Shown piece by piece: positions 1 to 64,000 of a DNA stretch of 64,000 nt. The notes beneath the pieces are model-generated. The model had not been told where the DNA came from. It was given only the letters and a program-made list of their open reading frames with translations, and made no database searches. A program made the position numbers and the translations under genes. The stretch spans positions 30,854 to 94,853 of the forward strand of contig JAFZWC010000022.1 in assembly GCA_017617475.1 (NCBI GenBank), in the 5' to 3' direction. This DNA is from Bacteroidales bacterium. GTDB taxonomy: Bacteria > Bacteroidota > Bacteroidia > Bacteroidales > UBA932. Each line of letters starts with the position of its first letter. Position 1 is the first letter of the stretch.

Positions 1-2
1 AA

Positions 3-989
3 ATCAAGGACTACTGCCAGGAGAACGAGATTGAGTACGTCATTTTCGATGACGAGCTCACCGGCATGCAACAGCGTAATATTGAGAAGGTTATCGCTTG
101 CTGTGACGTCATCGACAGAACCTCCCTCATCTTGGAGATCTTCGCCCAGCGGGCCAAGACCTCCTACGCCAAGATGCAGGTGGAGCTGGCGCACTACAAC
201 TACATGCTTCCCCGCCTGGCGGGCATGTGGACGCACCTGGAGCGGCAGCGCGGCGGCATGGGAACGCGCGGCGGTATGGGTGAGACCCAGATTGAAATTG
301 ACCGCCGAATTGTGAAGCAGCGCATTTCCAAGCTGAAGGAAGACCTTAAGAAGGTGGACAAGCAGATGGCCACGCAAAGGGGCAACAGAGGTTCCCTGGT
401 GCGCCTGGCCCTGGTGGGCTATACAAACGTGGGCAAGAGCACGCTCATGAATCTGCTGGCCAAGTCCGACGTCTTTGCCGAGAACAAACTCTTCGCCACG
501 CTGGACACCACGGTGAGAAAGGTGGTCATCGAGAATGTTCCCTTCCTTCTGAGCGACACCGTCGGCTTTATCCGCAAACTGCCCACGCAGCTGGTGGAGG
601 CCTTCAAGAGCACCCTGGACGAGGTCCGCGAGGCCGACGTGCTGGTGCACGTGGTAGACATCTCGCACCCCGGCTTCGAAGAGCAGATGGAGGTGGTGGA
701 AAGGACCCTGCGGGAGATTGGCGCCGCCAACAAGCCCGTGTACGTGGTGTTCAACAAGGTGGACGCCTATACCTACGAACCCTACGACGAGTTCTCCCTG
801 CAGCCCAAACAGCCCGTGAACCGCACGCTGGAAGAACTCAAGAACAGCTGGATAGCAGAGGAGAAGACCCCCTGCATCTTCATCTCTGCCAAAGAAAAAA
901 TCGGCATAGACAAACTTAGAAACGACCTTTACAAAATTGTGGCCGAGATCCATGCGGGTCGCTACCCCTTCAACAACTTCCTGTGGTAA
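3..989 (+). CDS. hflX: GTPase HflX (5' end missing)
   Basis: Ribosome-associated GTPase of the HflX family, which binds the large subunit and splits stalled or stressed ribosomes. The frame is open from base 3, so the first residues lie outside the window; 328 codons are visible. The HflX linker signature GGMGTRGGMGETQIEIDRR is intact, followed by a coiled-coil stretch and a G domain: G1 GYTNVGKST near 417-443, G3 DTVGF, G4 NKVD and G5 SAKE. The gene ends with a short C-terminal tail (NNFLW). The next gene starts 35 bases later on the same strand, but nothing suggests shared function. Identification rests on the ordered motifs and is secure; only the missing start is uncertain. Confidence 0.95.
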   Translation: MKDYCQENEIEYVIFDDELTGMQQRNIEKVIACCDVIDRTSLILEIFAQRAKTSYAKMQVELAHYNYMLPRLAGMWTHLERQRGGMGTRGGMGETQIEIDRRIVKQRISKLKEDLKKVDKQMATQRGNRGSLVRLALVGYTNVGKSTLMNLLAKSDVFAENKLFATLDTTVRKVVIENVPFLLSDTVGFIRKLPTQLVEAFKSTLDEVREADVLVHVVDISHPGFEEQMEVVERTLREIGAANKPVYVVFNKVDAYTYEPYDEFSLQPKQPVNRTLEELKNSWIAEEKTPCIFISAKEKIGIDKLRNDLYKIVAEIHAGRYPFNNFLW

Positions 990-1024
990 GGCAGTGGGCC
1001 TTCCACCAGTAGTGTATTGTGTAT

Positions 1025-4000
1025 ATGAACGGACGAAAACTTATCCCTTCCGTAGTTTTGCTCTTGTTGTTGGCCGGAGCCGGCGGTTTTGCGCAAACAA
1101 CAGAGTATCAGAAGGATGCTGCCGAGCTGGCCTCCCTTTTCCGTGGCAAACAGCCGGTCCTGTACCCCTATCGTTTCAACGGAACCTATTACCTGGAAAC
1201 CCGGGAATTCGGCCTGGGACGCGTCTGGTACAACGGCAAGGTGTACGAGGCTGTCCCGCTGAACCTCAACGCCAACCAGATGGAGCTGGAGGTCCGCCCA
1301 TCGCGGGAGTACAGCAGCGTAATTCCCGACCGGAATCAGATTGCCTGGTTCTCCCTGGACGGCCGCCGCTTCGTGAATCTGGAGTACTGGAGCATTGACC
1401 AGGCACGGGAAGGCTTTTACGAACTGGCCCATGATGGCCCCGCGCCCCTTCTCATCTACAAGCAAAAGGTTTTTATGGTGGGGGATTCCCGCCAGCAGGC
1501 CATTTACCGGGACGATTTTGACGGAAATTATGATGCCGGCGTGCCCAATTTCTTCGGTAGCCGCGTGAGCTATTTCCAGTTGGAAGGCGGCCGGCTCAAA
1601 AAGCTGGGCAAAAAAGCCTTCCTGCGTCTGATGAGGGAGCCAGAAAGGGCAGGAGAAAGCCCCCTGGACCCGGACCATGTAGCCTGGAGACCCCGGGAAA
1701 GCGAGCGTCCCGTCTTCCGTCAGCCATCGGCCCCCCTGAAGGGCGGCATCTCGCTGCCGGGCGGCTATTTTGAAGAAAAAGCGGCACAGGACACTCTGCA
1801 AGTCACTTATGCCGACAACGCCCTCCGCGCCTCGTACCAGAACAAGATTTACAACATTGGAAGCGACGGCGAAACGCCCGGCGCAAAGGCCACGGTGAGC
1901 GGCACCGTACTGGAGGCCGAGACCGGCCTGCCTCTGCCTGGCGTGGTCGTATTTGACGACAACACAGGCACTTACGCCCGTACCAACTCCCGCGGCGTGT
2001 ACCATATAACACTGCCCAAGGGGGAGAACCGCCTCAACTACAACGCCGATTCCAAGGAAAGCCTGGCCCTTAAAATAGTCCTCCACTCCGACGGAGACCT
2101 GGACATTGTGATGAGCGAAAGAATCACCCTCCTGAAGGGCGCGGTGGTATCGGCCGAAAGCATGCGCCAGCACCGCAATACCGTGCTGGGCGTAGAATCC
2201 GTGAGCATGAAGACGCTCAGCAAGATTCCATCGGCTTTCGGAGAAGGTGACGTTATCAAGGCCGTGCTTTCGCTGCCGGGCGTCAAGAGCGTGGGAGAAG
2301 CGTCCGGCGGTATCAACGTGCGCGGCGGCGCGTCCGACCAGAACCTCATCCTGTACAACGACAACACCATCTATAACCCCAACCACCTGTTCGGCATGTT
2401 TTCCTCCTTCAACCCCGACCTGGTGGATGGCGTGGAGCTGTACAAGAGCTCCATCCCGGTGGAATACGGCGGGCGCATTTCCTCCGTCCTGAGCGTAAAG
2501 AGCAAGGAGGGAGACCGCAACCGGGTGAGGGGGTCGCTGGGTATCGGCCTTCTGACCAGCCGCGGCCATATTGAAGGGCCGCTGGGCAAAAAGACTTCTT
2601 TCATTGCCGGAGCCCGCACAACCTACTCCAACTGGATTCTGAAACTGTTGCCCGAGGACAGCGCCTATTCCGGCGGCAGCGCGGGGTTCACCGACGCCAA
2701 CCTGGGCCTGACGCACCATTTTGATTCGCGCCATTCCCTGCAGCTGTTCGGCTATTTTGCCACGGACCGCTTCTCCTTCAGCGGAGACACCACTTTCCAC
2801 TACACCAATTACAACGCATCGACCACCTACCGGTACAGGGCCGATGACGGCTCCTCTTTCAAGCTTAGCGCCGGTTACGACCATTTCACCAACACGCTGG
2901 GCGCCCATTCCTGGAAAAGCGGGGCCTATGACCTCCAGACCTATATCCGCCAGGCCTTCCTGAAAGCCGGCGGCGTCAAGAAACTGGGTTCCCACTCGCT
3001 CACGCTGGGGGCCGATGCGGTGGCCTACATGCTGGATCCGGGCATCCTTACGCCCGCCGGAGACGAGTCCCAGGTGATTACGTCCCGCCTGGACCGCGAA
3101 ATGGGCATTGAACCGGCCGTGTACCTGGCCGACAATTGGGAAGTCTCCGACCAGTTCTCCGTGGACGGCGGCGTCCGCCTTTCTTCCTTCCTGGCGCTCC
3201 CGTCCCATAAGTTTTACGTGGGACCGGAGTTCCGGCTTTCGGCCAAGTATTCCCCGGTGACCAACCTGTCCTTCAAGGCGGGCTTCAATACTCTCCAGCA
3301 GTACATCCACCTCATTTCCAATACCTCCTCCGTGTCCCCCATGGACACCTGGCGGCTTTCTTCGGCCCAAATCAAGCCCACTACGGGCTGGCAGGCCGCG
3401 GGCGGCGCCTACTGGACACTCCTGGGCTCGGGCATAGACCTTTCCCTGGACGGGTATTACAAGCAAAGCCGCAACGCGCTGGACTACAAGAGCGGCGCCC
3501 TGCTCTCCATGAACCCGAACCTGGCCGACGACCTCCTGCCCGTGCGGGGCCGGGCCTATGGCGTGGAGCTCATGGCCAAAAAGACCACCGGACGCCTCAC
3601 GGGATGGGTTTCCTACAGCTATTCCCGCAGCCAGCTCCGGGAAATGGAAACCCAGAGCATCAACCACGGCGACTGGTATAACGCCCCCTATGACAAACCG
3701 CACGAGTTCAAGCTGGCGGGCAATTTTGCCTTCACGCACCGGTACAGCCTCTCGCTCAACATAGACTATTCCACCGGAAGGCCCGTCACCGTTCCCGTGG
3801 GGCGGTACTATTTTGCCGACCAGTGGCGCCTGGCCTATTCGGAGAGAAACGGCTACCGCATTCCGGATTACTTCCGCATGGACGTGGCCGTAAACGTGGA
3901 CCCGGGTCATTCCCTGAAGGCTTTCGCCCATGTTTCCTTCACGGTGGGAGTTTACAACGTCACCGGACGCAAGAACCCTTATTCCGTCTTCTTCCGCACC

Positions 4001-4084
4001 GAACCTTCCGGCAAGGTTCGCGGCTATATGCTTTCGGTGTTCGCTTCCCAGATTCCCTATATCAACCTCAACGTCCTGTTCTGA
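1025..4084 (+). CDS. TonB-dependent outer-membrane receptor with carboxypeptidase-regulatory-like domain
   Basis: Outer-membrane receptor for TonB-driven uptake; the ligand is unknown. I take ATG 1025 as start (a GTG lies two codons upstream) because it opens a clean signal peptide ending near GGFAQ. Residues of about 25-285 have no domain I recognise. They are followed by a carboxypeptidase-regulatory-like fold (KATVSGTVLEAETGLPLPGV, about 290-370), a plug (VINVRGGASDQN-type segment, GVELYKSSIPVEYGGR) at about 385-500, and a long beta-barrel ending in aromatic residues. About 1019 residues is normal for the class. The stop codon overlaps the ATG of the DUF4249 gene by one base, so the two are probably translationally coupled. 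This is not a SusC: no SusD follows. Confidence 0.9.
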   Translation: MNGRKLIPSVVLLLLLAGAGGFAQTTEYQKDAAELASLFRGKQPVLYPYRFNGTYYLETREFGLGRVWYNGKVYEAVPLNLNANQMELEVRPSREYSSVIPDRNQIAWFSLDGRRFVNLEYWSIDQAREGFYELAHDGPAPLLIYKQKVFMVGDSRQQAIYRDDFDGNYDAGVPNFFGSRVSYFQLEGGRLKKLGKKAFLRLMREPERAGESPLDPDHVAWRPRESERPVFRQPSAPLKGGISLPGGYFEEKAAQDTLQVTYADNALRASYQNKIYNIGSDGETPGAKATVSGTVLEAETGLPLPGVVVFDDNTGTYARTNSRGVYHITLPKGENRLNYNADSKESLALKIVLHSDGDLDIVMSERITLLKGAVVSAESMRQHRNTVLGVESVSMKTLSKIPSAFGEGDVIKAVLSLPGVKSVGEASGGINVRGGASDQNLILYNDNTIYNPNHLFGMFSSFNPDLVDGVELYKSSIPVEYGGRISSVLSVKSKEGDRNRVRGSLGIGLLTSRGHIEGPLGKKTSFIAGARTTYSNWILKLLPEDSAYSGGSAGFTDANLGLTHHFDSRHSLQLFGYFATDRFSFSGDTTFHYTNYNASTTYRYRADDGSSFKLSAGYDHFTNTLGAHSWKSGAYDLQTYIRQAFLKAGGVKKLGSHSLTLGADAVAYMLDPGILTPAGDESQVITSRLDREMGIEPAVYLADNWEVSDQFSVDGGVRLSSFLALPSHKFYVGPEFRLSAKYSPVTNLSFKAGFNTLQQYIHLISNTSSVSPMDTWRLSSAQIKPTTGWQAAGGAYWTLLGSGIDLSLDGYYKQSRNALDYKSGALLSMNPNLADDLLPVRGRAYGVELMAKKTTGRLTGWVSYSYSRSQLREMETQSINHGDWYNAPYDKPHEFKLAGNFAFTHRYSLSLNIDYSTGRPVTVPVGRYYFADQWRLAYSERNGYRIPDYFRMDVAVNVDPGHSLKAFAHVSFTVGVYNVTGRKNPYSVFFRTEPSGKVRGYMLSVFASQIPYINLNVLF

Positions 4085-5211
4085 TGAAAAAGTGTCTGTT
4101 CTTCCTTGCAGCAGCCCTCTGCGCCGGCTCCTGCATCTACCCTTTCAAGACCGACCTGGAATCGGACGCCTCCCGTACCCTGGTGGTCAACGGAAACATT
4201 CTGGTGGGCGGTATAAGCACCATCCAGCTTTCCTACGTGTTCCCGCTGGAGAAATCGGCCACGGGAAATGTGGCGGGATCGGCCTGGGTCGAGGACGACC
4301 TGGGAAATCAGTATTTCCCCGAAGGAGGCCCCTCCACGCGGGGAGACTTCCTGTATATTCCCACCGATTCTGACCAGGCCATGAAAGCTACCTCCTTCCG
4401 CGCCGTGGTGCAGGCCGACGGGGAAACGTATACCTCCGAATGGACCACACCCGACCCCGCACCCCAGATTTCCAGCATCCATTTCGAGGCCGACGACGAC
4501 AATGTTACCGTGATGGCCGACCTGCAGACCGGCCTGGAGAACCCGGGCTATCTGGGTTTCCTGTTCGAGGAAACCTGGGAATTCCACTCCGATTTCATGG
4601 CGGAATACGAAGTGGACCCCCGGACCTGGAAGATTTCCCAACTCACCGATCCTTATCCCTATTACTGGTGCTACCGTACGCGCAAACCCATGCAGGTGGT
4701 TCTGGCCGATGTGAGACACATGGAAACGGGGAACCTCCAGAATGTGCCCGTGTGGTCTTTCTCCCGCCAGGACAAGCGCAACCTCAAGAAATACTCCATC
4801 CTGGTGAAGGCCTTCGCCCTTTCTGCCGAAGCCTACCGGTACAACCGGCAGCTGCAGCAGGTATCGGACCAGGGCGGAGACCTGTTCTCGCCCGACCCGG
4901 GCTACATGGAAGGGAATCTGGTTTGTTCTTCCCATCCCGGGAAGGAAGTGATGGGGCTGGTGCTTTCGGGCCGTGTCTCGAGCCGGCGCGTATTCCTGGA
5001 CTCCCGGTACAGCAAATACCCCGGGCCTGACGAAAGCGTTCTGGGGTCGGTTCTTCCGGAACTGATGGAAGATTTTTATGAAAGGGGTTACAGGCCCGTC
5101 AAATACATCGAGACGGAGGATGGTCCCGCCCTCGGCTGGGGCCTCCAGCGCTGCTATGACTGCATTGTGGACGGCGGAACCCAGGAAAAACCGGATTTTT
5201 GGGAGGACTAG
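4084..5211 (+). CDS. DUF4249-type outer-membrane lipoprotein
   Basis: A 375-residue lipoprotein partner of the preceding TonB receptor. The signal peptide ends in a lipobox with Cys near residue 18 (CAGSCIYPF). The mature start, with the LVVNGNILVGG and IQLSYVFPLE segments, matches the DUF4249 family as I know it; these proteins are routinely encoded directly after TonB receptors with an N-terminal carboxypeptidase-regulatory-like domain. The likely role is as a surface or periplasmic accessory to the receptor; no enzymatic motif is visible. The start ATG overlaps the TGA of the receptor, and the next gene begins three bases after this stop, making a tight three-gene operon. Confidence 0.82.
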   Translation: MKKCLFFLAAALCAGSCIYPFKTDLESDASRTLVVNGNILVGGISTIQLSYVFPLEKSATGNVAGSAWVEDDLGNQYFPEGGPSTRGDFLYIPTDSDQAMKATSFRAVVQADGETYTSEWTTPDPAPQISSIHFEADDDNVTVMADLQTGLENPGYLGFLFEETWEFHSDFMAEYEVDPRTWKISQLTDPYPYYWCYRTRKPMQVVLADVRHMETGNLQNVPVWSFSRQDKRNLKKYSILVKAFALSAEAYRYNRQLQQVSDQGGDLFSPDPGYMEGNLVCSSHPGKEVMGLVLSGRVSSRRVFLDSRYSKYPGPDESVLGSVLPELMEDFYERGYRPVKYIETEDGPALGWGLQRCYDCIVDGGTQEKPDFWED

Positions 5212-5214
5212 GCC

Positions 5215-6819
5215 ATGAAAAGAACTCTTCTCGTTTTCCTTCTTTTGGGGTTGGGGCTCTGGGCCCACCCCCAGGATAAGATTTATGTTTCTACCGACCG
5301 TCAGGCCTACCTGTCCGGGGAGGAAGTTTTCTGCTCTCTCTTCTGCGTGGACGAAAACGGCCGCAGAAACGATTTTAGCGCCGTGTCCTATGTAGAACTC
5401 GTCTCCACGGAAGGAACCGCCGCAGAGGCCAAAATAGGCCTGTTTAACGGCAGGGGCGCCGGTTCGTTCCGGATTCCGGCATCGGCCCCAACCGGAAATT
5501 ACCGCCTTATGGCCTATACAGCCCGGAGCGCCGCCACACCGGAGGCGTCCCGCATACTCTCCGTCTACAATCCCTTCTCTTCCTCACGGGTGAAGGACGG
5601 GGTTTCGCTGGTTCCCGAGGATCAGTATAAGCCGGCCGTTGCCGCCGACTGCTCGGACGGTGTCCAGCTCTCCCTTCCAGCCCGCCTGTCTCCCGGACGT
5701 ACGGCGTCGCTGGTGGTAAGCGGAACCCGCCAAGCGGCCCAGCTTGCCGTTTCGGTTTACCATGAAGACGGCCTGGAAGAGGCCGGCGGAATAACCCTCG
5801 CCTCTTTCCTGAAGGGCACGCCCGCCGGGAAAGGAAACCGGCCGGCCGAGTATGAGGGAGAAATCCTGTATGCCACCGTGGAAGGGGAAGGCACCACGGC
5901 CATCCTTTCCACCGCCGGCGACCCTTCGCTGGTATACCTGGGGAGAAGCGACGAAAACGGCCGCATCCGCTTTTACACGGGCAATATTTACGGGGACCGG
6001 GAACTGGTCTGCGAGGTTCTGGCCGACGGTGGAACCGCGGGGCACATCAATATCGGCAGCCCCTTTGCCCATCCGGAAGCGGGTCCCGTGCCGCCGCTGG
6101 TTCTGAGTCCCGCCCAGCGGGATGCCCTGGTCGGCCGAAAGGCAGCCCTTCTTTCCGGAAATACCGTTCTGGATACCCTGGTTAACTATTTGCCCAAGCG
6201 GGAAGACCTTCTGCTGGAAGGCATTACGCCGCTGCGGTATCACCTGGACGATTACAGCCGTTTCCCCTCCGTTCAGGAGGTCTGCGTGGAAATCATTCGC
6301 GAGCTCCAGTATTCCCGCAACCGCGACAAATGGACCATGAAGATGGTTGTCACCGACGGCAACAAGGAGCGTAACTACTTGCAGGACAACATTCTGGTAA
6401 TGATGGACGGCGTGGTGCTCACCGACCACAGCATGCTGGCCGATTTTGATGCCATGCTTCTGGAAGACGTTTACCTGTACCGCCATGCGGTGGTGCTGGG
6501 TGGCGTTTCCTACAACGGCGTAGTGAATTTTGTCACCAAGAAGAATTATGTGACCTCCCTGCTCTTCCCCGACAACGTGCGCGTGGTGGATTTCAAGGGC
6601 GTATCCTATCCCGTGGCCTATCCGGGAACGGTGGTGAACCCGGAGAAAGACCTTCGGCAGCTCCTGTTCTGGCATCCCGCCCTGGAGGTAAAGGCCGACG
6701 CCTCCCTCTATATTCCGCTCACCATGCCGGCATATGGCGGCCGCTTCCGCGCCGTGGCCGAAGGCTGGCTGGAAGACGGCACCCCTGTCCGTGCCGAATT
6801 CTGTTTTGAGGTAGAATAA
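5215..6819 (+). CDS. Exported protein with MG2-like domain and barrel-less TonB plug-like domain
   Basis: A 534-residue exported protein, third gene of the receptor/DUF4249 operon. The signal peptide runs to about residue 18. The segment that follows (DKIYVSTDRQAYLSGEEVF, about 20-110) resembles the MG2 (macroglobulin-like) domains found in Bacteroidetes envelope proteins. The region of about 375-445 (DNILVMMDGVVLTD, then VVLGGVSYNGVVNFVTKKN) closely resembles the end of a TonB receptor plug, where a declared variable 'DG' loop precedes a 'NGVV..TKK' strand, yet no beta-barrel follows. I infer a periplasmic or surface accessory to the upstream receptor. A bidirectional terminator lies directly after the stop. 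Function is unknown. Confidence 0.65.
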   Translation: MKRTLLVFLLLGLGLWAHPQDKIYVSTDRQAYLSGEEVFCSLFCVDENGRRNDFSAVSYVELVSTEGTAAEAKIGLFNGRGAGSFRIPASAPTGNYRLMAYTARSAATPEASRILSVYNPFSSSRVKDGVSLVPEDQYKPAVAADCSDGVQLSLPARLSPGRTASLVVSGTRQAAQLAVSVYHEDGLEEAGGITLASFLKGTPAGKGNRPAEYEGEILYATVEGEGTTAILSTAGDPSLVYLGRSDENGRIRFYTGNIYGDRELVCEVLADGGTAGHINIGSPFAHPEAGPVPPLVLSPAQRDALVGRKAALLSGNTVLDTLVNYLPKREDLLLEGITPLRYHLDDYSRFPSVQEVCVEIIRELQYSRNRDKWTMKMVVTDGNKERNYLQDNILVMMDGVVLTDHSMLADFDAMLLEDVYLYRHAVVLGGVSYNGVVNFVTKKNYVTSLLFPDNVRVVDFKGVSYPVAYPGTVVNPEKDLRQLLFWHPALEVKADASLYIPLTMPAYGGRFRAVAEGWLEDGTPVRAEFCFEVE

Positions 6820-6850
6820 AAAGCCCCCCGGTTGTAGCCGGGGGCTTTTT
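6817..6850. terminator. Bidirectional intrinsic terminator
   Basis: Arms AAGCCCCCCGG and CCGGGGGCTT with a six-base loop, preceded by an A-run and followed by TTTTT, so it can terminate from either strand. It lies between the convergent receptor operon (+) and the PorV-like gene (-). Confidence 0.88.
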
Positions 6851-6878
6851 GTCATTTCGAGCGAAGCCGGGAAATCTC
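6851..6878 (+). repeat. Interspersed palindromic repeat, copy 1 (divergent subtype)
   Basis: Starts GTCATTTCGAGCGAAGC and ends AAATCTC. It belongs to the same short repeat family as the other copies in this window (GTCATTCTGAG ... GAAGAATCT), differing in the first half. It sits directly after the terminator and next to the stop of the minus-strand PorV-like gene. Confidence 0.7.
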
Positions 6879-6879
6879 T

Positions 6880-7770
6880 TTAAAAGGCGTAACCTAGTCC
6901 TACGCAAAGCGTGTTACCTATAGTCTTGTTGGCCAGGAGGTAACTCACGTCCACGTGGATTCCGGCGAACTTGGCTCCCAGGCCCATAGAAGCATACGTG
7001 GGCAGCGGAGACTGGCCGGTTCCCAGGTGGAAGCCCGCCCTAACGAAGACCATGTCGTTCCAGCCGTACTGGGCGCCCAGAGCCGCACCCACGCCGCCGG
7101 TGAAGAAAACGTCGGCATCGGCCGCCAAAGAGACGGCGTTGGTTCCGAACGTCACGTCATACCCCAGGCCCACCTTGGCCGATGTCGGGAGTCCGTACGA
7201 CTGCTCGCCGCTCTTCACGGGCGTTCCCAGGGAAGCCACACCCACGGCGGCGCTGAATCCCTGCTTGCTGAACATCAAAAACGCATCTCCCGCAATGGCA
7301 CTGTAATTGACGTCCGAGGCCACGGAACTCTGGGCAAATTTCACATTTACGCCCACCGAAAGGAAATCCGTTATGGCAAAGCCCACACCGGCGCCCACCA
7401 GCAGATCGGACGGGGCGAAGGTCGCTTTCCCGTTGCCTGTATTGTCGAACAGGGTATACTCCAGACCCTGCTGGTATGCTCCCACGACGTGAATTCCCAG
7501 CCGGCTTCCCACACGGATGCCGCCCAACAGGTTTATGTTGGTACTCTTGGCTCCGCCGGGCGCCCAGTTCTGGTAGGAGACTGCGATATCGCTGCCGCGG
7601 AAGGGAACGGCCGCCGGGTTATATAAAGGTGAAAGGGCTTCCGTTCCGCCCATGGCCGAAGTGATGGCGCTGCGGTCAATCCTCAGGAAAGGCAGGGCCG
7701 GAGACTCCTGTGCGAAGGCCGCGGCGGGCAGCAAAGCCGCCATCAAAGCTATGAGAATGTTCTTTTTCAT
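6880..7770 (-). CDS. PorV/PorQ-like outer-membrane protein
   Basis: A 296-residue outer-membrane beta-barrel of the FadL/PorV-PorQ type. The signal peptide ends at AFAQ, followed by the family-typical start LRIDRSAITSAMGG and a run of alternating strands (SVGVNVKFAQSS, VGLGYDV) ending in YAF. PorV and PorQ proteins serve the type IX secretion system (T9SS), PorV as a shuttle for cargo with C-terminal sorting domains. It follows the S8 protease gene, which carries such a domain, by six bases, so the two are co-transcribed. It could be a dedicated partner rather than the general PorV of the cell. Confidence 0.75.
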   Translation of the reverse strand: MKKNILIALMAALLPAAAFAQESPALPFLRIDRSAITSAMGGTEALSPLYNPAAVPFRGSDIAVSYQNWAPGGAKSTNINLLGGIRVGSRLGIHVVGAYQQGLEYTLFDNTGNGKATFAPSDLLVGAGVGFAITDFLSVGVNVKFAQSSVASDVNYSAIAGDAFLMFSKQGFSAAVGVASLGTPVKSGEQSYGLPTSAKVGLGYDVTFGTNAVSLAADADVFFTGGVGAALGAQYGWNDMVFVRAGFHLGTGQSPLPTYASMGLGAKFAGIHVDVSYLLANKTIGNTLCVGLGYAF

Positions 7771-7776
7771 GGTCTT

Positions 7777-10422
7777 TTACTTTTTGACGACGGTTTGCTT
7801 GTGTTCCGTGCCTCCCAAGGTGATGGCGGCCGAATAAACGCCCGGTGCTACGCGGGTCATATCGATGACGGCCGGATCGAAGGCGCTGCCGCTCACGGTG
7901 CCGTCAAACACCACGCCGCCCGTAGCGCTCACAATGCGCACGGCCATGCTCACGGGATTCACTTCCCGGTTGGTAATGTACAGCTTGTCCGTAACCGGAT
8001 TCGGATAGGCCGATATCACCACGTCACCGGTGCGGACCGCCACCTTGAACTCGGCGCTAGCCGACTTGCCCAGCGGGTCGTTGGCCGTTACGCTCACGGA
8101 TGCCAGGCCGTTGGAAATGGCTGTTCCTGAGAGCTTTCCGCTGTTGGTCGTGATGTGCACAGCCGATCCGGACGTGTTGGTAGCCGTATAAACCAGAACG
8201 TCCCCGTCTTCGTCGGAAAAATAATCGGACAGGGTCAGGCTGAAGTCTTCGCCCTGAGTGGTAAGAATCCGGTTTTCCATCTGTTTCTTCAGAACGGGAC
8301 CGTGATTCTCCAGAATGGTATACGTCACCTCGGCCTGAGCCGACGCGCCATAAGGGTCCTCGGCCAGGATCTTTGACACATAAGTGCCCGCCTGGGCCTG
8401 GGTGGCATTGATCTGCAGCGTGTACGTCCCTTCCGGATTGGCGCGCCACGATTCGGCCGCCGAACCCGGCGTATGGGTCACCGTGATTTCGTGACTGTCG
8501 GGATCCTCTATGTGGAACAGGATGGCGCGGGTCTCGGAAGCCTTGATGCGCAGGTTGGAAAGATCCTCGTCAGCGGTAATCTTGGGAGGATTGTTAACAG
8601 CAGTCCGGGCCGACACCGTAGCGGAAGGTCCGGAAAAAACCCGGTTGGCGTTGTAGGCGTATATTCTCACGTAATACTCCTTTTCAAACTCCAGATTCCG
8701 GAGCGGAATGGAGACGACGTCGCCTATCCTTTCCGTGGAAAGGCCGAAATAAGCCTCCTCTACGCCTTCTTTCTTCTCGGTGGGAGTGGAGGCCTCCAGG
8801 TCGGCCTTGCTGGCGCTGTAGTGCACCAAAAAGCCCGCGGCGGGGATGTTGTCGTGTCCCGTTACTTTCCAGCTGGCAATTAGGGAATTGGCCTGGGCCG
8901 ACACGGAAAGGGTGGTCACGGTGGCCGGAGGGGTTGTGTCTCCGTAATTGATGGCGTTCCAGGCGTCCACCAGCGGACCCACCTGGTAACTGGACAAGTC
9001 AACTTTGGAACTGGTTCCGTTGAGAAGTTTGTCCACAAGCATGTCCCGGGTGAAACCCATTCCTCCGCAGGCGGCCACCACCAGGGCAGCTACGCCGGAG
9101 ACGTGCGGGCACGCCATGGACGTTCCCTGCATGGTACCGTACTGGTTATCGGGAAGCGTACTCAGGATGCTGTAATTCCCGTCTCCTCCCGGTGCGGCAA
9201 GGTCTACCCAGTCGCCGTAGCAGGTATAGCTGGACGGACGCCCGGTTGCACCGAGGGCACCCACCGCAAGGATGCCCGGATACCCTGACGGGGCACCATA
9301 TTCCGTGGCGTCATTACCGGCCGAGAAAATGACCACACCGCCCGCCATGGGGCCCACCTGCTTGCCGTTCTTGTCCAATCCCGCATTTGAGTTGAAGTAA
9401 TCTACGGCATCCTTCAGGGAAGAATGGTATTCGCCGCTGTTGGGCTTCAGATAGAATTCATGGTCTTTCCGGGCATTGTCTGCGTCGTAATTCTTATGGT
9501 CTTCGTCCCAATAGTCATAGCCCCAGCTGTTGTTCACAATGACGGCGCCATGGTCGGCCGCCCACTTGATGGCCGTGGAGAAATCGTTGGCCTTTGAATT
9601 GTCATCGGCAAAGACCTGGCACGAAATGATGGTGGTTCCCTTTTCTCCGGTTACGGCATTGCCGCCGGCGATACCCGCCACGCCCAAACCGTTGTTGCCC
9701 ATGGCGGCAATGGTGCCGGCTACGTGTGTACCGTGACTCCCCGCCACAATATTCCCGGAACTGGTTATAAAGTTATAGCTGTTGGCCAGGTCCACGTTAT
9801 CCTTAAGGTCTTCGTGCGAGAAATCTACTCCGCCATCCACTACGGCCACCACCACGCTGGGGTCTCCCGTGGTAATATTAATCCATACCGGAGCCGCGTT
9901 TACATCCACCCCGGCTACGGTTCCCTTGATGGAGCCATCGTTGAAAAGGTCCCACTGATCGGAGAACCGGGGGTCGTTGAAGACCGATTCGGCCTGCACG
10001 CGGACGGCGCGCCGCTGCTCCACCGTTACCACGCCGGGCACATCGGCCAGGGACGCTTCCGCCTTGGTGGCAGGCATTTCTGCGTTGTAAGTAACCGTAT
10101 ACCATTTATGCAGCCCGGCGGCCCGGGTACGGGGTTCGAATTCCCCGGCATCGGGGAACAGACGCTCCATGGAAATTACGCCCAACTGCTCCATAACAGA
10201 GTTGAAACCCTCTGCCTTGGTAACGAAGGTGCCGGTTCCAAGGGCGGCTTCCAGATCCTGGGCCAGCCCTTCTTCCAAATACAAGTTCACCTGCTGCACC
10301 CGGGGCGCGGCGGCTTCCGCCACGGCGGGAGCTTCCTCCGGGAGAATGGTCTCTACCGGTGCCCGCTGGCAGGAAAAAACCAGCACAAGGGCCAGGGAGA
10401 GCATTCCAAATTGTCTTCTCAT
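7777..10422 (-). CDS. Secreted subtilisin-like (S8) serine protease with T9SS C-terminal sorting domain
   Basis: An 881-residue extracellular protease. The catalytic triad is visible: Asp196 in VVDGGVD, His230 in GSHGTHVAG, Ser435 in GTSMACPH, with the oxyanion Asn in SAGN near 370. Fibronectin-III-like and cadherin-like repeats follow (about 490-800), and the last 75 residues (AYPNPVTDKLYITN to KQTVVKK) are a type A T9SS sorting domain. The N-terminus has a hydrophobic stretch followed by FSC, a weak lipobox. It is transcribed ahead of the PorV-like gene with a six-base gap. A near-consensus -7 element (TATCTTTA, minus strand, 10446-10439) lies just upstream. Beside a SusC/SusD operon it suggests protein or peptide scavenging. 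Confidence 0.9.
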   Translation of the reverse strand: MRRQFGMLSLALVLVFSCQRAPVETILPEEAPAVAEAAAPRVQQVNLYLEEGLAQDLEAALGTGTFVTKAEGFNSVMEQLGVISMERLFPDAGEFEPRTRAAGLHKWYTVTYNAEMPATKAEASLADVPGVVTVEQRRAVRVQAESVFNDPRFSDQWDLFNDGSIKGTVAGVDVNAAPVWINITTGDPSVVVAVVDGGVDFSHEDLKDNVDLANSYNFITSSGNIVAGSHGTHVAGTIAAMGNNGLGVAGIAGGNAVTGEKGTTIISCQVFADDNSKANDFSTAIKWAADHGAVIVNNSWGYDYWDEDHKNYDADNARKDHEFYLKPNSGEYHSSLKDAVDYFNSNAGLDKNGKQVGPMAGGVVIFSAGNDATEYGAPSGYPGILAVGALGATGRPSSYTCYGDWVDLAAPGGDGNYSILSTLPDNQYGTMQGTSMACPHVSGVAALVVAACGGMGFTRDMLVDKLLNGTSSKVDLSSYQVGPLVDAWNAINYGDTTPPATVTTLSVSAQANSLIASWKVTGHDNIPAAGFLVHYSASKADLEASTPTEKKEGVEEAYFGLSTERIGDVVSIPLRNLEFEKEYYVRIYAYNANRVFSGPSATVSARTAVNNPPKITADEDLSNLRIKASETRAILFHIEDPDSHEITVTHTPGSAAESWRANPEGTYTLQINATQAQAGTYVSKILAEDPYGASAQAEVTYTILENHGPVLKKQMENRILTTQGEDFSLTLSDYFSDEDGDVLVYTATNTSGSAVHITTNSGKLSGTAISNGLASVSVTANDPLGKSASAEFKVAVRTGDVVISAYPNPVTDKLYITNREVNPVSMAVRIVSATGGVVFDGTVSGSAFDPAVIDMTRVAPGVYSAAITLGGTEHKQTVVKK

Positions 10423-10470
10423 ATCGTCAAAATTTTGTTAAAGATAGGACATTTTTTCAAGATAAAGAAA

Positions 10471-10501
10471 TGCGGCCAACCCCGGAAAAGGGCTGGCCGC
10501 A
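10471..10501 (-). terminator. Intrinsic terminator of the SusC/SusD operon
   Basis: Hairpin with arms TGCGGCCA and TGGCCGCA, extended by CCC/GGG after one mismatch. On the minus strand it is followed by a T-rich stretch (TTTCTTTATC). It lies after the last gene of the minus-strand operon and before the S8 protease start. Confidence 0.75.
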
Positions 10502-10525
10502 AACAGGTGTTTATCTATCAAACGC

Positions 10526-12295
10526 TTACTTGAGTCTGATATGGTCGGTGAGCTTCATGTTCCGGACGGAACGGGTGACGTCCTTTTTGCTTCCGGGCAT
10601 CCGGATATCGGACTTCTTGAAGTCTTCGGGCATAGCCTCCGGCTCAACGCGCACAAGCGTGTTGGGAAGAGCGGTGTAGGCATCGGCGGTATAGCTGATT
10701 GCGCCCTCCTCGCACAACCCATAATACTTCATTCCCATAAGGCCGTAGAGGGTGCCGGATTCGCTGTCGTACCAGGAACCGGCCGACAGGGTGGCGGTTC
10801 CGTTGGCGCCCAGGGTTCCGGTAGAAAGAAGCACGTTGTCATCCGCCACATAGTACACAGCGCCGCCATCGATGATAAGACCGGCCAGGACGTCTGTGAC
10901 GGTACCATAGTCTGCACTTTCCCAGGTGCTCAAATACTGGGCATAGATGCTCAGGGTACCGTCCTCCTCCAGGATGCCGGTGGCGGAAATGCCATAGTCC
11001 TCAGTGGGCAGCCCCTCAAGGCCGTCGATATAATAGGATTTGTTCACATCCTGGGCGCGGATCTTAACCACGACGGGTGTTTCATCATCGGCCGTGGCGC
11101 CAACTACCCAGTCACCAATCCAGGCGGTATAGGCCTCGGTGGGTTCGGGTTCTTCCTCAATGGTGAAGTCAAACGAATTGTATTCACCCGTGCAGACACC
11201 ATCCTCATTAATGGCCAGTATCCAAAGCGTGTAGTCGCCGGGGGCGCGCTTCTTGGGCGTAATATAGGTTTCACCGGTAGTGTCGAAGGGCACAATGTCG
11301 CCAAGCTCATATTTGCCCAGATAATTGGCAACATAGGCGTTTTCCTCGGCAATGATGTTGGGGAATATCACACTGTTGGTTTCCTCAACACCGGCGCCGG
11401 TTACCATATAGTCAAAGTAGCCACCCATGCCGGTAACCTTGAAGAGCTCCACAGTGACACCCTTGGCATTGACCGTGCGGCCCATATACTCGGCCCCAAA
11501 AGCCATGTTCTTAACAGGAAGGGTGAAGTCCAGGGCAGAGGCCAGCCAGGAGCGTTCTCCCACCTCGAAAGAGCCTTCGGAGATTTCCACAACCTGCAGG
11601 GCGACTGCAAAGAAATCACTGGTATCCAGGACATCCAGGTCGATGGCGGCATAGCCGGTGGCTTCGGTTTCTCCGGCCTTGACGGTAACGGTCTCGTCAA
11701 AGCTCAGGGCTTCGGCGGGAACGTTGGTGAGGCCGGGATACTCGATCTGGGCAAACTTGACCACGCAGTCTTTCTCGCTGTACATATCCAGAGAAACCGT
11801 GAACGAGGCCAGGCCATAATTGTCGAACATGCCGTCGAAAGAGACGCTTACCGTGGAAACGCCCTGCAGCAGCAGGATGTTGGCGGTATTACCGGAAGAC
11901 AGGTTGGCACCCTTGGAGCTGGTAGCCACAATCTGCGTTTCATACTTACCCTTGGGCAGGGTGGAATTGTTCACCGTCACCGTGGTGGAAGCCATGGTTT
12001 CACCGGCCGGAATAGTGATGGTTCCGGCGTTCACCAGCTCGGGGTCGATGGCGGTAGTGTAACTCTGGGCCAGCTTGGTATCGGCGGCCAGGGATACAGT
12101 TACGGGGGTCTCCACGGCCTGGCTCAGCACAGCCGTCACCGTTGCAGTAGCGTCCGTAAAATAGGGATCTGCGACAATGGATACCATTACCGGCTTCTCA
12201 ATGGCGCTGTCATTATCCTTTTCCTTGGCGCAGGATACGGCAAGGACACCTGCGAACAGGGCTACAAGAGCTATTTGGAAAATATTCTTTTTCAT
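10526..12295 (-). CDS. Surface lipoprotein of a SusC/SusD operon
   Basis: A 589-residue predicted lipoprotein (lipobox Cys22 in LAVSCAKEKDND, with acidic residues after the Cys as in Bacteroidetes surface-exported lipoproteins). The N-terminal half contains repeated all-beta segments (VTVSLAADTKLA, ASTTVTVNNSTLPKGKY) resembling BACON or Calx-beta-like modules; the C-terminal half resembles the small beta domains of substrate-binding lipoproteins. No catalytic motif is visible. It is the last gene of the SusC-SusD-lipoprotein-lipoprotein operon, the position of SusE/SusF-type ligand-binding proteins. Its ligand is not evident; the adjacent secreted protease favours peptides over glycans. Confidence 0.7.
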   Translation of the reverse strand: MKKNIFQIALVALFAGVLAVSCAKEKDNDSAIEKPVMVSIVADPYFTDATATVTAVLSQAVETPVTVSLAADTKLAQSYTTAIDPELVNAGTITIPAGETMASTTVTVNNSTLPKGKYETQIVATSSKGANLSSGNTANILLLQGVSTVSVSFDGMFDNYGLASFTVSLDMYSEKDCVVKFAQIEYPGLTNVPAEALSFDETVTVKAGETEATGYAAIDLDVLDTSDFFAVALQVVEISEGSFEVGERSWLASALDFTLPVKNMAFGAEYMGRTVNAKGVTVELFKVTGMGGYFDYMVTGAGVEETNSVIFPNIIAEENAYVANYLGKYELGDIVPFDTTGETYITPKKRAPGDYTLWILAINEDGVCTGEYNSFDFTIEEEPEPTEAYTAWIGDWVVGATADDETPVVVKIRAQDVNKSYYIDGLEGLPTEDYGISATGILEEDGTLSIYAQYLSTWESADYGTVTDVLAGLIIDGGAVYYVADDNVLLSTGTLGANGTATLSAGSWYDSESGTLYGLMGMKYYGLCEEGAISYTADAYTALPNTLVRVEPEAMPEDFKKSDIRMPGSKKDVTRSVRNMKLTDHIRLK

Positions 12296-12321
12296 AAGTA
12301 TACTCTTTTAGGACAGTTCAA

Positions 12322-13155
12322 TTACTTGGTAAGCACAGTATAACCGCCATAACCGCCGCCTTCGCCGGAGAAGTTATAACCAGCGTACTGGCCGGTGAGA
12401 ATGATGGCATACCAGGGGCCGATCACAATGCCGCCGCTGGTAACCGTGGCCGGGCAGTCCGTCAGGGAGCCGCCGGAGACACCGTAGATACCGCAGGGAC
12501 CGTAGGAGCCGGAAGTATAAACCACCTGGCCGCCTTCGAAGACGATACTGGCCGAGTTGTTGGCCTTGTCAAAGGAAATGGTACCGTCAATGGAGGAACC
12601 TTCATCCCAAATGTTGACAAGCTTAAGCGTGGTCTCGGTTACCTGCTTTATCTCCACATCGTAGTAAGAGCTGCCGTTGTCGGTGGCATTCCACTTGCCC
12701 GCTACGAAATCCCAGTCAACCACAACGTCGTTGTCCTTGATTTCCACGGTGGCGGAATAAACTCCGCCGATATCGGTAATGTCGCCGGTCACGCCGGTGA
12801 GCTCCAGGGAGAACTTCAAAGTTCCGGTAAGGACGCCGGGGTGCTCTATTACGGAAATGACAATGCTTTCCGTACCGTTGCCGTCAAAAGACAGCACACC
12901 ATTGGCCGGCTCTACCGTAAAGTCAGAACCTTCGATGGCGGTTCCGTTGTTTACCTTGAAGAAGACGGACCCCTGGTAGGTCTTGCTGTTGTAGGCCGAT
13001 ACGGGAATATAAACTTTACCCACATCTTCCTTCACGGAGAAACTGGTCTCGCCCAGCATCACATAGGAGTTCGACTTGAAGGCATATTCATGCGTGCAGG
13101 AGAAAAGAACCGCTGCACAGGCCGTAGTCAAAAGAATATTGATGAATCTTTTCAT
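12322..13155 (-). CDS. Calx-beta-like domain lipoprotein of a SusC/SusD operon
   Basis: A 277-residue lipoprotein (lipobox Cys20, VLFSCTHEYAF). The segment at about 36-145 (TSFSVKEDVGKVYIPVSAY, NNGTAIEGSDFTV, ATVEIKDND) has the pattern of a Calx-beta domain, including the closing IKDND. The rest is beta-rich and unassigned. It starts 12 bases after susD on the same strand and precedes the larger lipoprotein, so it most likely serves as an accessory surface binding protein of the SusCD transporter. No catalytic residues are recognisable. Confidence 0.72.
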   Translation of the reverse strand: MKRFINILLTTACAAVLFSCTHEYAFKSNSYVMLGETSFSVKEDVGKVYIPVSAYNSKTYQGSVFFKVNNGTAIEGSDFTVEPANGVLSFDGNGTESIVISVIEHPGVLTGTLKFSLELTGVTGDITDIGGVYSATVEIKDNDVVVDWDFVAGKWNATDNGSSYYDVEIKQVTETTLKLVNIWDEGSSIDGTISFDKANNSASIVFEGGQVVYTSGSYGPCGIYGVSGGSLTDCPATVTSGGIVIGPWYAIILTGQYAGYNFSGEGGGYGGYTVLTK

Positions 13156-13167
13156 GGTCTTTCACTA

Positions 13168-14727
13168 TTAATAACCTGTGTTCTGAACAATATTCGGGTT
13201 GGTCTGAATATCATTGGTGGGAATGGGCCAGTTGAGATGGTAGTCCGTGGCTTCCACGCTCTTGTACTGGTAGTTGGCGCCATCCATGATGAGGCCGTCG
13301 GCGGCAGGCTGGCTGGTGCGGACGGAATAGCCCTTACCAAAGCGCTTGATGGTGCTCAGGCGCAGACCTTCTCCGATGGTCTCTTTGAACCACTCATTGG
13401 CAAGAACCGTCTCGGTAACAGTATCGGAAGGCGTGGCGCCACGCTGGACCTGAAGAGCGTTCAGGGCATCAAGGGCAGCGTTTTCGCTACCTCCGCGGAA
13501 GTTGGCCTCGGCGGCAATCAGGTACATTTCACCAATGAGCAGGGGCTTCACATGCTGGCGGGCGTTGAGAGCCGCGTTGGTGGTGAGGTCCGGATTGCCC
13601 AGATATTTGGTGAAGATGGTTACATCATACTTGAAGTCGTTGATGATAAAGGTAGGATACGTCTCACCGGTCAAGTTGTTCTTTCCGTTCACGGTGAACC
13701 AGCAGGCCAGACGGAGGTCTTCTTCATCATACAGGTCCAGAAGCTTCTGGGAAGGGAAGAAGAACGGCTTGTTGAAGTAACGGCCGCTGGGGTTATCGGA
13801 CACTTCGGCCGTGGAAGTAGCCATGGAAGTATACACGGTGTTGGTTCCGGAACCATTCTCGGACTTGCTGGCATACAGCTGCACGATGGCCTCGGTACCC
13901 TTGTCGTTCAGGTACTCCGCGGTGAATTCCTTCACGGAGGAAGAAAGGGCATAACCGGCATTGGAATTAATTACCTCGTTGGCCTTGGCGGCAGCATTGG
14001 AGTAATCCTTCACATCCAGATAATAGCGGGCGTAAAGGGCATTCACGGCGTCAATGGTGATCTTCTGGGAAGCCTTGGCACCGGCTACACCGGCCAGGTT
14101 CACGGAAGCGGAATCCAGGTCTTTCTTAATCTGGTCGTATACTTCCTGAACGGTAGCGCGGAAGGGCTTTTCGTTCTGGTTGTATACCAGCACCAGCGGA
14201 ACACCGGAATTCTCGGCGTTGGCGGTAGAAGCGTTGTACGCGGGAGAGAAATGGCGAATCAGATCCAGATAGGCCGATGCACGGAAGAAATAAGCTTCAC
14301 CCTTGACCTTCTGTGCCTGGGCGCCCAGGGACTGATACTCTTCGGGGAGATTCTCCACGCCCTTGATAAAGATGTTGTAGTTCTTGATAGCAGTATAGCG
14401 GTTGGCCCAGAAGTCCCGGATATAGTAGTCGCCAGGATTCAGGTCACTGTCTACGCGGTGTACGCCGCCATAGTTGTTGCCGAAGTCGGCAGAGGCGTTG
14501 AAGCCGTCCGTCATCACTTCTTCGGTAATGGAATACTCACCGTAAAAACCACTGCGGTAAGAAACATAGAGACCATTCTCCAGGTAACCCAGCTCGGTTG
14601 CATTGTGGAACAGGGCGCCTTCCTCATCGTAGGCGATGCTGCCATTGGGGAACAGGTCCATGTTGCAGGAGCTCACAAGGACCACGGCGGAGAAAGCGGC
14701 AAGAATATAGTTGATTGTCTTTTTCAT
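13168..14727 (-). CDS. RagB/SusD-family nutrient-binding lipoprotein
   Basis: A 519-residue SusD-like lipoprotein that forms the extracellular lid of the SusC channel and captures substrate. The signal peptide ends in VVLVSSCNMDLFP (Cys21). Helical TPR-like segments (YFFRASAYLDLIRHFSP, ALYARYYLDVKDYSNAAAKA) and the C-terminal run EMYLIAAEANFRGG ... LNALQVQRGA are diagnostic for the family. The C-terminus ends in the usual INPNPNIVQN-type tail. It follows susC by 26 bases. No carbohydrate-active enzyme is encoded nearby, so the substrate is open. Confidence 0.93.
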   Translation of the reverse strand: MKKTINYILAAFSAVVLVSSCNMDLFPNGSIAYDEEGALFHNATELGYLENGLYVSYRSGFYGEYSITEEVMTDGFNASADFGNNYGGVHRVDSDLNPGDYYIRDFWANRYTAIKNYNIFIKGVENLPEEYQSLGAQAQKVKGEAYFFRASAYLDLIRHFSPAYNASTANAENSGVPLVLVYNQNEKPFRATVQEVYDQIKKDLDSASVNLAGVAGAKASQKITIDAVNALYARYYLDVKDYSNAAAKANEVINSNAGYALSSSVKEFTAEYLNDKGTEAIVQLYASKSENGSGTNTVYTSMATSTAEVSDNPSGRYFNKPFFFPSQKLLDLYDEEDLRLACWFTVNGKNNLTGETYPTFIINDFKYDVTIFTKYLGNPDLTTNAALNARQHVKPLLIGEMYLIAAEANFRGGSENAALDALNALQVQRGATPSDTVTETVLANEWFKETIGEGLRLSTIKRFGKGYSVRTSQPAADGLIMDGANYQYKSVEATDYHLNWPIPTNDIQTNPNIVQNTGY

Positions 14728-14753
14728 AATCTCAATTATTTAATAATCAACCG

Positions 14754-17700
14754 TTAGAACTGAACCTGGATACCGCCCAGGAACTGCTTGGAGTTACCCG
14801 GGAGACCGAGCGTCAGGTTGGAATTCACCTCAGGATCGATACCTTCGTACTTGGTGAAAGTGAGGAGGTTACGACCGGTGAAGGAAACAGTGATGCCCTT
14901 GACGGCCTTCTGCCACTTGAACCAGGAGGCGGGGAGGGTATAGGAAACAACCAGGGTCTTCAGACGCAGGAAGGAAGCGTCCTGAAGAAGGTGGGAGTCG
15001 AACTGCATGCCGTAGCCGTCGGCCCAGTTGGGATACTTGGCGTCGGTGTGCGTGGGAGTCCAGAAGTCGGTGACATCCTTGGACTGGTTGTAGCCGAAGA
15101 AGTTGTTAGGGTTGGCCACGAAGTAACCGTCGTTGTTGATGAGGTACTTGCCCAGCATGTAGGTGAAATCGGCACGCACAGACAGTCCCTTCCAACCACC
15201 GGAGATGCCGAAACCGCCGTTGATGGGGTTGTAACGGGCAATGCCGGTGTTCTGCATCAGGAGGTCTTCGTTGAAGCTCTTGGTGGTGGCGTTGGGGTCT
15301 TTGCGGGTGCGGGTGATATCGATAAGGTCGGTATCTGGTTTGCCGGCGGCAACGGAAGCCTGATATTCCTCATAGCCATAAGGCAGGTACCAGGTGGGAG
15401 CACCGTCCTCGGGGTCTACACCGGCCCACAGGGGATAGTAGAAGGAAACCGGCTGGCCCACAACATAAGTGATACCGGTGCTGGCCACCGTCCACTTGTC
15501 CAAACCGTTGAACAGCTCGGTCACCGTCTGCTTGTTGTAGTTGAAGGTGGCGTTCAGGGAGAGGAAGGCGTCGCGGGTTCTCAGGATGTCCCAACCTAAG
15601 GTGAGGTCGACACCCGTATTGCTAAGGGTACCCACGTTGGCGGTCTGCTCACTGAAACCGGCGGTGTAAGGATAGGGCACGTCCATGAGCATGTTGGAGG
15701 TATTTCTCTTATAGTATTCCACCTCGAAGTTCACCTTGTTGAACAGACGGGCACGGATACCCACGGTGAACAGGCCCTGCTTTTCCCAAGTGAGGTCGGG
15801 ATTGGAAGGCTGACCGAGGACCCAGCCCTTACCCAGGGCGTAGTCGTCGTCGGTCTTGCTGACGAGACCCAGGTGGGAATAGTTGCCGATGGAGGCGTTA
15901 CCCTGGGTACCATAGCTGAGTTTGAGGTCAAGGTCGTTTACCCAGGTCACGTTCTTCATGAAAGGCTCACGGGCAATCTTCCACATGGCACCCACAGACC
16001 AGAAGATGGCGTTGCGGTTGTTTTTACCAAAGCGGGAAGAAGCGTCGTTACGCACGGTAACGTCAAGCATATACCTCTTGTCGAAGGAATAGTCGGCGTG
16101 GCCGAAGAAGGACAGGAAGCGGTACTGACTCATGCTTTCATCCACCACAAACTGGTCTTTGATACCGTCCTGCAGGCGGAGCTGCTGGTCGTTGGTCTGA
16201 CCCGTGGAGGAAGCGCGGAAGTAATCGTACATATAATCTACACCCTCATGACCGGCCAGGAAAGAAACATCGTGCTTCTTGATATTGAAGGAATACTCGA
16301 TGGTGTTGGTGATGGTATTGGTGTACCAGCCCGACCAGTTACGGTAACGGGAACCGGAACCGCTGGAAGCATAATAGCTGGGGTTTCTGTAATACTTGTT
16401 AATCTCGAAACCGGCATCGGTACCCACGCGGGAAGTAATCTTGAGGTTTTCGATGGGCTCGATGGTCACAAAGGCGCTGCCGTTGAGGTTGTAGCTCTTG
16501 TAAACATCGTCCGTATTATCGAAACGCACGCCGGGATCCTGATAGTTGGAAGCCTCGTAACGGCCGTCGGCCTTCAGAGTGTCGGGATACAGGGGGTTCA
16601 GGATAACGGACAGACCGCCATACAGGTAGTTGTTACCACCGGCGTTGGCAGAGTTACCGAAGTTGGTGTTCCGCTGGGTCTCGTCAATGGTCATATTGGA
16701 ATTGACACCGAACTTGAGCCAGCTGGTCGGGTGACCCTGGATATTGGAACGGAGGGTGTAACGGTCGTAGTAGTTACCAACCGTAGTACCGTCCTGATGA
16801 TACTGGGAAACAGACACCAGGTAGGCCACGGTCTTTCCGCCGCCTTCGATGGTTACGTCGTTCTGGGACTGGAGAGTATTGGTGTTGTAGAACTTACGCC
16901 ACCACTGGGTGTTGTTGGTATAACCCTTGGCGATGTAGTTGTTGTACAGATACTCGGCCGATGCAATACCGGAACGCTGCCAGAAGTCCAGCAGTTCGTC
17001 GCCGCTCATCATGTTGTTGTAGTAGGTCATGTCGGCGATGGTGGAAACACCCCACTGGGAACGCACCGTGATGTGGGCGTTCTCGCTGTAGGCACCCTGC
17101 CTGGTGGAAACATAAACCACACCGTTAGCAGCACGGGAACCGTAGATAGAGGTGGCGGAGGCATCCTTCAGAACGCTCACGCTCTCAATATCGTTGGGGT
17201 TCATGTTCATCACGGCGCTGGAGGAAGACGGAATACCGTCAATCACGAACAGCGGGGTGGAACTGGCACCCAGGGAACCCACACCGTGCAGGGTCATGGA
17301 CACGTTGTTATCACCGGAAACACCACCGGTGGTGAGAACGGACATACCGGCAACCTGACCCTGGAGGGCATCCAGAGCGGTGGCGGCAGGAGTGTTCTTC
17401 ACCGTCTCGGAGTTGACGGTGGCAACCGAACCTACCAGGGTACTCACCTTCTTGGCGGAACCGTAACCCAGTACGACTGCACTTTCAAGGAATTCATTGT
17501 CGGAATGGAGGGTCACATTAATGACCGTCTGTCCGTTGACAGCCACTTCCTTGGTCTCATAACCAATGGAAGAGATAACCAACGTTGCGCTGGAAGGAAC
17601 GGAAAGGGTGAAATTTCCGTCCACATCGGCGGCAACACCCGTGGACGTTCCCTTCACCTGAACGGAAGCACCCACGATGCCTATGCCCGTTTCATCTACT

Positions 17701-17792
17701 ACGGAACCCTTCACAGTTACGTTCTGTGCAAGTGCCGTAGCGCACAAAAGGAGCATAGTCAAGGCTGCGAAAAAAACGCGAATTTTTTTCAT
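14754..17792 (-). CDS. SusC/RagA-family TonB-linked outer-membrane transporter
   Basis: A transporter of about 1012 residues, first gene of a four-gene operon (susC, susD, two lipoproteins). ATG 17792 (MKKIRVFFAALTM) is preferred over the ATG two codons upstream because it opens the signal peptide. A carboxypeptidase-regulatory-like domain follows (VKGSVVDETGIGIVGASV, about 25-105), then the plug with the SusC signature (SVLKDASATSIYGSRAANGVV, about 195-215) and the barrel ending in an aromatic terminus (GGIQVQF). The neighbouring secreted S8 protease and PorV-like protein make a RagAB-style peptide importer plausible, but this is inference. The gap upstream (17799-17958) holds no gene. Confidence 0.95.
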   Translation of the reverse strand: MKKIRVFFAALTMLLLCATALAQNVTVKGSVVDETGIGIVGASVQVKGTSTGVAADVDGNFTLSVPSSATLVISSIGYETKEVAVNGQTVINVTLHSDNEFLESAVVLGYGSAKKVSTLVGSVATVNSETVKNTPAATALDALQGQVAGMSVLTTGGVSGDNNVSMTLHGVGSLGASSTPLFVIDGIPSSSSAVMNMNPNDIESVSVLKDASATSIYGSRAANGVVYVSTRQGAYSENAHITVRSQWGVSTIADMTYYNNMMSGDELLDFWQRSGIASAEYLYNNYIAKGYTNNTQWWRKFYNTNTLQSQNDVTIEGGGKTVAYLVSVSQYHQDGTTVGNYYDRYTLRSNIQGHPTSWLKFGVNSNMTIDETQRNTNFGNSANAGGNNYLYGGLSVILNPLYPDTLKADGRYEASNYQDPGVRFDNTDDVYKSYNLNGSAFVTIEPIENLKITSRVGTDAGFEINKYYRNPSYYASSGSGSRYRNWSGWYTNTITNTIEYSFNIKKHDVSFLAGHEGVDYMYDYFRASSTGQTNDQQLRLQDGIKDQFVVDESMSQYRFLSFFGHADYSFDKRYMLDVTVRNDASSRFGKNNRNAIFWSVGAMWKIAREPFMKNVTWVNDLDLKLSYGTQGNASIGNYSHLGLVSKTDDDYALGKGWVLGQPSNPDLTWEKQGLFTVGIRARLFNKVNFEVEYYKRNTSNMLMDVPYPYTAGFSEQTANVGTLSNTGVDLTLGWDILRTRDAFLSLNATFNYNKQTVTELFNGLDKWTVASTGITYVVGQPVSFYYPLWAGVDPEDGAPTWYLPYGYEEYQASVAAGKPDTDLIDITRTRKDPNATTKSFNEDLLMQNTGIARYNPINGGFGISGGWKGLSVRADFTYMLGKYLINNDGYFVANPNNFFGYNQSKDVTDFWTPTHTDAKYPNWADGYGMQFDSHLLQDASFLRLKTLVVSYTLPASWFKWQKAVKGITVSFTGRNLLTFTKYEGIDPEVNSNLTLGLPGNSKQFLGGIQVQF

Positions 17793-17958
17793 AAGCATTA
17801 GAACTAGTTAAACACAAATATTGATACAAAAATTTTTTTCTGCATCGAATACACTACTATTATCCCGGGGTTCCCGGAATAAAAATGCAAAGATTGAATA
17901 AATATTTCATTTTTACAAATTCTAAACCCTAAATCTACCGTTATTAATTGAATAAAAA

Positions 17959-17994
17959 AGTATCGGCGGCCTTGTTGGAAGGTCGCCGATACTT
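17959..17994 (-). terminator. Intrinsic terminator after sdhB
   Basis: A 16-bp hairpin with one mismatch (AAGTATCGGCG... paired with ...CGCCGATACTT). On the minus strand it is followed by TTTTTTATT. It closes the sdhA-sdhB transcript; the stop of sdhB is 17 bases upstream on that strand. Confidence 0.88.
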
Positions 17995-18010
17995 ACAATT
18001 ATTAACGGGC

Positions 18011-18754
18011 TTACTCGCTGAAACGGGCTTTCAGATACTCTCTGTTCAGACGGGCGATGTGGTCGATGGTCACGTGCTTGGGGCATTCCATCTCGCAGGC
18101 GCGGGTATTGGTGCAGTTACCGAAGCCCAGTTCGTCCATCTTGGCCACCATGGCGCGGGCGCGGCGGGCGGCTTCCGGCCTACCCTGCGGCAGCAGGGCC
18201 AGGGAGCTTACGCGGGCTGCCACAAACAGCATGGCCGATCCGTTCTTACAGGTAGCTACACAGGCACCGCAACCGATACAGGCAGCGGCATCCATGGATA
18301 ACTCGGCCGTGTCGTGCGGGATAAGGATGGAATTGCCGTCCTGGGCACTACCGGCACGGACGGTGATGAAACCACCAGCCTGCATAATCTTATCAAAGGC
18401 GGTACGGTCCACCACCAGATCCTTGATCACCGGGAAAGCACCGCTGCGCCAAGGCTCTACGGTAATGGTAGCGCCAGGTTTGAAATGACGCATGAACAGC
18501 TGGCAGGTGGTCACCTGGTCGTCCGGACCGTGGGCGCGGCCGTCCACATAAAGGGAACAGGCACCGCAGATACCCTCGCGGCAGTCGTGGTCGAAGGCGA
18601 TGGGTTCAATACCCTTGCGGATAAGCTGGTCATTAAGAATATCAAGCATTTCGAGGAACGATGCATCTTCCTCCACATCCGTAACGTGGTAGGTCTCGAA
18701 ATGGCCTTTTGCTTTGGCGTTCTTCTGACGCCATACTTTCACATTATATTCCAT
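18011..18754 (-). CDS. sdhB: Succinate dehydrogenase/fumarate reductase iron-sulfur subunit
   Basis: A 247-residue electron-transfer subunit of complex II (quinol:fumarate reductase in most anaerobic Bacteroidales). The [2Fe-2S] ligands are in [16 protein letters not shown]. The ferredoxin-like half has [15 protein letters not shown] and, further on, [20 protein letters not shown] for the [4Fe-4S] and [3Fe-4S] clusters. The gene follows sdhA by eight bases and ends at a strong terminator. The direction of the reaction in vivo (succinate oxidation or fumarate reduction) cannot be read from sequence. Confidence 0.95.
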
Positions 18755-18762
18755 AATCGGGA

Positions 18763-20712
18763 TTAGTCTTTATAGTTACGGGTGACAATCTTGATGTTTT
18801 CGTAAACGAGGTCTTCCTTATGCAGTTCGGGTTCCTTCCCTTCTCCCTTATACTCCCAGGCAGCTACATACATGAAGTTCTCGTCGTCACGCTTGGTTTC
18901 GCCTTCCTCGGTCTGCATTTCCTCACGGAAGTGACCACCGCAGGATTCGCGGCGATTCAGGGCGTCACGGGCCATCAGTTCTCCAATGTCAAAGAAGTCT
19001 ACCAGACGCAGGGCTTTTTCCAGTTCCTGGTTGAATTCCTCGTTGGTTCCGGGAACACGGACCGTCTTCCAAAATTCTTCCCGCAGTTTACCAATCTCTT
19101 CAATGGCTTTCTTCAGACCAGCCTCGTTACGGGCCATACCCACATATTCCCACATAATGTGACCCAGCTTCTTGTGAATGCTGTCCACGGTTTCCGTACC
19201 CTTGACGGCAAAGACCTTGGCAATGCGCTCCTTAACGGCTTTCTCGGCCTCCTCGAATTCGGGGGCGTTGATGTCTGTCTTAGGCTCCGAGAACTTTTTA
19301 GACAGATAACCGCCGATGGTATAAGGCAGGATGAAGTAGCCGTCGGCCAGGCCCTGCATAAGGGCCGATGCACCCAGACGGTTACCGCCGTGGTCGGAGA
19401 AGTTGGCTTCACCGATGGCGAACAGACCGGGGATGGTGGTCTGGAGGTCATAGTCTACCCAGAGGCCGCCCATGGTGTAGTGGATGGCCGGATAAATCAT
19501 CATCGGCTCTTCCCAAGGGGAACTGGAGGTAATCTTCTCATACATGTCGAAGAGGTTGCCGTAACGTTCCTGTACGCGCTGGTGACCCAGACGCTTGATG
19601 GCATCGGAAAAGTCCAGGAATACGGCCAGACCTGTTTCATTTACACCGTAACCGGCATCGCAACGCTCCTTGGCGGCGCGGGAAGCCACGTCACGGGGAA
19701 CCAGGTTACCGAAGGCGGGATAACGGCGCTCCAGATAGTAGTCACGGTCTTCCTCAGGAATCTGGGAAGGCTTGATTTCGTGCTTCCGGAGTTTCATTAC
19801 ATCCTCCATCTTCTTGGGAACCCAAATACGACCATCGTTACGCAGAGACTCGGACATCAGGGTGAGTTTGCACTGCTGGTCACCATGTACGGGAATACAG
19901 GTAGGGTGAATCTGGGCAAAGCAAGGATTGGCGAAGAAAGCACCCTTGCGATAGGCCTGCATGGCGGCCGATCCGTTGGAATTCATGGCGTTGGTGGAAA
20001 GGAAATAGGTATTTCCATAACCGCCGGTTGCCAGAACAACGGCGTGGGCGCCGAAACGCTCGATTTCACCGGTTACCAGGTTGCGGGCAATGATACCCTT
20101 GGCCTCACCGTTGATAATAACCAGATCCAGCATTTCGTGACGGGGATAGCTCTTCACGGTGCCGTTGGCAATTTCCTTGTTCAGGGAAGCATAAGCACCC
20201 AGCAGAAGTTGCTGACCGGTTTGTCCACGGGCATAGAAAGTACGGCTTACCTGCACACCGCCGAAAGAACGGTTGGCCAGATATCCACCGTATTCACGGG
20301 CAAAAGGAACACCCTGTGCCACGCACTGGTCAATGATAGCGGCACTCACTTCGGCCAGACGGTATACGTTGGCTTCACGGCTGCGGTAGTCACCGCCTTT
20401 CACGGTGTCAAAGAACAGACGGGATACGGAGTCGTTGTCGTTCTGGTAGTTCTTGGCAGCATTGATACCACCCTGTGCAGCAATGGAGTGTGCACGACGG
20501 GGGGAGTCGCTGATGCAGAAAATCTTGACGTTGTAGCCCATCTCACCCAGAGATGCAGCTGCAGAAGCACCGCCAAGACCGGTACCTACCACAATCACTT
20601 CCAGTTTCCGCTTGTTGTTGGGAGAAACAACCCGGATGGAGCTTTTACGCTTGGACCATTTATCCTTGAGCGGTCCGTCCGGAATCTTGGAAATTAATTT
20701 AGGATCTGACAT
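18763..20712 (-). CDS. sdhA: Succinate dehydrogenase/fumarate reductase flavoprotein subunit
   Basis: A 649-residue catalytic subunit carrying covalent FAD. The dinucleotide fold is [19 protein letters not shown], the flavinylation segment [14 protein letters not shown], and the active-site segments [12 protein letters not shown] and [15 protein letters not shown] place the start at ATG 20712 ([11 protein letters not shown]). The frame stays open upstream to 20838, but that extension is an encoded interspersed repeat ([15 protein letters not shown]), not a conserved N-terminus. The membrane anchor gene (sdhC/frdC) that usually precedes sdhA in this phylum is absent from this position. Confidence 0.95.
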
Positions 20713-20744
20713 ATAAAATAAAATTGGTATTGTATTCTGTCTAC

Positions 20745-20775
20745 AGATTCTTCGGCCTTCGGCCTCAGAATGACA
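20745..20775 (-). repeat. Interspersed palindromic repeat, copy 2
   Basis: AGATTCTTCGGCC ... CTCAGAATGACA, with an internal GGCCTTCGGCC-type palindrome. It faces copy 3 in inverted orientation, together forming an inverted pair upstream of sdhA. Confidence 0.85.
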
Positions 20776-20809
20776 AAATGAATTCAGAATAATAAAGCAG
20801 AACGTATTT

Positions 20810-20836
20810 GTCATTCTGAGCGAAGCGAAGAATCTC
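20810..20836 (+). repeat. Interspersed palindromic repeat, copy 3
   Basis: GTCATTCTGAG ... GAAGAATCTC, the consensus form. It is inverted relative to copy 2, 34 bases away. Read on the minus strand it creates the spurious N-terminal extension of the sdhA frame. Confidence 0.88.
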
Positions 20837-20891
20837 ACTTCACCCTACAAATATAAGCATTTTTCGGGACTTATTTAGGACTTTTTACTTA

Positions 20892-21704
20892 TTAGTCCAA
20901 TTTATAAGGCAAACACGGGACTTTATCCGGCTTTCCAAGCGAAGCCCACATGGTGTTTCCTTCAAAGACAATGGCACAGGAAGTAATATCCCTGAGAATG
21001 GGTTTTCCGGAACAGGAAATGTTTTTGATAAAGAAATTATGGTCCCATTCTTCCAGGGGAACATAACTGGAAGCCAGAATCTTATGGGCCTTAATATAGC
21101 GGTCCACTCCCTTTCTGTCTTCCATGCGGCCCGTCATGGTGAAATTGGTGACTACCCTATATCCCAGCGGTTCCTTGTTAACATCGTATTTTATCCAGCT
21201 GTGATTGTTCACCTCATAATAAGCCGCACCTCCGTTATTGTCTATGACTCCAAAGTTGGCTTCTACGCCCATCGGCCTGGAAAGGGTATCCATAAAATGC
21301 TCGAAATCTTCCAGCGAAGCACATATTTCCAAAGCCCTGTACATGAATACACCCTCCATTTCCATCTTTTCGAAAGGAACGTCGTCGTCCTTCAAATCAT
21401 ACGTAGCCGTATTCATGATGGCAAAACCCGTCTCATTCTCTCCGGCCCATGCTTCATGCGTTCCCAGAGGCACTTTGGCCGCCGGATTGGTACGCCAGTC
21501 GGCATTGACCAGACACATCATCCTGTACTTTTCTCCCTGAAAATATTCCACCGCCACATCCTGGCAGCTGGAATCCCGGTGCTTGAACATCACCGCCTTT
21601 CCATCCTTGGTGCACTTGCTGCTCACAATCACAGAAGTACAAGCAAAAGACGGAATACAGAATGCTAAAAAAAGCAGAATACTAAAACAATGAGCCGCTT
21701 TCAT
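20892..21704 (-). CDS. Exported Ntn-hydrolase of the C45 / linear-amide C-N hydrolase type
   Basis: A 270-residue exported hydrolase. The signal peptide ends right before Cys22 ([13 protein letters not shown]), so cleavage would expose an N-terminal nucleophile Cys, the hallmark of this Ntn-hydrolase group (choloylglycine hydrolase and acyl-CoA:6-aminopenicillanate acyltransferase relatives). Other family-like segments are [28 protein letters not shown] and [20 protein letters not shown]. The start overlaps the 3' end of ruvB by 23 bases, so it is the second gene of a ruvB transcript. The substrate is unknown; the assignment to the C45 branch is tentative. Confidence 0.72.
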
Positions 21705-22722
21705 CCAATGAGTATTTTCTTTGGTTCATATATGCTTCCATACCCAGATGGGAATAAGCAAGGTCGGTGGCTACACGGCCTCTTTGGGTACGGACTATAA
21801 ATCCTTCCTTAATAAGGAAAGGTTCGTAGACTTCTTCCAGGGTTCCTGCATCTTCACTGACGGAAGTAGCCAGGGTTCCAATACCTACCGGACCTCCCTT
21901 GAAGGTAAGGATAAGCGTGCGGAGTATCTTGTTGTCAATGGCATCCAGCCCCCTCTTGTCAATCTTGAGCTTATTCAGGGCAAAACGGGTAATCTCCAGA
22001 TTAATGCGTCCGTCTCCCAGAACCTGGGCAAAGTCACGTACCCTCTTTAACAGAGCATTGGCAATACGGGCCGTTCCGCGGCTTCGGAGAGCAATCTCGT
22101 AGGCGGCATCGTCGTCAATTTCCAAAGACAGGATCCGGGCCGACCGAAGCACTATCTTCTTCAAATCCTCCGTATCATAGTATTCCAGGGCACAATTGAT
22201 GCCGAAACGGTCCCTTAGCGGCGCCGTCAAAAGACCGCTGCGCGTAGTGGCACCCACCAGCGTAAAAGGATTGAGGGAAATGCGCACGGAACGGGCACCT
22301 GGTCCCTTATCTATCATTATATCAATCACATAGTCCTCCATGGCGGAATACAGATATTCCTCCACTTCAGGTGAAAGCCTGTGGATTTCATCAATAAAGA
22401 GCACATCTCCCGTTTCCAGGGAAGTAAGGAGGCCCGCCAAATCTCCGGGTTTGTCCAGCACCGGACCGGAAGTCACCTTCATATTGACCCCCATCTCGTT
22501 GGCAATAATGTGCGCAAGGGTGGTTTTACCCAGACCGGGAGGGCCATGAAACAATACATGATCCAGAGCTTCTCCGCGAAGCTTGGCAGCCTTAATATAA
22601 ATGCCTAAATTGGACACAATCTCTTTTTGACCGGTAAAATCATCCAGCCCCTGCGGGCGGATAATTCCGTCAAATTCATTATCTTTGCGCTCTATTGTAT
22701 CGTGAGGATCGAATTCGTTCAT
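21682..22722 (-). CDS. ruvB: Holliday junction branch migration ATPase RuvB
   Basis: A 346-residue AAA+ motor that drives branch migration with RuvA. Walker A is [19 protein letters not shown], Walker B is LFIDEIHRL, sensor 1 is [18 protein letters not shown], and the winged-helix C-terminus contains [19 protein letters not shown] and FIVRTQRGR. Full length for the family. It is the leftmost gene of the block of minus-strand genes that diverges from mfd at the AT-rich gap 22723-22978, with its own -7 element there. Confidence 0.97.
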
Positions 22723-22988
22723 AGCGGACCAGATTCAATTCAGATACAAATATAGTTTTTTTATTTTTAAGAAGGGTGTTTTTGATACAGTTGTTAAAAA
22801 GTTAATAACTTTTACAAGTGATTAAAAATCAATTTTTTAAGAATAAAACAAGTTGTTGAAAAAAGCTGGAAAACCTGTAAAAGGACAGTGAATGGCCGTG
22901 GCGCCCTTTTCTTTCCACTGATAAAAATAAGTTATTAACAGGGTTATCAACAGCTTTTCAACAGGGAAAATATAGGAAATGTTGATAA
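22723..22988. other. Candidate chromosomal replication origin (oriC)
   Basis: AT-rich gap between the divergent genes ruvB and mfd. DnaA-box-like 9-mers: TTATTAACA 22932-22940, TTATCAACA 22944-22952 and TTTTCAACA 22955-22963 in direct orientation at 11-12 base steps; TTATCAACA on the minus strand at 22980-22988, overlapping the mfd start; TTTTCAACA on the minus strand at 22854-22862; weaker matches at 22792-22808. The stretch 22741-22862 is rich in A/T runs, as an unwinding element would be. Ten consecutive genes to the left are all minus and eleven to the right all plus. No dnaA gene is adjacent, so this stays a candidate. Confidence 0.5.
22747..22754 (-). promoter_or_regulatory. Bacteroidetes -7 element upstream of ruvB
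   Basis: TATATTTG on the minus strand, an exact match to TAnnTTTG, 24 bases upstream of the ruvB start. No clear -33 TTTG at the expected spacing. Confidence 0.55.
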
Positions 22989-25900
22989 GTCAAAAATCCT
23001 CCGCCCTGCTGCAAAAGAAACTTCAAAATGGTTCTGAAGTATTTTGCAGTGGGTTGTTTTTGTCTGCCCGCTGGGCTGTCGTTTCCCAGGTTGCTTCCCA
23101 TAATGTCCAATTGATAGTACTTCCTACCCGAGAATCGGCCGAATACTGCAGCGCAGATTTATATAATCTGACGGAAGGGGACTGTGTCTTTTTCCTTCCG
23201 GAATCTGGCAAAAGCGTTGAAAGGAGCAATTATAAATCTTCCCTGGGAGTACAGCGCACTGCCGCCATCGGCAAAATAATGAACAGATCCTTCGCTACGC
23301 TCAGGATGACAAACGATTGTCATTCTGAGGAGCAAAGCGACGAAGAATCTCCTCTTTATATAGTAACATATCCCGAAGCCCTGGAAGAAAAAGTACCTTC
23401 ACAGAAAAAACTGGAAGGTGCCCTGTTTACTATAAAAGCAGGTGAAGAATTGGCTTATGAAGCTCTCCGCTCCCGGCTTCAGGAAGAAGGCTTCGAGAAA
23501 GTGGACTTTGTATCGGCCCCAGGACAATTTGCGGTAAGAGGCGCTGTTATTGACATCTTTTCCTATTCCCTGGAAAAACCTTACCGTATTACTTTCTTCG
23601 GAAACGAGGTTGATAAAATCAATACCTTCGACTGCAATACCCAGCTTTCCATAGAAAAACTGGAAAGGGCCGATATTTATCCCGACATTGCCGCCAGGGA
23701 AGCCGATGAGGACGAAGGAATCTCTCTTTTAACCCTTCTTCCTTCCGATTGCACCATATGGCTGGATTCTTCCGACATGTATAAGGAAAGAGCTTTCTTT
23801 CAGGAATTGGCGGCCTTCCAAAGGGTATACCTGGATATTCCTCTCAAAAGGCAGGATGTGGAGTCCATTGCCTTCCACATTGCTCCCCAGCCCGTTTTCA
23901 ATAAGAACTTCGAACTCCTTATTTCCGACATCCGCTCCCGGATAGAGAACAATTATAAGGTGTGTATCTTTGGAGAAAAGGAGAGCCAGCTGGAGCGTCT
24001 GCGTTCCATCATGATGCAGGACGAGCATGCCGCCATGCCGGAATTCGTGAAAGGAAAGAACATCCATTCCGGATTCATTGACCATGACGACAAAGTATGC
24101 TGGTATACGGATCATGAAATCTTTGACCGCTTCCACCGGGTACGTCTGAGACGGACCGTAGATAAGTCGGAACAACTTACCCTGAACGACCTTAACTCCT
24201 TCAATCTGGGAGACTATGTGGTTCATATAGACCATGGTGTAGGCGTTTTCGGTGGTCTTGTTAAGATGAAGGACGACTACGGCCGTGTACGGGAAGTGGT
24301 CAAACTCATATACAGTGGGGGAGACGTGGTATTCGTTTCCGTCCATTCCCTGCACAAGATTTCCCGTTTCCGTTCCAAGGAAGGGGAGGCTCCGCGCATC
24401 AACAAACTGGGTTCCAAGACATGGAGTAACCTGAAGAGTGCCGCCAAATCCCGCGTAAAGGATATTGCCAAGGAACTTATCCAGCTGTATGCCAAGCGCC
24501 GTGCTTCTACGGGCTTTGCCTTTTCGGCCGATACCTATCTTCAGGAAGAACTGGAATCATCCTTCATGTATGAGGATACCCCGGATCAGGAAAGGGCCAC
24601 CAAGGCTGTTAAGGAAGACATGGAAGACACCTGCCCCATGGACCGTCTCATTTGCGGAGACGTGGGTTTCGGAAAGACGGAAATAGCCATAAGGGCCGCT
24701 TTCAAGGCTGTCAGTGATTCCAAACAGGTGGCTGTTCTGGTACCCACCACCATCCTTTCTCTGCAGCATTACGAGACCTTCAAGGCGCGTCTGGCCAATC
24801 TTCCCTGCACGGTGGAATATGTGAGCCGCCTTCGTACGGCAAAGCAGATTACCGACATCAAAAAACGCCTGAAAGAAGGTAGTATAGACATACTTATCGG
24901 CACCCATAAGATTCTGGGCGGCGGATTTGAATTCAAGGATTTAGGTCTTCTAATTATTGACGAAGAGCAGAAATTCGGCGTGTCGGCCAAAGAAAAACTG
25001 CGTCAGTTCAAGAATTCCGTAGATACCCTTACCCTTACGGCCACTCCCATTCCCCGTACCCTGCAGTTCTCGCTGCTGGGCGCGCGCGACCTTTCCATTA
25101 TCCAGACTCCCCCGCCCAACCGTATTCCCATCCAGACGGAAATCATTCTGTTCAATGAGGACGAGATAAAGGGTATCATCAATTACGAACTCAACCGTGG
25201 CGGGCAAATCTTTTTCCTGCACAACAAGGTAGAAGAACTGCCGGCCATTGAAGATATCCTGCATAGGCTGGTTCCGGATATGAAGATTTGTGTGGCACAC
25301 GGCCAGATGGAGTCCAAGGAGCTGGAAGACCGCATGTTGGCTTTCATGAGGGGAGATTACGACCTTCTTCTCTGTACTACCATTATTGAAAACGGTCTTG
25401 ATATCCCCAATGCCAACACCATCATAGTCAATCAGGCACAGAATATAGGTTTGAGCGATCTTCATCAGCTCAGGGGCCGTGTGGGCCGCTCCAACAAGAA
25501 AGCCTTCTGCTATCTCATTGTTCCGCCGCTGGTTTCCATCACGGACGATGCCCGCAGGCGCCTCAGGGCCATAGAAGAATTCTCCGACCTGGGAAGCGGC
25601 TTCAACATAGCCATGCAGGATCTGGATATCCGTGGCGCAGGCAACCTTCTTGGGGCCGAGCAAAGCGGCTTCATCTCCGACATGGGCTACGAAACCTACC
25701 AGAAAATCCTGTCCGAAGCCATGGAAGAACTGGGCATGGAAACTCAGGTTACCCAGCGTTCCGGTCACGAAAAGTTTGTAGACGACTGTACCATCGAAAC
25801 TGACCAGCCGGCCCTCATCCCGGACGACTACATAGATATAACGGCCGAGAAAATCCGCCTCTACAAGATGCTGGACGCCCTTACCGACGAGCGGGAGATA

Positions 25901-26227
25901 GACCGTCTGGGCCAGCAGGTAGCCGACCGTTTCGGCCCGCTTCCCCTGGAGGTGCAGAACCTGCTATTCGTGGTCAAAATCAGGAATTTAGGAACTCAGA
26001 TGGGCTTCGAGAAGATTATCATCAAGAACGGCATGCAAATCATGTTCTTCGTGAACAATCCCATGTCGCCCTACTACAAGTCCAAGCGCTTCGAGACCAT
26101 CCTTTCCCGCGTGAACGAGCACCCGGCCGATTTCAAGTTCAACCAGGACGGAGGCAAGCTGCGCACCGTTTCCCGCGGGGTGAATACATTGTCATCGGCC
26201 CTTCATGTTTTGAAAAAACTCCAATAA
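22979..26227 (+). CDS. mfd: Transcription-repair coupling factor Mfd
   Basis: A 1082-residue SF2 translocase that releases stalled RNA polymerase and recruits UvrA. An N-terminal UvrB-like region is followed by the RNA polymerase-interacting domain (LNSFNLGDYVVHIDHGVGVFGG, near 405-425). The translocase motifs are GDVGFGKTEIAIRAAFKA (Walker A), LLIIDEEQKFGV, TLTATPIPRTLQ and QLRGRVGRSNKKAFCYL, with the C-terminal TRCF domain behind. An inverted pair of the interspersed repeat at 23284-23354 is read in frame and adds about 25 residues (MNRSFATLRMT and CHSEEQSDEES) to the N-terminal region. The start codon overlaps a DnaA-box-like sequence. Everything else looks intact. Confidence 0.96.
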   Translation: MLISQKSSALLQKKLQNGSEVFCSGLFLSARWAVVSQVASHNVQLIVLPTRESAEYCSADLYNLTEGDCVFFLPESGKSVERSNYKSSLGVQRTAAIGKIMNRSFATLRMTNDCHSEEQSDEESPLYIVTYPEALEEKVPSQKKLEGALFTIKAGEELAYEALRSRLQEEGFEKVDFVSAPGQFAVRGAVIDIFSYSLEKPYRITFFGNEVDKINTFDCNTQLSIEKLERADIYPDIAAREADEDEGISLLTLLPSDCTIWLDSSDMYKERAFFQELAAFQRVYLDIPLKRQDVESIAFHIAPQPVFNKNFELLISDIRSRIENNYKVCIFGEKESQLERLRSIMMQDEHAAMPEFVKGKNIHSGFIDHDDKVCWYTDHEIFDRFHRVRLRRTVDKSEQLTLNDLNSFNLGDYVVHIDHGVGVFGGLVKMKDDYGRVREVVKLIYSGGDVVFVSVHSLHKISRFRSKEGEAPRINKLGSKTWSNLKSAAKSRVKDIAKELIQLYAKRRASTGFAFSADTYLQEELESSFMYEDTPDQERATKAVKEDMEDTCPMDRLICGDVGFGKTEIAIRAAFKAVSDSKQVAVLVPTTILSLQHYETFKARLANLPCTVEYVSRLRTAKQITDIKKRLKEGSIDILIGTHKILGGGFEFKDLGLLIIDEEQKFGVSAKEKLRQFKNSVDTLTLTATPIPRTLQFSLLGARDLSIIQTPPPNRIPIQTEIILFNEDEIKGIINYELNRGGQIFFLHNKVEELPAIEDILHRLVPDMKICVAHGQMESKELEDRMLAFMRGDYDLLLCTTIIENGLDIPNANTIIVNQAQNIGLSDLHQLRGRVGRSNKKAFCYLIVPPLVSITDDARRRLRAIEEFSDLGSGFNIAMQDLDIRGAGNLLGAEQSGFISDMGYETYQKILSEAMEELGMETQVTQRSGHEKFVDDCTIETDQPALIPDDYIDITAEKIRLYKMLDALTDEREIDRLGQQVADRFGPLPLEVQNLLFVVKIRNLGTQMGFEKIIIKNGMQIMFFVNNPMSPYYKSKRFETILSRVNEHPADFKFNQDGGKLRTVSRGVNTLSSALHVLKKLQ
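23284..23354. repeat. Inverted pair of interspersed repeats inside mfd (copies 4 and 5)
   Basis: Copy 4, AGATCCTTCGC ... CAGGATGACA (23285-23311, minus orientation), faces copy 5, GTCATTCTGAGG ... GAAGAATCTCC (23319-23354). The pair lies in frame in mfd between GKI and LYIVTYPEAL, with no stop introduced. Confidence 0.9.
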
Positions 26228-26239
26228 TTGGTAAATTTG
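26209..26239 (+). promoter_or_regulatory. Bacteroidetes promoter of coaX (TTTG-N19-TAAATTTG)
   Basis: TTTG at 26209-26212 and TAAATTTG at 26232-26239 with a 19-base spacer, a full match to the Bacteroidetes -33/-7 consensus. It lies over the end of mfd. The coaX ATG begins seven bases after the end of the -7 element, so the transcript would have almost no leader. Confidence 0.75.
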
Positions 26240-26245
26240 CAGTCT

Positions 26246-26974
26246 ATGTCCAACCTGCTCATAGAAATAGGAAATACCGCCCTTAAGGCCGCCTGGGCCC
26301 AGGAAACCACCCTCGGAAAAACCTTCCGCTACCAGGGGGAGAAATTCCTGGACTTCATCCTTTCCCTTACCAAGAAAGATAAGCCTGCCGTAATGGTGGT
26401 GTCTTCCGTGTATCCTCTCTCGGAGGCCGATATTGAGCTGCTGGAAAAAGAGTGCGACAAGCTGCTCCTGCTGGATCAGAATCACCGGGAGATGCTGCTT
26501 TCGCACGGACTGCCCTCCTACCTATCCTACGACAGGGCCGCCTCCATTGTGGCTGTTCGTCATCTGTTTAGCGGAAAGGGCTGTACCATAGTGGATTTCG
26601 GGACCATCCTCTCGGTCGATTTTACCTCGGCCGAAGGGCTTTATACCGGAGGAAACCTGTCGCTGGGATTCCGTACCCGCTTCAAGGCTCTGAGCCGTTA
26701 TTCCCGTTCGCTCCCTCTGGTGGATACGCCCGAGAATCCCGAGTTGGTAGGCCTTTCCGAGAAGGCTTCCCTCGAGAGCGGAGTGGTTTCAGGCATTATA
26801 TTTGAAATGGAGGGCTACCTGAACCTTCATCCGGAAAACGTCGTGGTCTTCACCGGCGGCGACGCGAATTATTTTGCAAAACGGATGAAAAGTTCCATAT
26901 TTGTAATTTGTAACCTCGTTTTGATGGGGTTGGCTTTAATGGCTGAAGAGTATGTTCGCAAGAATGAGAAATAG
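26246..26974 (+). CDS. coaX: Type III pantothenate kinase
   Basis: A 242-residue kinase for the first step of coenzyme A synthesis, an ASKHA-fold enzyme. ATG 26246 (MSNLLIEIGNTALKAAW) is chosen over an upstream TTG because of the motif position and the promoter. Motifs: IEIGNT (phosphate-binding; the family usually has Asp where this has Glu), SYDRAASIVA, VDFGTILSVDF, GGNLSLGFRTRFKALS and the late VVFTGGDANYF. The next gene overlaps its 3' end by 23 bases. The conserved-Asp-to-Glu change deserves attention, but the other motifs are present. Confidence 0.88.
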   Translation: MSNLLIEIGNTALKAAWAQETTLGKTFRYQGEKFLDFILSLTKKDKPAVMVVSSVYPLSEADIELLEKECDKLLLLDQNHREMLLSHGLPSYLSYDRAASIVAVRHLFSGKGCTIVDFGTILSVDFTSAEGLYTGGNLSLGFRTRFKALSRYSRSLPLVDTPENPELVGLSEKASLESGVVSGIIFEMEGYLNLHPENVVVFTGGDANYFAKRMKSSIFVICNLVLMGLALMAEEYVRKNEK

Positions 26975-28244
26975 TTTGTTTGCACTGGTATTGCTGGTGC
27001 TTTCTGCCGGCTCCCTGGGAGCCCAGACCGACGGAACCTATGGCGGATTCTCCCCGTATTCCGTTTTTGGCCTGGGGCAGATGCATCAGGGCGGAACTTC
27101 CTGGAACCGCGGAATGGGCGGCGTAGGAATAGCAGCCCGCAACCACCGGTTCATCAATATTCTCAACCCGGCCTCCATGACGGCCCGCGATTCCCTGTCC
27201 TTCATGGCCGATATGGGCCTCGGCGGCCGCATGTCCCTGTTTACCGAAAGTGGTAAGAAGGCCTTCAATACCACGCTCAACATTGACGACGTTGCCATGT
27301 CTTTTCCCATGTGGCGCAATACCGCCTTCATGGTGGGCGTTACTCCGCTGAGCGACGTGGGTTACAACATCTCTTACCGTGAGATGGACGTATACACCCA
27401 GCAGCGCCAGTTCACTTCCACGGGTAACGGCGGAACTTATCAGATTTTTGCCGCCGCCGCGGCCACCTTCTGGAACCGCCTGTCCGTGGGCGCCCAACTC
27501 AACTATATCTTCGGCAACATCAGCAAGCAGTCCAGCATAGTGAACGGAGACGATTCCTACCGCACCAGCGTATCGGGCGACTCCCTGCAGGTGAATACCT
27601 TTAACGCTAAATTCGGCCTCCAGTATGAACAACGCCTCTCCGGCCAGTCTGTCATAACCGTGGGTGCCACGTACAAGCTGTCTTCCCCCATCCGGGGCCA
27701 CAGCGTCCATTACCGTGAACTGGGCAGCTATGACCGCCGCCGCGAAGCCGCCGAACTCAAGGACAAGGGGCTCCGTCTGGGAGACGAGCTAGGCCTGGGT
27801 GTAAGTTTCCGTCAGGGCGACGACCTCCTTGTGGAATTTGACTATACCCGTTCCAACTGGAGCAACAGCAGGCTGGACCAGGTAAGCGGTTTCTCCAATG
27901 TGGGTGATGTGGTGTTTGCCCCGTCCGTGGGCCAGTCCTTCCGCCTGGGAGGCGAGTTCACCCCCAACCGCAACGACATCCGCTATTTCTTCCGCCAGTG
28001 CACCTACCGTGCCGGTGTTTACTACGATCAGTCCTACTATACGGTAGACGGCGCCCATGTGAATTCCGTGGGATTGACCGTGGGTATGACCATGCCCGTT
28101 TTCCGTTGGTACAACGGTCTGAGCATAGGTTTGGAACTGGGTCGCAGGGGCCTTGCCACCTCCCAGGTGAAAGAGAATTATTTTGGTTTTAACCTCGGAT
28201 TCAATATCTTTGACATCTGGTTCCAGAAACGAGCCTACGAATAG
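26952..28244 (+). CDS. Outer-membrane beta-barrel protein (FadL/OmpP1-like)
   Basis: A 430-residue predicted outer-membrane barrel. The signal peptide ends at SLGAQ; an alternative ATG at 26964 (MRNSLFALVL) fits the signal peptide better. Residues after it (YGGFSPYSVFGLGQM, RGMGGVGIAARN, LNPASM) match the N-terminal hatch of FadL-like proteins, followed by alternating strands to a C-terminal FQKRAYE. It is translationally coupled to coaX by a 23-base overlap and followed by a TPR protein, lptC and a PpiD-like chaperone, an envelope-biogenesis neighbourhood I recognise from other Bacteroidetes. The transported compound is unknown. Confidence 0.78.
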   Translation: MFARMRNSLFALVLLVLSAGSLGAQTDGTYGGFSPYSVFGLGQMHQGGTSWNRGMGGVGIAARNHRFINILNPASMTARDSLSFMADMGLGGRMSLFTESGKKAFNTTLNIDDVAMSFPMWRNTAFMVGVTPLSDVGYNISYREMDVYTQQRQFTSTGNGGTYQIFAAAAATFWNRLSVGAQLNYIFGNISKQSSIVNGDDSYRTSVSGDSLQVNTFNAKFGLQYEQRLSGQSVITVGATYKLSSPIRGHSVHYRELGSYDRRREAAELKDKGLRLGDELGLGVSFRQGDDLLVEFDYTRSNWSNSRLDQVSGFSNVGDVVFAPSVGQSFRLGGEFTPNRNDIRYFFRQCTYRAGVYYDQSYYTVDGAHVNSVGLTVGMTMPVFRWYNGLSIGLELGRRGLATSQVKENYFGFNLGFNIFDIWFQKRAYE

Positions 28245-28290
28245 TGTGGCATAATGCTTGTAAAATGAAATAATTCAAAATGCTTAGGAT

Positions 28291-29619
28291 ATGAAAAAAT
28301 TAGCTCTCATTATCTTCGCCGCCATGGCCCTTTTCGGCCAGAACGCCTTTGCCCAGACCTCCCGTTTCGGTCACGGTAAAGACAGCGCGGACTGCGTGCT
28401 GTATCTCTCCTATTATCAGGAGTACTACAAGCAGAAGAACTACGATTCTGCCCTGCCTAACTGGCGCAAGGCTTATGCCGTCTGCCCTGCTACGGCTTCC
28501 CAGAATATGTTCATCCACGGCACCACCCTCATGACCCGTCTGTACAACCAGACCAAGGATGCCGCTGCCAAGAGCGCAATCGTAGACACCATCCTGACCC
28601 TTCAGGACCAGCGTATGGCCGCTTACCCTAAGAACCGTAGCTCCATCCTGAACAACAAGGGCCAGCATATCATCAACTACCGCAGCGCCGACGCCGCCTA
28701 CACCTATAAGAATCTGGGCGAAATCGTAGACGAACTGGGTTCCCAGGCCAACGGTCCCCTGCAGGTTAACCTGCTCCAGGCCGCCATCGCCCTGTACCGT
28801 GAGAACCAGCTCAGCGCCGACGACGTGATTGCCACTTACGACAAGGTGGCTGCCAACGTGGAGAACGCTCCGGCCAAGAACGACGCCGAGAAGGAAGACA
28901 ACCTCAAGGTCAAGGCCACCATCGAGTCCATCTTCGCCGACAGCAAGGTAGCTTCCTGCGAGAACCTCCTGGCCATCTTCGGCCCCCGTTTCGAGGCCGA
29001 TCCCAACAACCTGGCCCTGGTTTCCAACATTGTGAAGCTCATGAACTCCGCCGAGGACTGCGCCTCCAACGACCTCTATCTCAAGGCTGTTACCGCCATG
29101 TACAATCTGGATCCTTCCTATCGTAGCGCCTATGGTCTGTACCGTCTGAACGCCGCCCGCGACAACGTGGCCGACGCCTGCCGCTACCTGGAAGAGGCTA
29201 TCGCTTCTGACGAGTCCGACGCCGCTACCGACGCCCAGTACTACTATGAGCTGTCTGCCTTCGCCTACAAGAACGGCATGCGCAGCAAGGCCAGCGAGGC
29301 CGCCAAGAAGGCCGTTGAAATGGACTATGGCTATGCCGGTAAGGCTTACATGATCCTGGGTAACCTCTGGGCTTCGGCCTCCTGCTCCGGTGATGTGGAC
29401 AAGTATGCCCGCTACTGGGCCGCCACGGACTACTATCAGAAGGCCCGCAGCGCCGATCCCAGCATCGCCGATGACGCCAACGCCTCCATCTCTTCCGTGA
29501 GCCGTTACTATCCGGAAGCTTCCGAGATCTTCATGTACGACCTCAGCGCAGGTCAGTCCTACACCGTCAACTGCGGCGGCCTGTCCGCCTTCACCACGGT
29601 GCGTGTCAGCGGCCGCTAG
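28291..29619 (+). CDS. Periplasmic TPR protein
   Basis: A 442-residue exported protein: signal peptide to AFAQ, then helical repeats of tetratricopeptide type (YYKQKNYDSALPNWRKAYAVCP, YRSAYGLYRLNAARDNVADACRYLEEAIA, YKNGMRSKASEAAKKAVEMDYG). The extreme C-terminus (SYTVNCGGLSAFTTVRVS) is a short beta segment. The codon bias is strong and uniform, as in highly expressed genes. The stop overlaps the GTG start of lptC by one base. The role is unknown; the position between an outer-membrane barrel and lptC suggests envelope assembly. Confidence 0.8.
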   Translation: MKKLALIIFAAMALFGQNAFAQTSRFGHGKDSADCVLYLSYYQEYYKQKNYDSALPNWRKAYAVCPATASQNMFIHGTTLMTRLYNQTKDAAAKSAIVDTILTLQDQRMAAYPKNRSSILNNKGQHIINYRSADAAYTYKNLGEIVDELGSQANGPLQVNLLQAAIALYRENQLSADDVIATYDKVAANVENAPAKNDAEKEDNLKVKATIESIFADSKVASCENLLAIFGPRFEADPNNLALVSNIVKLMNSAEDCASNDLYLKAVTAMYNLDPSYRSAYGLYRLNAARDNVADACRYLEEAIASDESDAATDAQYYYELSAFAYKNGMRSKASEAAKKAVEMDYGYAGKAYMILGNLWASASCSGDVDKYARYWAATDYYQKARSADPSIADDANASISSVSRYYPEASEIFMYDLSAGQSYTVNCGGLSAFTTVRVSGR

Positions 29620-30239
29620 TGAGATCCCGTCACATATTTACGATGATAGCAAGCGCTCTGGCGCTTGCTTTCGTCGTATATTCCTGCAAGGGTAATCTGT
29701 CGGAAGCCGAAAAACTGGACCTGACCAGGATACCCTTACAGACCGTGGACGACATGTTCTTCGTACAGTCGGAGAACGGTCTCCTGAAAATGCGTGTAGA
29801 GGCACCCAGAATGGAGGTATATGAGCACGACACCTTGTCGTACGACCTCTTTCCCAAGGGAATACGGGTCTTCGGCTATTCCGAGGAAGGCCTTCTGGAA
29901 ACCACCATCGTCTCCCAGAAAGCCCGGCACGACAAAACCGCCGGGAAGGAGCTCTGGTCGGCCTTCGGGAAGGTGGTGGTGAAGAATATCGTCAAGAAGG
30001 AAACCATGGAGACAGACACCCTGTATTGGGACGGTGAGGCCAAGGAAATCTGGACCAACTGTTACGTGAAGATGTCTTCTCCCTCCGGATACATGCAGGG
30101 ATATGGCATGCGTTCGGACGAAATGGCCCGCAACGCCATACTGCTCAAACCCTTCGACAACGAGTTCATCATTGACAATGACAGCACCAAGGTTGTCATC
30201 GACTCAGTGAATTTTATCGGCCCTCTGTTAAAAAAATAG
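29619..30239 (+). CDS. lptC: LPS export lipoprotein LptC
   Basis: A 206-residue component of the lipopolysaccharide bridge between the LptBFG transporter and LptA. The hydrophobic N-terminus ends in VVYSCKGNLSE, a likely lipobox. The conserved OstA/LptC fold shows in LLKMRVEAPRMEVYE, GIRVFGYSEEG and ELWSAFGKVVVKNI, then TDTLYWDGEAKEIWTN. The start is GTG 29619, overlapping the upstream stop TAG; ATG 29643 is an alternative and would leave a shorter signal peptide. The assignment rests on length, fold pattern and neighbours. Confidence 0.8.
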   Translation: MRSRHIFTMIASALALAFVVYSCKGNLSEAEKLDLTRIPLQTVDDMFFVQSENGLLKMRVEAPRMEVYEHDTLSYDLFPKGIRVFGYSEEGLLETTIVSQKARHDKTAGKELWSAFGKVVVKNIVKKETMETDTLYWDGEAKEIWTNCYVKMSSPSGYMQGYGMRSDEMARNAILLKPFDNEFIIDNDSTKVVIDSVNFIGPLLKK

Positions 30240-30260
30240 TAGTATTTAGAAGAAAATTAG

Positions 30261-30268
30261 TAACTTTG
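30261..30268 (+). promoter_or_regulatory. Bacteroidetes -7 element of the PpiD-like gene
   Basis: TAACTTTG, an exact TAnnTTTG match in the AT-rich gap after lptC, leaving a leader of about 40 bases before ATG 30318. No exact -33 TTTG at standard spacing. Confidence 0.55.
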
Positions 30269-30317
30269 CAGCCCTTAACGCAATTTTTTGGAAAAAATTA
30301 AAAAACGTATATAAAAA

Positions 30318-32399
30318 ATGGCAGCTCTTGAGACCATCAGAACTAAGTTTGGCATTGGTGCATCCCTCATCATTGCCTTCGGTCTTTTACTCTTCCTTGT
30401 AAACCCGTCCGACATCATCCAGACTATCCAGTCCACTTCTTCCAAGAACGATGTCGGCAAAATCAATGGGAAAGCTATCTCTTATCTCCAGTTTGACAAC
30501 GAGGTCCGTCAGATGGACGAGGTGCGCAAAATGATTTCCGGCGCCACTTCTTCTTCCGACGAAGACCAGATCAACCTCCGCAACATGACGTGGCAGAGCC
30601 TGGTAGACCGCTACCTGGTTGTTCCCACCATCCAGAGCGCCGGTATCCGCGTAGGTCAGCAGGAGCAGGAGAATATGTTCGTCGGCGAGGCTCTCTCCCC
30701 GATCGCCACCAGCTTCTACGGCTTCTATGACGAGGATGGCAACTATTCCATAGACCGCGTGCGCGACCTGGTGGAAGGTGCCGAGTCCTCCGAGTCCTAC
30801 CGTATGATCCGCGACTATCTGTTCGACGCCGCCCGTATCAACCGTTTCAACGAGAAGTATGTCTCCCTGTTCAACGCCGGTACCTATGTGAACGCCCTGG
30901 AGCGCAAGCGCGCCATCGAGGAGAACAACGCTACCGCCAGCGTGGACTTCGTGATGTCTCCCGGCACTTATTATCCGGAAGATTCCACCGTTGTGGTGAG
31001 CAAGGCCGACGTGGAGAAGTACTACAACAGCCACAAGGAGAATTTCCGTCAGGTAGCCAACCGCGACATCCGTTACGCCGTGTTTGAGCTGAACGCCTCC
31101 CAGGAAGACATTGCCAATTCCAACGCCAAGTTCGTTTCCCTGTACGACGATTTCGCCACCACCGACAACGTGCGCGCTTTCCTCCAGAAGAACTCCGACC
31201 GCAAGTGGGACGACGCCTGGTACAAGGCTGGCGAGCTCCGCAGCGTCAACAGCGATATCGACACCTTCGTTTCCGAGAACAAGGAGGGTGTTTCCCCGGT
31301 CTATCAGTCCGGCACCACCTTCTATGCCGCCCGTATCATGGACAACGCCAACCTGCCGGATTCCGTGTATGTCCGTCACATCATGCTGGTGGGCAATGAC
31401 GCCAAGCACCTGGCCGACAGCCTCGTGAACGTGGTCAACAAGAACAACTTCTCTTCTCTGGCCAACCTCTATTCCGCCGACAAGGGCAACGCCGCTGACG
31501 GTGAGATGGGCAACATCGGCTGGATGACCAAGAACATCATGATCAAGGGTTTTGAGCCCGTTCTGGAAGCCAAGGTGGGCGTTCCCTTCGTGCTCAACAC
31601 CCAGTATGGTACCCACGTGGTTGAGGTGACCAAGGCCACCAAGCCCGTTGCCAAGAAGAAGGTGGCCGTCTTCGAGAAGGAAACCACCATCTCCAAGGAA
31701 ACCGAGCGCGCCGTCTCCGAGCAGGCCCGCCTGCTGGCCGTCCGCTCCCAGGGCAAGCTGGACAACTTCAAGACCATCTGCGACACCACCGGTATCTATG
31801 CCCGCAGCCTCAATATCACCGAGGCTACCGACAGCTACGGTGCCATCTCCCACGCCAAGGAAGTTACCCGCTGGGCCTTCAACAACAAAGCCGGCAAGGC
31901 TTCCGACGTTATCCCTGTGGACAACAAGTATTTCTTCGTGATTGCCGTGGAGAAAGAGCATAAGGAAGGAATCGCTCCCCTCAACGAGGTTTACCAGAGC
32001 ATCCGTTCCCAGGTCTATCGTGACAAGTATGCCGAGAAGCACGCCGCCGACGTGGCCGCCCAGATCGAGGGTCTCACCTCCCTGGAAGCCATTGCCGAAA
32101 AGCTGAACACCACCGTGTCTTCCCTCACCGACGTTACCTTCTCCACCACCTCGGCCCCTACCACTGAGCCCGCTTTCGTCGGTGCCGTGGCTTCTGCCAA
32201 GGAAGGTGCCATCAATGGTCCGGTTGCCGGTATCATGGGTGCTTATGTGTTCCAGGTGAACGGCCGCGAAATGGGTTCCTACTTCACCGAGGACGACGCC
32301 AAGTCGGCCCAGACCCGTTTCATCAGCTACTACGACCAGATGATCCAGCCCATCATGATGGACAAGACCGTCAAGGACAACCGCGCCCGCTTCTATTAA
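30318..32399 (+). CDS. PpiD/SurA-like membrane-anchored peptidylprolyl isomerase
   Basis: A 693-residue periplasmic chaperone. A short cytoplasmic N-terminus and one transmembrane helix (about 12-34, GIGASLIIAFGLLLFLV) anchor it, as in PpiD. A SurA-N-like helical region (about 45-190) follows, then a parvulin domain (about 345-440): DSVYVRHIMLVG, GEMGNIGWMTK, FVLNTQYGTHVVEVTK. The rest is a second helical chaperone-like region. It probably assists outer-membrane protein folding. Full length for the Bacteroidetes version. The gene is read alone or with ychF, 17 bases downstream. Confidence 0.88.
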   Translation: MAALETIRTKFGIGASLIIAFGLLLFLVNPSDIIQTIQSTSSKNDVGKINGKAISYLQFDNEVRQMDEVRKMISGATSSSDEDQINLRNMTWQSLVDRYLVVPTIQSAGIRVGQQEQENMFVGEALSPIATSFYGFYDEDGNYSIDRVRDLVEGAESSESYRMIRDYLFDAARINRFNEKYVSLFNAGTYVNALERKRAIEENNATASVDFVMSPGTYYPEDSTVVVSKADVEKYYNSHKENFRQVANRDIRYAVFELNASQEDIANSNAKFVSLYDDFATTDNVRAFLQKNSDRKWDDAWYKAGELRSVNSDIDTFVSENKEGVSPVYQSGTTFYAARIMDNANLPDSVYVRHIMLVGNDAKHLADSLVNVVNKNNFSSLANLYSADKGNAADGEMGNIGWMTKNIMIKGFEPVLEAKVGVPFVLNTQYGTHVVEVTKATKPVAKKKVAVFEKETTISKETERAVSEQARLLAVRSQGKLDNFKTICDTTGIYARSLNITEATDSYGAISHAKEVTRWAFNNKAGKASDVIPVDNKYFFVIAVEKEHKEGIAPLNEVYQSIRSQVYRDKYAEKHAADVAAQIEGLTSLEAIAEKLNTTVSSLTDVTFSTTSAPTTEPAFVGAVASAKEGAINGPVAGIMGAYVFQVNGREMGSYFTEDDAKSAQTRFISYYDQMIQPIMMDKTVKDNRARFY

Positions 32400-32416
32400 T
32401 AGAATTTGATGACAGT

Positions 32417-33520
32417 ATGTCTTTAAAATGTGGTATAGTAGGCTTGCCCAACGTGGGCAAGTCTACTTTGTTTAATTGCGTAAGCTCCGGAAAAGCCCAG
32501 AGCGCCAACTTCCCTTTCTGCACCATCGACCCCAACGTGGGTTCCACCAACGTGCCCGACAAGCGCCTGGAAGTGCTTACGGAGATTTGCCAGCCCAAAC
32601 GCACCATCCCCGCCACGGTGGAAATTGTAGACATCGCCGGTCTGGTGAAGGGCGCGTCCAAGGGTGAGGGCCTGGGAAACCAGTTCCTGGCCAACATCCG
32701 CGAAACCGATGCCATCCTGCACGTGCTCCGCTGCTTTGACGACGGCAATATAGTGCATGTGGACGGCTCCGTAGACCCCGTCCGCGACAAGGAAGTGGTA
32801 GATACCGAGCTCCAGATCAAGGACCTGGAAACGGTGGAAAACCGCATCAAGAAGGTGGAGAAGATGGCCACCACCGGGGGCGACAAGGAGGCCAAGAAAC
32901 TGCTTTCGCTGCTTCTTCGTTACCGTGAGGTGCTTCTCCAGGGCAAGAGCTGCCGCACCGTGGTGCCGGAGAATGCCGAGGAAGAGCAGATGGCCAAGGA
33001 CCTCTACCTCCTTACCAACAAGCCTGTCCTTTATGTGTGCAACGTAGACGAGGCATCGGCCGCAAGCGGCAATGCTTATGTTGACGCCGTCCGCGCCGCC
33101 GTGGCTGGCGAAAACGCCCAGATTCTGGTGATCGCCGCCAAGACGGAGGCCGAAATCGCCGAGATCGAAGACTACGAAGACCGCCAGATGTTCCTGGAAG
33201 AAATGGGCCTGGAGGAATCCGGCGTGGTGCGCCTGATCCAGAGCGCGTATAAGCTCCTGGGTCTCCGTACCTTCTTCACCGCCGGAGCCGACGAGTGCCG
33301 CGCCTGGACCATCGTGGCCGGAGACAAGGCACCCCGCGCCGCCGGTGTCATCCACACGGACTTTGAGCGGGGCTTCATCCGCGCCGAGGTCATCAAGTAC
33401 GACGACTTTGTCCAGTACAAGACGGAAGCGGCCGTCCGCGCCGCCGGCAAGATGGGCATCGAAGGCAAGGACTACGTTGTCCAGGACGGCGATATAATGC
33501 ATTTCCTCTTTAACGTCTAA
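32417..33520 (+). CDS. ychF: Ribosome-binding ATPase YchF
   Basis: A 367-residue Obg-family P-loop protein that hydrolyses ATP rather than GTP. G1 is GLPNVGKSTLFN, G3 is DIAGLVKGASKGEGLGN, and the specificity motif is CNVDE in place of NKxD, as expected in YchF. A coiled coil follows (about 125-200), and the C-terminal TGS domain is complete (LRTFFTAGADECRAW ... YVVQDGDIMHFLFNV). Full length. A strong hairpin 20 bases after the stop probably ends the transcript. Confidence 0.97.
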   Translation: MSLKCGIVGLPNVGKSTLFNCVSSGKAQSANFPFCTIDPNVGSTNVPDKRLEVLTEICQPKRTIPATVEIVDIAGLVKGASKGEGLGNQFLANIRETDAILHVLRCFDDGNIVHVDGSVDPVRDKEVVDTELQIKDLETVENRIKKVEKMATTGGDKEAKKLLSLLLRYREVLLQGKSCRTVVPENAEEEQMAKDLYLLTNKPVLYVCNVDEASAASGNAYVDAVRAAVAGENAQILVIAAKTEAEIAEIEDYEDRQMFLEEMGLEESGVVRLIQSAYKLLGLRTFFTAGADECRAWTIVAGDKAPRAAGVIHTDFERGFIRAEVIKYDDFVQYKTEAAVRAAGKMGIEGKDYVVQDGDIMHFLFNV

Positions 33521-33540
33521 CGACGTTTTCGGCTAGTTAT

Positions 33541-33593
33541 CCGGAAGAAAATTGGTTTTTTGGGCTACTGCACAAAAAATAATTTTCTTCCGG
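33541..33593 (+). terminator. Large hairpin after ychF, probable terminator
   Basis: Perfect 13-base arms CCGGAAGAAAATT and AATTTTCTTCCGG, plus an inner TTTTTTG/CAAAAAA stem after a small bulge. It lacks a long T-run after the outer arm, so its terminator role is less certain than its structure. Confidence 0.6.
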
Positions 33594-33611
33594 ATTTGTT
33601 TTCTAAGTGCA

Positions 33612-33660
33612 TTAGTATATACAGAGCCAGATGGGGCAGTGATCCGAAACACCGCAGAGG
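33612..33660 (-). pseudogene. Relic of the 3' end of a second EEP-family nuclease gene
   Basis: On the minus strand this stretch reads LCGVSDHCPIWLCIY and then TAA. The intact EEP gene at 34055-35014 ends LGGVSDHCPIWLCLYRP. The nucleotide match is also direct: reverse complement of about 33614-33653 against 34966-35004, mostly identical. The relic is cut immediately at the first palindrome of the left array. It contains the conserved SDH motif of the family, but nothing upstream of it is left. Confidence 0.75.
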
Positions 33661-33661
33661 G

Positions 33662-33819
33662 GTGCACATACCTGGTATGTACCCAAATATCGCCCTGCAG
33701 AGCCATTTCCATGTACATACCTTCTTCTAATCGGCCTTATACCCCGGTTTTGCTAAAGGTATGTACACGAAAACCCAAATACAGAAGTCTTTAGGTGTAC
33801 ATATCCGGTATGTGCACCC
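33662..33819. repeat. Left composite palindromic array (P1-H1-H2-P2)
   Basis: P1, GCACATACCTGGTATGTAC at 33664-33682, is a near-palindrome around a single T. H1, TGTACATACC at 33712-33721, and H2, GGTATGTACA at 33758-33767, are perfect 10-base complements that could form one long stem. P2, at 33794-33818 (GTGTACATATCC then GGTATGTGCACC), is a second imperfect palindrome. Start-to-start spacings are 48, 46 and 37 bases, almost the same as in the right array. The bases between the motifs differ between arrays, so motif and spacing are what is conserved. Confidence 0.85.
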
Positions 33820-33845
33820 CCAATGGCATAATCCCGAATTACAAG

Positions 33846-33922
33846 AGAGGGGGCCCGCGGGGCCTATTGGCCCCTAGAAAAAAAGTCATTCTCGGCGGCA
33901 GAGCCGCCGGCGGGCCCCCTCT
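33846..33922. repeat. GC-rich three-way-junction inverted repeat
   Basis: Outer perfect 13-base stem AGAGGGGGCCCGC (33846-33858) with GCGGGCCCCCTCT (33910-33922), enclosing two further hairpins: GGGGCC-TATT-GGCCCC (33859-33874) and CGGCGGC-AGA-GCCGCCG (33893-33909). It lies between the left array and the EEP gene. Nothing else in 33923-34054 looks like a gene; the gap 33521-34054 thus holds hairpin, relic, array and this structure. Confidence 0.8.
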
Positions 33923-34054
33923 TCTTTCAAAAACCCGTTAAAACCAGCTATTCCCCATGACACACAAAATAAAGACTTTTATTTGTATAAAAACTGCGTG
34001 AAAAATATTTCTGTTTTAACCGACCTGTTTCAATACCTCTCATTATCTTTGGAC

Positions 34055-35014
34055 ATGAACGTAATGCTCACTTTTGGGGCGGCTTTTCTACTATTGACAA
34101 CGCCCCCGTCCGACACCCTTCGGGTTCTGTTCTGGAACCTGGAGAACTTCTTCGACTACAGAAACGACTCACTCGGCCCTTCGGACGAAGAATTCTCGGC
34201 CCGGGGCACAAGACACTGGACCAGGAAGCGGTTTCAGACCAAATGCAACGCCATTGCAAAGGGCGTCTTTTGGACCGGGTCGCAGGAAGGGGGGGTACCG
34301 GATGTTATCGGCCTGGCCGAGGTGGAAAATGAATATGTCCTAAAGCGCCTGCTCCAGACAACGGCTCTCCGCAAACTGGATTACAGCATCGTGCACTTCG
34401 ATTCGCCCGACCCGCGGGGCATAGACGTCGCCCTCCTTTTCCGCCGTAGCCGCCTAACCCTAGTGGACGCCAAACCCTGTCACCTGTTCGATCAGGATTC
34501 CGTCATAATGGCCACGAGGGACATTCTTTTGTGTCGCTTCCGGTCTGCCCACGGGCGGGATCTTGCCATTCTGGTGAACCACCACCCCTCCAAGTACGGT
34601 GGACTGGAAGCATCGGAATCCCGACGACGAATTGCCGTGGAAAGGCTGCGTTTTCTGGCCGATTCTCTTTTGGCCGTGGGCGTCCGGGACATTGTGGGCA
34701 TGGGAGACTTTAACAATACGCCGGACAACCCTGTCTATTCGCTATTGGAACCCACGCTTCATAATTTGGCCGCCCCGCTGCACCAAAAGGGTCTGGGCAC
34801 CATTAAATATGACGGCGAATGGGAACTCATCGACCTGTTCTTTGCCTCCCCGGAACTCAACACTTCCGCCATGAAGATTATGCAGATTCCTTTTCTGATG
34901 ACCCGTGACAGCGGTCACGCGGGGACCAAACCCTTAAGAACCTATTCCGGTCCCCGTTACCTGGGCGGCGTTTCGGATCACTGTCCCATTTGGCTGTGTT
35001 TATATCGGCCCTGA
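34055..35014 (+). CDS. Endonuclease/exonuclease/phosphatase (EEP) family protein, possibly exported
   Basis: A 319-residue DNase I-like phosphoesterase. Motifs run in order: FWNLENFFD (metal-binding Asn and Glu), DVIGLAEVEN, NHHPSKYGG, VGMGDFNNTP and GVSDHCPIW with the catalytic His. ATG 34055 starts a short hydrophobic segment (MLTFGAAFLLLTT) that may be a signal peptide. An exact -7 element TATCTTTG lies at 34044-34051, only three bases before the ATG. The gene is followed 11 bases later by the transposase. Substrate (nucleic acid, phosphoinositide or other phosphodiester) cannot be read from sequence. A relic of a second copy sits at 33612-33660 in inverted orientation. Confidence 0.88.
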   Translation: MNVMLTFGAAFLLLTTPPSDTLRVLFWNLENFFDYRNDSLGPSDEEFSARGTRHWTRKRFQTKCNAIAKGVFWTGSQEGGVPDVIGLAEVENEYVLKRLLQTTALRKLDYSIVHFDSPDPRGIDVALLFRRSRLTLVDAKPCHLFDQDSVIMATRDILLCRFRSAHGRDLAILVNHHPSKYGGLEASESRRRIAVERLRFLADSLLAVGVRDIVGMGDFNNTPDNPVYSLLEPTLHNLAAPLHQKGLGTIKYDGEWELIDLFFASPELNTSAMKIMQIPFLMTRDSGHAGTKPLRTYSGPRYLGGVSDHCPIWLCLYRP

Positions 35015-35025
35015 TTATTTGAGAT

Positions 35026-35946
35026 ATGCCTAATTATCATCTTTGCTTCACCTCTCATAAAGAAGTCTTGTTCAGAGACGAGGAGGATATGAATCATGCT
35101 TTCAACAGCCTTTGCTCCTCTTTGTATAAAACGGACAGCGCTTGTTATGCCTATACGGCAATGTCCGATCATCATCACGGCTGCTACAGAACCAAGGAGC
35201 CGGTAGAACTTATTCGTACTTTTAGGGAGTCACACACTAAGTATATGAATCGGAAGTACAGCCGTTGTGGTTGTTTTGGAGAGCCCGGGGTCTATTGTCA
35301 GGAAATCTCTGGCACCAAGCATTTTATCGCCGCCGTTTCTTATGTATTGAAGAACCCTCCTCATCATGGGGTGGCGACAACGCCTTTTGAATATCCCTTT
35401 TCATCGGCAAATGATTACTTCCGTAAGGAACTGGGGAAAAACGTAGATTCAGAAAGGTTTCTTAACTATCAGGAAATCAAGGCCATCTTACCTAGGAGGG
35501 CCGAATTTGACCCATCGTGGAAAATGGGACGAAAGGGCGTTTTTCTTTCGGGCTCCGTTCTTGACATAGGTGCTGTAGAAACCAATTTCGGAACAGCCCA
35601 GGCCTTCAACTATTATATGGGCCGAAAGAGCGGGGAGGACTGGATTAAGGAGCAGGCCGATGAGAATAACTCCTCGCCCTTCGCGCTGGATAACATTGAA
35701 GCACCTCTAATTAAAACGCACGGTCTTTCTGTGGCCGATTTGCTCCGAAATGAAAAAAGCCGGTTCAGCACAGTGGCCATAACGGATATGGAAGTGTGTT
35801 CGCTGATAGACAAGAAGTATATTCTGGATTATGGAAAGAAGTCGGTATACTTACTGGAAGAAAAAGAGAAACTCGAAATTGCAAACCTTCTCTTTAAGAA
35901 ACACACATTCAACGCGGACCAAATAAAACGTTGTTTGGTTTTATGA
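35026..35946 (+). CDS. Y1 (REP-associated tyrosine-type) transposase with C-terminal extension
   Basis: A 306-residue HUH-endonuclease-like protein. The N-terminal ~135 residues match the Y1 transposase pattern: AMSDHHHGCYRT (His49 and His51 as the HUH pair), a helix with TFRESHTKYMNRKYSR, then FIAAVSYVLKNPPHHG, where Tyr106 is the likely catalytic residue. The tail of about 170 residues is unusual against ~150-200 residues for plain family members. It ends in KLEIANLLFKKHTFNADQIKRCLVL, which looks like a helix-turn-helix of the DnaA-C-terminal type seen in RAYT proteins. Base composition is visibly less GC-rich than its neighbours. It starts 11 bases after the EEP gene and is flanked at a distance by two matching palindromic arrays. 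Confidence 0.78.
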   Translation: MPNYHLCFTSHKEVLFRDEEDMNHAFNSLCSSLYKTDSACYAYTAMSDHHHGCYRTKEPVELIRTFRESHTKYMNRKYSRCGCFGEPGVYCQEISGTKHFIAAVSYVLKNPPHHGVATTPFEYPFSSANDYFRKELGKNVDSERFLNYQEIKAILPRRAEFDPSWKMGRKGVFLSGSVLDIGAVETNFGTAQAFNYYMGRKSGEDWIKEQADENNSSPFALDNIEAPLIKTHGLSVADLLRNEKSRFSTVAITDMEVCSLIDKKYILDYGKKSVYLLEEKEKLEIANLLFKKHTFNADQIKRCLVL

Positions 35947-35968
35947 CCGGACGTGACTGTCTTGGGGG

Positions 35969-36204
35969 CCGCACATACCTGGTATGTACACAAAGACGTT
36001 GTCGGGAGAAGGATTCGATGTACATACCTGTCGAGAAGAGCTCGTTTTGGGCCGATTCGGGGAGGTATGTACAAACGAAAGGCCGTGTTAGGCCGATTCC
36101 GTGTACATACCGGGTATGCGCCCCCCCCTCCGCCGGGAATAAGTGCCTTTTCGGCCCGTGCCAGAGGCCTCTGCAGGGGGAGTACATATCTGGTATGTGC
36201 ACCC
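35969..36204. repeat. Right composite palindromic array (P1-H1-H2-P2-P3)
   Basis: P1, GCACATACCTGGTATGTAC (35971-35989), is identical to left P1. H1 TGTACATACC at 36019-36028, H2 GGTATGTACA at 36064-36073, P2 GTGTACATACCGGGTATGCG at 36101-36120, plus an extra P3 at 36182-36204 (TACATATCTGGTATGTGCA core). Spacings are 48, 45 and 37, against 48, 46 and 37 on the left. A GC-rich inverted repeat, CCCCTCCGC (36125-36133) with GCGGAGGGG (36211-36219), encloses an AGAGGCCTCT palindrome and P3. The whole gap 35947-36302 is this structure plus the galK promoter. Confidence 0.85.
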
Positions 36205-36264
36205 ATCCCCGCGGAGGGGTTGAGCTCCCAGCGCCATGCAAACACAGTATTCCGAAAAATTGCG

Positions 36265-36272
36265 TATATTTG
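36265..36272 (+). promoter_or_regulatory. Bacteroidetes -7 element of galK
   Basis: TATATTTG, exact TAnnTTTG match, 30 bases before ATG 36303. It lies between the right palindromic array and galK. Confidence 0.6.
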
Positions 36273-36302
36273 TATGATTGACACTAAAACAACAACACAG
36301 AC

Positions 36303-37445
36303 ATGAAACAGAAAATCCAGGAAAAATTCAAGACCCTTTTCGGTAAGGAAGGAACCCTTTATATGTCCTCCGGCCGCATCAACCTTATTGGTGAGCATAC
36401 GGACTACAACGGCGGTTATGTGTTCCCCGGCGCCATCAACTTCGGTATTATGGCGGCCATCGAGCCCAACGGAACGGACAAGGTGAAGGTATTCTCCATC
36501 GACTTTGACGAATTGGTGGAATTCGGCCTGCAGGAAGAGGACAAGCCCCAGCAGCAGTGGGCCCGCTATATCTTTGGTGTATGCCGGGAAACCATCAAGC
36601 GCGGCGGCAAGGTGAAGGGCTTCAACGCCGTCTTCGCCGGAGACGTCCCGCTGGGTGCCGGCCTCAGCTCTTCGGCCGCCCTGGAGAGCGTGTTCGCCTT
36701 CGCCATCAACGAGATTAACGGCAACGGAATAGAGAAGTTCGAGCTGGCGAAAATCGGCCAGAGCACGGAACACAACTACTGCGGCGTCAAGTGCGGCATC
36801 ATGGACCAGTTCGCCTCCATCTTCGGCAAGGAAGGTTCCCTGATGCGTCTCAACTGCAAGACGGGTGAGTACAAATATTTCCCCTTCCATCCCAAGGGAT
36901 ACAAGGTGGTGCTCCTGGACACCTGCGTGAAGCACGAGCTGGCCTCCAGCGCCTATAACAAGCGCCGCGAGAGCTGCGAGCGCGCCGCCGCCGCCATCAA
37001 GAAGAACCATCCCGAGGTGGACTTCCTCTCCGACGCCAAGCGCGTATGGCTGGACGAGGTCCGCGACCAGATTCCCCAGGAGGATTTCCTGAGGGCCGAA
37101 TATGTGATCGGCGAGGTCCAGCGCGTGCTGGATGTGTGCGACGCCCTGGAGCGTGACGACTACGAGACCGTGGGTGAAATGATGTACCAGACCCACTTCG
37201 GCCTGAGCCGCCTGTACGAGGTTTCCTGCGAGGAGCTCGATTTCCTGAACAAACTGGCCCGCAAATGCGACGTCACCGGCTCCCGCGTCATGGGCGGCGG
37301 TTTCGGCGGCTGCACCATCAACCTGGTGAAGGAAGAACTGTACGACGCCTTTATCCAGACGGCCACCGAGCAGTTCACCAAGAAGTTCGGCCACGCGCCC
37401 AAGATCTATAACGTAGTTATCAGCGATGGCGCTCGCAAGCTGTAG
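36303..37445 (+). CDS. galK: Galactokinase
   Basis: A 380-residue GHMP kinase that phosphorylates galactose at C1 in the Leloir pathway. The galactokinase signature GRINLIGEHTDYNGGYVFPGAI is at about 22-43. The ATP-binding GHMP motif is PLGAGLSSSAALE (about 116-128), and the C-terminal motif is SRVMGGGFGGCTIN. Full length. The gene overlaps the CpXC gene by 20 bases. Galactose mutarotase (galM) lies 4.7 kb away on the other strand; no galT is present in the window. Confidence 0.96.
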   Translation: MKQKIQEKFKTLFGKEGTLYMSSGRINLIGEHTDYNGGYVFPGAINFGIMAAIEPNGTDKVKVFSIDFDELVEFGLQEEDKPQQQWARYIFGVCRETIKRGGKVKGFNAVFAGDVPLGAGLSSSAALESVFAFAINEINGNGIEKFELAKIGQSTEHNYCGVKCGIMDQFASIFGKEGSLMRLNCKTGEYKYFPFHPKGYKVVLLDTCVKHELASSAYNKRRESCERAAAAIKKNHPEVDFLSDAKRVWLDEVRDQIPQEDFLRAEYVIGEVQRVLDVCDALERDDYETVGEMMYQTHFGLSRLYEVSCEELDFLNKLARKCDVTGSRVMGGGFGGCTINLVKEELYDAFIQTATEQFTKKFGHAPKIYNVVISDGARKL

Positions 37446-38040
37446 CCATTGCGGAAAACAGACGGAGGTAGAAGTCCGTCAGAGTATCAATACCGCCCTT
37501 GACCCGGAACTCAAAGACCGGGTCAGGGACGGTTCCCTGTTTGTGTGGGAATGCCCTTACTGCGGACACCGCAATCTGGCCCGCTACCAGACCCTCTATC
37601 ACGACCCCGACGCCAAGCTGATGGTCTGGCTCCTTCCCGGGGAGGAAACGCCGCCAAAAGCCGTGGAAGAGGCCGTAAAAGAGCTGGACGGTTACACGCT
37701 TAGAAGAGTGCGGGAAGTAGGGGACCTCATAGAGAAGGTGAACATCCGGGACGCCAACCTGGAAGACACCGTGCTGGAAATGTGCAAATGGGTCACCCGC
37801 CGCGAACTGGGTGCCAAGAACCCCGAGGCTGCCGAAGCCCCCTTGCGTTTCCTGCGGCTGGAAGGGGCCGACAACGACCTGGTGCTGGCGCTTCCCCTAA
37901 ACGGTCAGATGCAGGTGCTCAACGTGGGGTTCAACGTGTACGAGGATGCCCGCGGCATCCTGGCCCGCAACCCCGCCGTCAAGCCTGCGGAAGGCTTCGC
38001 GGAAGTCAATCAGGACTGGATAGAACAGTTCTTCCGGTAG
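37426..38040 (+). CDS. CpXC-domain protein
   Basis: A 204-residue cytoplasmic protein with an N-terminal zinc-ribbon-like CpXC domain: CSHCGKQTEVEVRQSINTA and, 35 residues on, WECPYCGHRN, giving two paired-Cys knuckles. The remainder is an unassigned alpha/beta region with no catalytic motif. It overlaps the end of galK by 20 bases, so is probably co-expressed with it. The stop is followed within a few bases by an interspersed repeat. Function of the domain is unknown. Confidence 0.8.
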   Translation: MALASCSHCGKQTEVEVRQSINTALDPELKDRVRDGSLFVWECPYCGHRNLARYQTLYHDPDAKLMVWLLPGEETPPKAVEEAVKELDGYTLRRVREVGDLIEKVNIRDANLEDTVLEMCKWVTRRELGAKNPEAAEAPLRFLRLEGADNDLVLALPLNGQMQVLNVGFNVYEDARGILARNPAVKPAEGFAEVNQDWIEQFFR

Positions 38041-38045
38041 CCCCC

Positions 38046-38080
38046 TTGTCCTTCTGAGGCCGGAGGCCGAAGAATCTCCT
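38046..38080 (+). repeat. Interspersed palindromic repeat, copy 6
   Basis: TTGTCCTTCTGAGGCC ... GAAGAATCTCCT with an inner GGCCGGAGGCC palindrome. It fills the gap between convergent genes and overlaps the stop codon of the minus-strand gene that follows. Confidence 0.85.
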
Positions 38081-41000
38081 AGATATCAAAACTAAGGATC
38101 AGCGAAACCGAATAGGGTTTCTTCTGGTTCATTTTGTCGTAGACGCTTCCTCCCAGCCAGGAGAAAGAGACGCCCAGTTTGGTGTCCATGGAAAGGAAGA
38201 AGATCTGTCCCATGTCGGCCACCAGATCGGCTCCGGCGCTCCACAGAAAGTCCTTTCCCAGGCCCGTATAATCGGCATGCGGAGTAAGCAGGAAATGACG
38301 GATATATCCCAGTACGGGAATGGACAGGTCGCCCAGGAAGATGGGAATGGCATAGTCGGCCGACACCTTCCACTGAGTGCGGTATGAGGCCGAAACAATG
38401 GAATGGGAACCGGAGTCAAAGCCCCGGGGCAGAACCCGGATGCTGTAGTCTCCGAACGGGGCGTCTCCCAGCTGGTGCTGGATGGTTCCCGTGAGCTTGA
38501 GGCCCTGTGTGCGCCACAGGCCGGGAAAATAAGCATAGGTATAACCGAACACCACCGGGCGGAAATGGGAGAAACTCCAGGGACGCAGGGTGGCACCGGC
38601 TTCGGCGCCCACACCCCAGCGGGGATACACCATGGACTTGGCGGTGGGCATTACCAAATATCCGCGGGCCGACGCCGTCAGGCTTTGCGCATATACGTCC
38701 CGGTGCTCCTTCTCCATGCCGGAAACAGAGAACAGGCCGGGAAGAGCCGTGTTCCACTGGGACGTGGTGTACTGCACGGGGTCCAGACCATAAACATGGT
38801 TGGAGAAAGAGTACCGGACTTGCGGTATAAAGCCGTACAGAAGCCCGCCTTTCCGGGAAGAGAGCGGGATGTAAGCCTTAACGTGGCCGCTCAGCAGAGG
38901 AACACCCCTTAAATCGGAGGAATGGGAGCGGCTCTTATAGACGGGGGTTACTATCTCCGTATAAGTGTACTGGCGGGCTTGGCGGTCTCCGAAGTCCAGC
39001 TGGGCCTCGAGCACCGGATACAGGCCGGTATAGGTGACTTTGGAGTGGAATGCGCCCCGCCAGCCCTTGTCCTGGTCCGGATTGGGATGGATGGCCACGC
39101 CGGCCTGTCCATAAAAAGTTCCCAGCGTGTTTTGGATAAAGCCGGTCACGCCCGGAGAGATATTCTCATAAGCCAGGTCAAAGGAATCGTGCATAATGGC
39201 GTCCGCGTTGACGTAAAGGGGCAGCCAGGTATGCAGCTGCAGCGGATGCGCCAGCTTGAAATAGCGTTTGGGGGCCGATAAAGGAATCTCCTGCGTGAGA
39301 TCGGGAGCCGGTCCCAGGGCGCGCTCCTGCTCCGTAATGGCGTCTTCAATCACATAGGTATGGAGGTCTGTAAAGTTCACCTCCTTGGGCTCCAGGGCGT
39401 TTGCCGGTATGGAGAACACCAGTTTGCCGTCCCGCGTTTGAGAGACGCAGTAAAGCTCATCTTCTGCCCGGCAGAAGTCCGTGGCGCCATAATGCGTATT
39501 GGTGAGCTGGGAAAGCCGGCCGTCGGCCAAGGAATAGCGGTACAGTTCGTTCACGCCCGTGCGGTCGGAAACCCATTCCAGGCAGCCTTCTCCGCTTTCC
39601 AGATTCACCAGTTTCTGATGGGAAGGCGCCAGCACCGTTTCCCACTGGCCGGAAGGAAGGGCCCGATAAATGCCGTAACCATCCATGGAAACGCCGGCGC
39701 AATAAACAACCTCGCCCTGCCAGGCGCTCTCGGTGAGCTGGATGCCCTCAGGGGCTTCCTGGCGTTGGAGCAGGGCGCCGTCATCGGCCGATAAAACCAC
39801 CAGATAAGTCTCTCCGGAAGTGGCGTATTCCGCCATGGCCAGGGCGTTGCCGTCGGCCGAAGGCTGGGGGTTGAAGTATCGCTTTCCCTTCGCCAGGTCC
39901 CGTACCTTGCGGGTTTTCAGGTCCATGAAGCGGACGGGCGAGGAACCGGAAAGGTCCCAGCGGAGGTCGGACCTGGTTTCGCTCCAGTAAAGCCGCTGCC
40001 GCACAGGATCATAGGTTAGGCGCGAGGAAGAAGCGGAGAACCGCCGCTCAGCCTTTACCTTGCCGTCCCGGATGCTCACCAGCTCGCGGGTGCGCAGATA
40101 GCCTTCCCGCAGGGCATACAGGGTGCCGTCAATCCAACGGAGGGAAGAGAAGGTGAGCGGGAAACTTTCGGCCGATGTGACGGGCTGCAGATTCAGGAAG
40201 GGAGCGCGGGCCTGGTCGTCGGCCCTCCAGGCGTCGTTGAAAGCATGCATCACATCCTGGAAGCTGGCGTTGGCCTTTTTGCCCGAATACAGCCGGATAT
40301 ACTTTTTATAATTGTAGGGAGCGAACAGCCAGGGTTTTTTCACCTGGATTTCGAGACCGTCTTGCGTAAAGAGGGGCCGGTTGTACAGATAACGGGTGCC
40401 GGCCATGAGCATATAGCCGGACTTGTAGTGGTCCGGGGCGAAGTATTTGTAGGACCCCTTGCTCCAGCGGGTGAGGTTTCTCCAGTCTCCCTGGTCGAAA
40501 GCCACGCGCATATAACCCAGGAAATCGGCCGTGCGGGCCCGTGTGCCATAGGCCAGACCTGTTTCGGCGGCCACAGCGTCGCCTTCTCCGCGGATACTCG
40601 CCAAATAGACCTGCCAGGCCAGCGGAGTGGCACCCTGGCCTATTACGTAAGAAAGTCCCTTGACCAGACCGGCGCTTTCCAGCTTCTCCAGCTGGGCCTG
40701 GTGGCGGGGTTCATGGGCGGCCAGCTGGACCGGCCAGGCCACCGGGTCTGAGCCGTAGGGTTCCGGGGTGGTGAAAAAGTCCATCCTCACCGGGGCATAG
40801 CCCACGGAGCCGTTGGAATAAACATGATGTGTATGCAGCACAACGGGCATCTTCTTTGCCCATCTCCCGCTCTGGGGAATGTGGCCGACACTGCGGCCCA
40901 GCGGTTCGCGGAACTGTTCCAGAAGGCGGGCATAGCTGCGGGCCAGGGAATCGGCCCCTTCCGGGTAGATGATTTTGTAATAAGGACTTTCCACGGAGTA

Positions 41001-41102
41001 CCAGTGGAGGTAGCCCGGGTCCGTGCCCGATATGAAGAACTGCCCTTTTGCGCTGAAAGAAACGGCCGCAAGGACTATGAGTGACAAAACGAACTTTCTC
41101 AT
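38079..41102 (-). CDS. Exported beta-propeller protein with N-terminal HExxH metalloprotease-like domain
   Basis: A 1007-residue exported protein (signal peptide to SAKGQ). The N-terminal domain has HEPRH (residues 130-134, in QLAAHEPRHQAQLEK), an HExxH zinc motif as in gluzincin metallopeptidases. Residues of about 310-600 contain repeated propeller-like blades of the TolB type (FNPQPSADGNALAMAEY, LEWVSDRTGVNELYRYSLADGRLSQLTNT). The C-terminal third is a beta-barrel-like region (LSGHVKAYIPLSSRKGG, VSASYRTQWKVSADYAIPIFL). I recognise the architecture as a conserved Bacteroidetes hypothetical family; substrate and activity are unproven. The C-terminus suggests outer-membrane anchoring. Confidence 0.7.
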   Translation of the reverse strand: MRKFVLSLIVLAAVSFSAKGQFFISGTDPGYLHWYSVESPYYKIIYPEGADSLARSYARLLEQFREPLGRSVGHIPQSGRWAKKMPVVLHTHHVYSNGSVGYAPVRMDFFTTPEPYGSDPVAWPVQLAAHEPRHQAQLEKLESAGLVKGLSYVIGQGATPLAWQVYLASIRGEGDAVAAETGLAYGTRARTADFLGYMRVAFDQGDWRNLTRWSKGSYKYFAPDHYKSGYMLMAGTRYLYNRPLFTQDGLEIQVKKPWLFAPYNYKKYIRLYSGKKANASFQDVMHAFNDAWRADDQARAPFLNLQPVTSAESFPLTFSSLRWIDGTLYALREGYLRTRELVSIRDGKVKAERRFSASSSRLTYDPVRQRLYWSETRSDLRWDLSGSSPVRFMDLKTRKVRDLAKGKRYFNPQPSADGNALAMAEYATSGETYLVVLSADDGALLQRQEAPEGIQLTESAWQGEVVYCAGVSMDGYGIYRALPSGQWETVLAPSHQKLVNLESGEGCLEWVSDRTGVNELYRYSLADGRLSQLTNTHYGATDFCRAEDELYCVSQTRDGKLVFSIPANALEPKEVNFTDLHTYVIEDAITEQERALGPAPDLTQEIPLSAPKRYFKLAHPLQLHTWLPLYVNADAIMHDSFDLAYENISPGVTGFIQNTLGTFYGQAGVAIHPNPDQDKGWRGAFHSKVTYTGLYPVLEAQLDFGDRQARQYTYTEIVTPVYKSRSHSSDLRGVPLLSGHVKAYIPLSSRKGGLLYGFIPQVRYSFSNHVYGLDPVQYTTSQWNTALPGLFSVSGMEKEHRDVYAQSLTASARGYLVMPTAKSMVYPRWGVGAEAGATLRPWSFSHFRPVVFGYTYAYFPGLWRTQGLKLTGTIQHQLGDAPFGDYSIRVLPRGFDSGSHSIVSASYRTQWKVSADYAIPIFLGDLSIPVLGYIRHFLLTPHADYTGLGKDFLWSAGADLVADMGQIFFLSMDTKLGVSFSWLGGSVYDKMNQKKPYSVSLILSFDI

Positions 41103-41110
41103 AATCGGTG

Positions 41111-41118
41111 CAAAAATA
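41111..41118 (-). promoter_or_regulatory. Bacteroidetes -7 element of the 38079-41102 gene
   Basis: TATTTTTG on the minus strand, eight bases before the ATG at 41102. It stands back to back with the element at 41131-41138 for the divergent gene. Confidence 0.5.
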
Positions 41119-41130
41119 GCGAAAAAACCG

Positions 41131-41138
41131 TAAATTTG
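41131..41138 (+). promoter_or_regulatory. Bacteroidetes -7 element, near-leaderless start
   Basis: TAAATTTG, exact TAnnTTTG match. Six bases separate it from ATG 41145, the same gap as at coaX and the GT4 gene. Confidence 0.6.
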
Positions 41139-41144
41139 TGTAGT

Positions 41145-42101
41145 ATGAGAACACGATTAGGCATAGGTTTTCTGCTGGCCCTGGCGCTCTCCTGCGGCCA
41201 GCCCAAAAAGCAGGCTCCGCAAGCTCCTGCCACGCGGGAATTCCCCATGGCGGAAATCCCCATGATGATTACCGAACCCGAGCAGCGGGCCGATTGGGTA
41301 GCCCTGCATTTCTGGGACCCGTTCACCCAGGCCGACAAGCTCTATTTCTGCGATTCCGTCACCGTCAACGGCGTTGACGCCGACAAGCTGGAGCAGCAGG
41401 TGGGGCTGTTTGCGTCCATCCTGCAGCAGATTTCCATCCCGGCGGGCCAGGAGGCCATGAAAGCCGCTTTCGGGCGCCTGGAAGCCTTCCAGAAAGCCCA
41501 GCCGGAGGGCAACGTCTTTGCTCGCACGTCGGCCCTTATTTCCCGCTATTTCTACGACCCCAATTCCCCCGTCCGCAACGAGGACCTATACCTTCCTTAC
41601 GTCTCGCTTATGGCGGCTTCCGACCTGGTGAGTGACGAGGAAAAAAGACAGTATGCCTGGGACGCCAAGGTGTGCTCGCTCAATCAGACGGGCACCCCCG
41701 CGGCCGATTTTACCTTCGTGGACACCGCCGGCCGCCGCCGTACGCTGTATGGCATCCAGGCCGACTATACCCTGCTCATCTTCGGCAACCCCGACTGCAA
41801 CGCCTGCCGGGAAATCATGGAGCAGATGGCCGCCTCGCCGGAGATATCGGCCCTCATTGCCAGCGGCCGGCTCAAGGTGGCAGACGTGTATATTGACGAG
41901 GATCTTGACTTGTGGAAGGAGAAGAAAGACACTTATCCCAAGGAATGGATCAACGGATACGACCCGGACTTCGTCATCCGCACAGACCGCCTGTATGCCG
42001 TCCGCGCCGTTCCGTCGCTCTATCTGCTGGATAAAAAGAAGAACGTCCTCATGAAGGACGCTCTTCCGGAATATGTTCTGAATGCTCTTACGCTGCTTTA
42101 G
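41145..42101 (+). CDS. DUF5106-type thioredoxin-fold lipoprotein
   Basis: A 318-residue lipoprotein (lipobox Cys in LALALSCGQPKKQ). The N-terminal half (about 25-180) fits the DUF5106 domain that precedes thioredoxin-like domains in Bacteroidetes. The C-terminal half is a thioredoxin fold: TGTPAADFTFVDTAGRR, then LLIFGNPDCNACREIM with a CxxC redox pair (Cys-Asn-Ala-Cys), and AVPSLYLLDKKKNVLMKDA. The likely role is a periplasmic thiol-disulfide reductase or isomerase. ATG 41145 is chosen because a -7 element sits six bases upstream. Its 3' end overlaps the convergent galM stop by four bases. Confidence 0.82.
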   Translation: MRTRLGIGFLLALALSCGQPKKQAPQAPATREFPMAEIPMMITEPEQRADWVALHFWDPFTQADKLYFCDSVTVNGVDADKLEQQVGLFASILQQISIPAGQEAMKAAFGRLEAFQKAQPEGNVFARTSALISRYFYDPNSPVRNEDLYLPYVSLMAASDLVSDEEKRQYAWDAKVCSLNQTGTPAADFTFVDTAGRRRTLYGIQADYTLLIFGNPDCNACREIMEQMAASPEISALIASGRLKVADVYIDEDLDLWKEKKDTYPKEWINGYDPDFVIRTDRLYAVRAVPSLYLLDKKKNVLMKDALPEYVLNALTLL

Positions 42102-43141
42102 TCAAAAGCCCAGATAATAGCTTCTTCCATCACCTCCCCGGGACGCAGGACCGTGGAGGCGAAGCCGGGCTGGTTGGGGGCGTCGGGGCAATGCTGGCAT
42201 TCGATGGCCACGGCGTCGTAGTCTTCGTAAACATGACCGTTCTTGCCTTCCGGGCAGCCCTTGAGCCAGTTTCCGGTATAAATCTGTACGGCGGGCTGGG
42301 TGGTCAGGACCTCCAGGTGACGGCCGCTCACGGGGCCCCACAGTTCGGCTGCCGTGCTCAGCTGGCCGGGCATGGCGCCGTCAATGAGATAGCAGTTGTC
42401 GTATCCCTTGCCGTATTTGAGGGCGGGGAAATCGGCCTTGATATCCTGGCCGATGGGCTTGGCTTCCACAAAGTCCATGGGCGTTCCGGCCACGTCTTCG
42501 GGTTCTCCCAGCGGGATAAGCGTTTCGTCGGTGGGGAGATACTGGGAGGCGTTGAGTTCCAGTTTGTGGTTAAGCACGCTGCCGGAGCCTTCTCCGTCCA
42601 GGTTGAAGTAAACGTGGTTGGTAAGGTTCACCACCGTGGGCTTGTCGGCCTCGGCCGTAAGGATGAGCTTGAGGGAATTGTCTTCCCCCCAGGTGTAATG
42701 CGCCACGGCCTTCAGGTTGCCGGGATATCCGGCCTCGCCGTCTTCGGAGAAATACATAAACTCCACGGAATCGCCTTCCACGCGGCTCTCCCAAACCTGG
42801 TTCTGGAAGCCATTGGGGCCGCCGTGCAGGTGGTTGGGGCCGTTATTCACGGGAAGCGTGTATTCCACGCCGTCCAGCGTGAACTTGCCCTTGGCAATGC
42901 GGTTGGCATAGCGGCCGGGTACCTTTCCGGAGCAGGGGCCGTCGGCCATATAGTCCATGGCGTTTTTGTAGCCGATGACAACGTCGGCCAGTTTGCCGGC
43001 CTTGTCCGGCACCACTACGGACACGATGCCCGCACCCAGGCTGGACAGTTGAACATACGCGCCCGAGGCGTTTTTAAGGGTGTACAGGAAGATTTCCTTT
43101 CCGTCGGGCGTCTTGCCCCAGAGTTCTTTGGTTATGGCCAT
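42098..43141 (-). CDS. galM: Galactose mutarotase (aldose 1-epimerase)
   Basis: A 347-residue enzyme interconverting alpha and beta anomers of galactose. ATG 43141 (MAITKELWGKTPDG) is preferred to an in-frame codon 33 bases upstream that overlaps folA. Motifs: GRYANRIAKGKFTLDG, NNGPNHLHGGPNGF (catalytic His), LTNHVYFNLDGEG (second His) and VAIECQHCPDAPNQ with the catalytic Glu near the C-terminus. It ends the minus-strand run thyA-folA-galM; folA stops five bases before its start. This follows the sugar pathway begun by galK. Confidence 0.93.
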   Translation of the reverse strand: MAITKELWGKTPDGKEIFLYTLKNASGAYVQLSSLGAGIVSVVVPDKAGKLADVVIGYKNAMDYMADGPCSGKVPGRYANRIAKGKFTLDGVEYTLPVNNGPNHLHGGPNGFQNQVWESRVEGDSVEFMYFSEDGEAGYPGNLKAVAHYTWGEDNSLKLILTAEADKPTVVNLTNHVYFNLDGEGSGSVLNHKLELNASQYLPTDETLIPLGEPEDVAGTPMDFVEAKPIGQDIKADFPALKYGKGYDNCYLIDGAMPGQLSTAAELWGPVSGRHLEVLTTQPAVQIYTGNWLKGCPEGKNGHVYEDYDAVAIECQHCPDAPNQPGFASTVLRPGEVMEEAIIWAFD

Positions 43142-43145
43142 AGCG

Positions 43146-43640
43146 CTATTTTTTGTGGTAGATGACAAATTCAAAGGAGTAACCGGTTTCCGGGTCTACG
43201 TGGGTTTCGGAGGTGCTTTCGCGCTCCCACACCGCGGGGTCAATCTCGGGGAAGAAGACATCGGCCTCCGTGAGCACCGTGTGCACGTGGGTGATGTAGA
43301 GCTTGTCCATGTCCGGCATGGCGGCCCGGTATACGGATGCGCCGCCCATGACGAAGCACTTCTCCGCGCCCGTGGCTTCGGCCTCTTTGTAAGCCTCGTC
43401 GAAGGAGTAGACGCAGGTTACCTCCGGGATATCCTCGCCGCCCAGGTTAAGGACAATGTTCTTGCGTCCCTTCAGGGGGCGGAAAGGCAGGGAGAAATAG
43501 GTGGTCCGGCCCATGATTACGGGGTATCCCCGGGTGGTTTCCTTGAAATACTTCAAATCTTCCGAAATATGCCACGGAAGGTTGTTCTTGATGCCGATGC
43601 CCCAGTTATCGGCCACGGCGACTATTAGACATTTTTCCAT
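43146..43640 (-). CDS. folA: Dihydrofolate reductase
   Basis: A 164-residue NADPH-dependent reductase of dihydrofolate. ATG 43640 (MEKCLIVAVADNWGIG) is the true start; the open frame further upstream is read-through of an interspersed repeat (CHSERSEES). Motifs: NNLPWHISEDLKYFK with the active-site acid, PVIMGRTTYFSLP for NADPH binding, and VMGGASVYRAAMP. It lies 64 bases after thyA, which produces its substrate, with only a repeat between them; galM follows five bases later. Confidence 0.94.
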   Translation of the reverse strand: MEKCLIVAVADNWGIGIKNNLPWHISEDLKYFKETTRGYPVIMGRTTYFSLPFRPLKGRKNIVLNLGGEDIPEVTCVYSFDEAYKEAEATGAEKCFVMGGASVYRAAMPDMDKLYITHVHTVLTEADVFFPEIDPAVWERESTSETHVDPETGYSFEFVIYHKK

Positions 43641-43669
43641 AGATTCAGACTTTGAATGCTTCGTTTCCA

Positions 43670-43697
43670 GAGATTCTTCGCTTCGCTCAGAATGACA
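43670..43697 (-). repeat. Interspersed palindromic repeat, copy 7
   Basis: AGATTCTTCGCTTCG ... CAGAATGACA, consensus form in minus orientation, filling most of the short gap between thyA and folA. Confidence 0.88.
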
Positions 43698-43704
43698 AAT
43701 GGGC

Positions 43705-44499
43705 TTAAACAGCCACGGGAGCTTTGATCGCAGGCCACGGGTCATAGCCTTCCAGAGTGAAATCTTCATATTGGAAGTCAAAGATGGACTTGACGTTGGG
43801 GTTGAGGTGCATGGTGGGGAGCTTCCGGGGTTCGCGGGACAGCTGCAGGGCCACCTGCTCAAAGTGGTTCTTGTAAATGTGGGTGTCTCCGGTGGTGTGG
43901 ATGAACTCGCCGGGCTGCAGGCCGCAGACCTGGGCTATCATCATGGTCAGGAGAGCGTAGGAGGCAATGTTGAAGGGAACGCCCAGGAACACGTCTGCGC
44001 TGCGCTGGTATAGCTGGCAGGAGAGTTTTCCGTCGGCCACATAGAACTGGAAGAGGCAATGGCAGGGCGGCAGGGCCATCTTGTCCACCTCTCCGGGGTT
44101 CCATGCGCACACCAGCATGCGGCGGGAATCCGGGTTGTTCTTGATCATGTCCACCACCAGGCCCAGCTGGTCGATAGAGCGGCCGTCGGGGGCGGGCCAA
44201 GAGCGCCACTGGTGACCGTAGACCGGTCCCAGCTCTCCGTTTTCGTCGGCCCATTCGTCCCAGATGGTAACGCCATGCTCCTGCAGGTAACGCACGTTGG
44301 TGTTGCCCGAGATAAACCACAGGAGCTCGTATATGATGGATTTCAGGTGAACCTTCTTGGTGGTGAGGAGGGGAAAGCCGTCGGCCAGGTTAAAACGCAT
44401 CTGATAGCCGAATACGCTTTGCGTACCGGTTCCGGTGCGGTCTTCCTTCATGGCCCCGTTGGCGCGGATATGTCTTAGGAGATCCAGATATTGTTGCAT
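43705..44499 (-). CDS. thyA: Thymidylate synthase
   Basis: A 264-residue enzyme converting dUMP to dTMP with methylene-tetrahydrofolate. ATG 44499 ([11 protein letters not shown]) is the family start. Motifs: [30 protein letters not shown], the nucleophile Cys in [11 protein letters not shown], and [20 protein letters not shown]. Full length. A TATTTTTG element lies four bases upstream, implying almost no leader. folA follows on the same strand. Confidence 0.97.
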
Positions 44500-44503
44500 A
44501 ATG

Positions 44504-44511
44504 CAAAAATA
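44504..44511 (-). promoter_or_regulatory. Bacteroidetes -7 element of thyA
   Basis: TATTTTTG on the minus strand, exact TAnnTTTG match, four bases before the thyA ATG. Confidence 0.5.
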
Positions 44512-44594
44512 CGAATCTATTTTGAATTCTTTGTTATTTTTATTTTCTTTGCAAAAGTAGTGTATTACAGGGGAATCCCCCAAAGGCAAACCAT

Positions 44595-45953
44595 ATGCAA
44601 GAGAGAGAGAATTTCGGCAGCCGGGCGGCCGTTATCCTGACTATGGCGGGCTCCGCCATCGGCCTTGGCAACATTTGGCGTTTTCCCTATCTGGTAGGGC
44701 AGAACGGAGGCGCCGCCTTCGTCATCATCTACATTGTCTTTACCCTGCTGCTTTCCCTTCCCATCTTCCTGGCCGAATCGGCCATAGGGCGCAACGGTGG
44801 CACGGATTGCCGCAGCGCCATAGCCATGTGGGTGCCGGGGCGCGCGGGACGATGGCTGGGCATGCTCTCCGTCATCACCCCTCTCTGGATTGCTTCCTAC
44901 TACTCGGTTGTGGGCGGCTGGTCGCTGGAATACCTGTTCCAGGCCCTGCAGTTCAAATTCTCTACCACGGACCCTTCGCTCATGGTCGGGAGCTTTGAAA
45001 ACGCCATAAGCCACCCCTACCTTCCCATACTCTTTCACCTGCTGTTCCTGGCAGCCACCGTCATCGTGGTGGTCTTCGGCATCAAAGGCGGCATCGAGAA
45101 ATTCAGCAAGATCTGCATTCCGCTGCTCTTCCTTCTGATTCTGATCATCACCACTTACTCCCTTTCCCTTCCGGGCGCCTCAAAGGGTGTTAGTTATCTG
45201 GTCAAGCCCGTTTTTTCCAAAGTCACTATCCACACCTTCATAGATGCCCTGGGGCAGTCTTTCTTTTCCCTTTCGCTGGGCATGGGCATCATCATTACCT
45301 ACTCTTCCTTTGTGAACAAGAAGGAGAACCTGATGGTAGCGGGGCTGGGCACGTCCGTCAGCGACCTGCTCTTTGCCTATCTGGCCGGTTTTGCCGTCAT
45401 GCCCGCCGTGTTTGCCGCTGGCATGGAGCCCTCCTCCGGCGCCGGTCTGGTCTTTGACACGCTGCCGTATATTTTCTCCCAGATGGCCGTACACATGCCC
45501 GTTTTCAGCGGCGTGGCCGCCATCCTTTTCTTCCTGGCCATCTTCATTGCTGCCATTACCTCGTCCGTTTCCCTCATTGAAGTGGGGGTAGATTATCTTA
45601 CCACCACCCACAAGATGAAGCGGGGCTGGGCCTGTGCATTGCTCTTTGGCATCTGTGGCGTGGCGGGCATCCTGTGTTCGCTTTCCTTCGGCCCGCTGTC
45701 CCAGATAAAACTGATGGGGCTCAGCATCTTTGACTTTGCCGACAATGTGGCATCCGATGTCCTGCTCATGTTAGGCAGCCTCATCGCGGTTATCCTGGCC
45801 GGCTGGGTAATGCCCAAGAAGGTTCTGTTCCGGGAGCTTACCAACGGCGGCAGCAAACACGGAAATGTTAAGGTGTTCCCCGTAGTCTATATACTCCTGC
45901 GCTATGTGGCGCCCATTGGAATACTGGTTCTTATCTTGTCTTCCATGTTATGA
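44595..45953 (+). CDS. Sodium-dependent amino-acid-type transporter of the NSS family (copy 1)
   Basis: A 452-residue inner-membrane symporter of the neurotransmitter:sodium symporter family. The TM1 signature [25 protein letters not shown] is largely intact (sodium and substrate site). Hydrophobic segments continue to the C-terminus and fit about 11 helices, the shorter bacterial form like Mhs[18 protein letters not shown] is the TM6-type segment. Substrate cannot be predicted, though amino acids are usual. The stop overlaps the start of copy 2 by four bases (ATGA). Confidence 0.9.
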
Positions 45954-47308
45954 TTAAGCAAAGGGAGCATTTCGGCAGCCGTTTTGCCGTGATTATGGCC
46001 ATGGCGGGCAGCGCCGTGGGCCTGGGGAACATCTGGCGTTTCCCGTATATTCTGGGTCAGTATGGCGGTGCGGCCTTCATCCTGGTGTACGTTGTCGCCA
46101 GCATTTTCCTGGCCCTCCCCATCTTCTTTGCCGAAGCCATCATCGGCCGACGCTCCCGTTCCGACACTTTCGGCGCCATGCAGAAACTGGCCCCCGGCAC
46201 GGCCTGGCGCTGGGCAGGGCTGCTCACCGTGCTCTCGCCCCTGCTCATCCTCAGCTACTATTCCGTAGTGGGCGGCTGGAGCGTCGAATACCTGTTCAAG
46301 TCCCTTTCTTTCAGCTTTACGGACGTTCCGGCCGAGGTGGTTCCCCATTTCTTCGGCCACTTTATCTCTTCTCTGTGGCAGCCCATCTTTACCCATACGG
46401 CTTTCATGGCCCTGGTGGCCGGAATCGTGCTGGGCGGGGTGAAAGACGGAATCGAGAAGTTTTCCAAGATTGCCATGCCCCTGCTATTGTTCCTGATCCT
46501 GGCCATCGAGGTGTATTCGCTTACGCTTCCCGGTTCGTTCAAGGGAGTGGAATACCTGATTAAGCCGGACTTTTCCAAGCTCACGGCCGACGCCTACGCC
46601 GCCGCCCTGGGACAGGCGTTCTTTTCCCTCTCGCTGGGCGTGGGAACCATCCTTACCTATTCTTCCTATGTGAAGAAAGAGGAGAACCTGCTGGTCTCCG
46701 GCGCCGGAACCGCGCTAAGCGACCTCATCTTTGCCATGATTGCCGCTTTTGCCGTGATGCCGGCCGTTTTTGCCGCCGGTCTTCAGCCGGGCTCGGGGCC
46801 GGGACTGGTCTTTGAGACGCTGCCTTATATTTTCAACAAGATGGGCGAAGGCCTACCCATTATCACCACCCTGGTATCTACGGTCTTTTTCGTGGCCATC
46901 CTGGCGGCAGCGCTTACATCGGCCATCTCCATGCTGGAAGTGGGCGTGGCGTTCCTTACGGACGAGCGGGGGATGAAAAGGCGCAGCGCCACCCTGATGC
47001 TGGCCTTCCTATGCTGGGCCGTGGGTATTCTGTGCAGCCTTTCCTTCGGCTCCCTTTCCGGGGTTAAGATTCTGGGACTCACTTTCTTCGACTTCCTGGA
47101 CACCCTGTGCTCGGACTGGCTGCTCCCGCTGGGCGGTCTCATCTTCACCCTCTTTGTGGGCTGGAAAATGTCCAGGGCCGACGTGCGCGACGAGTTCACC
47201 AATGGCGGCACCAAGAACGTGCGCCTCTTCGGGGCGGTCTATTTTCTGATGCGTTTCCTGGCCCCGGTGGGAATTGTGGCGATTTTCCTGACCAACCTGT
47301 TCCTCTAG
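45950..47308 (+). CDS. Sodium-dependent amino-acid-type transporter of the NSS family (copy 2)
   Basis: A 452-residue paralogue of copy 1, same length and helix layout, but clearly diverged. The TM1 signature is [22 protein letters not shown], with Tyr where copy 1 and most family members have Asn in the NGG segment. The TM6-type segment is FFSLSLGVGTILTYSSY. It is translationally coupled to copy 1 by a four-base overlap, so the two arose by tandem duplication and are co-expressed. Its stop shares the palindrome CTAG with the convergent mutS stop. Confidence 0.9.
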   Translation: MIKQREHFGSRFAVIMAMAGSAVGLGNIWRFPYILGQYGGAAFILVYVVASIFLALPIFFAEAIIGRRSRSDTFGAMQKLAPGTAWRWAGLLTVLSPLLILSYYSVVGGWSVEYLFKSLSFSFTDVPAEVVPHFFGHFISSLWQPIFTHTAFMALVAGIVLGGVKDGIEKFSKIAMPLLLFLILAIEVYSLTLPGSFKGVEYLIKPDFSKLTADAYAAALGQAFFSLSLGVGTILTYSSYVKKEENLLVSGAGTALSDLIFAMIAAFAVMPAVFAAGLQPGSGPGLVFETLPYIFNKMGEGLPIITTLVSTVFFVAILAAALTSAISMLEVGVAFLTDERGMKRRSATLMLAFLCWAVGILCSLSFGSLSGVKILGLTFFDFLDTLCSDWLLPLGGLIFTLFVGWKMSRADVRDEFTNGGTKNVRLFGAVYFLMRFLAPVGIVAIFLTNLFL

Positions 47309-49929
47309 ATTCCCAGCTCGTCCTTCATGGCGCGAAGCAGGTCAAAAGCCTGCAGGGGCGTCATGTTGTTGAGGTCGGCGGCCTTGAGGCGGTCGCGAAG
47401 GCTTTCCAGCAGAGGATCGTCCAGCTGGAACATGGACAGTTGCAGCGAGCCGTCTTTCTCTATGCGGCCCTCTTTCACGTTGTGCGGCTTAACCGGCGTC
47501 AGGGCGCCGATGGCGTCCAGCTTCTGGCTGTTCTCCAGGGCTTTGAGGGTCCTTTCGGCGCTCTCCAGCACGGGCCCGGGCATGCCGGCCATGCGCGCCA
47601 CGTGGATACCGAAGCTGTGGGCGGTGCCGCCTTCCTTGATCTTGCGAAGGAAGATGACCTCCCGGCCCACCTCCTTCACGGTGACATGGAAATTCCTGAC
47701 CCGGGGGAAGAGGCCCTCGAGGTCGTTGAGTTCGTGGTAATGGGTGGCGAAGAGCGTCTTGGCGCCCTTGCCGTATTCGTGGATGTATTCCACGATGCCG
47801 CGGGCGATGGACATGCCGTCGTAGGTGGACGTGCCGCGCCCAATCTCGTCCAGCAGCACCAGGGAGCGGGCCGATAAATTGTTGAGGATCATTGCCGTCT
47901 CCAGCATTTCCACCATGAAGGTAGATTCTCCGCGGGAAATGTTGTCCGTGGCGCCCACGCGGGTGAACAGCTTGTCGAACCAGCCGATATGGGCCTCGGC
48001 GGCCGGCACGAAGGACCCGGCCTGCGCCATCAGCACAATGAGTGCCGTCTGACGCAGCAGCGCACTCTTACCCGCCATGTTGGGACCGGTAAGGATAATA
48101 ATCTGCTGCTTATCCGTGTCCAGGTGTACGCTGTTGGGAACGTATTCCTCTCCGGCGGGCATGAGCGTCTCAATCACGGGATGGCGGCCGTCCCGGATGT
48201 CCAGCGCCTTGCTTTCGTTCATGTCCGGACGGCAGTAGCCCCGCTCGCGGGCCTGTTCGGCAAATCCGGCCAGCACGTCCAGTTTGGCCAGGATGCGGCT
48301 GTTGGTCTGGATGTCCGGAATCTGCTGCTGGATGCGGGCGATGAGCTCTCCGTACAGGCGTGACTCTATGGCGTAGATGCGGTCTTCGGCCGTGAGGATC
48401 TTTTCCTCGTACTGCTTCAGTTCTTCGGTAATATAACGCTCCGCGTTCACCAGCGTCTGCTTGCGGATCCACTCCGGCGGCACTTTGTCGCGGAAGGTGT
48501 TGCGAACCTCTATGTAGTAGCCGAAAACGTTGTTGTAGGCAATCTTGAGCGAGCTTATGCCGGTTCTTTCGGCCTCCCGCTGTTGCATCTGGAGCAAATA
48601 GTCTTTGCCGCCGGCGCTCAGGTTGCGGAGGTCGTCCAGTTCGGCGTCAACACCCGGGCCGATGACGGGGCCCTTCCCCACCTGGATGGCGGGTTCGGGG
48701 GCCAGCACCCGGAAGATTTCGGCCTGAAGCTTTTCGCAATTGCGCAGGCCCTTGAGCAGTTTTTCCAGGGCCGATGAACCGGAAAGGCGGGCCTTGATGG
48801 GGCTGGTGAGGGCCAGGCCGCGACCCAGCTGCATTACCTCGCGGGGGTATGCCTTGCCGGTGGCGATGCGTCCCAGGATACGGTCCATGTCGCCCAGCTT
48901 GCCCAAGTCTATCTGGGTTTCTTCCAGGACGGACGGCAGCTCCGTGAAACTCTGCACCACGTCGTAGCGGGCGTTCAGCTCCTTGAGGTCCAGGATGGGC
49001 ATGGCCAGCCATTGCCGCAAAAGGCGAGCTCCCATGGGGCTGGAGCATTTGTCCAGCGTCTGCACCAGGGATACGCCGTCGGCCCCGGCCGCACTCTGGA
49101 ACACCTCCAGGTTGCGGAGGGTGAACTTGTCCATCCAAACGAACTTGGCCTCGTCAATGCGGCCGATGGTGCAGATGTTCTTGAGGCCGGTATGCTGGGT
49201 CTGTTCCAGATACACCAGAAGGGCTCCGGCGCTGCAGATGCCCAGCGGGAAGGGGTCTATGGCAAAACCTTTCAGACTCTCTACCTGCAACTGGCGTTTG
49301 AGGCGCTCCACGGCCGAGTCGTACACGAAGGCCCATTCGTCAATGGAGGTGGTATAAATGTCGCCCAGACGCTCCCGGAGGCCTTTCTCGTAGCCTCTTT
49401 GAACCACCAGTTCTTTGGGTTTGAGCGAGCCGACAAGAGTGGCAATGTAATCCAGAGCGCCTTGTGCCACCTGGAACTGGCCGGTAGACACATCCAGGAA
49501 GGCGGCGCCGCACTGGTCTTTTTCCAGGGTGATGCCACAGAGGAAGTTGTTCTCCTTGGTTTCCAGCATGTTCTCCCCGAAGGAGATGCCGGGAGTAACG
49601 ATTTCCGTAACGCCGCGCTTGACCAGCTTCTTGGCAAACTTGGGGTCTTCCAGCTGGTCGCACACGGCCACCTTGTAACCGGCGCGCACCAACTTGGTGA
49701 GATAATTCTCCAGCGCGTGATGGGGGAAGCCCGCCATAGCCACGGGGCCCTTGTCCCCGTTGGACTTTTTGGTCTGCACCAGGCCCAGCACCCGCACGGC
49801 CGTAATGGCGTCGTCGGAATACATCTCGTAAAAGTCTCCCACTCTGTACAGCAGCAGCGCCTCGGGGTGTTGTGCCTTCACCTCGAAGTAGTGCTTCAGC
49901 ATGGGAGTATCTTCCGCCATTTTAGCCAT
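47305..49929 (-). CDS. mutS: DNA mismatch repair ATPase MutS
   Basis: An 874-residue mismatch sensor. The N-terminal domain has the mismatch-wedge motif in VGDFYEMYSDDAI (Phe-Tyr-Glu). Connector and lever domains follow, and the ATPase has Walker A TGPNMAGKSALLRQ, Walker B LVLLDEIGRGTSTYDG and FATHYHELNDL. ATG 49929 or 49920 can start it. The C-terminus (LLRAMKDELGI) is the usual end. An exact -7 element is eight bases upstream. Full length. Confidence 0.97.
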   Translation of the reverse strand: MAKMAEDTPMLKHYFEVKAQHPEALLLYRVGDFYEMYSDDAITAVRVLGLVQTKKSNGDKGPVAMAGFPHHALENYLTKLVRAGYKVAVCDQLEDPKFAKKLVKRGVTEIVTPGISFGENMLETKENNFLCGITLEKDQCGAAFLDVSTGQFQVAQGALDYIATLVGSLKPKELVVQRGYEKGLRERLGDIYTTSIDEWAFVYDSAVERLKRQLQVESLKGFAIDPFPLGICSAGALLVYLEQTQHTGLKNICTIGRIDEAKFVWMDKFTLRNLEVFQSAAGADGVSLVQTLDKCSSPMGARLLRQWLAMPILDLKELNARYDVVQSFTELPSVLEETQIDLGKLGDMDRILGRIATGKAYPREVMQLGRGLALTSPIKARLSGSSALEKLLKGLRNCEKLQAEIFRVLAPEPAIQVGKGPVIGPGVDAELDDLRNLSAGGKDYLLQMQQREAERTGISSLKIAYNNVFGYYIEVRNTFRDKVPPEWIRKQTLVNAERYITEELKQYEEKILTAEDRIYAIESRLYGELIARIQQQIPDIQTNSRILAKLDVLAGFAEQARERGYCRPDMNESKALDIRDGRHPVIETLMPAGEEYVPNSVHLDTDKQQIIILTGPNMAGKSALLRQTALIVLMAQAGSFVPAAEAHIGWFDKLFTRVGATDNISRGESTFMVEMLETAMILNNLSARSLVLLDEIGRGTSTYDGMSIARGIVEYIHEYGKGAKTLFATHYHELNDLEGLFPRVRNFHVTVKEVGREVIFLRKIKEGGTAHSFGIHVARMAGMPGPVLESAERTLKALENSQKLDAIGALTPVKPHNVKEGRIEKDGSLQLSMFQLDDPLLESLRDRLKAADLNNMTPLQAFDLLRAMKDELGI

Positions 49930-49936
49930 AGGAGTA

Positions 49937-49944
49937 CAAATATA
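49937..49944 (-). promoter_or_regulatory. Bacteroidetes -7 element of mutS
   Basis: TATATTTG on the minus strand, exact TAnnTTTG match, just upstream of the mutS start and overlapping the gap after the deformylase gene. Confidence 0.55.
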
Positions 49945-49950
49945 CGAAAA

Positions 49951-50604
49951 TTAGGGCTTATTCCACCAGGCGGGACGCTCGTAGGAGTAGCCCTCGCGTT
50001 CGGCCGCCCAGGCTTCGTTCACGGTGACCGTATCGGCCCTGTCCGTGTAGATGATGCCGTCCAGGTGGTCGCATTCGTGCTGGAAAATAATGGCCGAATA
50101 GCCCTCCACCTTTTCGGTGACGGGGGTGCCGTCGGGCTTGAGATAGCTGATCTGCACGCGCGGATATCGGCGCACGATGCCGCGGTAGGGCGGCACGGAA
50201 AGGCAGCCTTCAGGCCCGGGTACTTTTTCTCCCAACAGGCTGTCAATCTTTATGTTGAGGTAGGGCTCAATGGGCTCGCCAGGCTTGTCGTAACGCATTA
50301 CGAGTACCATGCGGCGGTTGATGCCAATCTGCGGGGCGGCAATGCCCACGCCGTCCTGGGAGGGGTCGGTGAGCGTACGGTACATCTTGTCCAGCAGGGT
50401 TTTGAGCTGGGCCGATTCCAGTTCCTTCGGCCCCAGGTCTTTGCTTATGGTGCGAAGGATGACGCTGTCCTGCGGCATCACGCACACATACATGACGGAA
50501 TCGGACCGCTCTATCACGGTGCTTTCCCACGCCGTCCAGCCCTTGGGGCCGCAGCTGCTAATTACTAAACCCAGAACCAACGCCAGGCGAAACAGATACT
50601 TCAT
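49951..50604 (-). CDS. Peptide deformylase with lipoprotein-type signal peptide
   Basis: A 217-residue protein whose three deformylase motifs are intact: GVGIAAPQIG, EGCLSVP and QHECDHLDG (metal ligands Cys, His, His and catalytic Glu). The start is ATG 50604 (MKYLFRLALVLGLV); this leads into a hydrophobic stretch and the lipobox VISSCGPKG with Cys18. A deformylase removes the formyl group from nascent chains in the cytoplasm, so an exported, lipid-anchored copy is unexpected. The extra ~35 residues after the Cys are not typical either. It follows the nucleotide-sugar dehydrogenase on the same strand by six bases. Confidence 0.87.
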   Translation of the reverse strand: MKYLFRLALVLGLVISSCGPKGWTAWESTVIERSDSVMYVCVMPQDSVILRTISKDLGPKELESAQLKTLLDKMYRTLTDPSQDGVGIAAPQIGINRRMVLVMRYDKPGEPIEPYLNIKIDSLLGEKVPGPEGCLSVPPYRGIVRRYPRVQISYLKPDGTPVTEKVEGYSAIIFQHECDHLDGIIYTDRADTVTVNEAWAAEREGYSYERPAWWNKP

Positions 50605-50610
50605 AAACAA

Positions 50611-51885
50611 TTATAGTCTTGCGTCAACCACATCGCGGGGAAGGATGCCTTTCACGTCGTAGAGAACGCCGCCCTTGCGGACGAAGGCCGGGATGTCCCT
50701 TTCCAGAAAATCGTTGTGGGCCACCGCCAGGATTACGGCATCAAACATTTCCTTGGGCGGGGTGCTCACCACATCCAGGCCATATTCCTTCTTGACTCCT
50801 TCGGGATCGGCCAGCGGGTCGTAGATGGTTATGTTGGAGGTGTATTCGGCCAGCGTGTTGTAAATATCGGCCACTTTGGTGTTGCGGATGTCGGGGCAAT
50901 TTTCCTTGAACGTGACACCCAGGATTAGGATCTTCGCATCCTTCACCAGGACACCTTTCTTGTTCATGCACTTGATGGTCTGCTTGGCAACATAGGAACC
51001 CATGCTGTCGTTCAGGCGGCGTGCATTGGTCATAATGCGGGGAAGAACGCCGTACACCTGGGCTTTCTGGATTAAATAGTAAGGGTCGACGCTGATGCAA
51101 TGGCCGCCCACCAGACCGGGATTCATTTTGATAAAGTTCCACTTGCTGGAAGCTGCCTCTATCACATCGTGGGTGTCAATCCCCATGGCGTTGAAAATCT
51201 TGGCCAGCTCGTTCATGAAGGCTATATTTACGTCACGCTGGCTGTTTTCGATGATCTTGGAAGCCTCGGCCACGCGGATGGACGGCGCACGGTGGGTTCC
51301 ATTCTCCAGAACCGTATTGTAAACCTGGTCCACCAGGTCTGCGATTTCCGGGGTGGAGCCGGAGGTGACTTTCTTGATCTTCTCCACCGTGTGCAGCTTG
51401 TCACCGGGATTGATTCTCTCCGGGGAATAGCCGGCAAAGAAGTCCTGGTTGAAGCGCAGGCCGGACACCCGTTCCACCACCGGAAGGCATTCCTCTTCCG
51501 TAACACCGGGGTAAACGGTTGATTCATAGACCACTATATCCCCTTTTGAGATAACCGCACCCACTGTCTCCGAGGCTTTTATCAAAGGCGTCAGGTCTGG
51601 CCTGTTGTTAGCGTCCACGGGCGTGGGAACGGCTACCACATAGAAATTGCAGTCCCGGATATCGTCCAGCTGGGAGGTACAGCGGAAACCGTGCTCCCGG
51701 AGGGCTTCCTGAAGCAGGGTGTCGCTCACTTCCAGGGTGGCATCGTGCCCGGCCGCCAGCGCGGCGACCCGGTCCCGATTCAGGTCAAAGCCGATGGTGG
51801 GAAAACGGGTAGAGAAAAGACGGGCCAGCGGAAGGCCTACGTAGCCCAGGCCTATCACGCAAATTCGGATATTCTTTGTGTCCAT
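50611..51885 (-). CDS. UDP-GlcNAc/GalNAc-type nucleotide-sugar dehydrogenase (WbpA/TviB group)
   Basis: A 424-residue NAD-dependent dehydrogenase that oxidises C6 of a UDP-sugar to a uronic acid for surface polysaccharide. ATG 51885 (MDTKNIRICVIGLGYVGLPLA) opens the NAD fold. Further motifs: AVPTPVD, YESTVYPGVTEEEC, FAGYSPERINPGD, and the catalytic Cys in GLVGGHCISVDPYYL. The C-terminal sugar-binding part (GVTFKENCPDIRNTKV) is the WbpA/TviB-type arrangement. It diverges from a glycosyltransferase gene, both with their own -7 elements; together they point to surface-polysaccharide synthesis. Confidence 0.9.
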   Translation of the reverse strand: MDTKNIRICVIGLGYVGLPLARLFSTRFPTIGFDLNRDRVAALAAGHDATLEVSDTLLQEALREHGFRCTSQLDDIRDCNFYVVAVPTPVDANNRPDLTPLIKASETVGAVISKGDIVVYESTVYPGVTEEECLPVVERVSGLRFNQDFFAGYSPERINPGDKLHTVEKIKKVTSGSTPEIADLVDQVYNTVLENGTHRAPSIRVAEASKIIENSQRDVNIAFMNELAKIFNAMGIDTHDVIEAASSKWNFIKMNPGLVGGHCISVDPYYLIQKAQVYGVLPRIMTNARRLNDSMGSYVAKQTIKCMNKKGVLVKDAKILILGVTFKENCPDIRNTKVADIYNTLAEYTSNITIYDPLADPEGVKKEYGLDVVSTPPKEMFDAVILAVAHNDFLERDIPAFVRKGGVLYDVKGILPRDVVDARL

Positions 51886-51909
51886 AACGGGTGGAAATAT
51901 CATAATTCA

Positions 51910-51917
51910 CAAAGGTA
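51910..51917 (-). promoter_or_regulatory. Bacteroidetes -7 element of the nucleotide-sugar dehydrogenase
   Basis: TACCTTTG on the minus strand, exact TAnnTTTG match, 24 bases before the ATG. Divergent from the promoter at 51924-51954. Confidence 0.55.
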
Positions 51918-51923
51918 AGAAAA

Positions 51924-51954
51924 TTTCCGGATAAGGCTATTTTTGCTAACTTTG
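51924..51954 (+). promoter_or_regulatory. Bacteroidetes promoter of the GT4 gene (TTTC-N19-TAACTTTG)
   Basis: TTTC 51924-51927 (one base off the -33 TTTG), 19-base spacer, TAACTTTG 51947-51954. Six bases separate it from ATG 51961. Confidence 0.6.
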
Positions 51955-51960
51955 CAAGTT

Positions 51961-53268
51961 ATGAAACGTGTTCTGATCATCACCTACTACTGGCCCCCGT
52001 CGGGCGGTTCTGGGGTGCAGCGCTGGGTTAAATTTGCCAAGTATCTTCCGCAGGAAGGATGGCAGCCGGTGGTCTATACCCCGGAAAACCCGGAGCTCAC
52101 CACGGTGGATGAAAGCCTGGAAGCCGAGATTCCCCCGTCTGTGGAAGTGCTGCGCACCCCCATCCGGGAGCCCTACGACCTGTATCGTAAAATAATGGGC
52201 AAGAAGGCTTCCGGCAAGGAGGTGACCCCCATCTCCAGTGGTAAGAAAGGTCTGAAACAACGTATCATGCTCTGGATACGGGCCAATCTCTTTGTCCCGG
52301 ACCCCCGGATAAGCTGGGTGCGCCCTTCGGTCCGTTTTCTCAAAGAGTATCTGAAAGGGCACCCGGTAGACCTGATGATTACAACAGGGCCGCCGCAGTC
52401 CATGCACCTGATCGGTCTTAAGCTGCACCGGGAAACGGGCCTTCCGTGGGTGGCCGATTTCCGGGACCCCTGGAGCCGCCATTACAGCCTTCCTTACCTT
52501 CCGCTCACCCAGCGCTCCCTGCGTAAGATCCGGAGGATGGAACAGGAGGTGCTGGACGAGGCCTCGGCCGTTCTCACGGTAACGCCCTTCGTGCAGAAAG
52601 AATATGCCGCCCAGACCCGCACCCCGGTGGCCATGATCACCAACGGCTATGACGAGGAGGACTTTGCGGCCGACGTTACCCCGGACGGGTACTTCAACCT
52701 CACCCAGACGGGCTATCTGGCGGCCGACGGCAATCCCGCGGTGCTCTGGAAGGTGCTGGGAGAAATGGCCGGGAAGGACGCCGCCTTCCGGGAGCAGTTG
52801 CGCATTCGCCTGGCGGGCCTGGTGGACAAAGCCGTTTATGACACCCTTGACCGCGAGGGGCTTCGGCCGAACCTGGTGGATCTGGGTTACTGCACCCATG
52901 GGACGGCCATTCGGGAGCAGCAGGCCGCTTCCGTGCTCCTGCTTCCTCTGCGCAACGCCCCCGAGATGCGGAATATCCTGCCCGGAAAGGTGTTTGAGTA
53001 CATGGCCGCCCACCGTCCGGTGCTGGGTTTTGGCCAGCCGGATGGTATTCAGGCTCGGCTGCTTAAGGAAACCGGTGCCGGAGTCACCTGTGACTGGGAA
53101 GACGAGGCGGGTATCCGCACATTTGTGCAGAAGGCCTGGGAACAGCACCAGGCCGGTGGCGTATCGGCCCCCCAGGGAGAGGTTTCTCAGTATTCCCGTC
53201 GCAACCTTACCCGCCAGTTGGCAGAACTATTAGATAAAACAACAGATTCTTCGCTTCGCTCAGAATGA
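51961..53268 (+). CDS. Glycosyltransferase family 4
   Basis: A 435-residue GT-B glycosyltransferase. It starts MKRVLIITYYWPPSGGSGVQ, the Gly-rich loop of the N-terminal Rossmann domain; ATG 51961 follows a -7 element by six bases. The acceptor-side segment is DLMITTGPPQSMHLIGL; the C-terminal donor site has LLLPLRNAPEMRNILPGK and FEYMAAHRPVLGFG. The last nine residues (TDSSLRSE) and the stop are supplied by an interspersed repeat, so the original C-terminus may have been different. It probably adds a sugar to a surface glycan. Overlaps the next gene by four bases. Confidence 0.88.
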   Translation: MKRVLIITYYWPPSGGSGVQRWVKFAKYLPQEGWQPVVYTPENPELTTVDESLEAEIPPSVEVLRTPIREPYDLYRKIMGKKASGKEVTPISSGKKGLKQRIMLWIRANLFVPDPRISWVRPSVRFLKEYLKGHPVDLMITTGPPQSMHLIGLKLHRETGLPWVADFRDPWSRHYSLPYLPLTQRSLRKIRRMEQEVLDEASAVLTVTPFVQKEYAAQTRTPVAMITNGYDEEDFAADVTPDGYFNLTQTGYLAADGNPAVLWKVLGEMAGKDAAFREQLRIRLAGLVDKAVYDTLDREGLRPNLVDLGYCTHGTAIREQQAASVLLLPLRNAPEMRNILPGKVFEYMAAHRPVLGFGQPDGIQARLLKETGAGVTCDWEDEAGIRTFVQKAWEQHQAGGVSAPQGEVSQYSRRNLTRQLAELLDKTTDSSLRSE

Positions 53269-53270
53269 CA
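53244..53270 (-). repeat. Interspersed palindromic repeat, copy 8, spanning a gene junction
   Basis: AGATTCTTCGCTTCG ... CAGAATGACA. The ATGA inside AGAATGACA is both the start codon of the YfhO-like gene (53265) and the stop codon of the GT4 gene (TGA 53266-53268). Confidence 0.9.
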
Positions 53271-55772
53271 AAAGAGTATTGGAAAAAAATAGCCCTTGCT
53301 TTGGGCATCGTGGTGCTGTTCCTGGCACTGAGTTACGGTTTTGTGCCCCAGGTGTTGGAGGGTAAGATTGCCAACCAGAGCGACATCTCCGGCTATGTGG
53401 GCATGTCGCATGAGGCTAGCGAATGGAACAAGGCCCACCCCGACGACCCGGCCTACTGGACCGACGCCATGTTCGGAGGAATGCCCACTACGGCCATTAT
53501 CTCCCAGAGCGAGGGAGACTATACCTTGCCGTTTTATAATCTGCTTTTCATGGGCAAGCGCCCCGCGCCCTGGCTCTTTGTGACGCTGCTGGGGGCCTTT
53601 TTGCTTTTCCTGGCATTGGGCGTAAGCTGGCCCGTAGCTGTGGGCGGAGCCATTGCCGTGGCCTTCTGCAGCTACAATTTCCAGATTATCCAGGTGGGCC
53701 ACAACACCAAGATGCAGGCCATCGCCCTCATGCCCTGGGTCCTGGCCGCCCTGGTGTACACGTATCGCAGTTGTCATACCGAGCGAAGCGAGCGTATCTC
53801 CTCATGGCTCCCCAAGGTCCTTCTGGGCGCGGCGCTCTTTGGCATTACGCTCAGTTTCCAGATCAAGGCCAACCACCAGCAAATCTCTTACTATCTGGCC
53901 ATCATGGTGCTCATTTACGCCATTGTGGAACTGGTGCAAGCCATCAAGGGAAAGGCCTGGAAGCCGTTTTTGGTGGCATCGGCCCTTCTGCTGGTGCTGG
54001 GCGTTGCGGGCATAGCCACCAACACCAACAAGCTGCTGCCGTTGGCCAAGTATACGCCGAACACCATGCGCGGCGGTTCCGACCTGTCCAAGGACGGCGG
54101 TACCCAGAAGGGGCTGGACCTGGACTACGCCACCTCCTGGAGCTATGGCTGGGAAGAGCTGCCCAACCTCATGATTCCCAATTTTAACGGAGGGGCCTCT
54201 TCCGGCGCCGTCAATCCGGACAAGTCGGAGACCATCCAGCTCCTGAAAAAGGCCGGCCAGAAAAACCTTAAGGAGACCGCCAAGCACCTCCCGCTTTACT
54301 GGGGCCCCCAGCCCTTTACGGCCGGTCCCATGTATATGGGCGCCATCAGTGTTTTCCTCTTTGTGCTGGGCCTGTTCCTCTACAAGGGCCGGGAAAAATG
54401 GTGGCTGGTGGCCGCGACCATCCTGGCCGTCCTCATGGCTGTGGGATACCATTTCATGGCCTTTACCAAGTTCTGCTACAACGTCTTGCCTCTCTATAAC
54501 AAATTCAGGACGGTGTCCATGTCGCTGGTGGTGCTGCAAGTGAGCCTGCCGGTGCTGGGCTTCCTTACGCTGGACCAGATACTTAAGGAAAAGGTTGGCA
54601 GGAAAGAGTTCCGGAAGGGTCTTCTTTGGGCGGCCGGACTTACGGGCGGGTTCTGCCTGCTGTGCTGGCTGGTGCCCGGCCTCTTCGGCACTTTCTCCGG
54701 AGCGTCGGACGCCCAGATGCAGGATGTTCTGGTGGACGCCCTGGTGATGGACCGAATAGCCCTCTTCAAGGCCGACGCCGGCATCTCCCTGCTTCTCATC
54801 CTGGCTTCGGCCGGCCTTTTTTTCTGGGCCTATACGCCCAAGGGACGCAAGTGGGTGGCCGTTGCCGCCATTTGTGTCCTCAGCGCCGCCAACCTCTTCG
54901 TGGTGGGCAAGCGCTATCTGAATGCCGACCATTTCACCACACCCAAGGACTTTGGCAAACCCTTCGCAGAGCGCCCCGTAGACCAGATGATTCTGGCCGA
55001 TGAAGATCCCCAGTACCGCGTACTGGACCTTACCGTAGACGTCTTCAACTCTTCCGTTCCCAGCTATCGGCACAAGAACGTGGGCGGCTATTCTCCGGCC
55101 AAGCTTCAGCGCTACCAGGACCTCATAGAGCACTATCTCGCCGGCGAAATCAACGGCTTGTACAAACAGTTCGGCGAGGTCGAAGACCTGGAGGCGGTGA
55201 GCGACTGGATGGAAACGGGAACCCCGGTGCTGAACGCGCTCAACACCCGGTACATCATTCTGGGCGCCGAATATCCGCCGTTGGTGAATTACTCCGCCTT
55301 CGGCCCCGCCTGGTTTGTGGACTCCGTGGTTAAGGCCGCCAATGCCGATGAAGAGATAGCCCTGCTGGGCTCCGTGGACCTTCGCCGCCAGGCCGTGGTT
55401 ACAGAGCCCGTGAACGTGAATCCGGCCGATGAAGGGGACGCTATCGAAATGACGTCCTACGCCCCCAACGAGCTTCATTACCGGTATTCGGCCTCTTCCG
55501 ACCGCCTGGCCGTCTTCAGTGAAGTATACTACCCCAACGGCTGGCACGCCACCGTGGACGGAGAACCCGTGGAGTTGATTCGCGCCGATTGGACGCTGAG
55601 GGCGGCCGTGCTCCCGGCCGGGGAGCATGAGGTGGTAATGACCTTCCTGCCGGACAGCTACCGGATTGGCGCCGCCGTCTCCCGCGTTTCGTCCATCGTC
55701 CTCATCCTGCTGGTTCTGGCCTCCATCGGCCTCCTTCTTTACACAGAAAAGAAAAACCGAAATGAACAATAA
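53265..55772 (+). CDS. YfhO-like multi-pass membrane protein
   Basis: An 835-residue membrane protein of the YfhO type, a group of GT-C-like enzymes that glycosylate polymers such as teichoic acid in other phyla; the substrate here is unknown. The N-terminus has the acidic loop GKIANQSDISGYVGMSHEAS and FGGMPTTAI; about a dozen hydrophobic segments follow, then a soluble C-terminal domain (RVLDLTVDVFNSSVPSYRHKNVGGY) and a final helix. An interspersed repeat at 53771-53804 is read in frame (SCHTERSERIS) in a loop between helices. The start ATG lies inside another repeat copy. It overlaps the mrp start by 11 bases. Confidence 0.8.
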   Translation: MTKEYWKKIALALGIVVLFLALSYGFVPQVLEGKIANQSDISGYVGMSHEASEWNKAHPDDPAYWTDAMFGGMPTTAIISQSEGDYTLPFYNLLFMGKRPAPWLFVTLLGAFLLFLALGVSWPVAVGGAIAVAFCSYNFQIIQVGHNTKMQAIALMPWVLAALVYTYRSCHTERSERISSWLPKVLLGAALFGITLSFQIKANHQQISYYLAIMVLIYAIVELVQAIKGKAWKPFLVASALLLVLGVAGIATNTNKLLPLAKYTPNTMRGGSDLSKDGGTQKGLDLDYATSWSYGWEELPNLMIPNFNGGASSGAVNPDKSETIQLLKKAGQKNLKETAKHLPLYWGPQPFTAGPMYMGAISVFLFVLGLFLYKGREKWWLVAATILAVLMAVGYHFMAFTKFCYNVLPLYNKFRTVSMSLVVLQVSLPVLGFLTLDQILKEKVGRKEFRKGLLWAAGLTGGFCLLCWLVPGLFGTFSGASDAQMQDVLVDALVMDRIALFKADAGISLLLILASAGLFFWAYTPKGRKWVAVAAICVLSAANLFVVGKRYLNADHFTTPKDFGKPFAERPVDQMILADEDPQYRVLDLTVDVFNSSVPSYRHKNVGGYSPAKLQRYQDLIEHYLAGEINGLYKQFGEVEDLEAVSDWMETGTPVLNALNTRYIILGAEYPPLVNYSAFGPAWFVDSVVKAANADEEIALLGSVDLRRQAVVTEPVNVNPADEGDAIEMTSYAPNELHYRYSASSDRLAVFSEVYYPNGWHATVDGEPVELIRADWTLRAAVLPAGEHEVVMTFLPDSYRIGAAVSRVSSIVLILLVLASIGLLLYTEKKNRNEQ
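53771..53804 (+). repeat. Interspersed palindromic repeat, copy 9 (within YfhO-like gene)
   Basis: GTTGTCATACCGAGCG ... GTATCTCCTC, a diverged copy read in frame as SCHTERSERIS without a stop. Confidence 0.75.
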
Positions 55773-56823
55773 CGATATTCTCCAATGGCTGCAGGAAGTG
55801 CAGCATCCCGCCAAGGAAGACCAGAGCGTCGTTGCCTTGGGGCTGGTAGACAAGGTTGAAGTTTCTGACGGCCGCATCCACGTTACCCTGGGCTTCCCCA
55901 AACGGCCGGATCCCCTGAAGAACTATCTGGTTGGGGCTGTGCAGGCCTGCCTGTACCGCAATGCGCCCGGCGGCACGGAGATAGAGGTGGACACCATAGT
56001 CAAAGACCCCGCCAAACCCGCCCCCAAGGGCATCCAGTTCAACCTGGAGCAGCTGCGGGAGGTGAGTCACATCATCGGCATCGCTTCCGGAAAGGGAGGC
56101 GTGGGCAAGAGCACCGTTACCGTTAACCTGGCCGTTGCGCTGGCCCGCCTGGGCTACCGCGTGGGCGTGGCCGATGCCGACGTGTACGGCCCCTCCATCC
56201 CCACCATGACGGCCACCGAAGGCGTTACCATTGAAATGTACGGGGAAGACGAGAACGACAACCTGTTTGTGCCCGTTGAGAAATACGGCGTCAAATGGCT
56301 GTCCGTTGGCCACGTTTCCGGAGCCGGACAGGCCCTCATCTGGCGCGGCCCCATGGCCTCCACCGCCCTCAAGCAGATCATTCTCCAGACCCTCTGGGGG
56401 CCGCTGGATTTCCTGCTCATAGACATGCCTCCGGGAACCGGGGACATCCACATTTCTTTAATCGGTGACGTCCCGCTCACCGGCGCCGTCATTGTGACCA
56501 CGCCCCAGCAGGTGGCCCTGGCCGACGTTCTCCGAGGCGTAAACATGTTCCGCAATCCGCAGGTGAACAAGCCCATCTACGGCCTGGTGGAAAACATGGC
56601 CTGGTTCACCCCCGAGGCCCATCCGGAAGAAAAATACTACCTCTTCGGCAAGGACGGCGGTACCAAGATGGCGGCCGACCTGGACATCCCCCTCCTGGGC
56701 CAGATACCCCTGGTGCAGGGCATAAGGGAAGGGGCCGATGCCGGCGAACCTGTCGCCCTGGGCTCCCGCCCGGATTCCCTTGCCTTCCTGGAGCTGGCCA
56801 AACAACTGGCCGAAAAGGTTTAA
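55762..56823 (+). CDS. Mrp/NBP35-family iron-sulfur carrier ATPase
   Basis: A 353-residue P-loop ATPase that carries Fe-S clusters to client proteins. ATG 55762 (MNNNDILQWLQEVQHPAKED) is chosen because the DUF59/MIP18-like domain starts there (about 1-90); an open frame further upstream is a shadow of the preceding gene. The deviant Walker A is IASGKGGVGKSTVTVN; further motifs are DADVYGPSIPTM, LIDMPPGTGDIHIS and GLVENMAWFTPE. The CxxC pair seen in many Mrp proteins is absent, which I believe is usual in this phylum. A terminator lies directly after the stop. Confidence 0.9.
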   Translation: MNNNDILQWLQEVQHPAKEDQSVVALGLVDKVEVSDGRIHVTLGFPKRPDPLKNYLVGAVQACLYRNAPGGTEIEVDTIVKDPAKPAPKGIQFNLEQLREVSHIIGIASGKGGVGKSTVTVNLAVALARLGYRVGVADADVYGPSIPTMTATEGVTIEMYGEDENDNLFVPVEKYGVKWLSVGHVSGAGQALIWRGPMASTALKQIILQTLWGPLDFLLIDMPPGTGDIHISLIGDVPLTGAVIVTTPQQVALADVLRGVNMFRNPQVNKPIYGLVENMAWFTPEAHPEEKYYLFGKDGGTKMAADLDIPLLGQIPLVQGIREGADAGEPVALGSRPDSLAFLELAKQLAEKV

Positions 56824-56840
56824 CCATACCTCCGTGTGCA

Positions 56841-56877
56841 AAAACAGCCCCCGGTGCTCACCGAGGGCTGTTTTTTG
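56841..56877 (+). terminator. Intrinsic terminator after mrp
   Basis: Hairpin ACAGCCC..CGGT with ACCG..GGGCTGT (one internal mismatch), preceded by A-run and followed by TTTTTTG. Works for the plus strand. Confidence 0.85.
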
Positions 56878-56887
56878 TGTGTCCGTA

Positions 56888-56909
56888 AGCACTGGGGGCC
56901 CCCAGTGCT
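56888..56909. repeat. Perfect loopless 22-base palindrome
   Basis: Arms AGCACTGGGGG and CCCCCAGTGCT join with no spacer, in the gap between the mrp terminator and the end of the S46 gene. It may end the minus-strand transcript (there is no T-run) or be a protein-binding site. Confidence 0.65.
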
Positions 56910-56919
56910 CACAGGGACA

Positions 56920-59043
56920 TTACTTGGCGTAAGTGAGTTCGTTGATGATGTTGGTGGCGCCTCCTACCTTGTCCACCATCCATAACACGTAACGGATATC
57001 CACGCAGATGCAGCGCTGGAGGGCGGGCTCAAACATGACGTCGGAGCTCATGCTCTCCCAGTTGCCGTCGAAGGCCAGGCCAATCAGGTTGCCCTTGGCA
57101 TCCAGGACGGGGGAACCGGAGTTGCCGCCGGTGATGTCGTTGTTGGTGAGGAAACAGGTGTGCAGGGTGCCGTCGGCATCGGCCCAGCGGCCGTAGTCGC
57201 CGGTCTGCAGCAGGGCCTTCACCTCGGCCGGAAGGATGAATTCCGGATTGGTGGGGTCTTCCTTCTCCAGCAGGCCCTGGGCGGTGGTGTAGTACTTGTA
57301 CACCAGGGCGTCCTTGGGGCTGTAAGGCAGAACCTTACCATAGGTCAGGCGCATGGTGGAATTGGCGTCCGGATACAGGGCTTTGCCCTTCTGCCATTCC
57401 AGCAGGGCGCCGGCAAAATGCTTGCGGGCCTCGTTGTACTTCTCGTCAGCCTGGCTGGTGGCGCCGGCGCCCGGACGGGGACGGCGGGGACCGCCATACA
57501 GGGCCTCGTAATGCTTCATGATGGGGGCGAAGATGCCGCTGTACAGGCCCACTACGGGATCCTGATCCAGATCCTCGGCCTTTGCCTGGGACAGTTTCTC
57601 ATAAGAGGTAAAGGCGCTGTTGGCGAAAACGTCCTCTACATAGGCGGGGATGTCCATGGTGGCGAAATCCTGGCCGGGAATCTGCAGGTAGTCTTCCTGC
57701 TTGGCGCGCTGGCGGTAGAACTCCATGAGGGCCACGGCCTCTTTCTTGTCCAGTTCCACCACATAGTCGCGGTACAGGTCCTTGACGCGGGGAAGAACGC
57801 TCTCCAGCTTGGCGGTGGTGTCTCTCTGCAGCTCGCGGGCATAGGCGTTCATCACGTTGGTGTACATGCCCACCAGTTCAATGCGGTAAGGGGCCTCGGT
57901 AAGGAGGGAAACGGCGCGGTTGGCTTCGGAATTGGCCTGTACGTATTCGGCGATGTCCTCAATGGGGGTGCCGTACTTGGCGGCGCGCTCGGGGTCGGCG
58001 GCAATCCAGGCTTTCAGCTGGGCCTCTTTCTCTTCTTCGCGGCCGATGATGTTCAGGTTGTCGAAGGCCAGCTCTTCACCCTGCCACTTCTTCCAGCCGT
58101 TGGCGCTGCCGGCGTACTTGTCGGCATACTTGAGCTGGACGGAAGGGTCGGCGCACATGGCTTCCCACATGATGTCCTGACGCACGGTGCGGGCGTCGAT
58201 GCGGATGCGGTTCACGGCAATCATTTCCTTGAGCTGGGCGGCGGTCTGGTAGCGCTGGGTGCTGCCGGGATAGCCCATGATCATGGCATAATCGTTCTCC
58301 TTCACGCCCTGGGTGGCAATCTTCAGGCTACGGGCGGGGGTGTAGGGCACGTTGTCCGGGCTGTAGGCGGCGGGCATGTTGTCCTTGCCGGCATACACGC
58401 GGAACATGGAGAAGTCGCAGGTGTGACGGGGCCACATCCAGTTGTCGGTTTCTCCGCCGAACTTACCCATATAGGCCGAAGGGGCGGCCACAAAACGTAC
58501 GTCCGTGTAAGTGCGGTACACAATGAGGTAATAGACGTTGTTGTTGTAGAAGGATGTGACCTGGACGCGGCAGCCGGGGTTGGCATCTTCGGCGGCCTTG
58601 CGGAGCTCGTTGCTCTTGGCCTGGACGTTGTCGGCCTTCTCAACCACGCTGGTTACGTCTTCCATGCTCACCAGGAAGGTGACGGAAAGGCCCGGGCAGG
58701 GGATTTCCTCGGCGTAGCTCTTGGCCCAGTAACCGTCCATGAGGTAGTTGTGCTCGTCGGTGGACAGGCCCTGGATGCTGCTGTAGCCGCAGTGGTGGTT
58801 GGTGACCAGCAGGCCCTGCTGGGAAATCATTTCACCGGTGCAGCCGCCGCCAAAGTGGACGATGGCGTCCTTGAGGGAGGTCTTGTTGATGGAATAGATC
58901 TCTTCCGGGCTCAGCTTGCAGCCGGCGGCCTTGATGTCTTTTCCATTGAGTTGCTTGATAAGCGGCAGCAGCCACATACCTTCATCGGCAAAGGCGGTTG
59001 CGGAGATGGCCAGAGCGGCCAGGATGGCTAAAACTTTTTTCAT
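56920..59043 (-). CDS. Dipeptidyl-peptidase of family S46 (DPP7/DPP11 type)
   Basis: A 707-residue exported serine exopeptidase that removes dipeptides from N-termini, typical of proteolytic Bacteroidetes. Signal peptide to AFAD, then DEGMWLLPLI. Catalytic His near 84 in VTNHHCGYSS, Asp in the DNWMWPRHTCDF region, Ser in GGNSGSPVLDAKG. The specificity segment reads LAFDGNWESM; Gly where DPP11 has Arg, so a DPP7-like preference (hydrophobic rather than acidic residue) is more likely. Full length. With the S8 protease and the RagAB-like operon it fits growth on protein. Confidence 0.93.
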   Translation of the reverse strand: MKKVLAILAALAISATAFADEGMWLLPLIKQLNGKDIKAAGCKLSPEEIYSINKTSLKDAIVHFGGGCTGEMISQQGLLVTNHHCGYSSIQGLSTDEHNYLMDGYWAKSYAEEIPCPGLSVTFLVSMEDVTSVVEKADNVQAKSNELRKAAEDANPGCRVQVTSFYNNNVYYLIVYRTYTDVRFVAAPSAYMGKFGGETDNWMWPRHTCDFSMFRVYAGKDNMPAAYSPDNVPYTPARSLKIATQGVKENDYAMIMGYPGSTQRYQTAAQLKEMIAVNRIRIDARTVRQDIMWEAMCADPSVQLKYADKYAGSANGWKKWQGEELAFDNLNIIGREEEKEAQLKAWIAADPERAAKYGTPIEDIAEYVQANSEANRAVSLLTEAPYRIELVGMYTNVMNAYARELQRDTTAKLESVLPRVKDLYRDYVVELDKKEAVALMEFYRQRAKQEDYLQIPGQDFATMDIPAYVEDVFANSAFTSYEKLSQAKAEDLDQDPVVGLYSGIFAPIMKHYEALYGGPRRPRPGAGATSQADEKYNEARKHFAGALLEWQKGKALYPDANSTMRLTYGKVLPYSPKDALVYKYYTTAQGLLEKEDPTNPEFILPAEVKALLQTGDYGRWADADGTLHTCFLTNNDITGGNSGSPVLDAKGNLIGLAFDGNWESMSSDVMFEPALQRCICVDIRYVLWMVDKVGGATNIINELTYAK

Positions 59044-59068
59044 TCTTTAAGGGTTTTGTGCAATCGTA

Positions 59069-59076
59069 CAAATATA
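59069..59076 (-). promoter_or_regulatory. Bacteroidetes -7 element of the S46 peptidase
   Basis: TATATTTG on the minus strand, exact TAnnTTTG match, 25 bases before ATG 59043, immediately after the end of rnhB. Confidence 0.6.
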
Positions 59077-59077
59077 A

Positions 59078-59692
59078 TCAAAAAAGGGAAGGTTCCAACT
59101 CCTTTACGTGGAAAGATTTACGGTGCCAGGGGGAGTAGCCGTACTGCCGGATGGCTTCAATATGTTCGGCCGTGGGGTAACCCATGTTGCGGTCCCAGCC
59201 GTACTGGGGGTATTCGCGGGCAATCTGGCGCATGAAATCGTCCCGGTAGGTCTTGGCCAGCACGGATGCGGCGGCTATGGACGCATAGGTGGCATCCCCG
59301 TGCACAACCGTTTGGTAATCCTTGAACCCATACGGGCCGAAGGGCCGGAACTTGTTGCCGTCAATGAGGAGGAACGCCGGTGCGGGAGTCAGCCGCAGTA
59401 CAGCGCGTTGCATCCCCGTCACCGAGGCCCAGAGGATGTTGAGTTTGTCAATCTCCTCGGCCGATACGGCCTCCACGGCCCAGGCGACCGCCTCCTGCTC
59501 AATAATCGGTCTCAGCTCTTCGCGGGCCTTTTCGCTCATCTGCTTGGAGTCGTTGAGGAGGGGGTGATGGAAATCGGCCGGCAGAATGACGGCGGCGGCA
59601 TACACCGGCCCTGCGAGGGGCCCGCGGCCCGCCTCGTCGCACCCGGCCTCCAGGCGGCCCGGCTCAAGATAGGGTTTTAACTGCGGAATCAA
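59078..59692 (-). CDS. rnhB: Ribonuclease HII
   Basis: A 204-residue nuclease that removes ribonucleotides and RNA primers from DNA. The acidic DEDD-type site is visible in AGCDEAGRGPLAGPV (Asp, Glu), LLIDGNKF (Asp) and VVHGDATYASIAAASVLAK (Asp). RNase HII typical ending YSPWHRKSF is present. The start ATG is overlapped by four bases by the preceding barrel-protein gene, so the two are coupled. Confidence 0.95.
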   Translation of the reverse strand: MIPQLKPYLEPGRLEAGCDEAGRGPLAGPVYAAAVILPADFHHPLLNDSKQMSEKAREELRPIIEQEAVAWAVEAVSAEEIDKLNILWASVTGMQRAVLRLTPAPAFLLIDGNKFRPFGPYGFKDYQTVVHGDATYASIAAASVLAKTYRDDFMRQIAREYPQYGWDRNMGYPTAEHIEAIRQYGYSPWHRKSFHVKELEPSLF

Positions 59693-60402
59693 TAGCAGAA
59701 GGCTAAACCCACGGAGAAAGTGTTGCTTTTGTGCCCACCGTCCGCGATGGTGAAACCGACGGGCTGGTAGCGCACCACCAGACCCAGGTCTTCAAACCAC
59801 AGGATGGCTTTCAGGTCCAGGCGGAAGCCCGCACGGTTCTTGTTGGGGTAGTAACCGTTTTTGTAGTGGACGTCGCCGGAGATATAGTCGCTGTTATAAC
59901 GGATCAGTCCCACGCCGGGCGCCACATACACGCTGGCGGCCAGGCGGCTGCTGAACTTCTGCGTAAAGCCGAAGGGGAAGGAGAAGGTGAAGTCGGTCAT
60001 ATGTCCCTTTGCACGGGAATCCTGGGAGGCCTGGTGAATGCCGGCTATATTGCCGTCGGGGAGATTTGTCCCGGAAGCATGCCCGTAATCGGGGTAGTAC
60101 TCGACGGGAGAGAAGATATAACCCTTCTGCAGGTAACGGAAATCAATCTGAAGGTCCAGCAGGCCCAGGGAAAGGATGCTGTTGGGGGTAATGAAGTATT
60201 GCCCTTCCATGATGCAGAAATCCAGGCCCAGACCGCTGTGGGACATGTGGTCCGGGACGTTGGTAACATAGTTGTAGCCAATGGCAAAACGACCGCCGAT
60301 GTTCCATGTAGAGTCTTCAAACTTATAAGTACCATAGGCGGTTTGGGCCAGGGCAGAGAAGCCGATGGTGGCCAGAAGGGCCGATACAAATAGTTTTTTC
60401 AT
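59689..60402 (-). CDS. Outer-membrane beta-barrel protein
   Basis: A 237-residue predicted small barrel. ATG 60402 (MKKLFVSALLATIGFSALAQ) gives a clean signal peptide; the frame is open for 33 bases upstream without support. Alternating aromatic strands (IGGRFAIGYNYVT, FSSRLAASVYVAPGVGLIRY, GLVVRYQPVGFTIADGG) end in SVGLAFCY. No family name is secure; PorT-like and OmpW-like barrels have similar layouts. It overlaps rnhB by four bases. A -7 element lies 22 bases before the start. Confidence 0.68.
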   Translation of the reverse strand: MKKLFVSALLATIGFSALAQTAYGTYKFEDSTWNIGGRFAIGYNYVTNVPDHMSHSGLGLDFCIMEGQYFITPNSILSLGLLDLQIDFRYLQKGYIFSPVEYYPDYGHASGTNLPDGNIAGIHQASQDSRAKGHMTDFTFSFPFGFTQKFSSRLAASVYVAPGVGLIRYNSDYISGDVHYKNGYYPNKNRAGFRLDLKAILWFEDLGLVVRYQPVGFTIADGGHKSNTFSVGLAFCY

Positions 60403-60423
60403 GATTTCCGGTTTTAACATGGG

Positions 60424-60431
60424 CAAATATA
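60424..60431 (-). promoter_or_regulatory. Bacteroidetes -7 element of the barrel protein/rnhB operon
   Basis: TATATTTG on the minus strand, exact match. Back to back with the element at 60444-60451 that serves the EF-G-like gene. Confidence 0.6.
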
Positions 60432-60443
60432 ACATAATTTCCT

Positions 60444-60451
60444 TATATTTG
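60444..60451 (+). promoter_or_regulatory. Bacteroidetes -7 element of the EF-G-like gene
   Basis: TATATTTG, exact TAnnTTTG match, 42 bases before ATG 60494. Confidence 0.6.
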
Positions 60452-60493
60452 TGGGCTACGACGATTAATATTAAAAATAATCAATAACACACA

Positions 60494-61918
60494 ATGAAAA
60501 CTTACACAACTAAAAACATCCGCAACATCGTCCTCATCGGTGCACCGCGTTCCGGTAAGACCACCCTGTCCGAGGCCATGCTTTTCGAAGGAAAAGTGAT
60601 CGACCGCCGCGGTTCCGTGGAAGAGAAGAACACCGTCTCCGATAACACCGAGTTCGAGCAGACCAACCAGAAGTCCATCAATGCCACCCCTCTGTACGCA
60701 GAGTTCAACGGCTGCAAGATCAACTTCATCGACGCTCCCGGTTCCGACGATTTCTCCGGAGGTGCCCTCGCCGCCTTCAAGGTGGTTGACGCCGCCATCA
60801 TGGTGATGAACGGCACGGCCGGCATCGAGGTGGGTACCACCCTGTTCGCCCGCTACGCAGACCAGTACGGCATTCCTATGGTAATCGCCGTCAACCAGCT
60901 GGACCACGACAAGGCCAACTGGGAAGGTGTGCGCAACGCCATCAACGAGGAGTTCGGCAAGAAGGCCGCCATCTGCCAGTTCCCGGCTGCTCCCGGCGCT
61001 GGCCTGGAAGGTTTTGTGGATATCATAACCATGAAGTTCTACAACCGTAAGAACGAGGAAATGGACATCCCCGCCGCTTATGCTGACGAGGCCGAAGAAC
61101 TCCGCGCCGAACTCATGGAGAAGGCTGCCGAGGGTTCCGACGAACTCATGGAGAAGTTCTTCGAGACCATGGAACTCACCACCGACGAAATCCGTGAAGG
61201 TCTCCGCATGGGCCTGCAGAAGGGCGAAACCATCCCCGTGTTCTGCACCGCCGCCAAGGAGAACATCGGCGTCAAGCGCCTCATGGAATTCACCGTGAAC
61301 GTGGTTCCTTCCCCCGAAGGAAAGGAAGAGCCCACCGTGGACGGCGGCACCATCAAGTGCGACCCTGCCGGTCCCGTGGCCCTGTTCATCTTCAAGACTT
61401 CCGTAGAGCAGCACCTCGGTGAGGTTTCCTACTTCAAGGTGATGAGCGGTACTCTCAACGAAGGCGCCGACCTCGTGAACCCCGAGACCGGCAACAGCGA
61501 GCGCCTCAGCGCCATCTATGCCGTGGCGGGTGCCAAGAAGGAAAAGGTTGCTTCCATCAGCGCCGGTGACATCGGCTGCGTCATGAAGCTCAAAGCCGGT
61601 AAGACGGACGTCACCCTGGCCCAGAGCGGTGTGGAGGCCATCAAGCACATGGTGTTCCCGGATGCCAAGTACCGCTGCGCCGTCAAGGCCGTCGACAAGA
61701 ACGACGAGGCCAAGGTGGGCGACGCCCTCAACAAGATTGCCGCCCAGGATCCCACCATCACCGTGGAATACTCCAAGGAACTGCGCCAGACCATCCTTTC
61801 CGGTATGGGTGAGCAGCACATCAACTATGTGAAGTGGAGAGTGACCAACGAGTTCAAGCAGAACATCGAGCTCTACGCTCCCAAGGTGCCCTACCGTGAG
61901 ACCATCCTATATGAATAG
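60494..61918 (+). CDS. EF-G-like GTPase, cut off at a sequence junction
   Basis: Elongation-factor-G paralogue of the Bacteroidetes type, about 718 residues when complete. Here 474 codons are open, and the bacterial part ends at PYRETI (about 61906); the last residues LYE and the TAG already belong to AT-rich DNA. P-loop GAPRSGKTTLSEAM, G3 DAPGSDDF (instead of DTPGH), G4 NQLD instead of NKxD; domain II has LFIFKTSVEQHLGEVSY and domain III ILSGMGEQHIN. These deviations are typical of the paralogue, not of the housekeeping EF-G. Domains IV and V are missing, which I attribute to a chimeric join, not to a natural mutation. Confidence 0.88.
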   Translation: MKTYTTKNIRNIVLIGAPRSGKTTLSEAMLFEGKVIDRRGSVEEKNTVSDNTEFEQTNQKSINATPLYAEFNGCKINFIDAPGSDDFSGGALAAFKVVDAAIMVMNGTAGIEVGTTLFARYADQYGIPMVIAVNQLDHDKANWEGVRNAINEEFGKKAAICQFPAAPGAGLEGFVDIITMKFYNRKNEEMDIPAAYADEAEELRAELMEKAAEGSDELMEKFFETMELTTDEIREGLRMGLQKGETIPVFCTAAKENIGVKRLMEFTVNVVPSPEGKEEPTVDGGTIKCDPAGPVALFIFKTSVEQHLGEVSYFKVMSGTLNEGADLVNPETGNSERLSAIYAVAGAKKEKVASISAGDIGCVMKLKAGKTDVTLAQSGVEAIKHMVFPDAKYRCAVKAVDKNDEAKVGDALNKIAAQDPTITVEYSKELRQTILSGMGEQHINYVKWRVTNEFKQNIELYAPKVPYRETILYE

Positions 61919-63915
61919 AAAATTCATATATTTATATGGTTTAAAATTAAAGTATAAAATATAATACTTAGAATATTATAATAATAAAATATCATATCAT
62001 ATCACATCATCTTTTATTCAGATTCTAAAATACCATAATACTATTTATAAAGTAAATTTTTTATAGTATTAGAAATAATTTTGGTTTTTCCCAATTTTTC
62101 AATTTTTTTAATAAAAATCATTTTTTCTTCTTTATTTAATCTTGCAATTAATTTTTCCAAAACAAAATTCCCATAATTATTATTTAACAAACTTTCTAAT
62201 TTTTCTTGTTCAACAATGTTTTTAAAAATTTTTTTAACAGTATTTTCTTTTCCATATTTAATACAATTTTCAACAACATTAGATGAAAATTTTTGCATAG
62301 ATAAAGATAAATAATTTTGTACAATAGTCTCAATAATAACATCGCAATATGCTAAATCTGTATTACTAAGTAAACTTTGTACAGCATAATTTGCATATGG
62401 ATGTTGTATAAATGATAATGGGTCCCCATTAGTAATATAATTTGCTAATTTTTTAGCAATATTTTTATCTTTAGAATGTTTAACTAATTGTATTAAAACG
62501 CAAACACCAAAGGGATTAATTATAAGTCTATCTATTAAATTTATTAAATTTTGGTTTAATTCATTTCTTTCTTCATCTTTTGTGCAAGAAATAAATTTTT
62601 GTAATACATGAGTTCCTTTTGAGTCTAAAGCTAATTCACTTTCATTATTTAGAATATATTTTAATACTAATTTTTTTTCTTCTGGCATATTAATTATTTC
62701 TATTAAACTTTGTAAAGGATGGGTACCAAATGAATTATTTGCTATTTCTACAAAACGATTATTTATACTTTCTAATAATTGTATGCGTTGAGAAGGTAAG
62801 CATATTTGTATTAATTTTTTACTAAAATAATTTCCATATTTATCAATTGTTATATCACTGAAATAATTTTTTATTTTTGAAATAATTAACTCAACTTCGT
62901 TTTCATTTACTTTTTTAATGATATTTTGAACTTCTCTACTCCCTTTTTGTGTAATTATATAATTATAAAGAGTTTGCCCATTCATATCTAATAATTTTTT
63001 TATTGATAAATTCGAACTCGATTTATTATTATTATTATTTTTGTCTTCATTTTGTAATTTTTCGATTTTAATTGATTTATATTTTTGAGATAAATTTTTT
63101 TTATTATTTATTGGTATTTGTCCATTATTAAAACTTATGCATCTTAAATTAGAATTATTATTATTTAAATCATTATTAAAAGATAAAGGTAAGGTATTAT
63201 TAATATTTTGATAATTAAAAGCATTTATTGGATTTATACCACTAAAAGAATTCCATTGTGGATATATATTATTAAATGAATTGAAAGGAATTGAAATATT
63301 ATTATTATTGTTATTATTATAAAAGTGTTGATAATCTATATTATTATTTCTATTAAAAAAATTCATATTAAAATTATTAAAATTGTTATTTTGATTCATC
63401 ATTAAATTATTTTTTTCATTAAGAAAAAGATTATGATTTGCATTATATTGATTAATATTATTATTAATATTTACATCATTATTTACATTATTATTTACAT
63501 TATTATTTGAATATAAAATATTATTTTGAGGATAATTTAAAATTTTATTACTATCCTCTCTAGTACTATTATCCTTTTTATTATCGACACTTTTTTCTTC
63601 ATTTGATTCTTCTTCCTCTAAACTATTACTATTATCTTTAAAATAATCATCATCTGTCAAAAAAGATGGTAGACAATGATTTACTTTTTGTATTTTTTCA
63701 GTTTGGTTTTGTTGTTCATTGCTTTTTGGAATAATATCTTTTAAATTTTCTTCTTGGTTTATTTTGATTTCATCGGAATTCATATATAAATAAAATTTGA
63801 TTAATTAATTATATTGATTTATATGATTTTTTTGGAAATTATTTTAATAAAAATTATTTTATAATTAATTTATTTTATAATAATTATTTAATAAATAATT
63901 TGAAAATATTTATTG
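61907..63915. other. AT-rich eukaryotic-type island, probable chimeric join
   Basis: Base composition changes abruptly to very AT-rich at about 61907 and back at about 63915. The island holds one complete eukaryotic-type gene with AT-rich flanks (61919-62040 and 63784-63914, in which I see nothing else). The bacterial sequences at the two ends are from different genes: an EF-G-like gene on the left and a bile acid:sodium symporter-family gene on the right. A single insertion would have split one gene, so two joins are needed. Confidence 0.85.
62041..63783 (-). CDS. Pumilio/PUF-family RNA-binding protein (eukaryotic type)
   Basis: A 580-residue protein. Residues of about 1-250 are low-complexity and Asn-rich, as in AT-rich protist or anaerobic-fungal genomes. 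From about 262 on there are eight PUF repeats; base-contact triplets by eye are SRxxQ, NYxxK, THxxQ, THxxQ, VCxxI, NYxxQ, SNxxE and NFxxE. Repeat 7, SSNVVENC, is the near-invariant guanine-reading repeat. PUF proteins bind 3' UTRs and repress or localise mRNA; bacteria do not carry them as a rule. There is no intron and no in-frame TAA/TAG, so the standard genetic code applies. Complete from ATG 63783 to TAG 62041. Confidence 0.9.
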   Translation of the reverse strand: MNSDEIKINQEENLKDIIPKSNEQQNQTEKIQKVNHCLPSFLTDDDYFKDNSNSLEEEESNEEKSVDNKKDNSTREDSNKILNYPQNNILYSNNNVNNNVNNDVNINNNINQYNANHNLFLNEKNNLMMNQNNNFNNFNMNFFNRNNNIDYQHFYNNNNNNNISIPFNSFNNIYPQWNSFSGINPINAFNYQNINNTLPLSFNNDLNNNNSNLRCISFNNGQIPINNKKNLSQKYKSIKIEKLQNEDKNNNNNKSSSNLSIKKLLDMNGQTLYNYIITQKGSREVQNIIKKVNENEVELIISKIKNYFSDITIDKYGNYFSKKLIQICLPSQRIQLLESINNRFVEIANNSFGTHPLQSLIEIINMPEEKKLVLKYILNNESELALDSKGTHVLQKFISCTKDEERNELNQNLINLIDRLIINPFGVCVLIQLVKHSKDKNIAKKLANYITNGDPLSFIQHPYANYAVQSLLSNTDLAYCDVIIETIVQNYLSLSMQKFSSNVVENCIKYGKENTVKKIFKNIVEQEKLESLLNNNYGNFVLEKLIARLNKEEKMIFIKKIEKLGKTKIISNTIKNLLYK

Positions 63916-63999
63916 GTCGCCTTTCGCCAGCTTGGAGAATACGTTGGAGGAGCTTCCGCCCGGGCAGCAGGCGATGAGCACGAGGCCGATGAAGAAGAC
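63916..63999 (-). CDS. Bile acid:sodium symporter-family protein (fragment)
   Basis: Reading the minus strand from the window edge gives FFIGLVLIACCPGGSSSN, then VFSKLAKGD, before the AT-rich island supplies a stop. ACCPGG..SN is the conserved sodium-site motif of the BASS/SBF family of ten-helix transporters. Both ends are missing: the 5' part lies outside the window and the 3' part is lost at the junction. Confidence 0.75.
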
Positions 64000-64000
64000 C

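Follow-up and report, generated by a model that had tools for sequence, protein, structure and literature searches.

In a 64-kb stretch of Bacteroidales DNA, here called the window, a gene for an Exo_endo_phos_3 (EEP) nuclease and a gene for a RAYT/TnpAREP-like transposase lie between two four-part palindromic arrays, with a YchF-type GTPase gene on the left and the galactokinase gene (galK) on the right (Table 1). The initial annotation had described the arrays as sharing one order of motifs and nearly one spacing, and this proved real: by direct reading the start-to-start steps along P1, H1, H2 and P2 are 48/46/37 in the left array and 48/45/37 in the right, and the motif counts exceed those of shuffled sequences. 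It was likewise correct for both arrays that H1 (TGTACATACC) and H2 (GGTATGTACA), the same on the left and on the right, are perfect 10-base complements and that P1 is identical over 19 bases. P1 is in addition complementary to P2 (24 nt at 92% in the left array, 28 nt at 86% in the right), so each array is a nested dyad in which P1 and P2 form the outer pair and H1 and H2 the inner pair. The half-sites of the left array have the layout > 10 < 39 > 45 < 39 > 10 <, and the two arrays are inverted repeats of each other.

Table 1. Features of the locus (positions in the window).
Feature	Position	Strand	Basis or remark
YchF-type GTPase gene	32417..33520	+	left flank
EEP 3'-end antisense remnant	33612..33662	-	GVSDHCPIWLCIY, then stop; inverted repeat I1, 84% over 45 nt
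Left four-part array	33662..33817	.	motif search, repeat search, ssDNA fold
Left array motifs	P1 33664-33682, H1 33712-33721, H2 33758-33767, P2 33795-33817
Left array units	33674-33721 and 33758-33805		48-bp inverted repeats, 84 bp apart, plus outer half-sites
EEP nuclease gene	34055..35014	+	Exo_endo_phos_3, 319 aa; hydrophobic N terminus by reading
RAYT/TnpAREP-like Y1 HUH transposase gene	35026..35946	+	306 aa; motifs, alignment, predicted fold
Right four-part array	35969..36123	.	motif search, repeat search, ssDNA fold
Right array motifs	P1 35971-35989, H1 36019-36028, H2 36064-36073, P2 36101-36123		units 83 bp apart
P3, extra palindrome of right array	36182..36200	.	GTACATATCTGGTATGTGC; not in the initial annotation
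Galactokinase gene (galK)	36303..37445	+	right flank; in L001 and L014 inverted with respect to the cassette

With at most one mismatch, GTACATACC matched the 64 kb 22 times against a shuffled mean of 7.8 (maximum 15), and 13 of these matches, P3 included, were inside the two arrays. The palindrome with at most two mismatches gave 10 matches (five sites on both strands), none of them outside the arrays; shuffled controls averaged 0.38 and reached at most 5. The remaining nine GTACATACC matches are single half-sites scattered over the window, with one mismatch in each. The EEP 3'-end remnant that abuts the left array appears to be the trace of a past rearrangement.

Transposase and relatives

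The transposase has the HUH motif and the single Tyr followed by N that mark RAYTs, and H49, H51, Y106 and N110 were invariant in an alignment of 32 sequences; we take Y106, assigned by motif, to be the catalytic Tyr. Its predicted fold is that of TnpAREP, the best match being the E. coli protein (4er8), with 13% identity in the structural alignment. The scores against curated profiles were below the cut-offs (28.7 bits against 80 for NCBIfam REP_Tyr_transpos and 14.6 against 23 for Pfam Y1_Tnp). A conserved Trp is named alongside HuH and Y for RAYT/TnpAREP proteins (PMC6006769). The window protein has no Trp between H51 and Y106, and none is invariant there in alignment A1. Because the core residues and the fold are in place, the missing Trp was read as divergence and not as exclusion, and the protein is, judged by its predicted fold and motifs, a divergent RAYT/TnpAREP-like HUH protein. 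No HTH was among the matches of a whole-protein Pfam scan (E up to 10), in which the C-terminal part, after about residue 232, was searched within the whole protein.

Two published groups were compared with this protein. TnpAREP subclass 2.6 (RAYT group 5) is similar in that it occurs in Bacteroidota and has atypical flanking structures without GT[AG]G and copies elsewhere in the genome (PMC6006769). Its proteins have a length of 179, a HuH-Y distance of 82 aa, NH[LIV]H, and YIH[QN]NP with WQ, whereas the window RAYT has 306 aa, 54 residues for H51-Y106, DHHH, and YVLKNP with no W between. Membership of subclass 2.6 was rejected on length, HuH-Y distance and the conserved W. Subclass 2.1 (RAYT group 1, TIRYT) shares with the window protein a short HuH-Y distance and a C-terminal extension, which in that subclass is HTH or Bac_DnaA_C-like, and its genes carry other, non-canonical inverted repeats that are sometimes dispersed (PMC6006769, PMC3733652). 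Unlike TIRYT loci, those studied here have many short half-sites in phased arrays instead of a single long terminal repeat, and the word GGGG[AT][CG]A[CG] was not noticed in them.

Scanning species genomes gave 214 matching stretches, and 161 of these encode a relative. The best 80 of the 161 were kept (L001-L080), and these are all Bacteroidales or Bacteroidia by title. The RAYTs of L001-L016, the loci linked to EEP, are 46-76% identical to the window RAYT. In a family-wide sample, a RAYT at E up to 1e-80 was detected in 1 of 119 genomes, namely G001 itself.

The EEP gene between the arrays

The EEP gene is directly upstream of the RAYT gene and in the same orientation in 16/16 of L001-L016, and it is under purifying selection (dN/dS 0.13 against L001, 0.11-0.19 across 5 pairs), as might be expected if nuclease and RAYT formed a two-gene system. 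This explanation is largely refuted, and we consider it extremely improbable. From the GTDB genus to which L001 belongs, 101 genomes were sampled. An EEP orthologue was found in 80 of them and a RAYT of the wider family in 32, both at E up to 1e-40, and a RAYT of the window clade in only 6 (E up to 1e-90, by our reading of the table). The EEP gene also stands upstream of galK in the same orientation, with no RAYT between, in 15 of 30 fetched galK loci; these gaps measure 36-75 bp in 12 of the 15 and 102, 237 and 616 bp in the others, and TGTACA is absent from all of them. Locus L142, with ychF, 84 bp, EEP, 36 bp and galK, has the order of the window without the element. Moreover, RAYT-bearing and RAYT-less rows are mixed in the EEP tree, which needs at least four changes of RAYT presence, by loss or gain, and EEP adjoins the RAYT in none of the 64 sister-clade loci (L017-L080), many of which have short flanks (in L021 an EEP gene is 6.5 kb off).

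In L012, L013 and L015 one of two arrays is located between EEP and RAYT, and up to 4 kb from the RAYT no array was found on the upstream side of EEP. EEP as a part of the element is not supported; in this genus it appears to be a gene resident at this site and unrelated to the element.

Could the arrays be the terminal inverted repeats of a transposon (TIRtron or IS-like) that carries EEP and RAYT and moves as a unit? Array pairs do flank the RAYT gene, and only 18 of 458 sister-clade pairs (60-70% identical) share a neighbor gene within ~5 kb, although many of these contigs are short. However, the 16 EEP-linked relatives all keep the RAYT just downstream of EEP and have ychF and/or galK in the fetched stretch, and in L012, L013 and L015 the EEP gene is outside the array pair. 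The RAYT of the window clade occurs once per genome where looked at, and in 7/7 genomes searched the best second RAYT copy was only 38% identical (a contig-split piece in G007 excluded), which also argues against such a transposon. We regard it as very unlikely.

Words, spacing and dispersal of the arrays

The half-site word TGTACATACC of the window was also found in L001 and L002, whereas the word is TGTACATACACC in L003, TGTACATACAG in L014, TGTACAAAC in L004 and L005, and TGTACAAGTC in L007, L011, L012, L013 and L015. Other words occur in L006, L008 and L010, L009 combines a different word with a period of 107 bp, and L016 showed no clear array. The words of the EEP-linked clade start with TGTACA followed by a lineage-specific extension, and sister loci use other words; a GT[AG]G foot adjoining a short palindrome, which defines a canonical REP, is not a feature of the words of this family. 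The layout > 49 > 44-46 < 49 < is common to the window, L001, L007, L011 (downstream array), L012, L013 and L015, and is kept although the words differ between loci. An alignment of 13 such four-part arrays spans 158 columns and needs few gaps; some of the half-sites are degenerate. In L004, L005 and L007, half-sites occur both between EEP and RAYT and upstream of EEP.

With ties split between periods, 8 of the 17 EEP-linked loci had 83 or 84 bp as their commonest repeat period, and ~5.5 had 49 bp, which is the P1-H1 step. Among the 64 sister loci, 29 had 73 bp, 9 had 82 bp and ~7 had 72 or 74 bp; neither 73 nor 82 bp ranked among the four commonest periods when distant flanks of these loci, or a single shuffle of each, were analyzed. 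Further exceptions were L008, at 82 by half-sites, and four sister loci at 71; a scripted layout scan gave no clear array layout for L017, L034 and L079, among others. On the RAYT tree, where we assigned the period labels and 15 of 81 rows are unlabelled, the 73-bp class and the EEP-linked class each form a single clade, and the 82-bp label has two origins. The four ~71-bp loci, unlabelled on this tree, share a clade with the second group of 82-bp loci.

The 73-bp class has 37 loci, and arms were compared in the 18 of these in which both arrays passed the score. Arm identity was 0.83 between the upstream and downstream sides of one RAYT and on average 0.41 between loci (highest pair 0.87). Arm distance tracked RAYT distance (Mantel r 0.53, 0 of 2000 permutations) among loci related by descent, the permutation leaving their shared descent in place. 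These values indicate that the half-sites of one locus change in sequence together, with position and spacing retained. The RAYTs of the family are mostly flanked by REPIN-like inverted-repeat units at a clade-typical period (mainly 83/84, 73 and 82 bp), and the half-site word varies from lineage to lineage and is common to both sides of one RAYT gene.

Genome-wide searches for units were run in the genomes of relatives, the window genome being viewed through its 64-kb stretch. The unit TATGTAC-N30-GTACATA had 46 copies in the L002 genome, 21 in that of L014, 10 in that of L003 and 2 in that of L001, with 0 matches of the reversed pattern in these four, and it occurred in none of 6 genomes with other words. 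Among the fetched stretches, neighboring exact units with steps below 200 bp were spaced by 84 bp in 45 of 50 cases and by 83 bp in 2; the other steps were 94, 127 and 168 bp. Units of the GTTGACA type were found in the genomes of L066 (10) and L056 (3), with 0 in G019 and 0 in G001, and the L066 word also had 2 matches in G002, so the match of word and genome is not absolute. The L036 genome (G019) had 6 CCGTCAC-type units, of which 5 are, judged by their coordinates, at the RAYT; the L048 genome had 1, and three others had 0. Both exact units of G001 are at the RAYT; tandem arrays distant from the RAYT were found in G002 and G007. The uneven counts indicate that dispersal is real but not general. 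Even so, the expectation of copies beyond this locus was borne out in relatives, with the word tied to the RAYT. ORFs run across the arrays because 84 is a multiple of 3, and a clear Pfam domain was present in only two of 10 such ORFs, in both outside the array. One further weak Pfam match had no passing stretch.

REPINs are described as pairs of inverted REPs that have diverse spacers and form tandem clusters beside RAYTs (PMC3116915, PMC8049555), and BIMEs and REPtrons are inverted REP pairs in tandem beside a RAYT (PMC8266576). Together with the subclass 2.6 and TIRYT descriptions, this places the general kind already in print. Like the REPIN-RAYT systems of Pseudomonas, as far as described there, the loci have an inverted pair of a short word, a diverse spacer and dispersed copies (PMC3116915, PMC8049555), tandem clusters beside a single-copy, vertically inherited RAYT, and repeat groups that match their RAYTs. 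They differ from what is described for Pseudomonas in the lack of a GTAG-type REP, a period typical of the RAYT clade (73/82/84 bp), a four-part dyad array by the gene, and a 306-aa RAYT with a long C-terminal part. With E. coli TnpAREP and BIMEs they share the fold of the catalytic part, inverted pairs in tandem and the REPtron layout (4er8; PMC8266576), whereas the repeats differ in word, foot and spacing from those given in that source. All three REPIN properties, an inverted pair, a diverse spacer and dispersed copies, were found together in G002, G007 and G003; in the window the copies visible are those beside the RAYT. Thus, the likeness to REP/BIME elements and RAYTs seen in the initial annotation was confirmed by the fold, by dispersed cognate units in relatives and by a word that co-varies with the RAYT. 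The array that it did not recognize is in its general kind known as REPIN/BIME (PMC3116915, PMC8049555). No description of the Bacteroidales family was present in titles and abstract openings of the open-licence literature, among the matches listed.

Conservation of motif and spacing had also been taken to imply a selected secondary structure, a conclusion that is not secured. The dyad symmetry is strong, and as single strands the arrays fold well (z -6.54 left, -4.78 right; none of 200 shuffles folded as well). In 13 full arrays, 94.7% of cells keep the nested pairing and 40 cells differ on both sides; slid controls gave far lower values. Three of five measures exceeded all 500 shuffles, and the other two did not stand out. 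Covariation between lineages was mostly one split between two lineages. However, deviating arms were not compensated within units inside genomes (12 against 9.9 expected, 0 against 8.2, and 1 against 2.9, at low power), and G.T was not clearly commoner than A.C (13/7, 10/20, 0/2 and 0/1, also at low power). With no compensation and no clear wobble, a half-site word at fixed spacing explains the data equally well; a word read in this way, on single- or double-stranded DNA, fits as well as a hairpin, and the single-strand hairpin part of our model is weakened.

The same two results would agree with arrays that are double-stranded operator or architectural sites, phased on the helix, through which the RAYT, perhaps binding by its C-terminal part, or another factor controls the gene without any mobility. 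Periods of 73 and 84 bp are, by our arithmetic, close to 7 and 8 helical turns, and exact units were confined to the RAYT in G001 and mostly so in G019, but the 82- and 71-bp periods have no whole-turn fit and the tandem arrays of G002 and G007 are distant from the RAYT. In addition, the studied RAYT relatives act on single strands (PMC8266576, PMC6006769, PMC3733652). Operator sites are an unlikely explanation.

Inversions and proposed recognition of the repeats

Neighboring DNA was inverted in three comparisons, with at least one endpoint near an array. Between the window and L001, the EEP-RAYT cassette aligned directly from -1102 to inside the RAYT, and the galK side of the window (+312..+6949) aligned inverted to -1408..-8000 of L001, with ends that fall ~60 and ~45 bp beyond the arrays. 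On its ychF side the window had no match in the L001 stretch, so that one inversion end is visible; L014 has the same galK inversion as L001. Between L007 and L013 a 3.3-kb segment is inverted. One of its ends is at the downstream array of L013 and at a second complete four-part array of L007 (+3770..+3924), and the other is ~0.4 kb from the first array of L007, with no array there in L013. Between L056 and L066 the RAYT with -111..+135 is direct and >5 kb on each side is inverted; one end is ~20 bp from the L056 array, the others are 0.3-1.6 kb from arrays, and the order changes again beyond 6.8 kb. An empty site joined array to array was not found in the locus comparisons of relatives, nor was an excision intermediate or a strain-level presence/absence difference seen.

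It is very probable that this is a REPtron-like locus of a new Bacteroidales RAYT clade, in which the RAYT recognizes its own word as inverted half-site pairs of fixed spacing. Comparison of loci shows that word and RAYT change together and that spacing is nearly constant inside a RAYT clade. The arrays at one locus all change in concert, units are dispersed in some genomes, and some inversion endpoints are at or near arrays. In the window the RAYT would recognize TGTACATACC in paired, spaced, inverted half-sites, and it would probably nick and rejoin single-stranded array DNA, as studied relatives do. Such nicking and rejoining would spread units in tandem and to new sites and would keep the unit copies of one genome alike, and the two arrays around the RAYT gene may also serve as places where inversions start, with the EEP gene between them as a bystander. 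It should be noted that the missing Trp, the missing GT[AG]G foot and the curated profile scores below cut-off stand against this explanation, as do the units located wholly or mostly at the RAYT in G001 and G019, the imperfect match of word and genome and the exceptions to the period. The idea of a putative non-autonomous element or recognition platform is supported. It is doubtful, however, that the array pair is specifically a platform for inversion as well as recognition, where a protein would fix the spacing, abutting segments would be flipped, copies homogenized, and a drifting word and its enzyme would co-evolve.

The locus is a domesticated transposase with flanking arrays, which forms a new branch of the REP-repeat/RAYT-transposase systems in gut-type Bacteroidales. 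Inversions that end near arrays suggest a concrete effect on the genome, and the case of EEP illustrates that a gene between repeats need not belong to the element, even if it adjoins the transposase in the relatives found first. For the unsolved problem of how repeats are selected and spread by RAYTs, this family provides dozens of natural enzyme-word pairs at a known and nearly constant geometry, and the recognition code should therefore be readable by comparison and testable by swapping.

Repeats and gene remnants of the window

The other repeats near the left array (the half-site array upstream of the Exo_endo_phos_3 nuclease gene, EEP, and the Y1 HUH transposase gene, RAYT), together with an EEP remnant and the window end, are listed below.

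Additional sequence features of the window
Feature	Position	Strand	Remark
22-nt inverted repeat with T/A runs, terminator-like	33539-33595		directly after ychF
Antisense remnant of EEP 3' end	33612-33662	minus	adjoins left array; 84% similarity to end of present EEP gene
GC-rich 16-nt inverted repeat	33846-33922		between left array and EEP
AT-rich tandem repeats	63463-63901		end of window

Genomic setting of sister RAYT loci

In two sister loci with a 73-bp array period, L036 and L027, reading of the translations showed that ribosomal-protein operons adjoin RAYT on its upstream side (S12/S7/EF-G and S17/L16, respectively). Several MAG contigs stop a few hundred bases 5' of RAYT.

Variation among EEP-linked relatives

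The EEP proteins of seven EEP-linked loci (L004, L006, L008 and L010-L013) contain internal insertions, often of low complexity, which are in-frame and keep the reading frame; some of these resemble translated palindromic repeats. A DNA/RNA non-specific endonuclease gene (PF01223, 5948-6898) was observed in L003, another EEP-linked locus, between the upstream array and EEP. The array 3' of RAYT in L009 has a different half-site word, CTACACATG, and a 107-bp period; despite this deviating word and period, its RAYT is a member of the EEP-linked clade.
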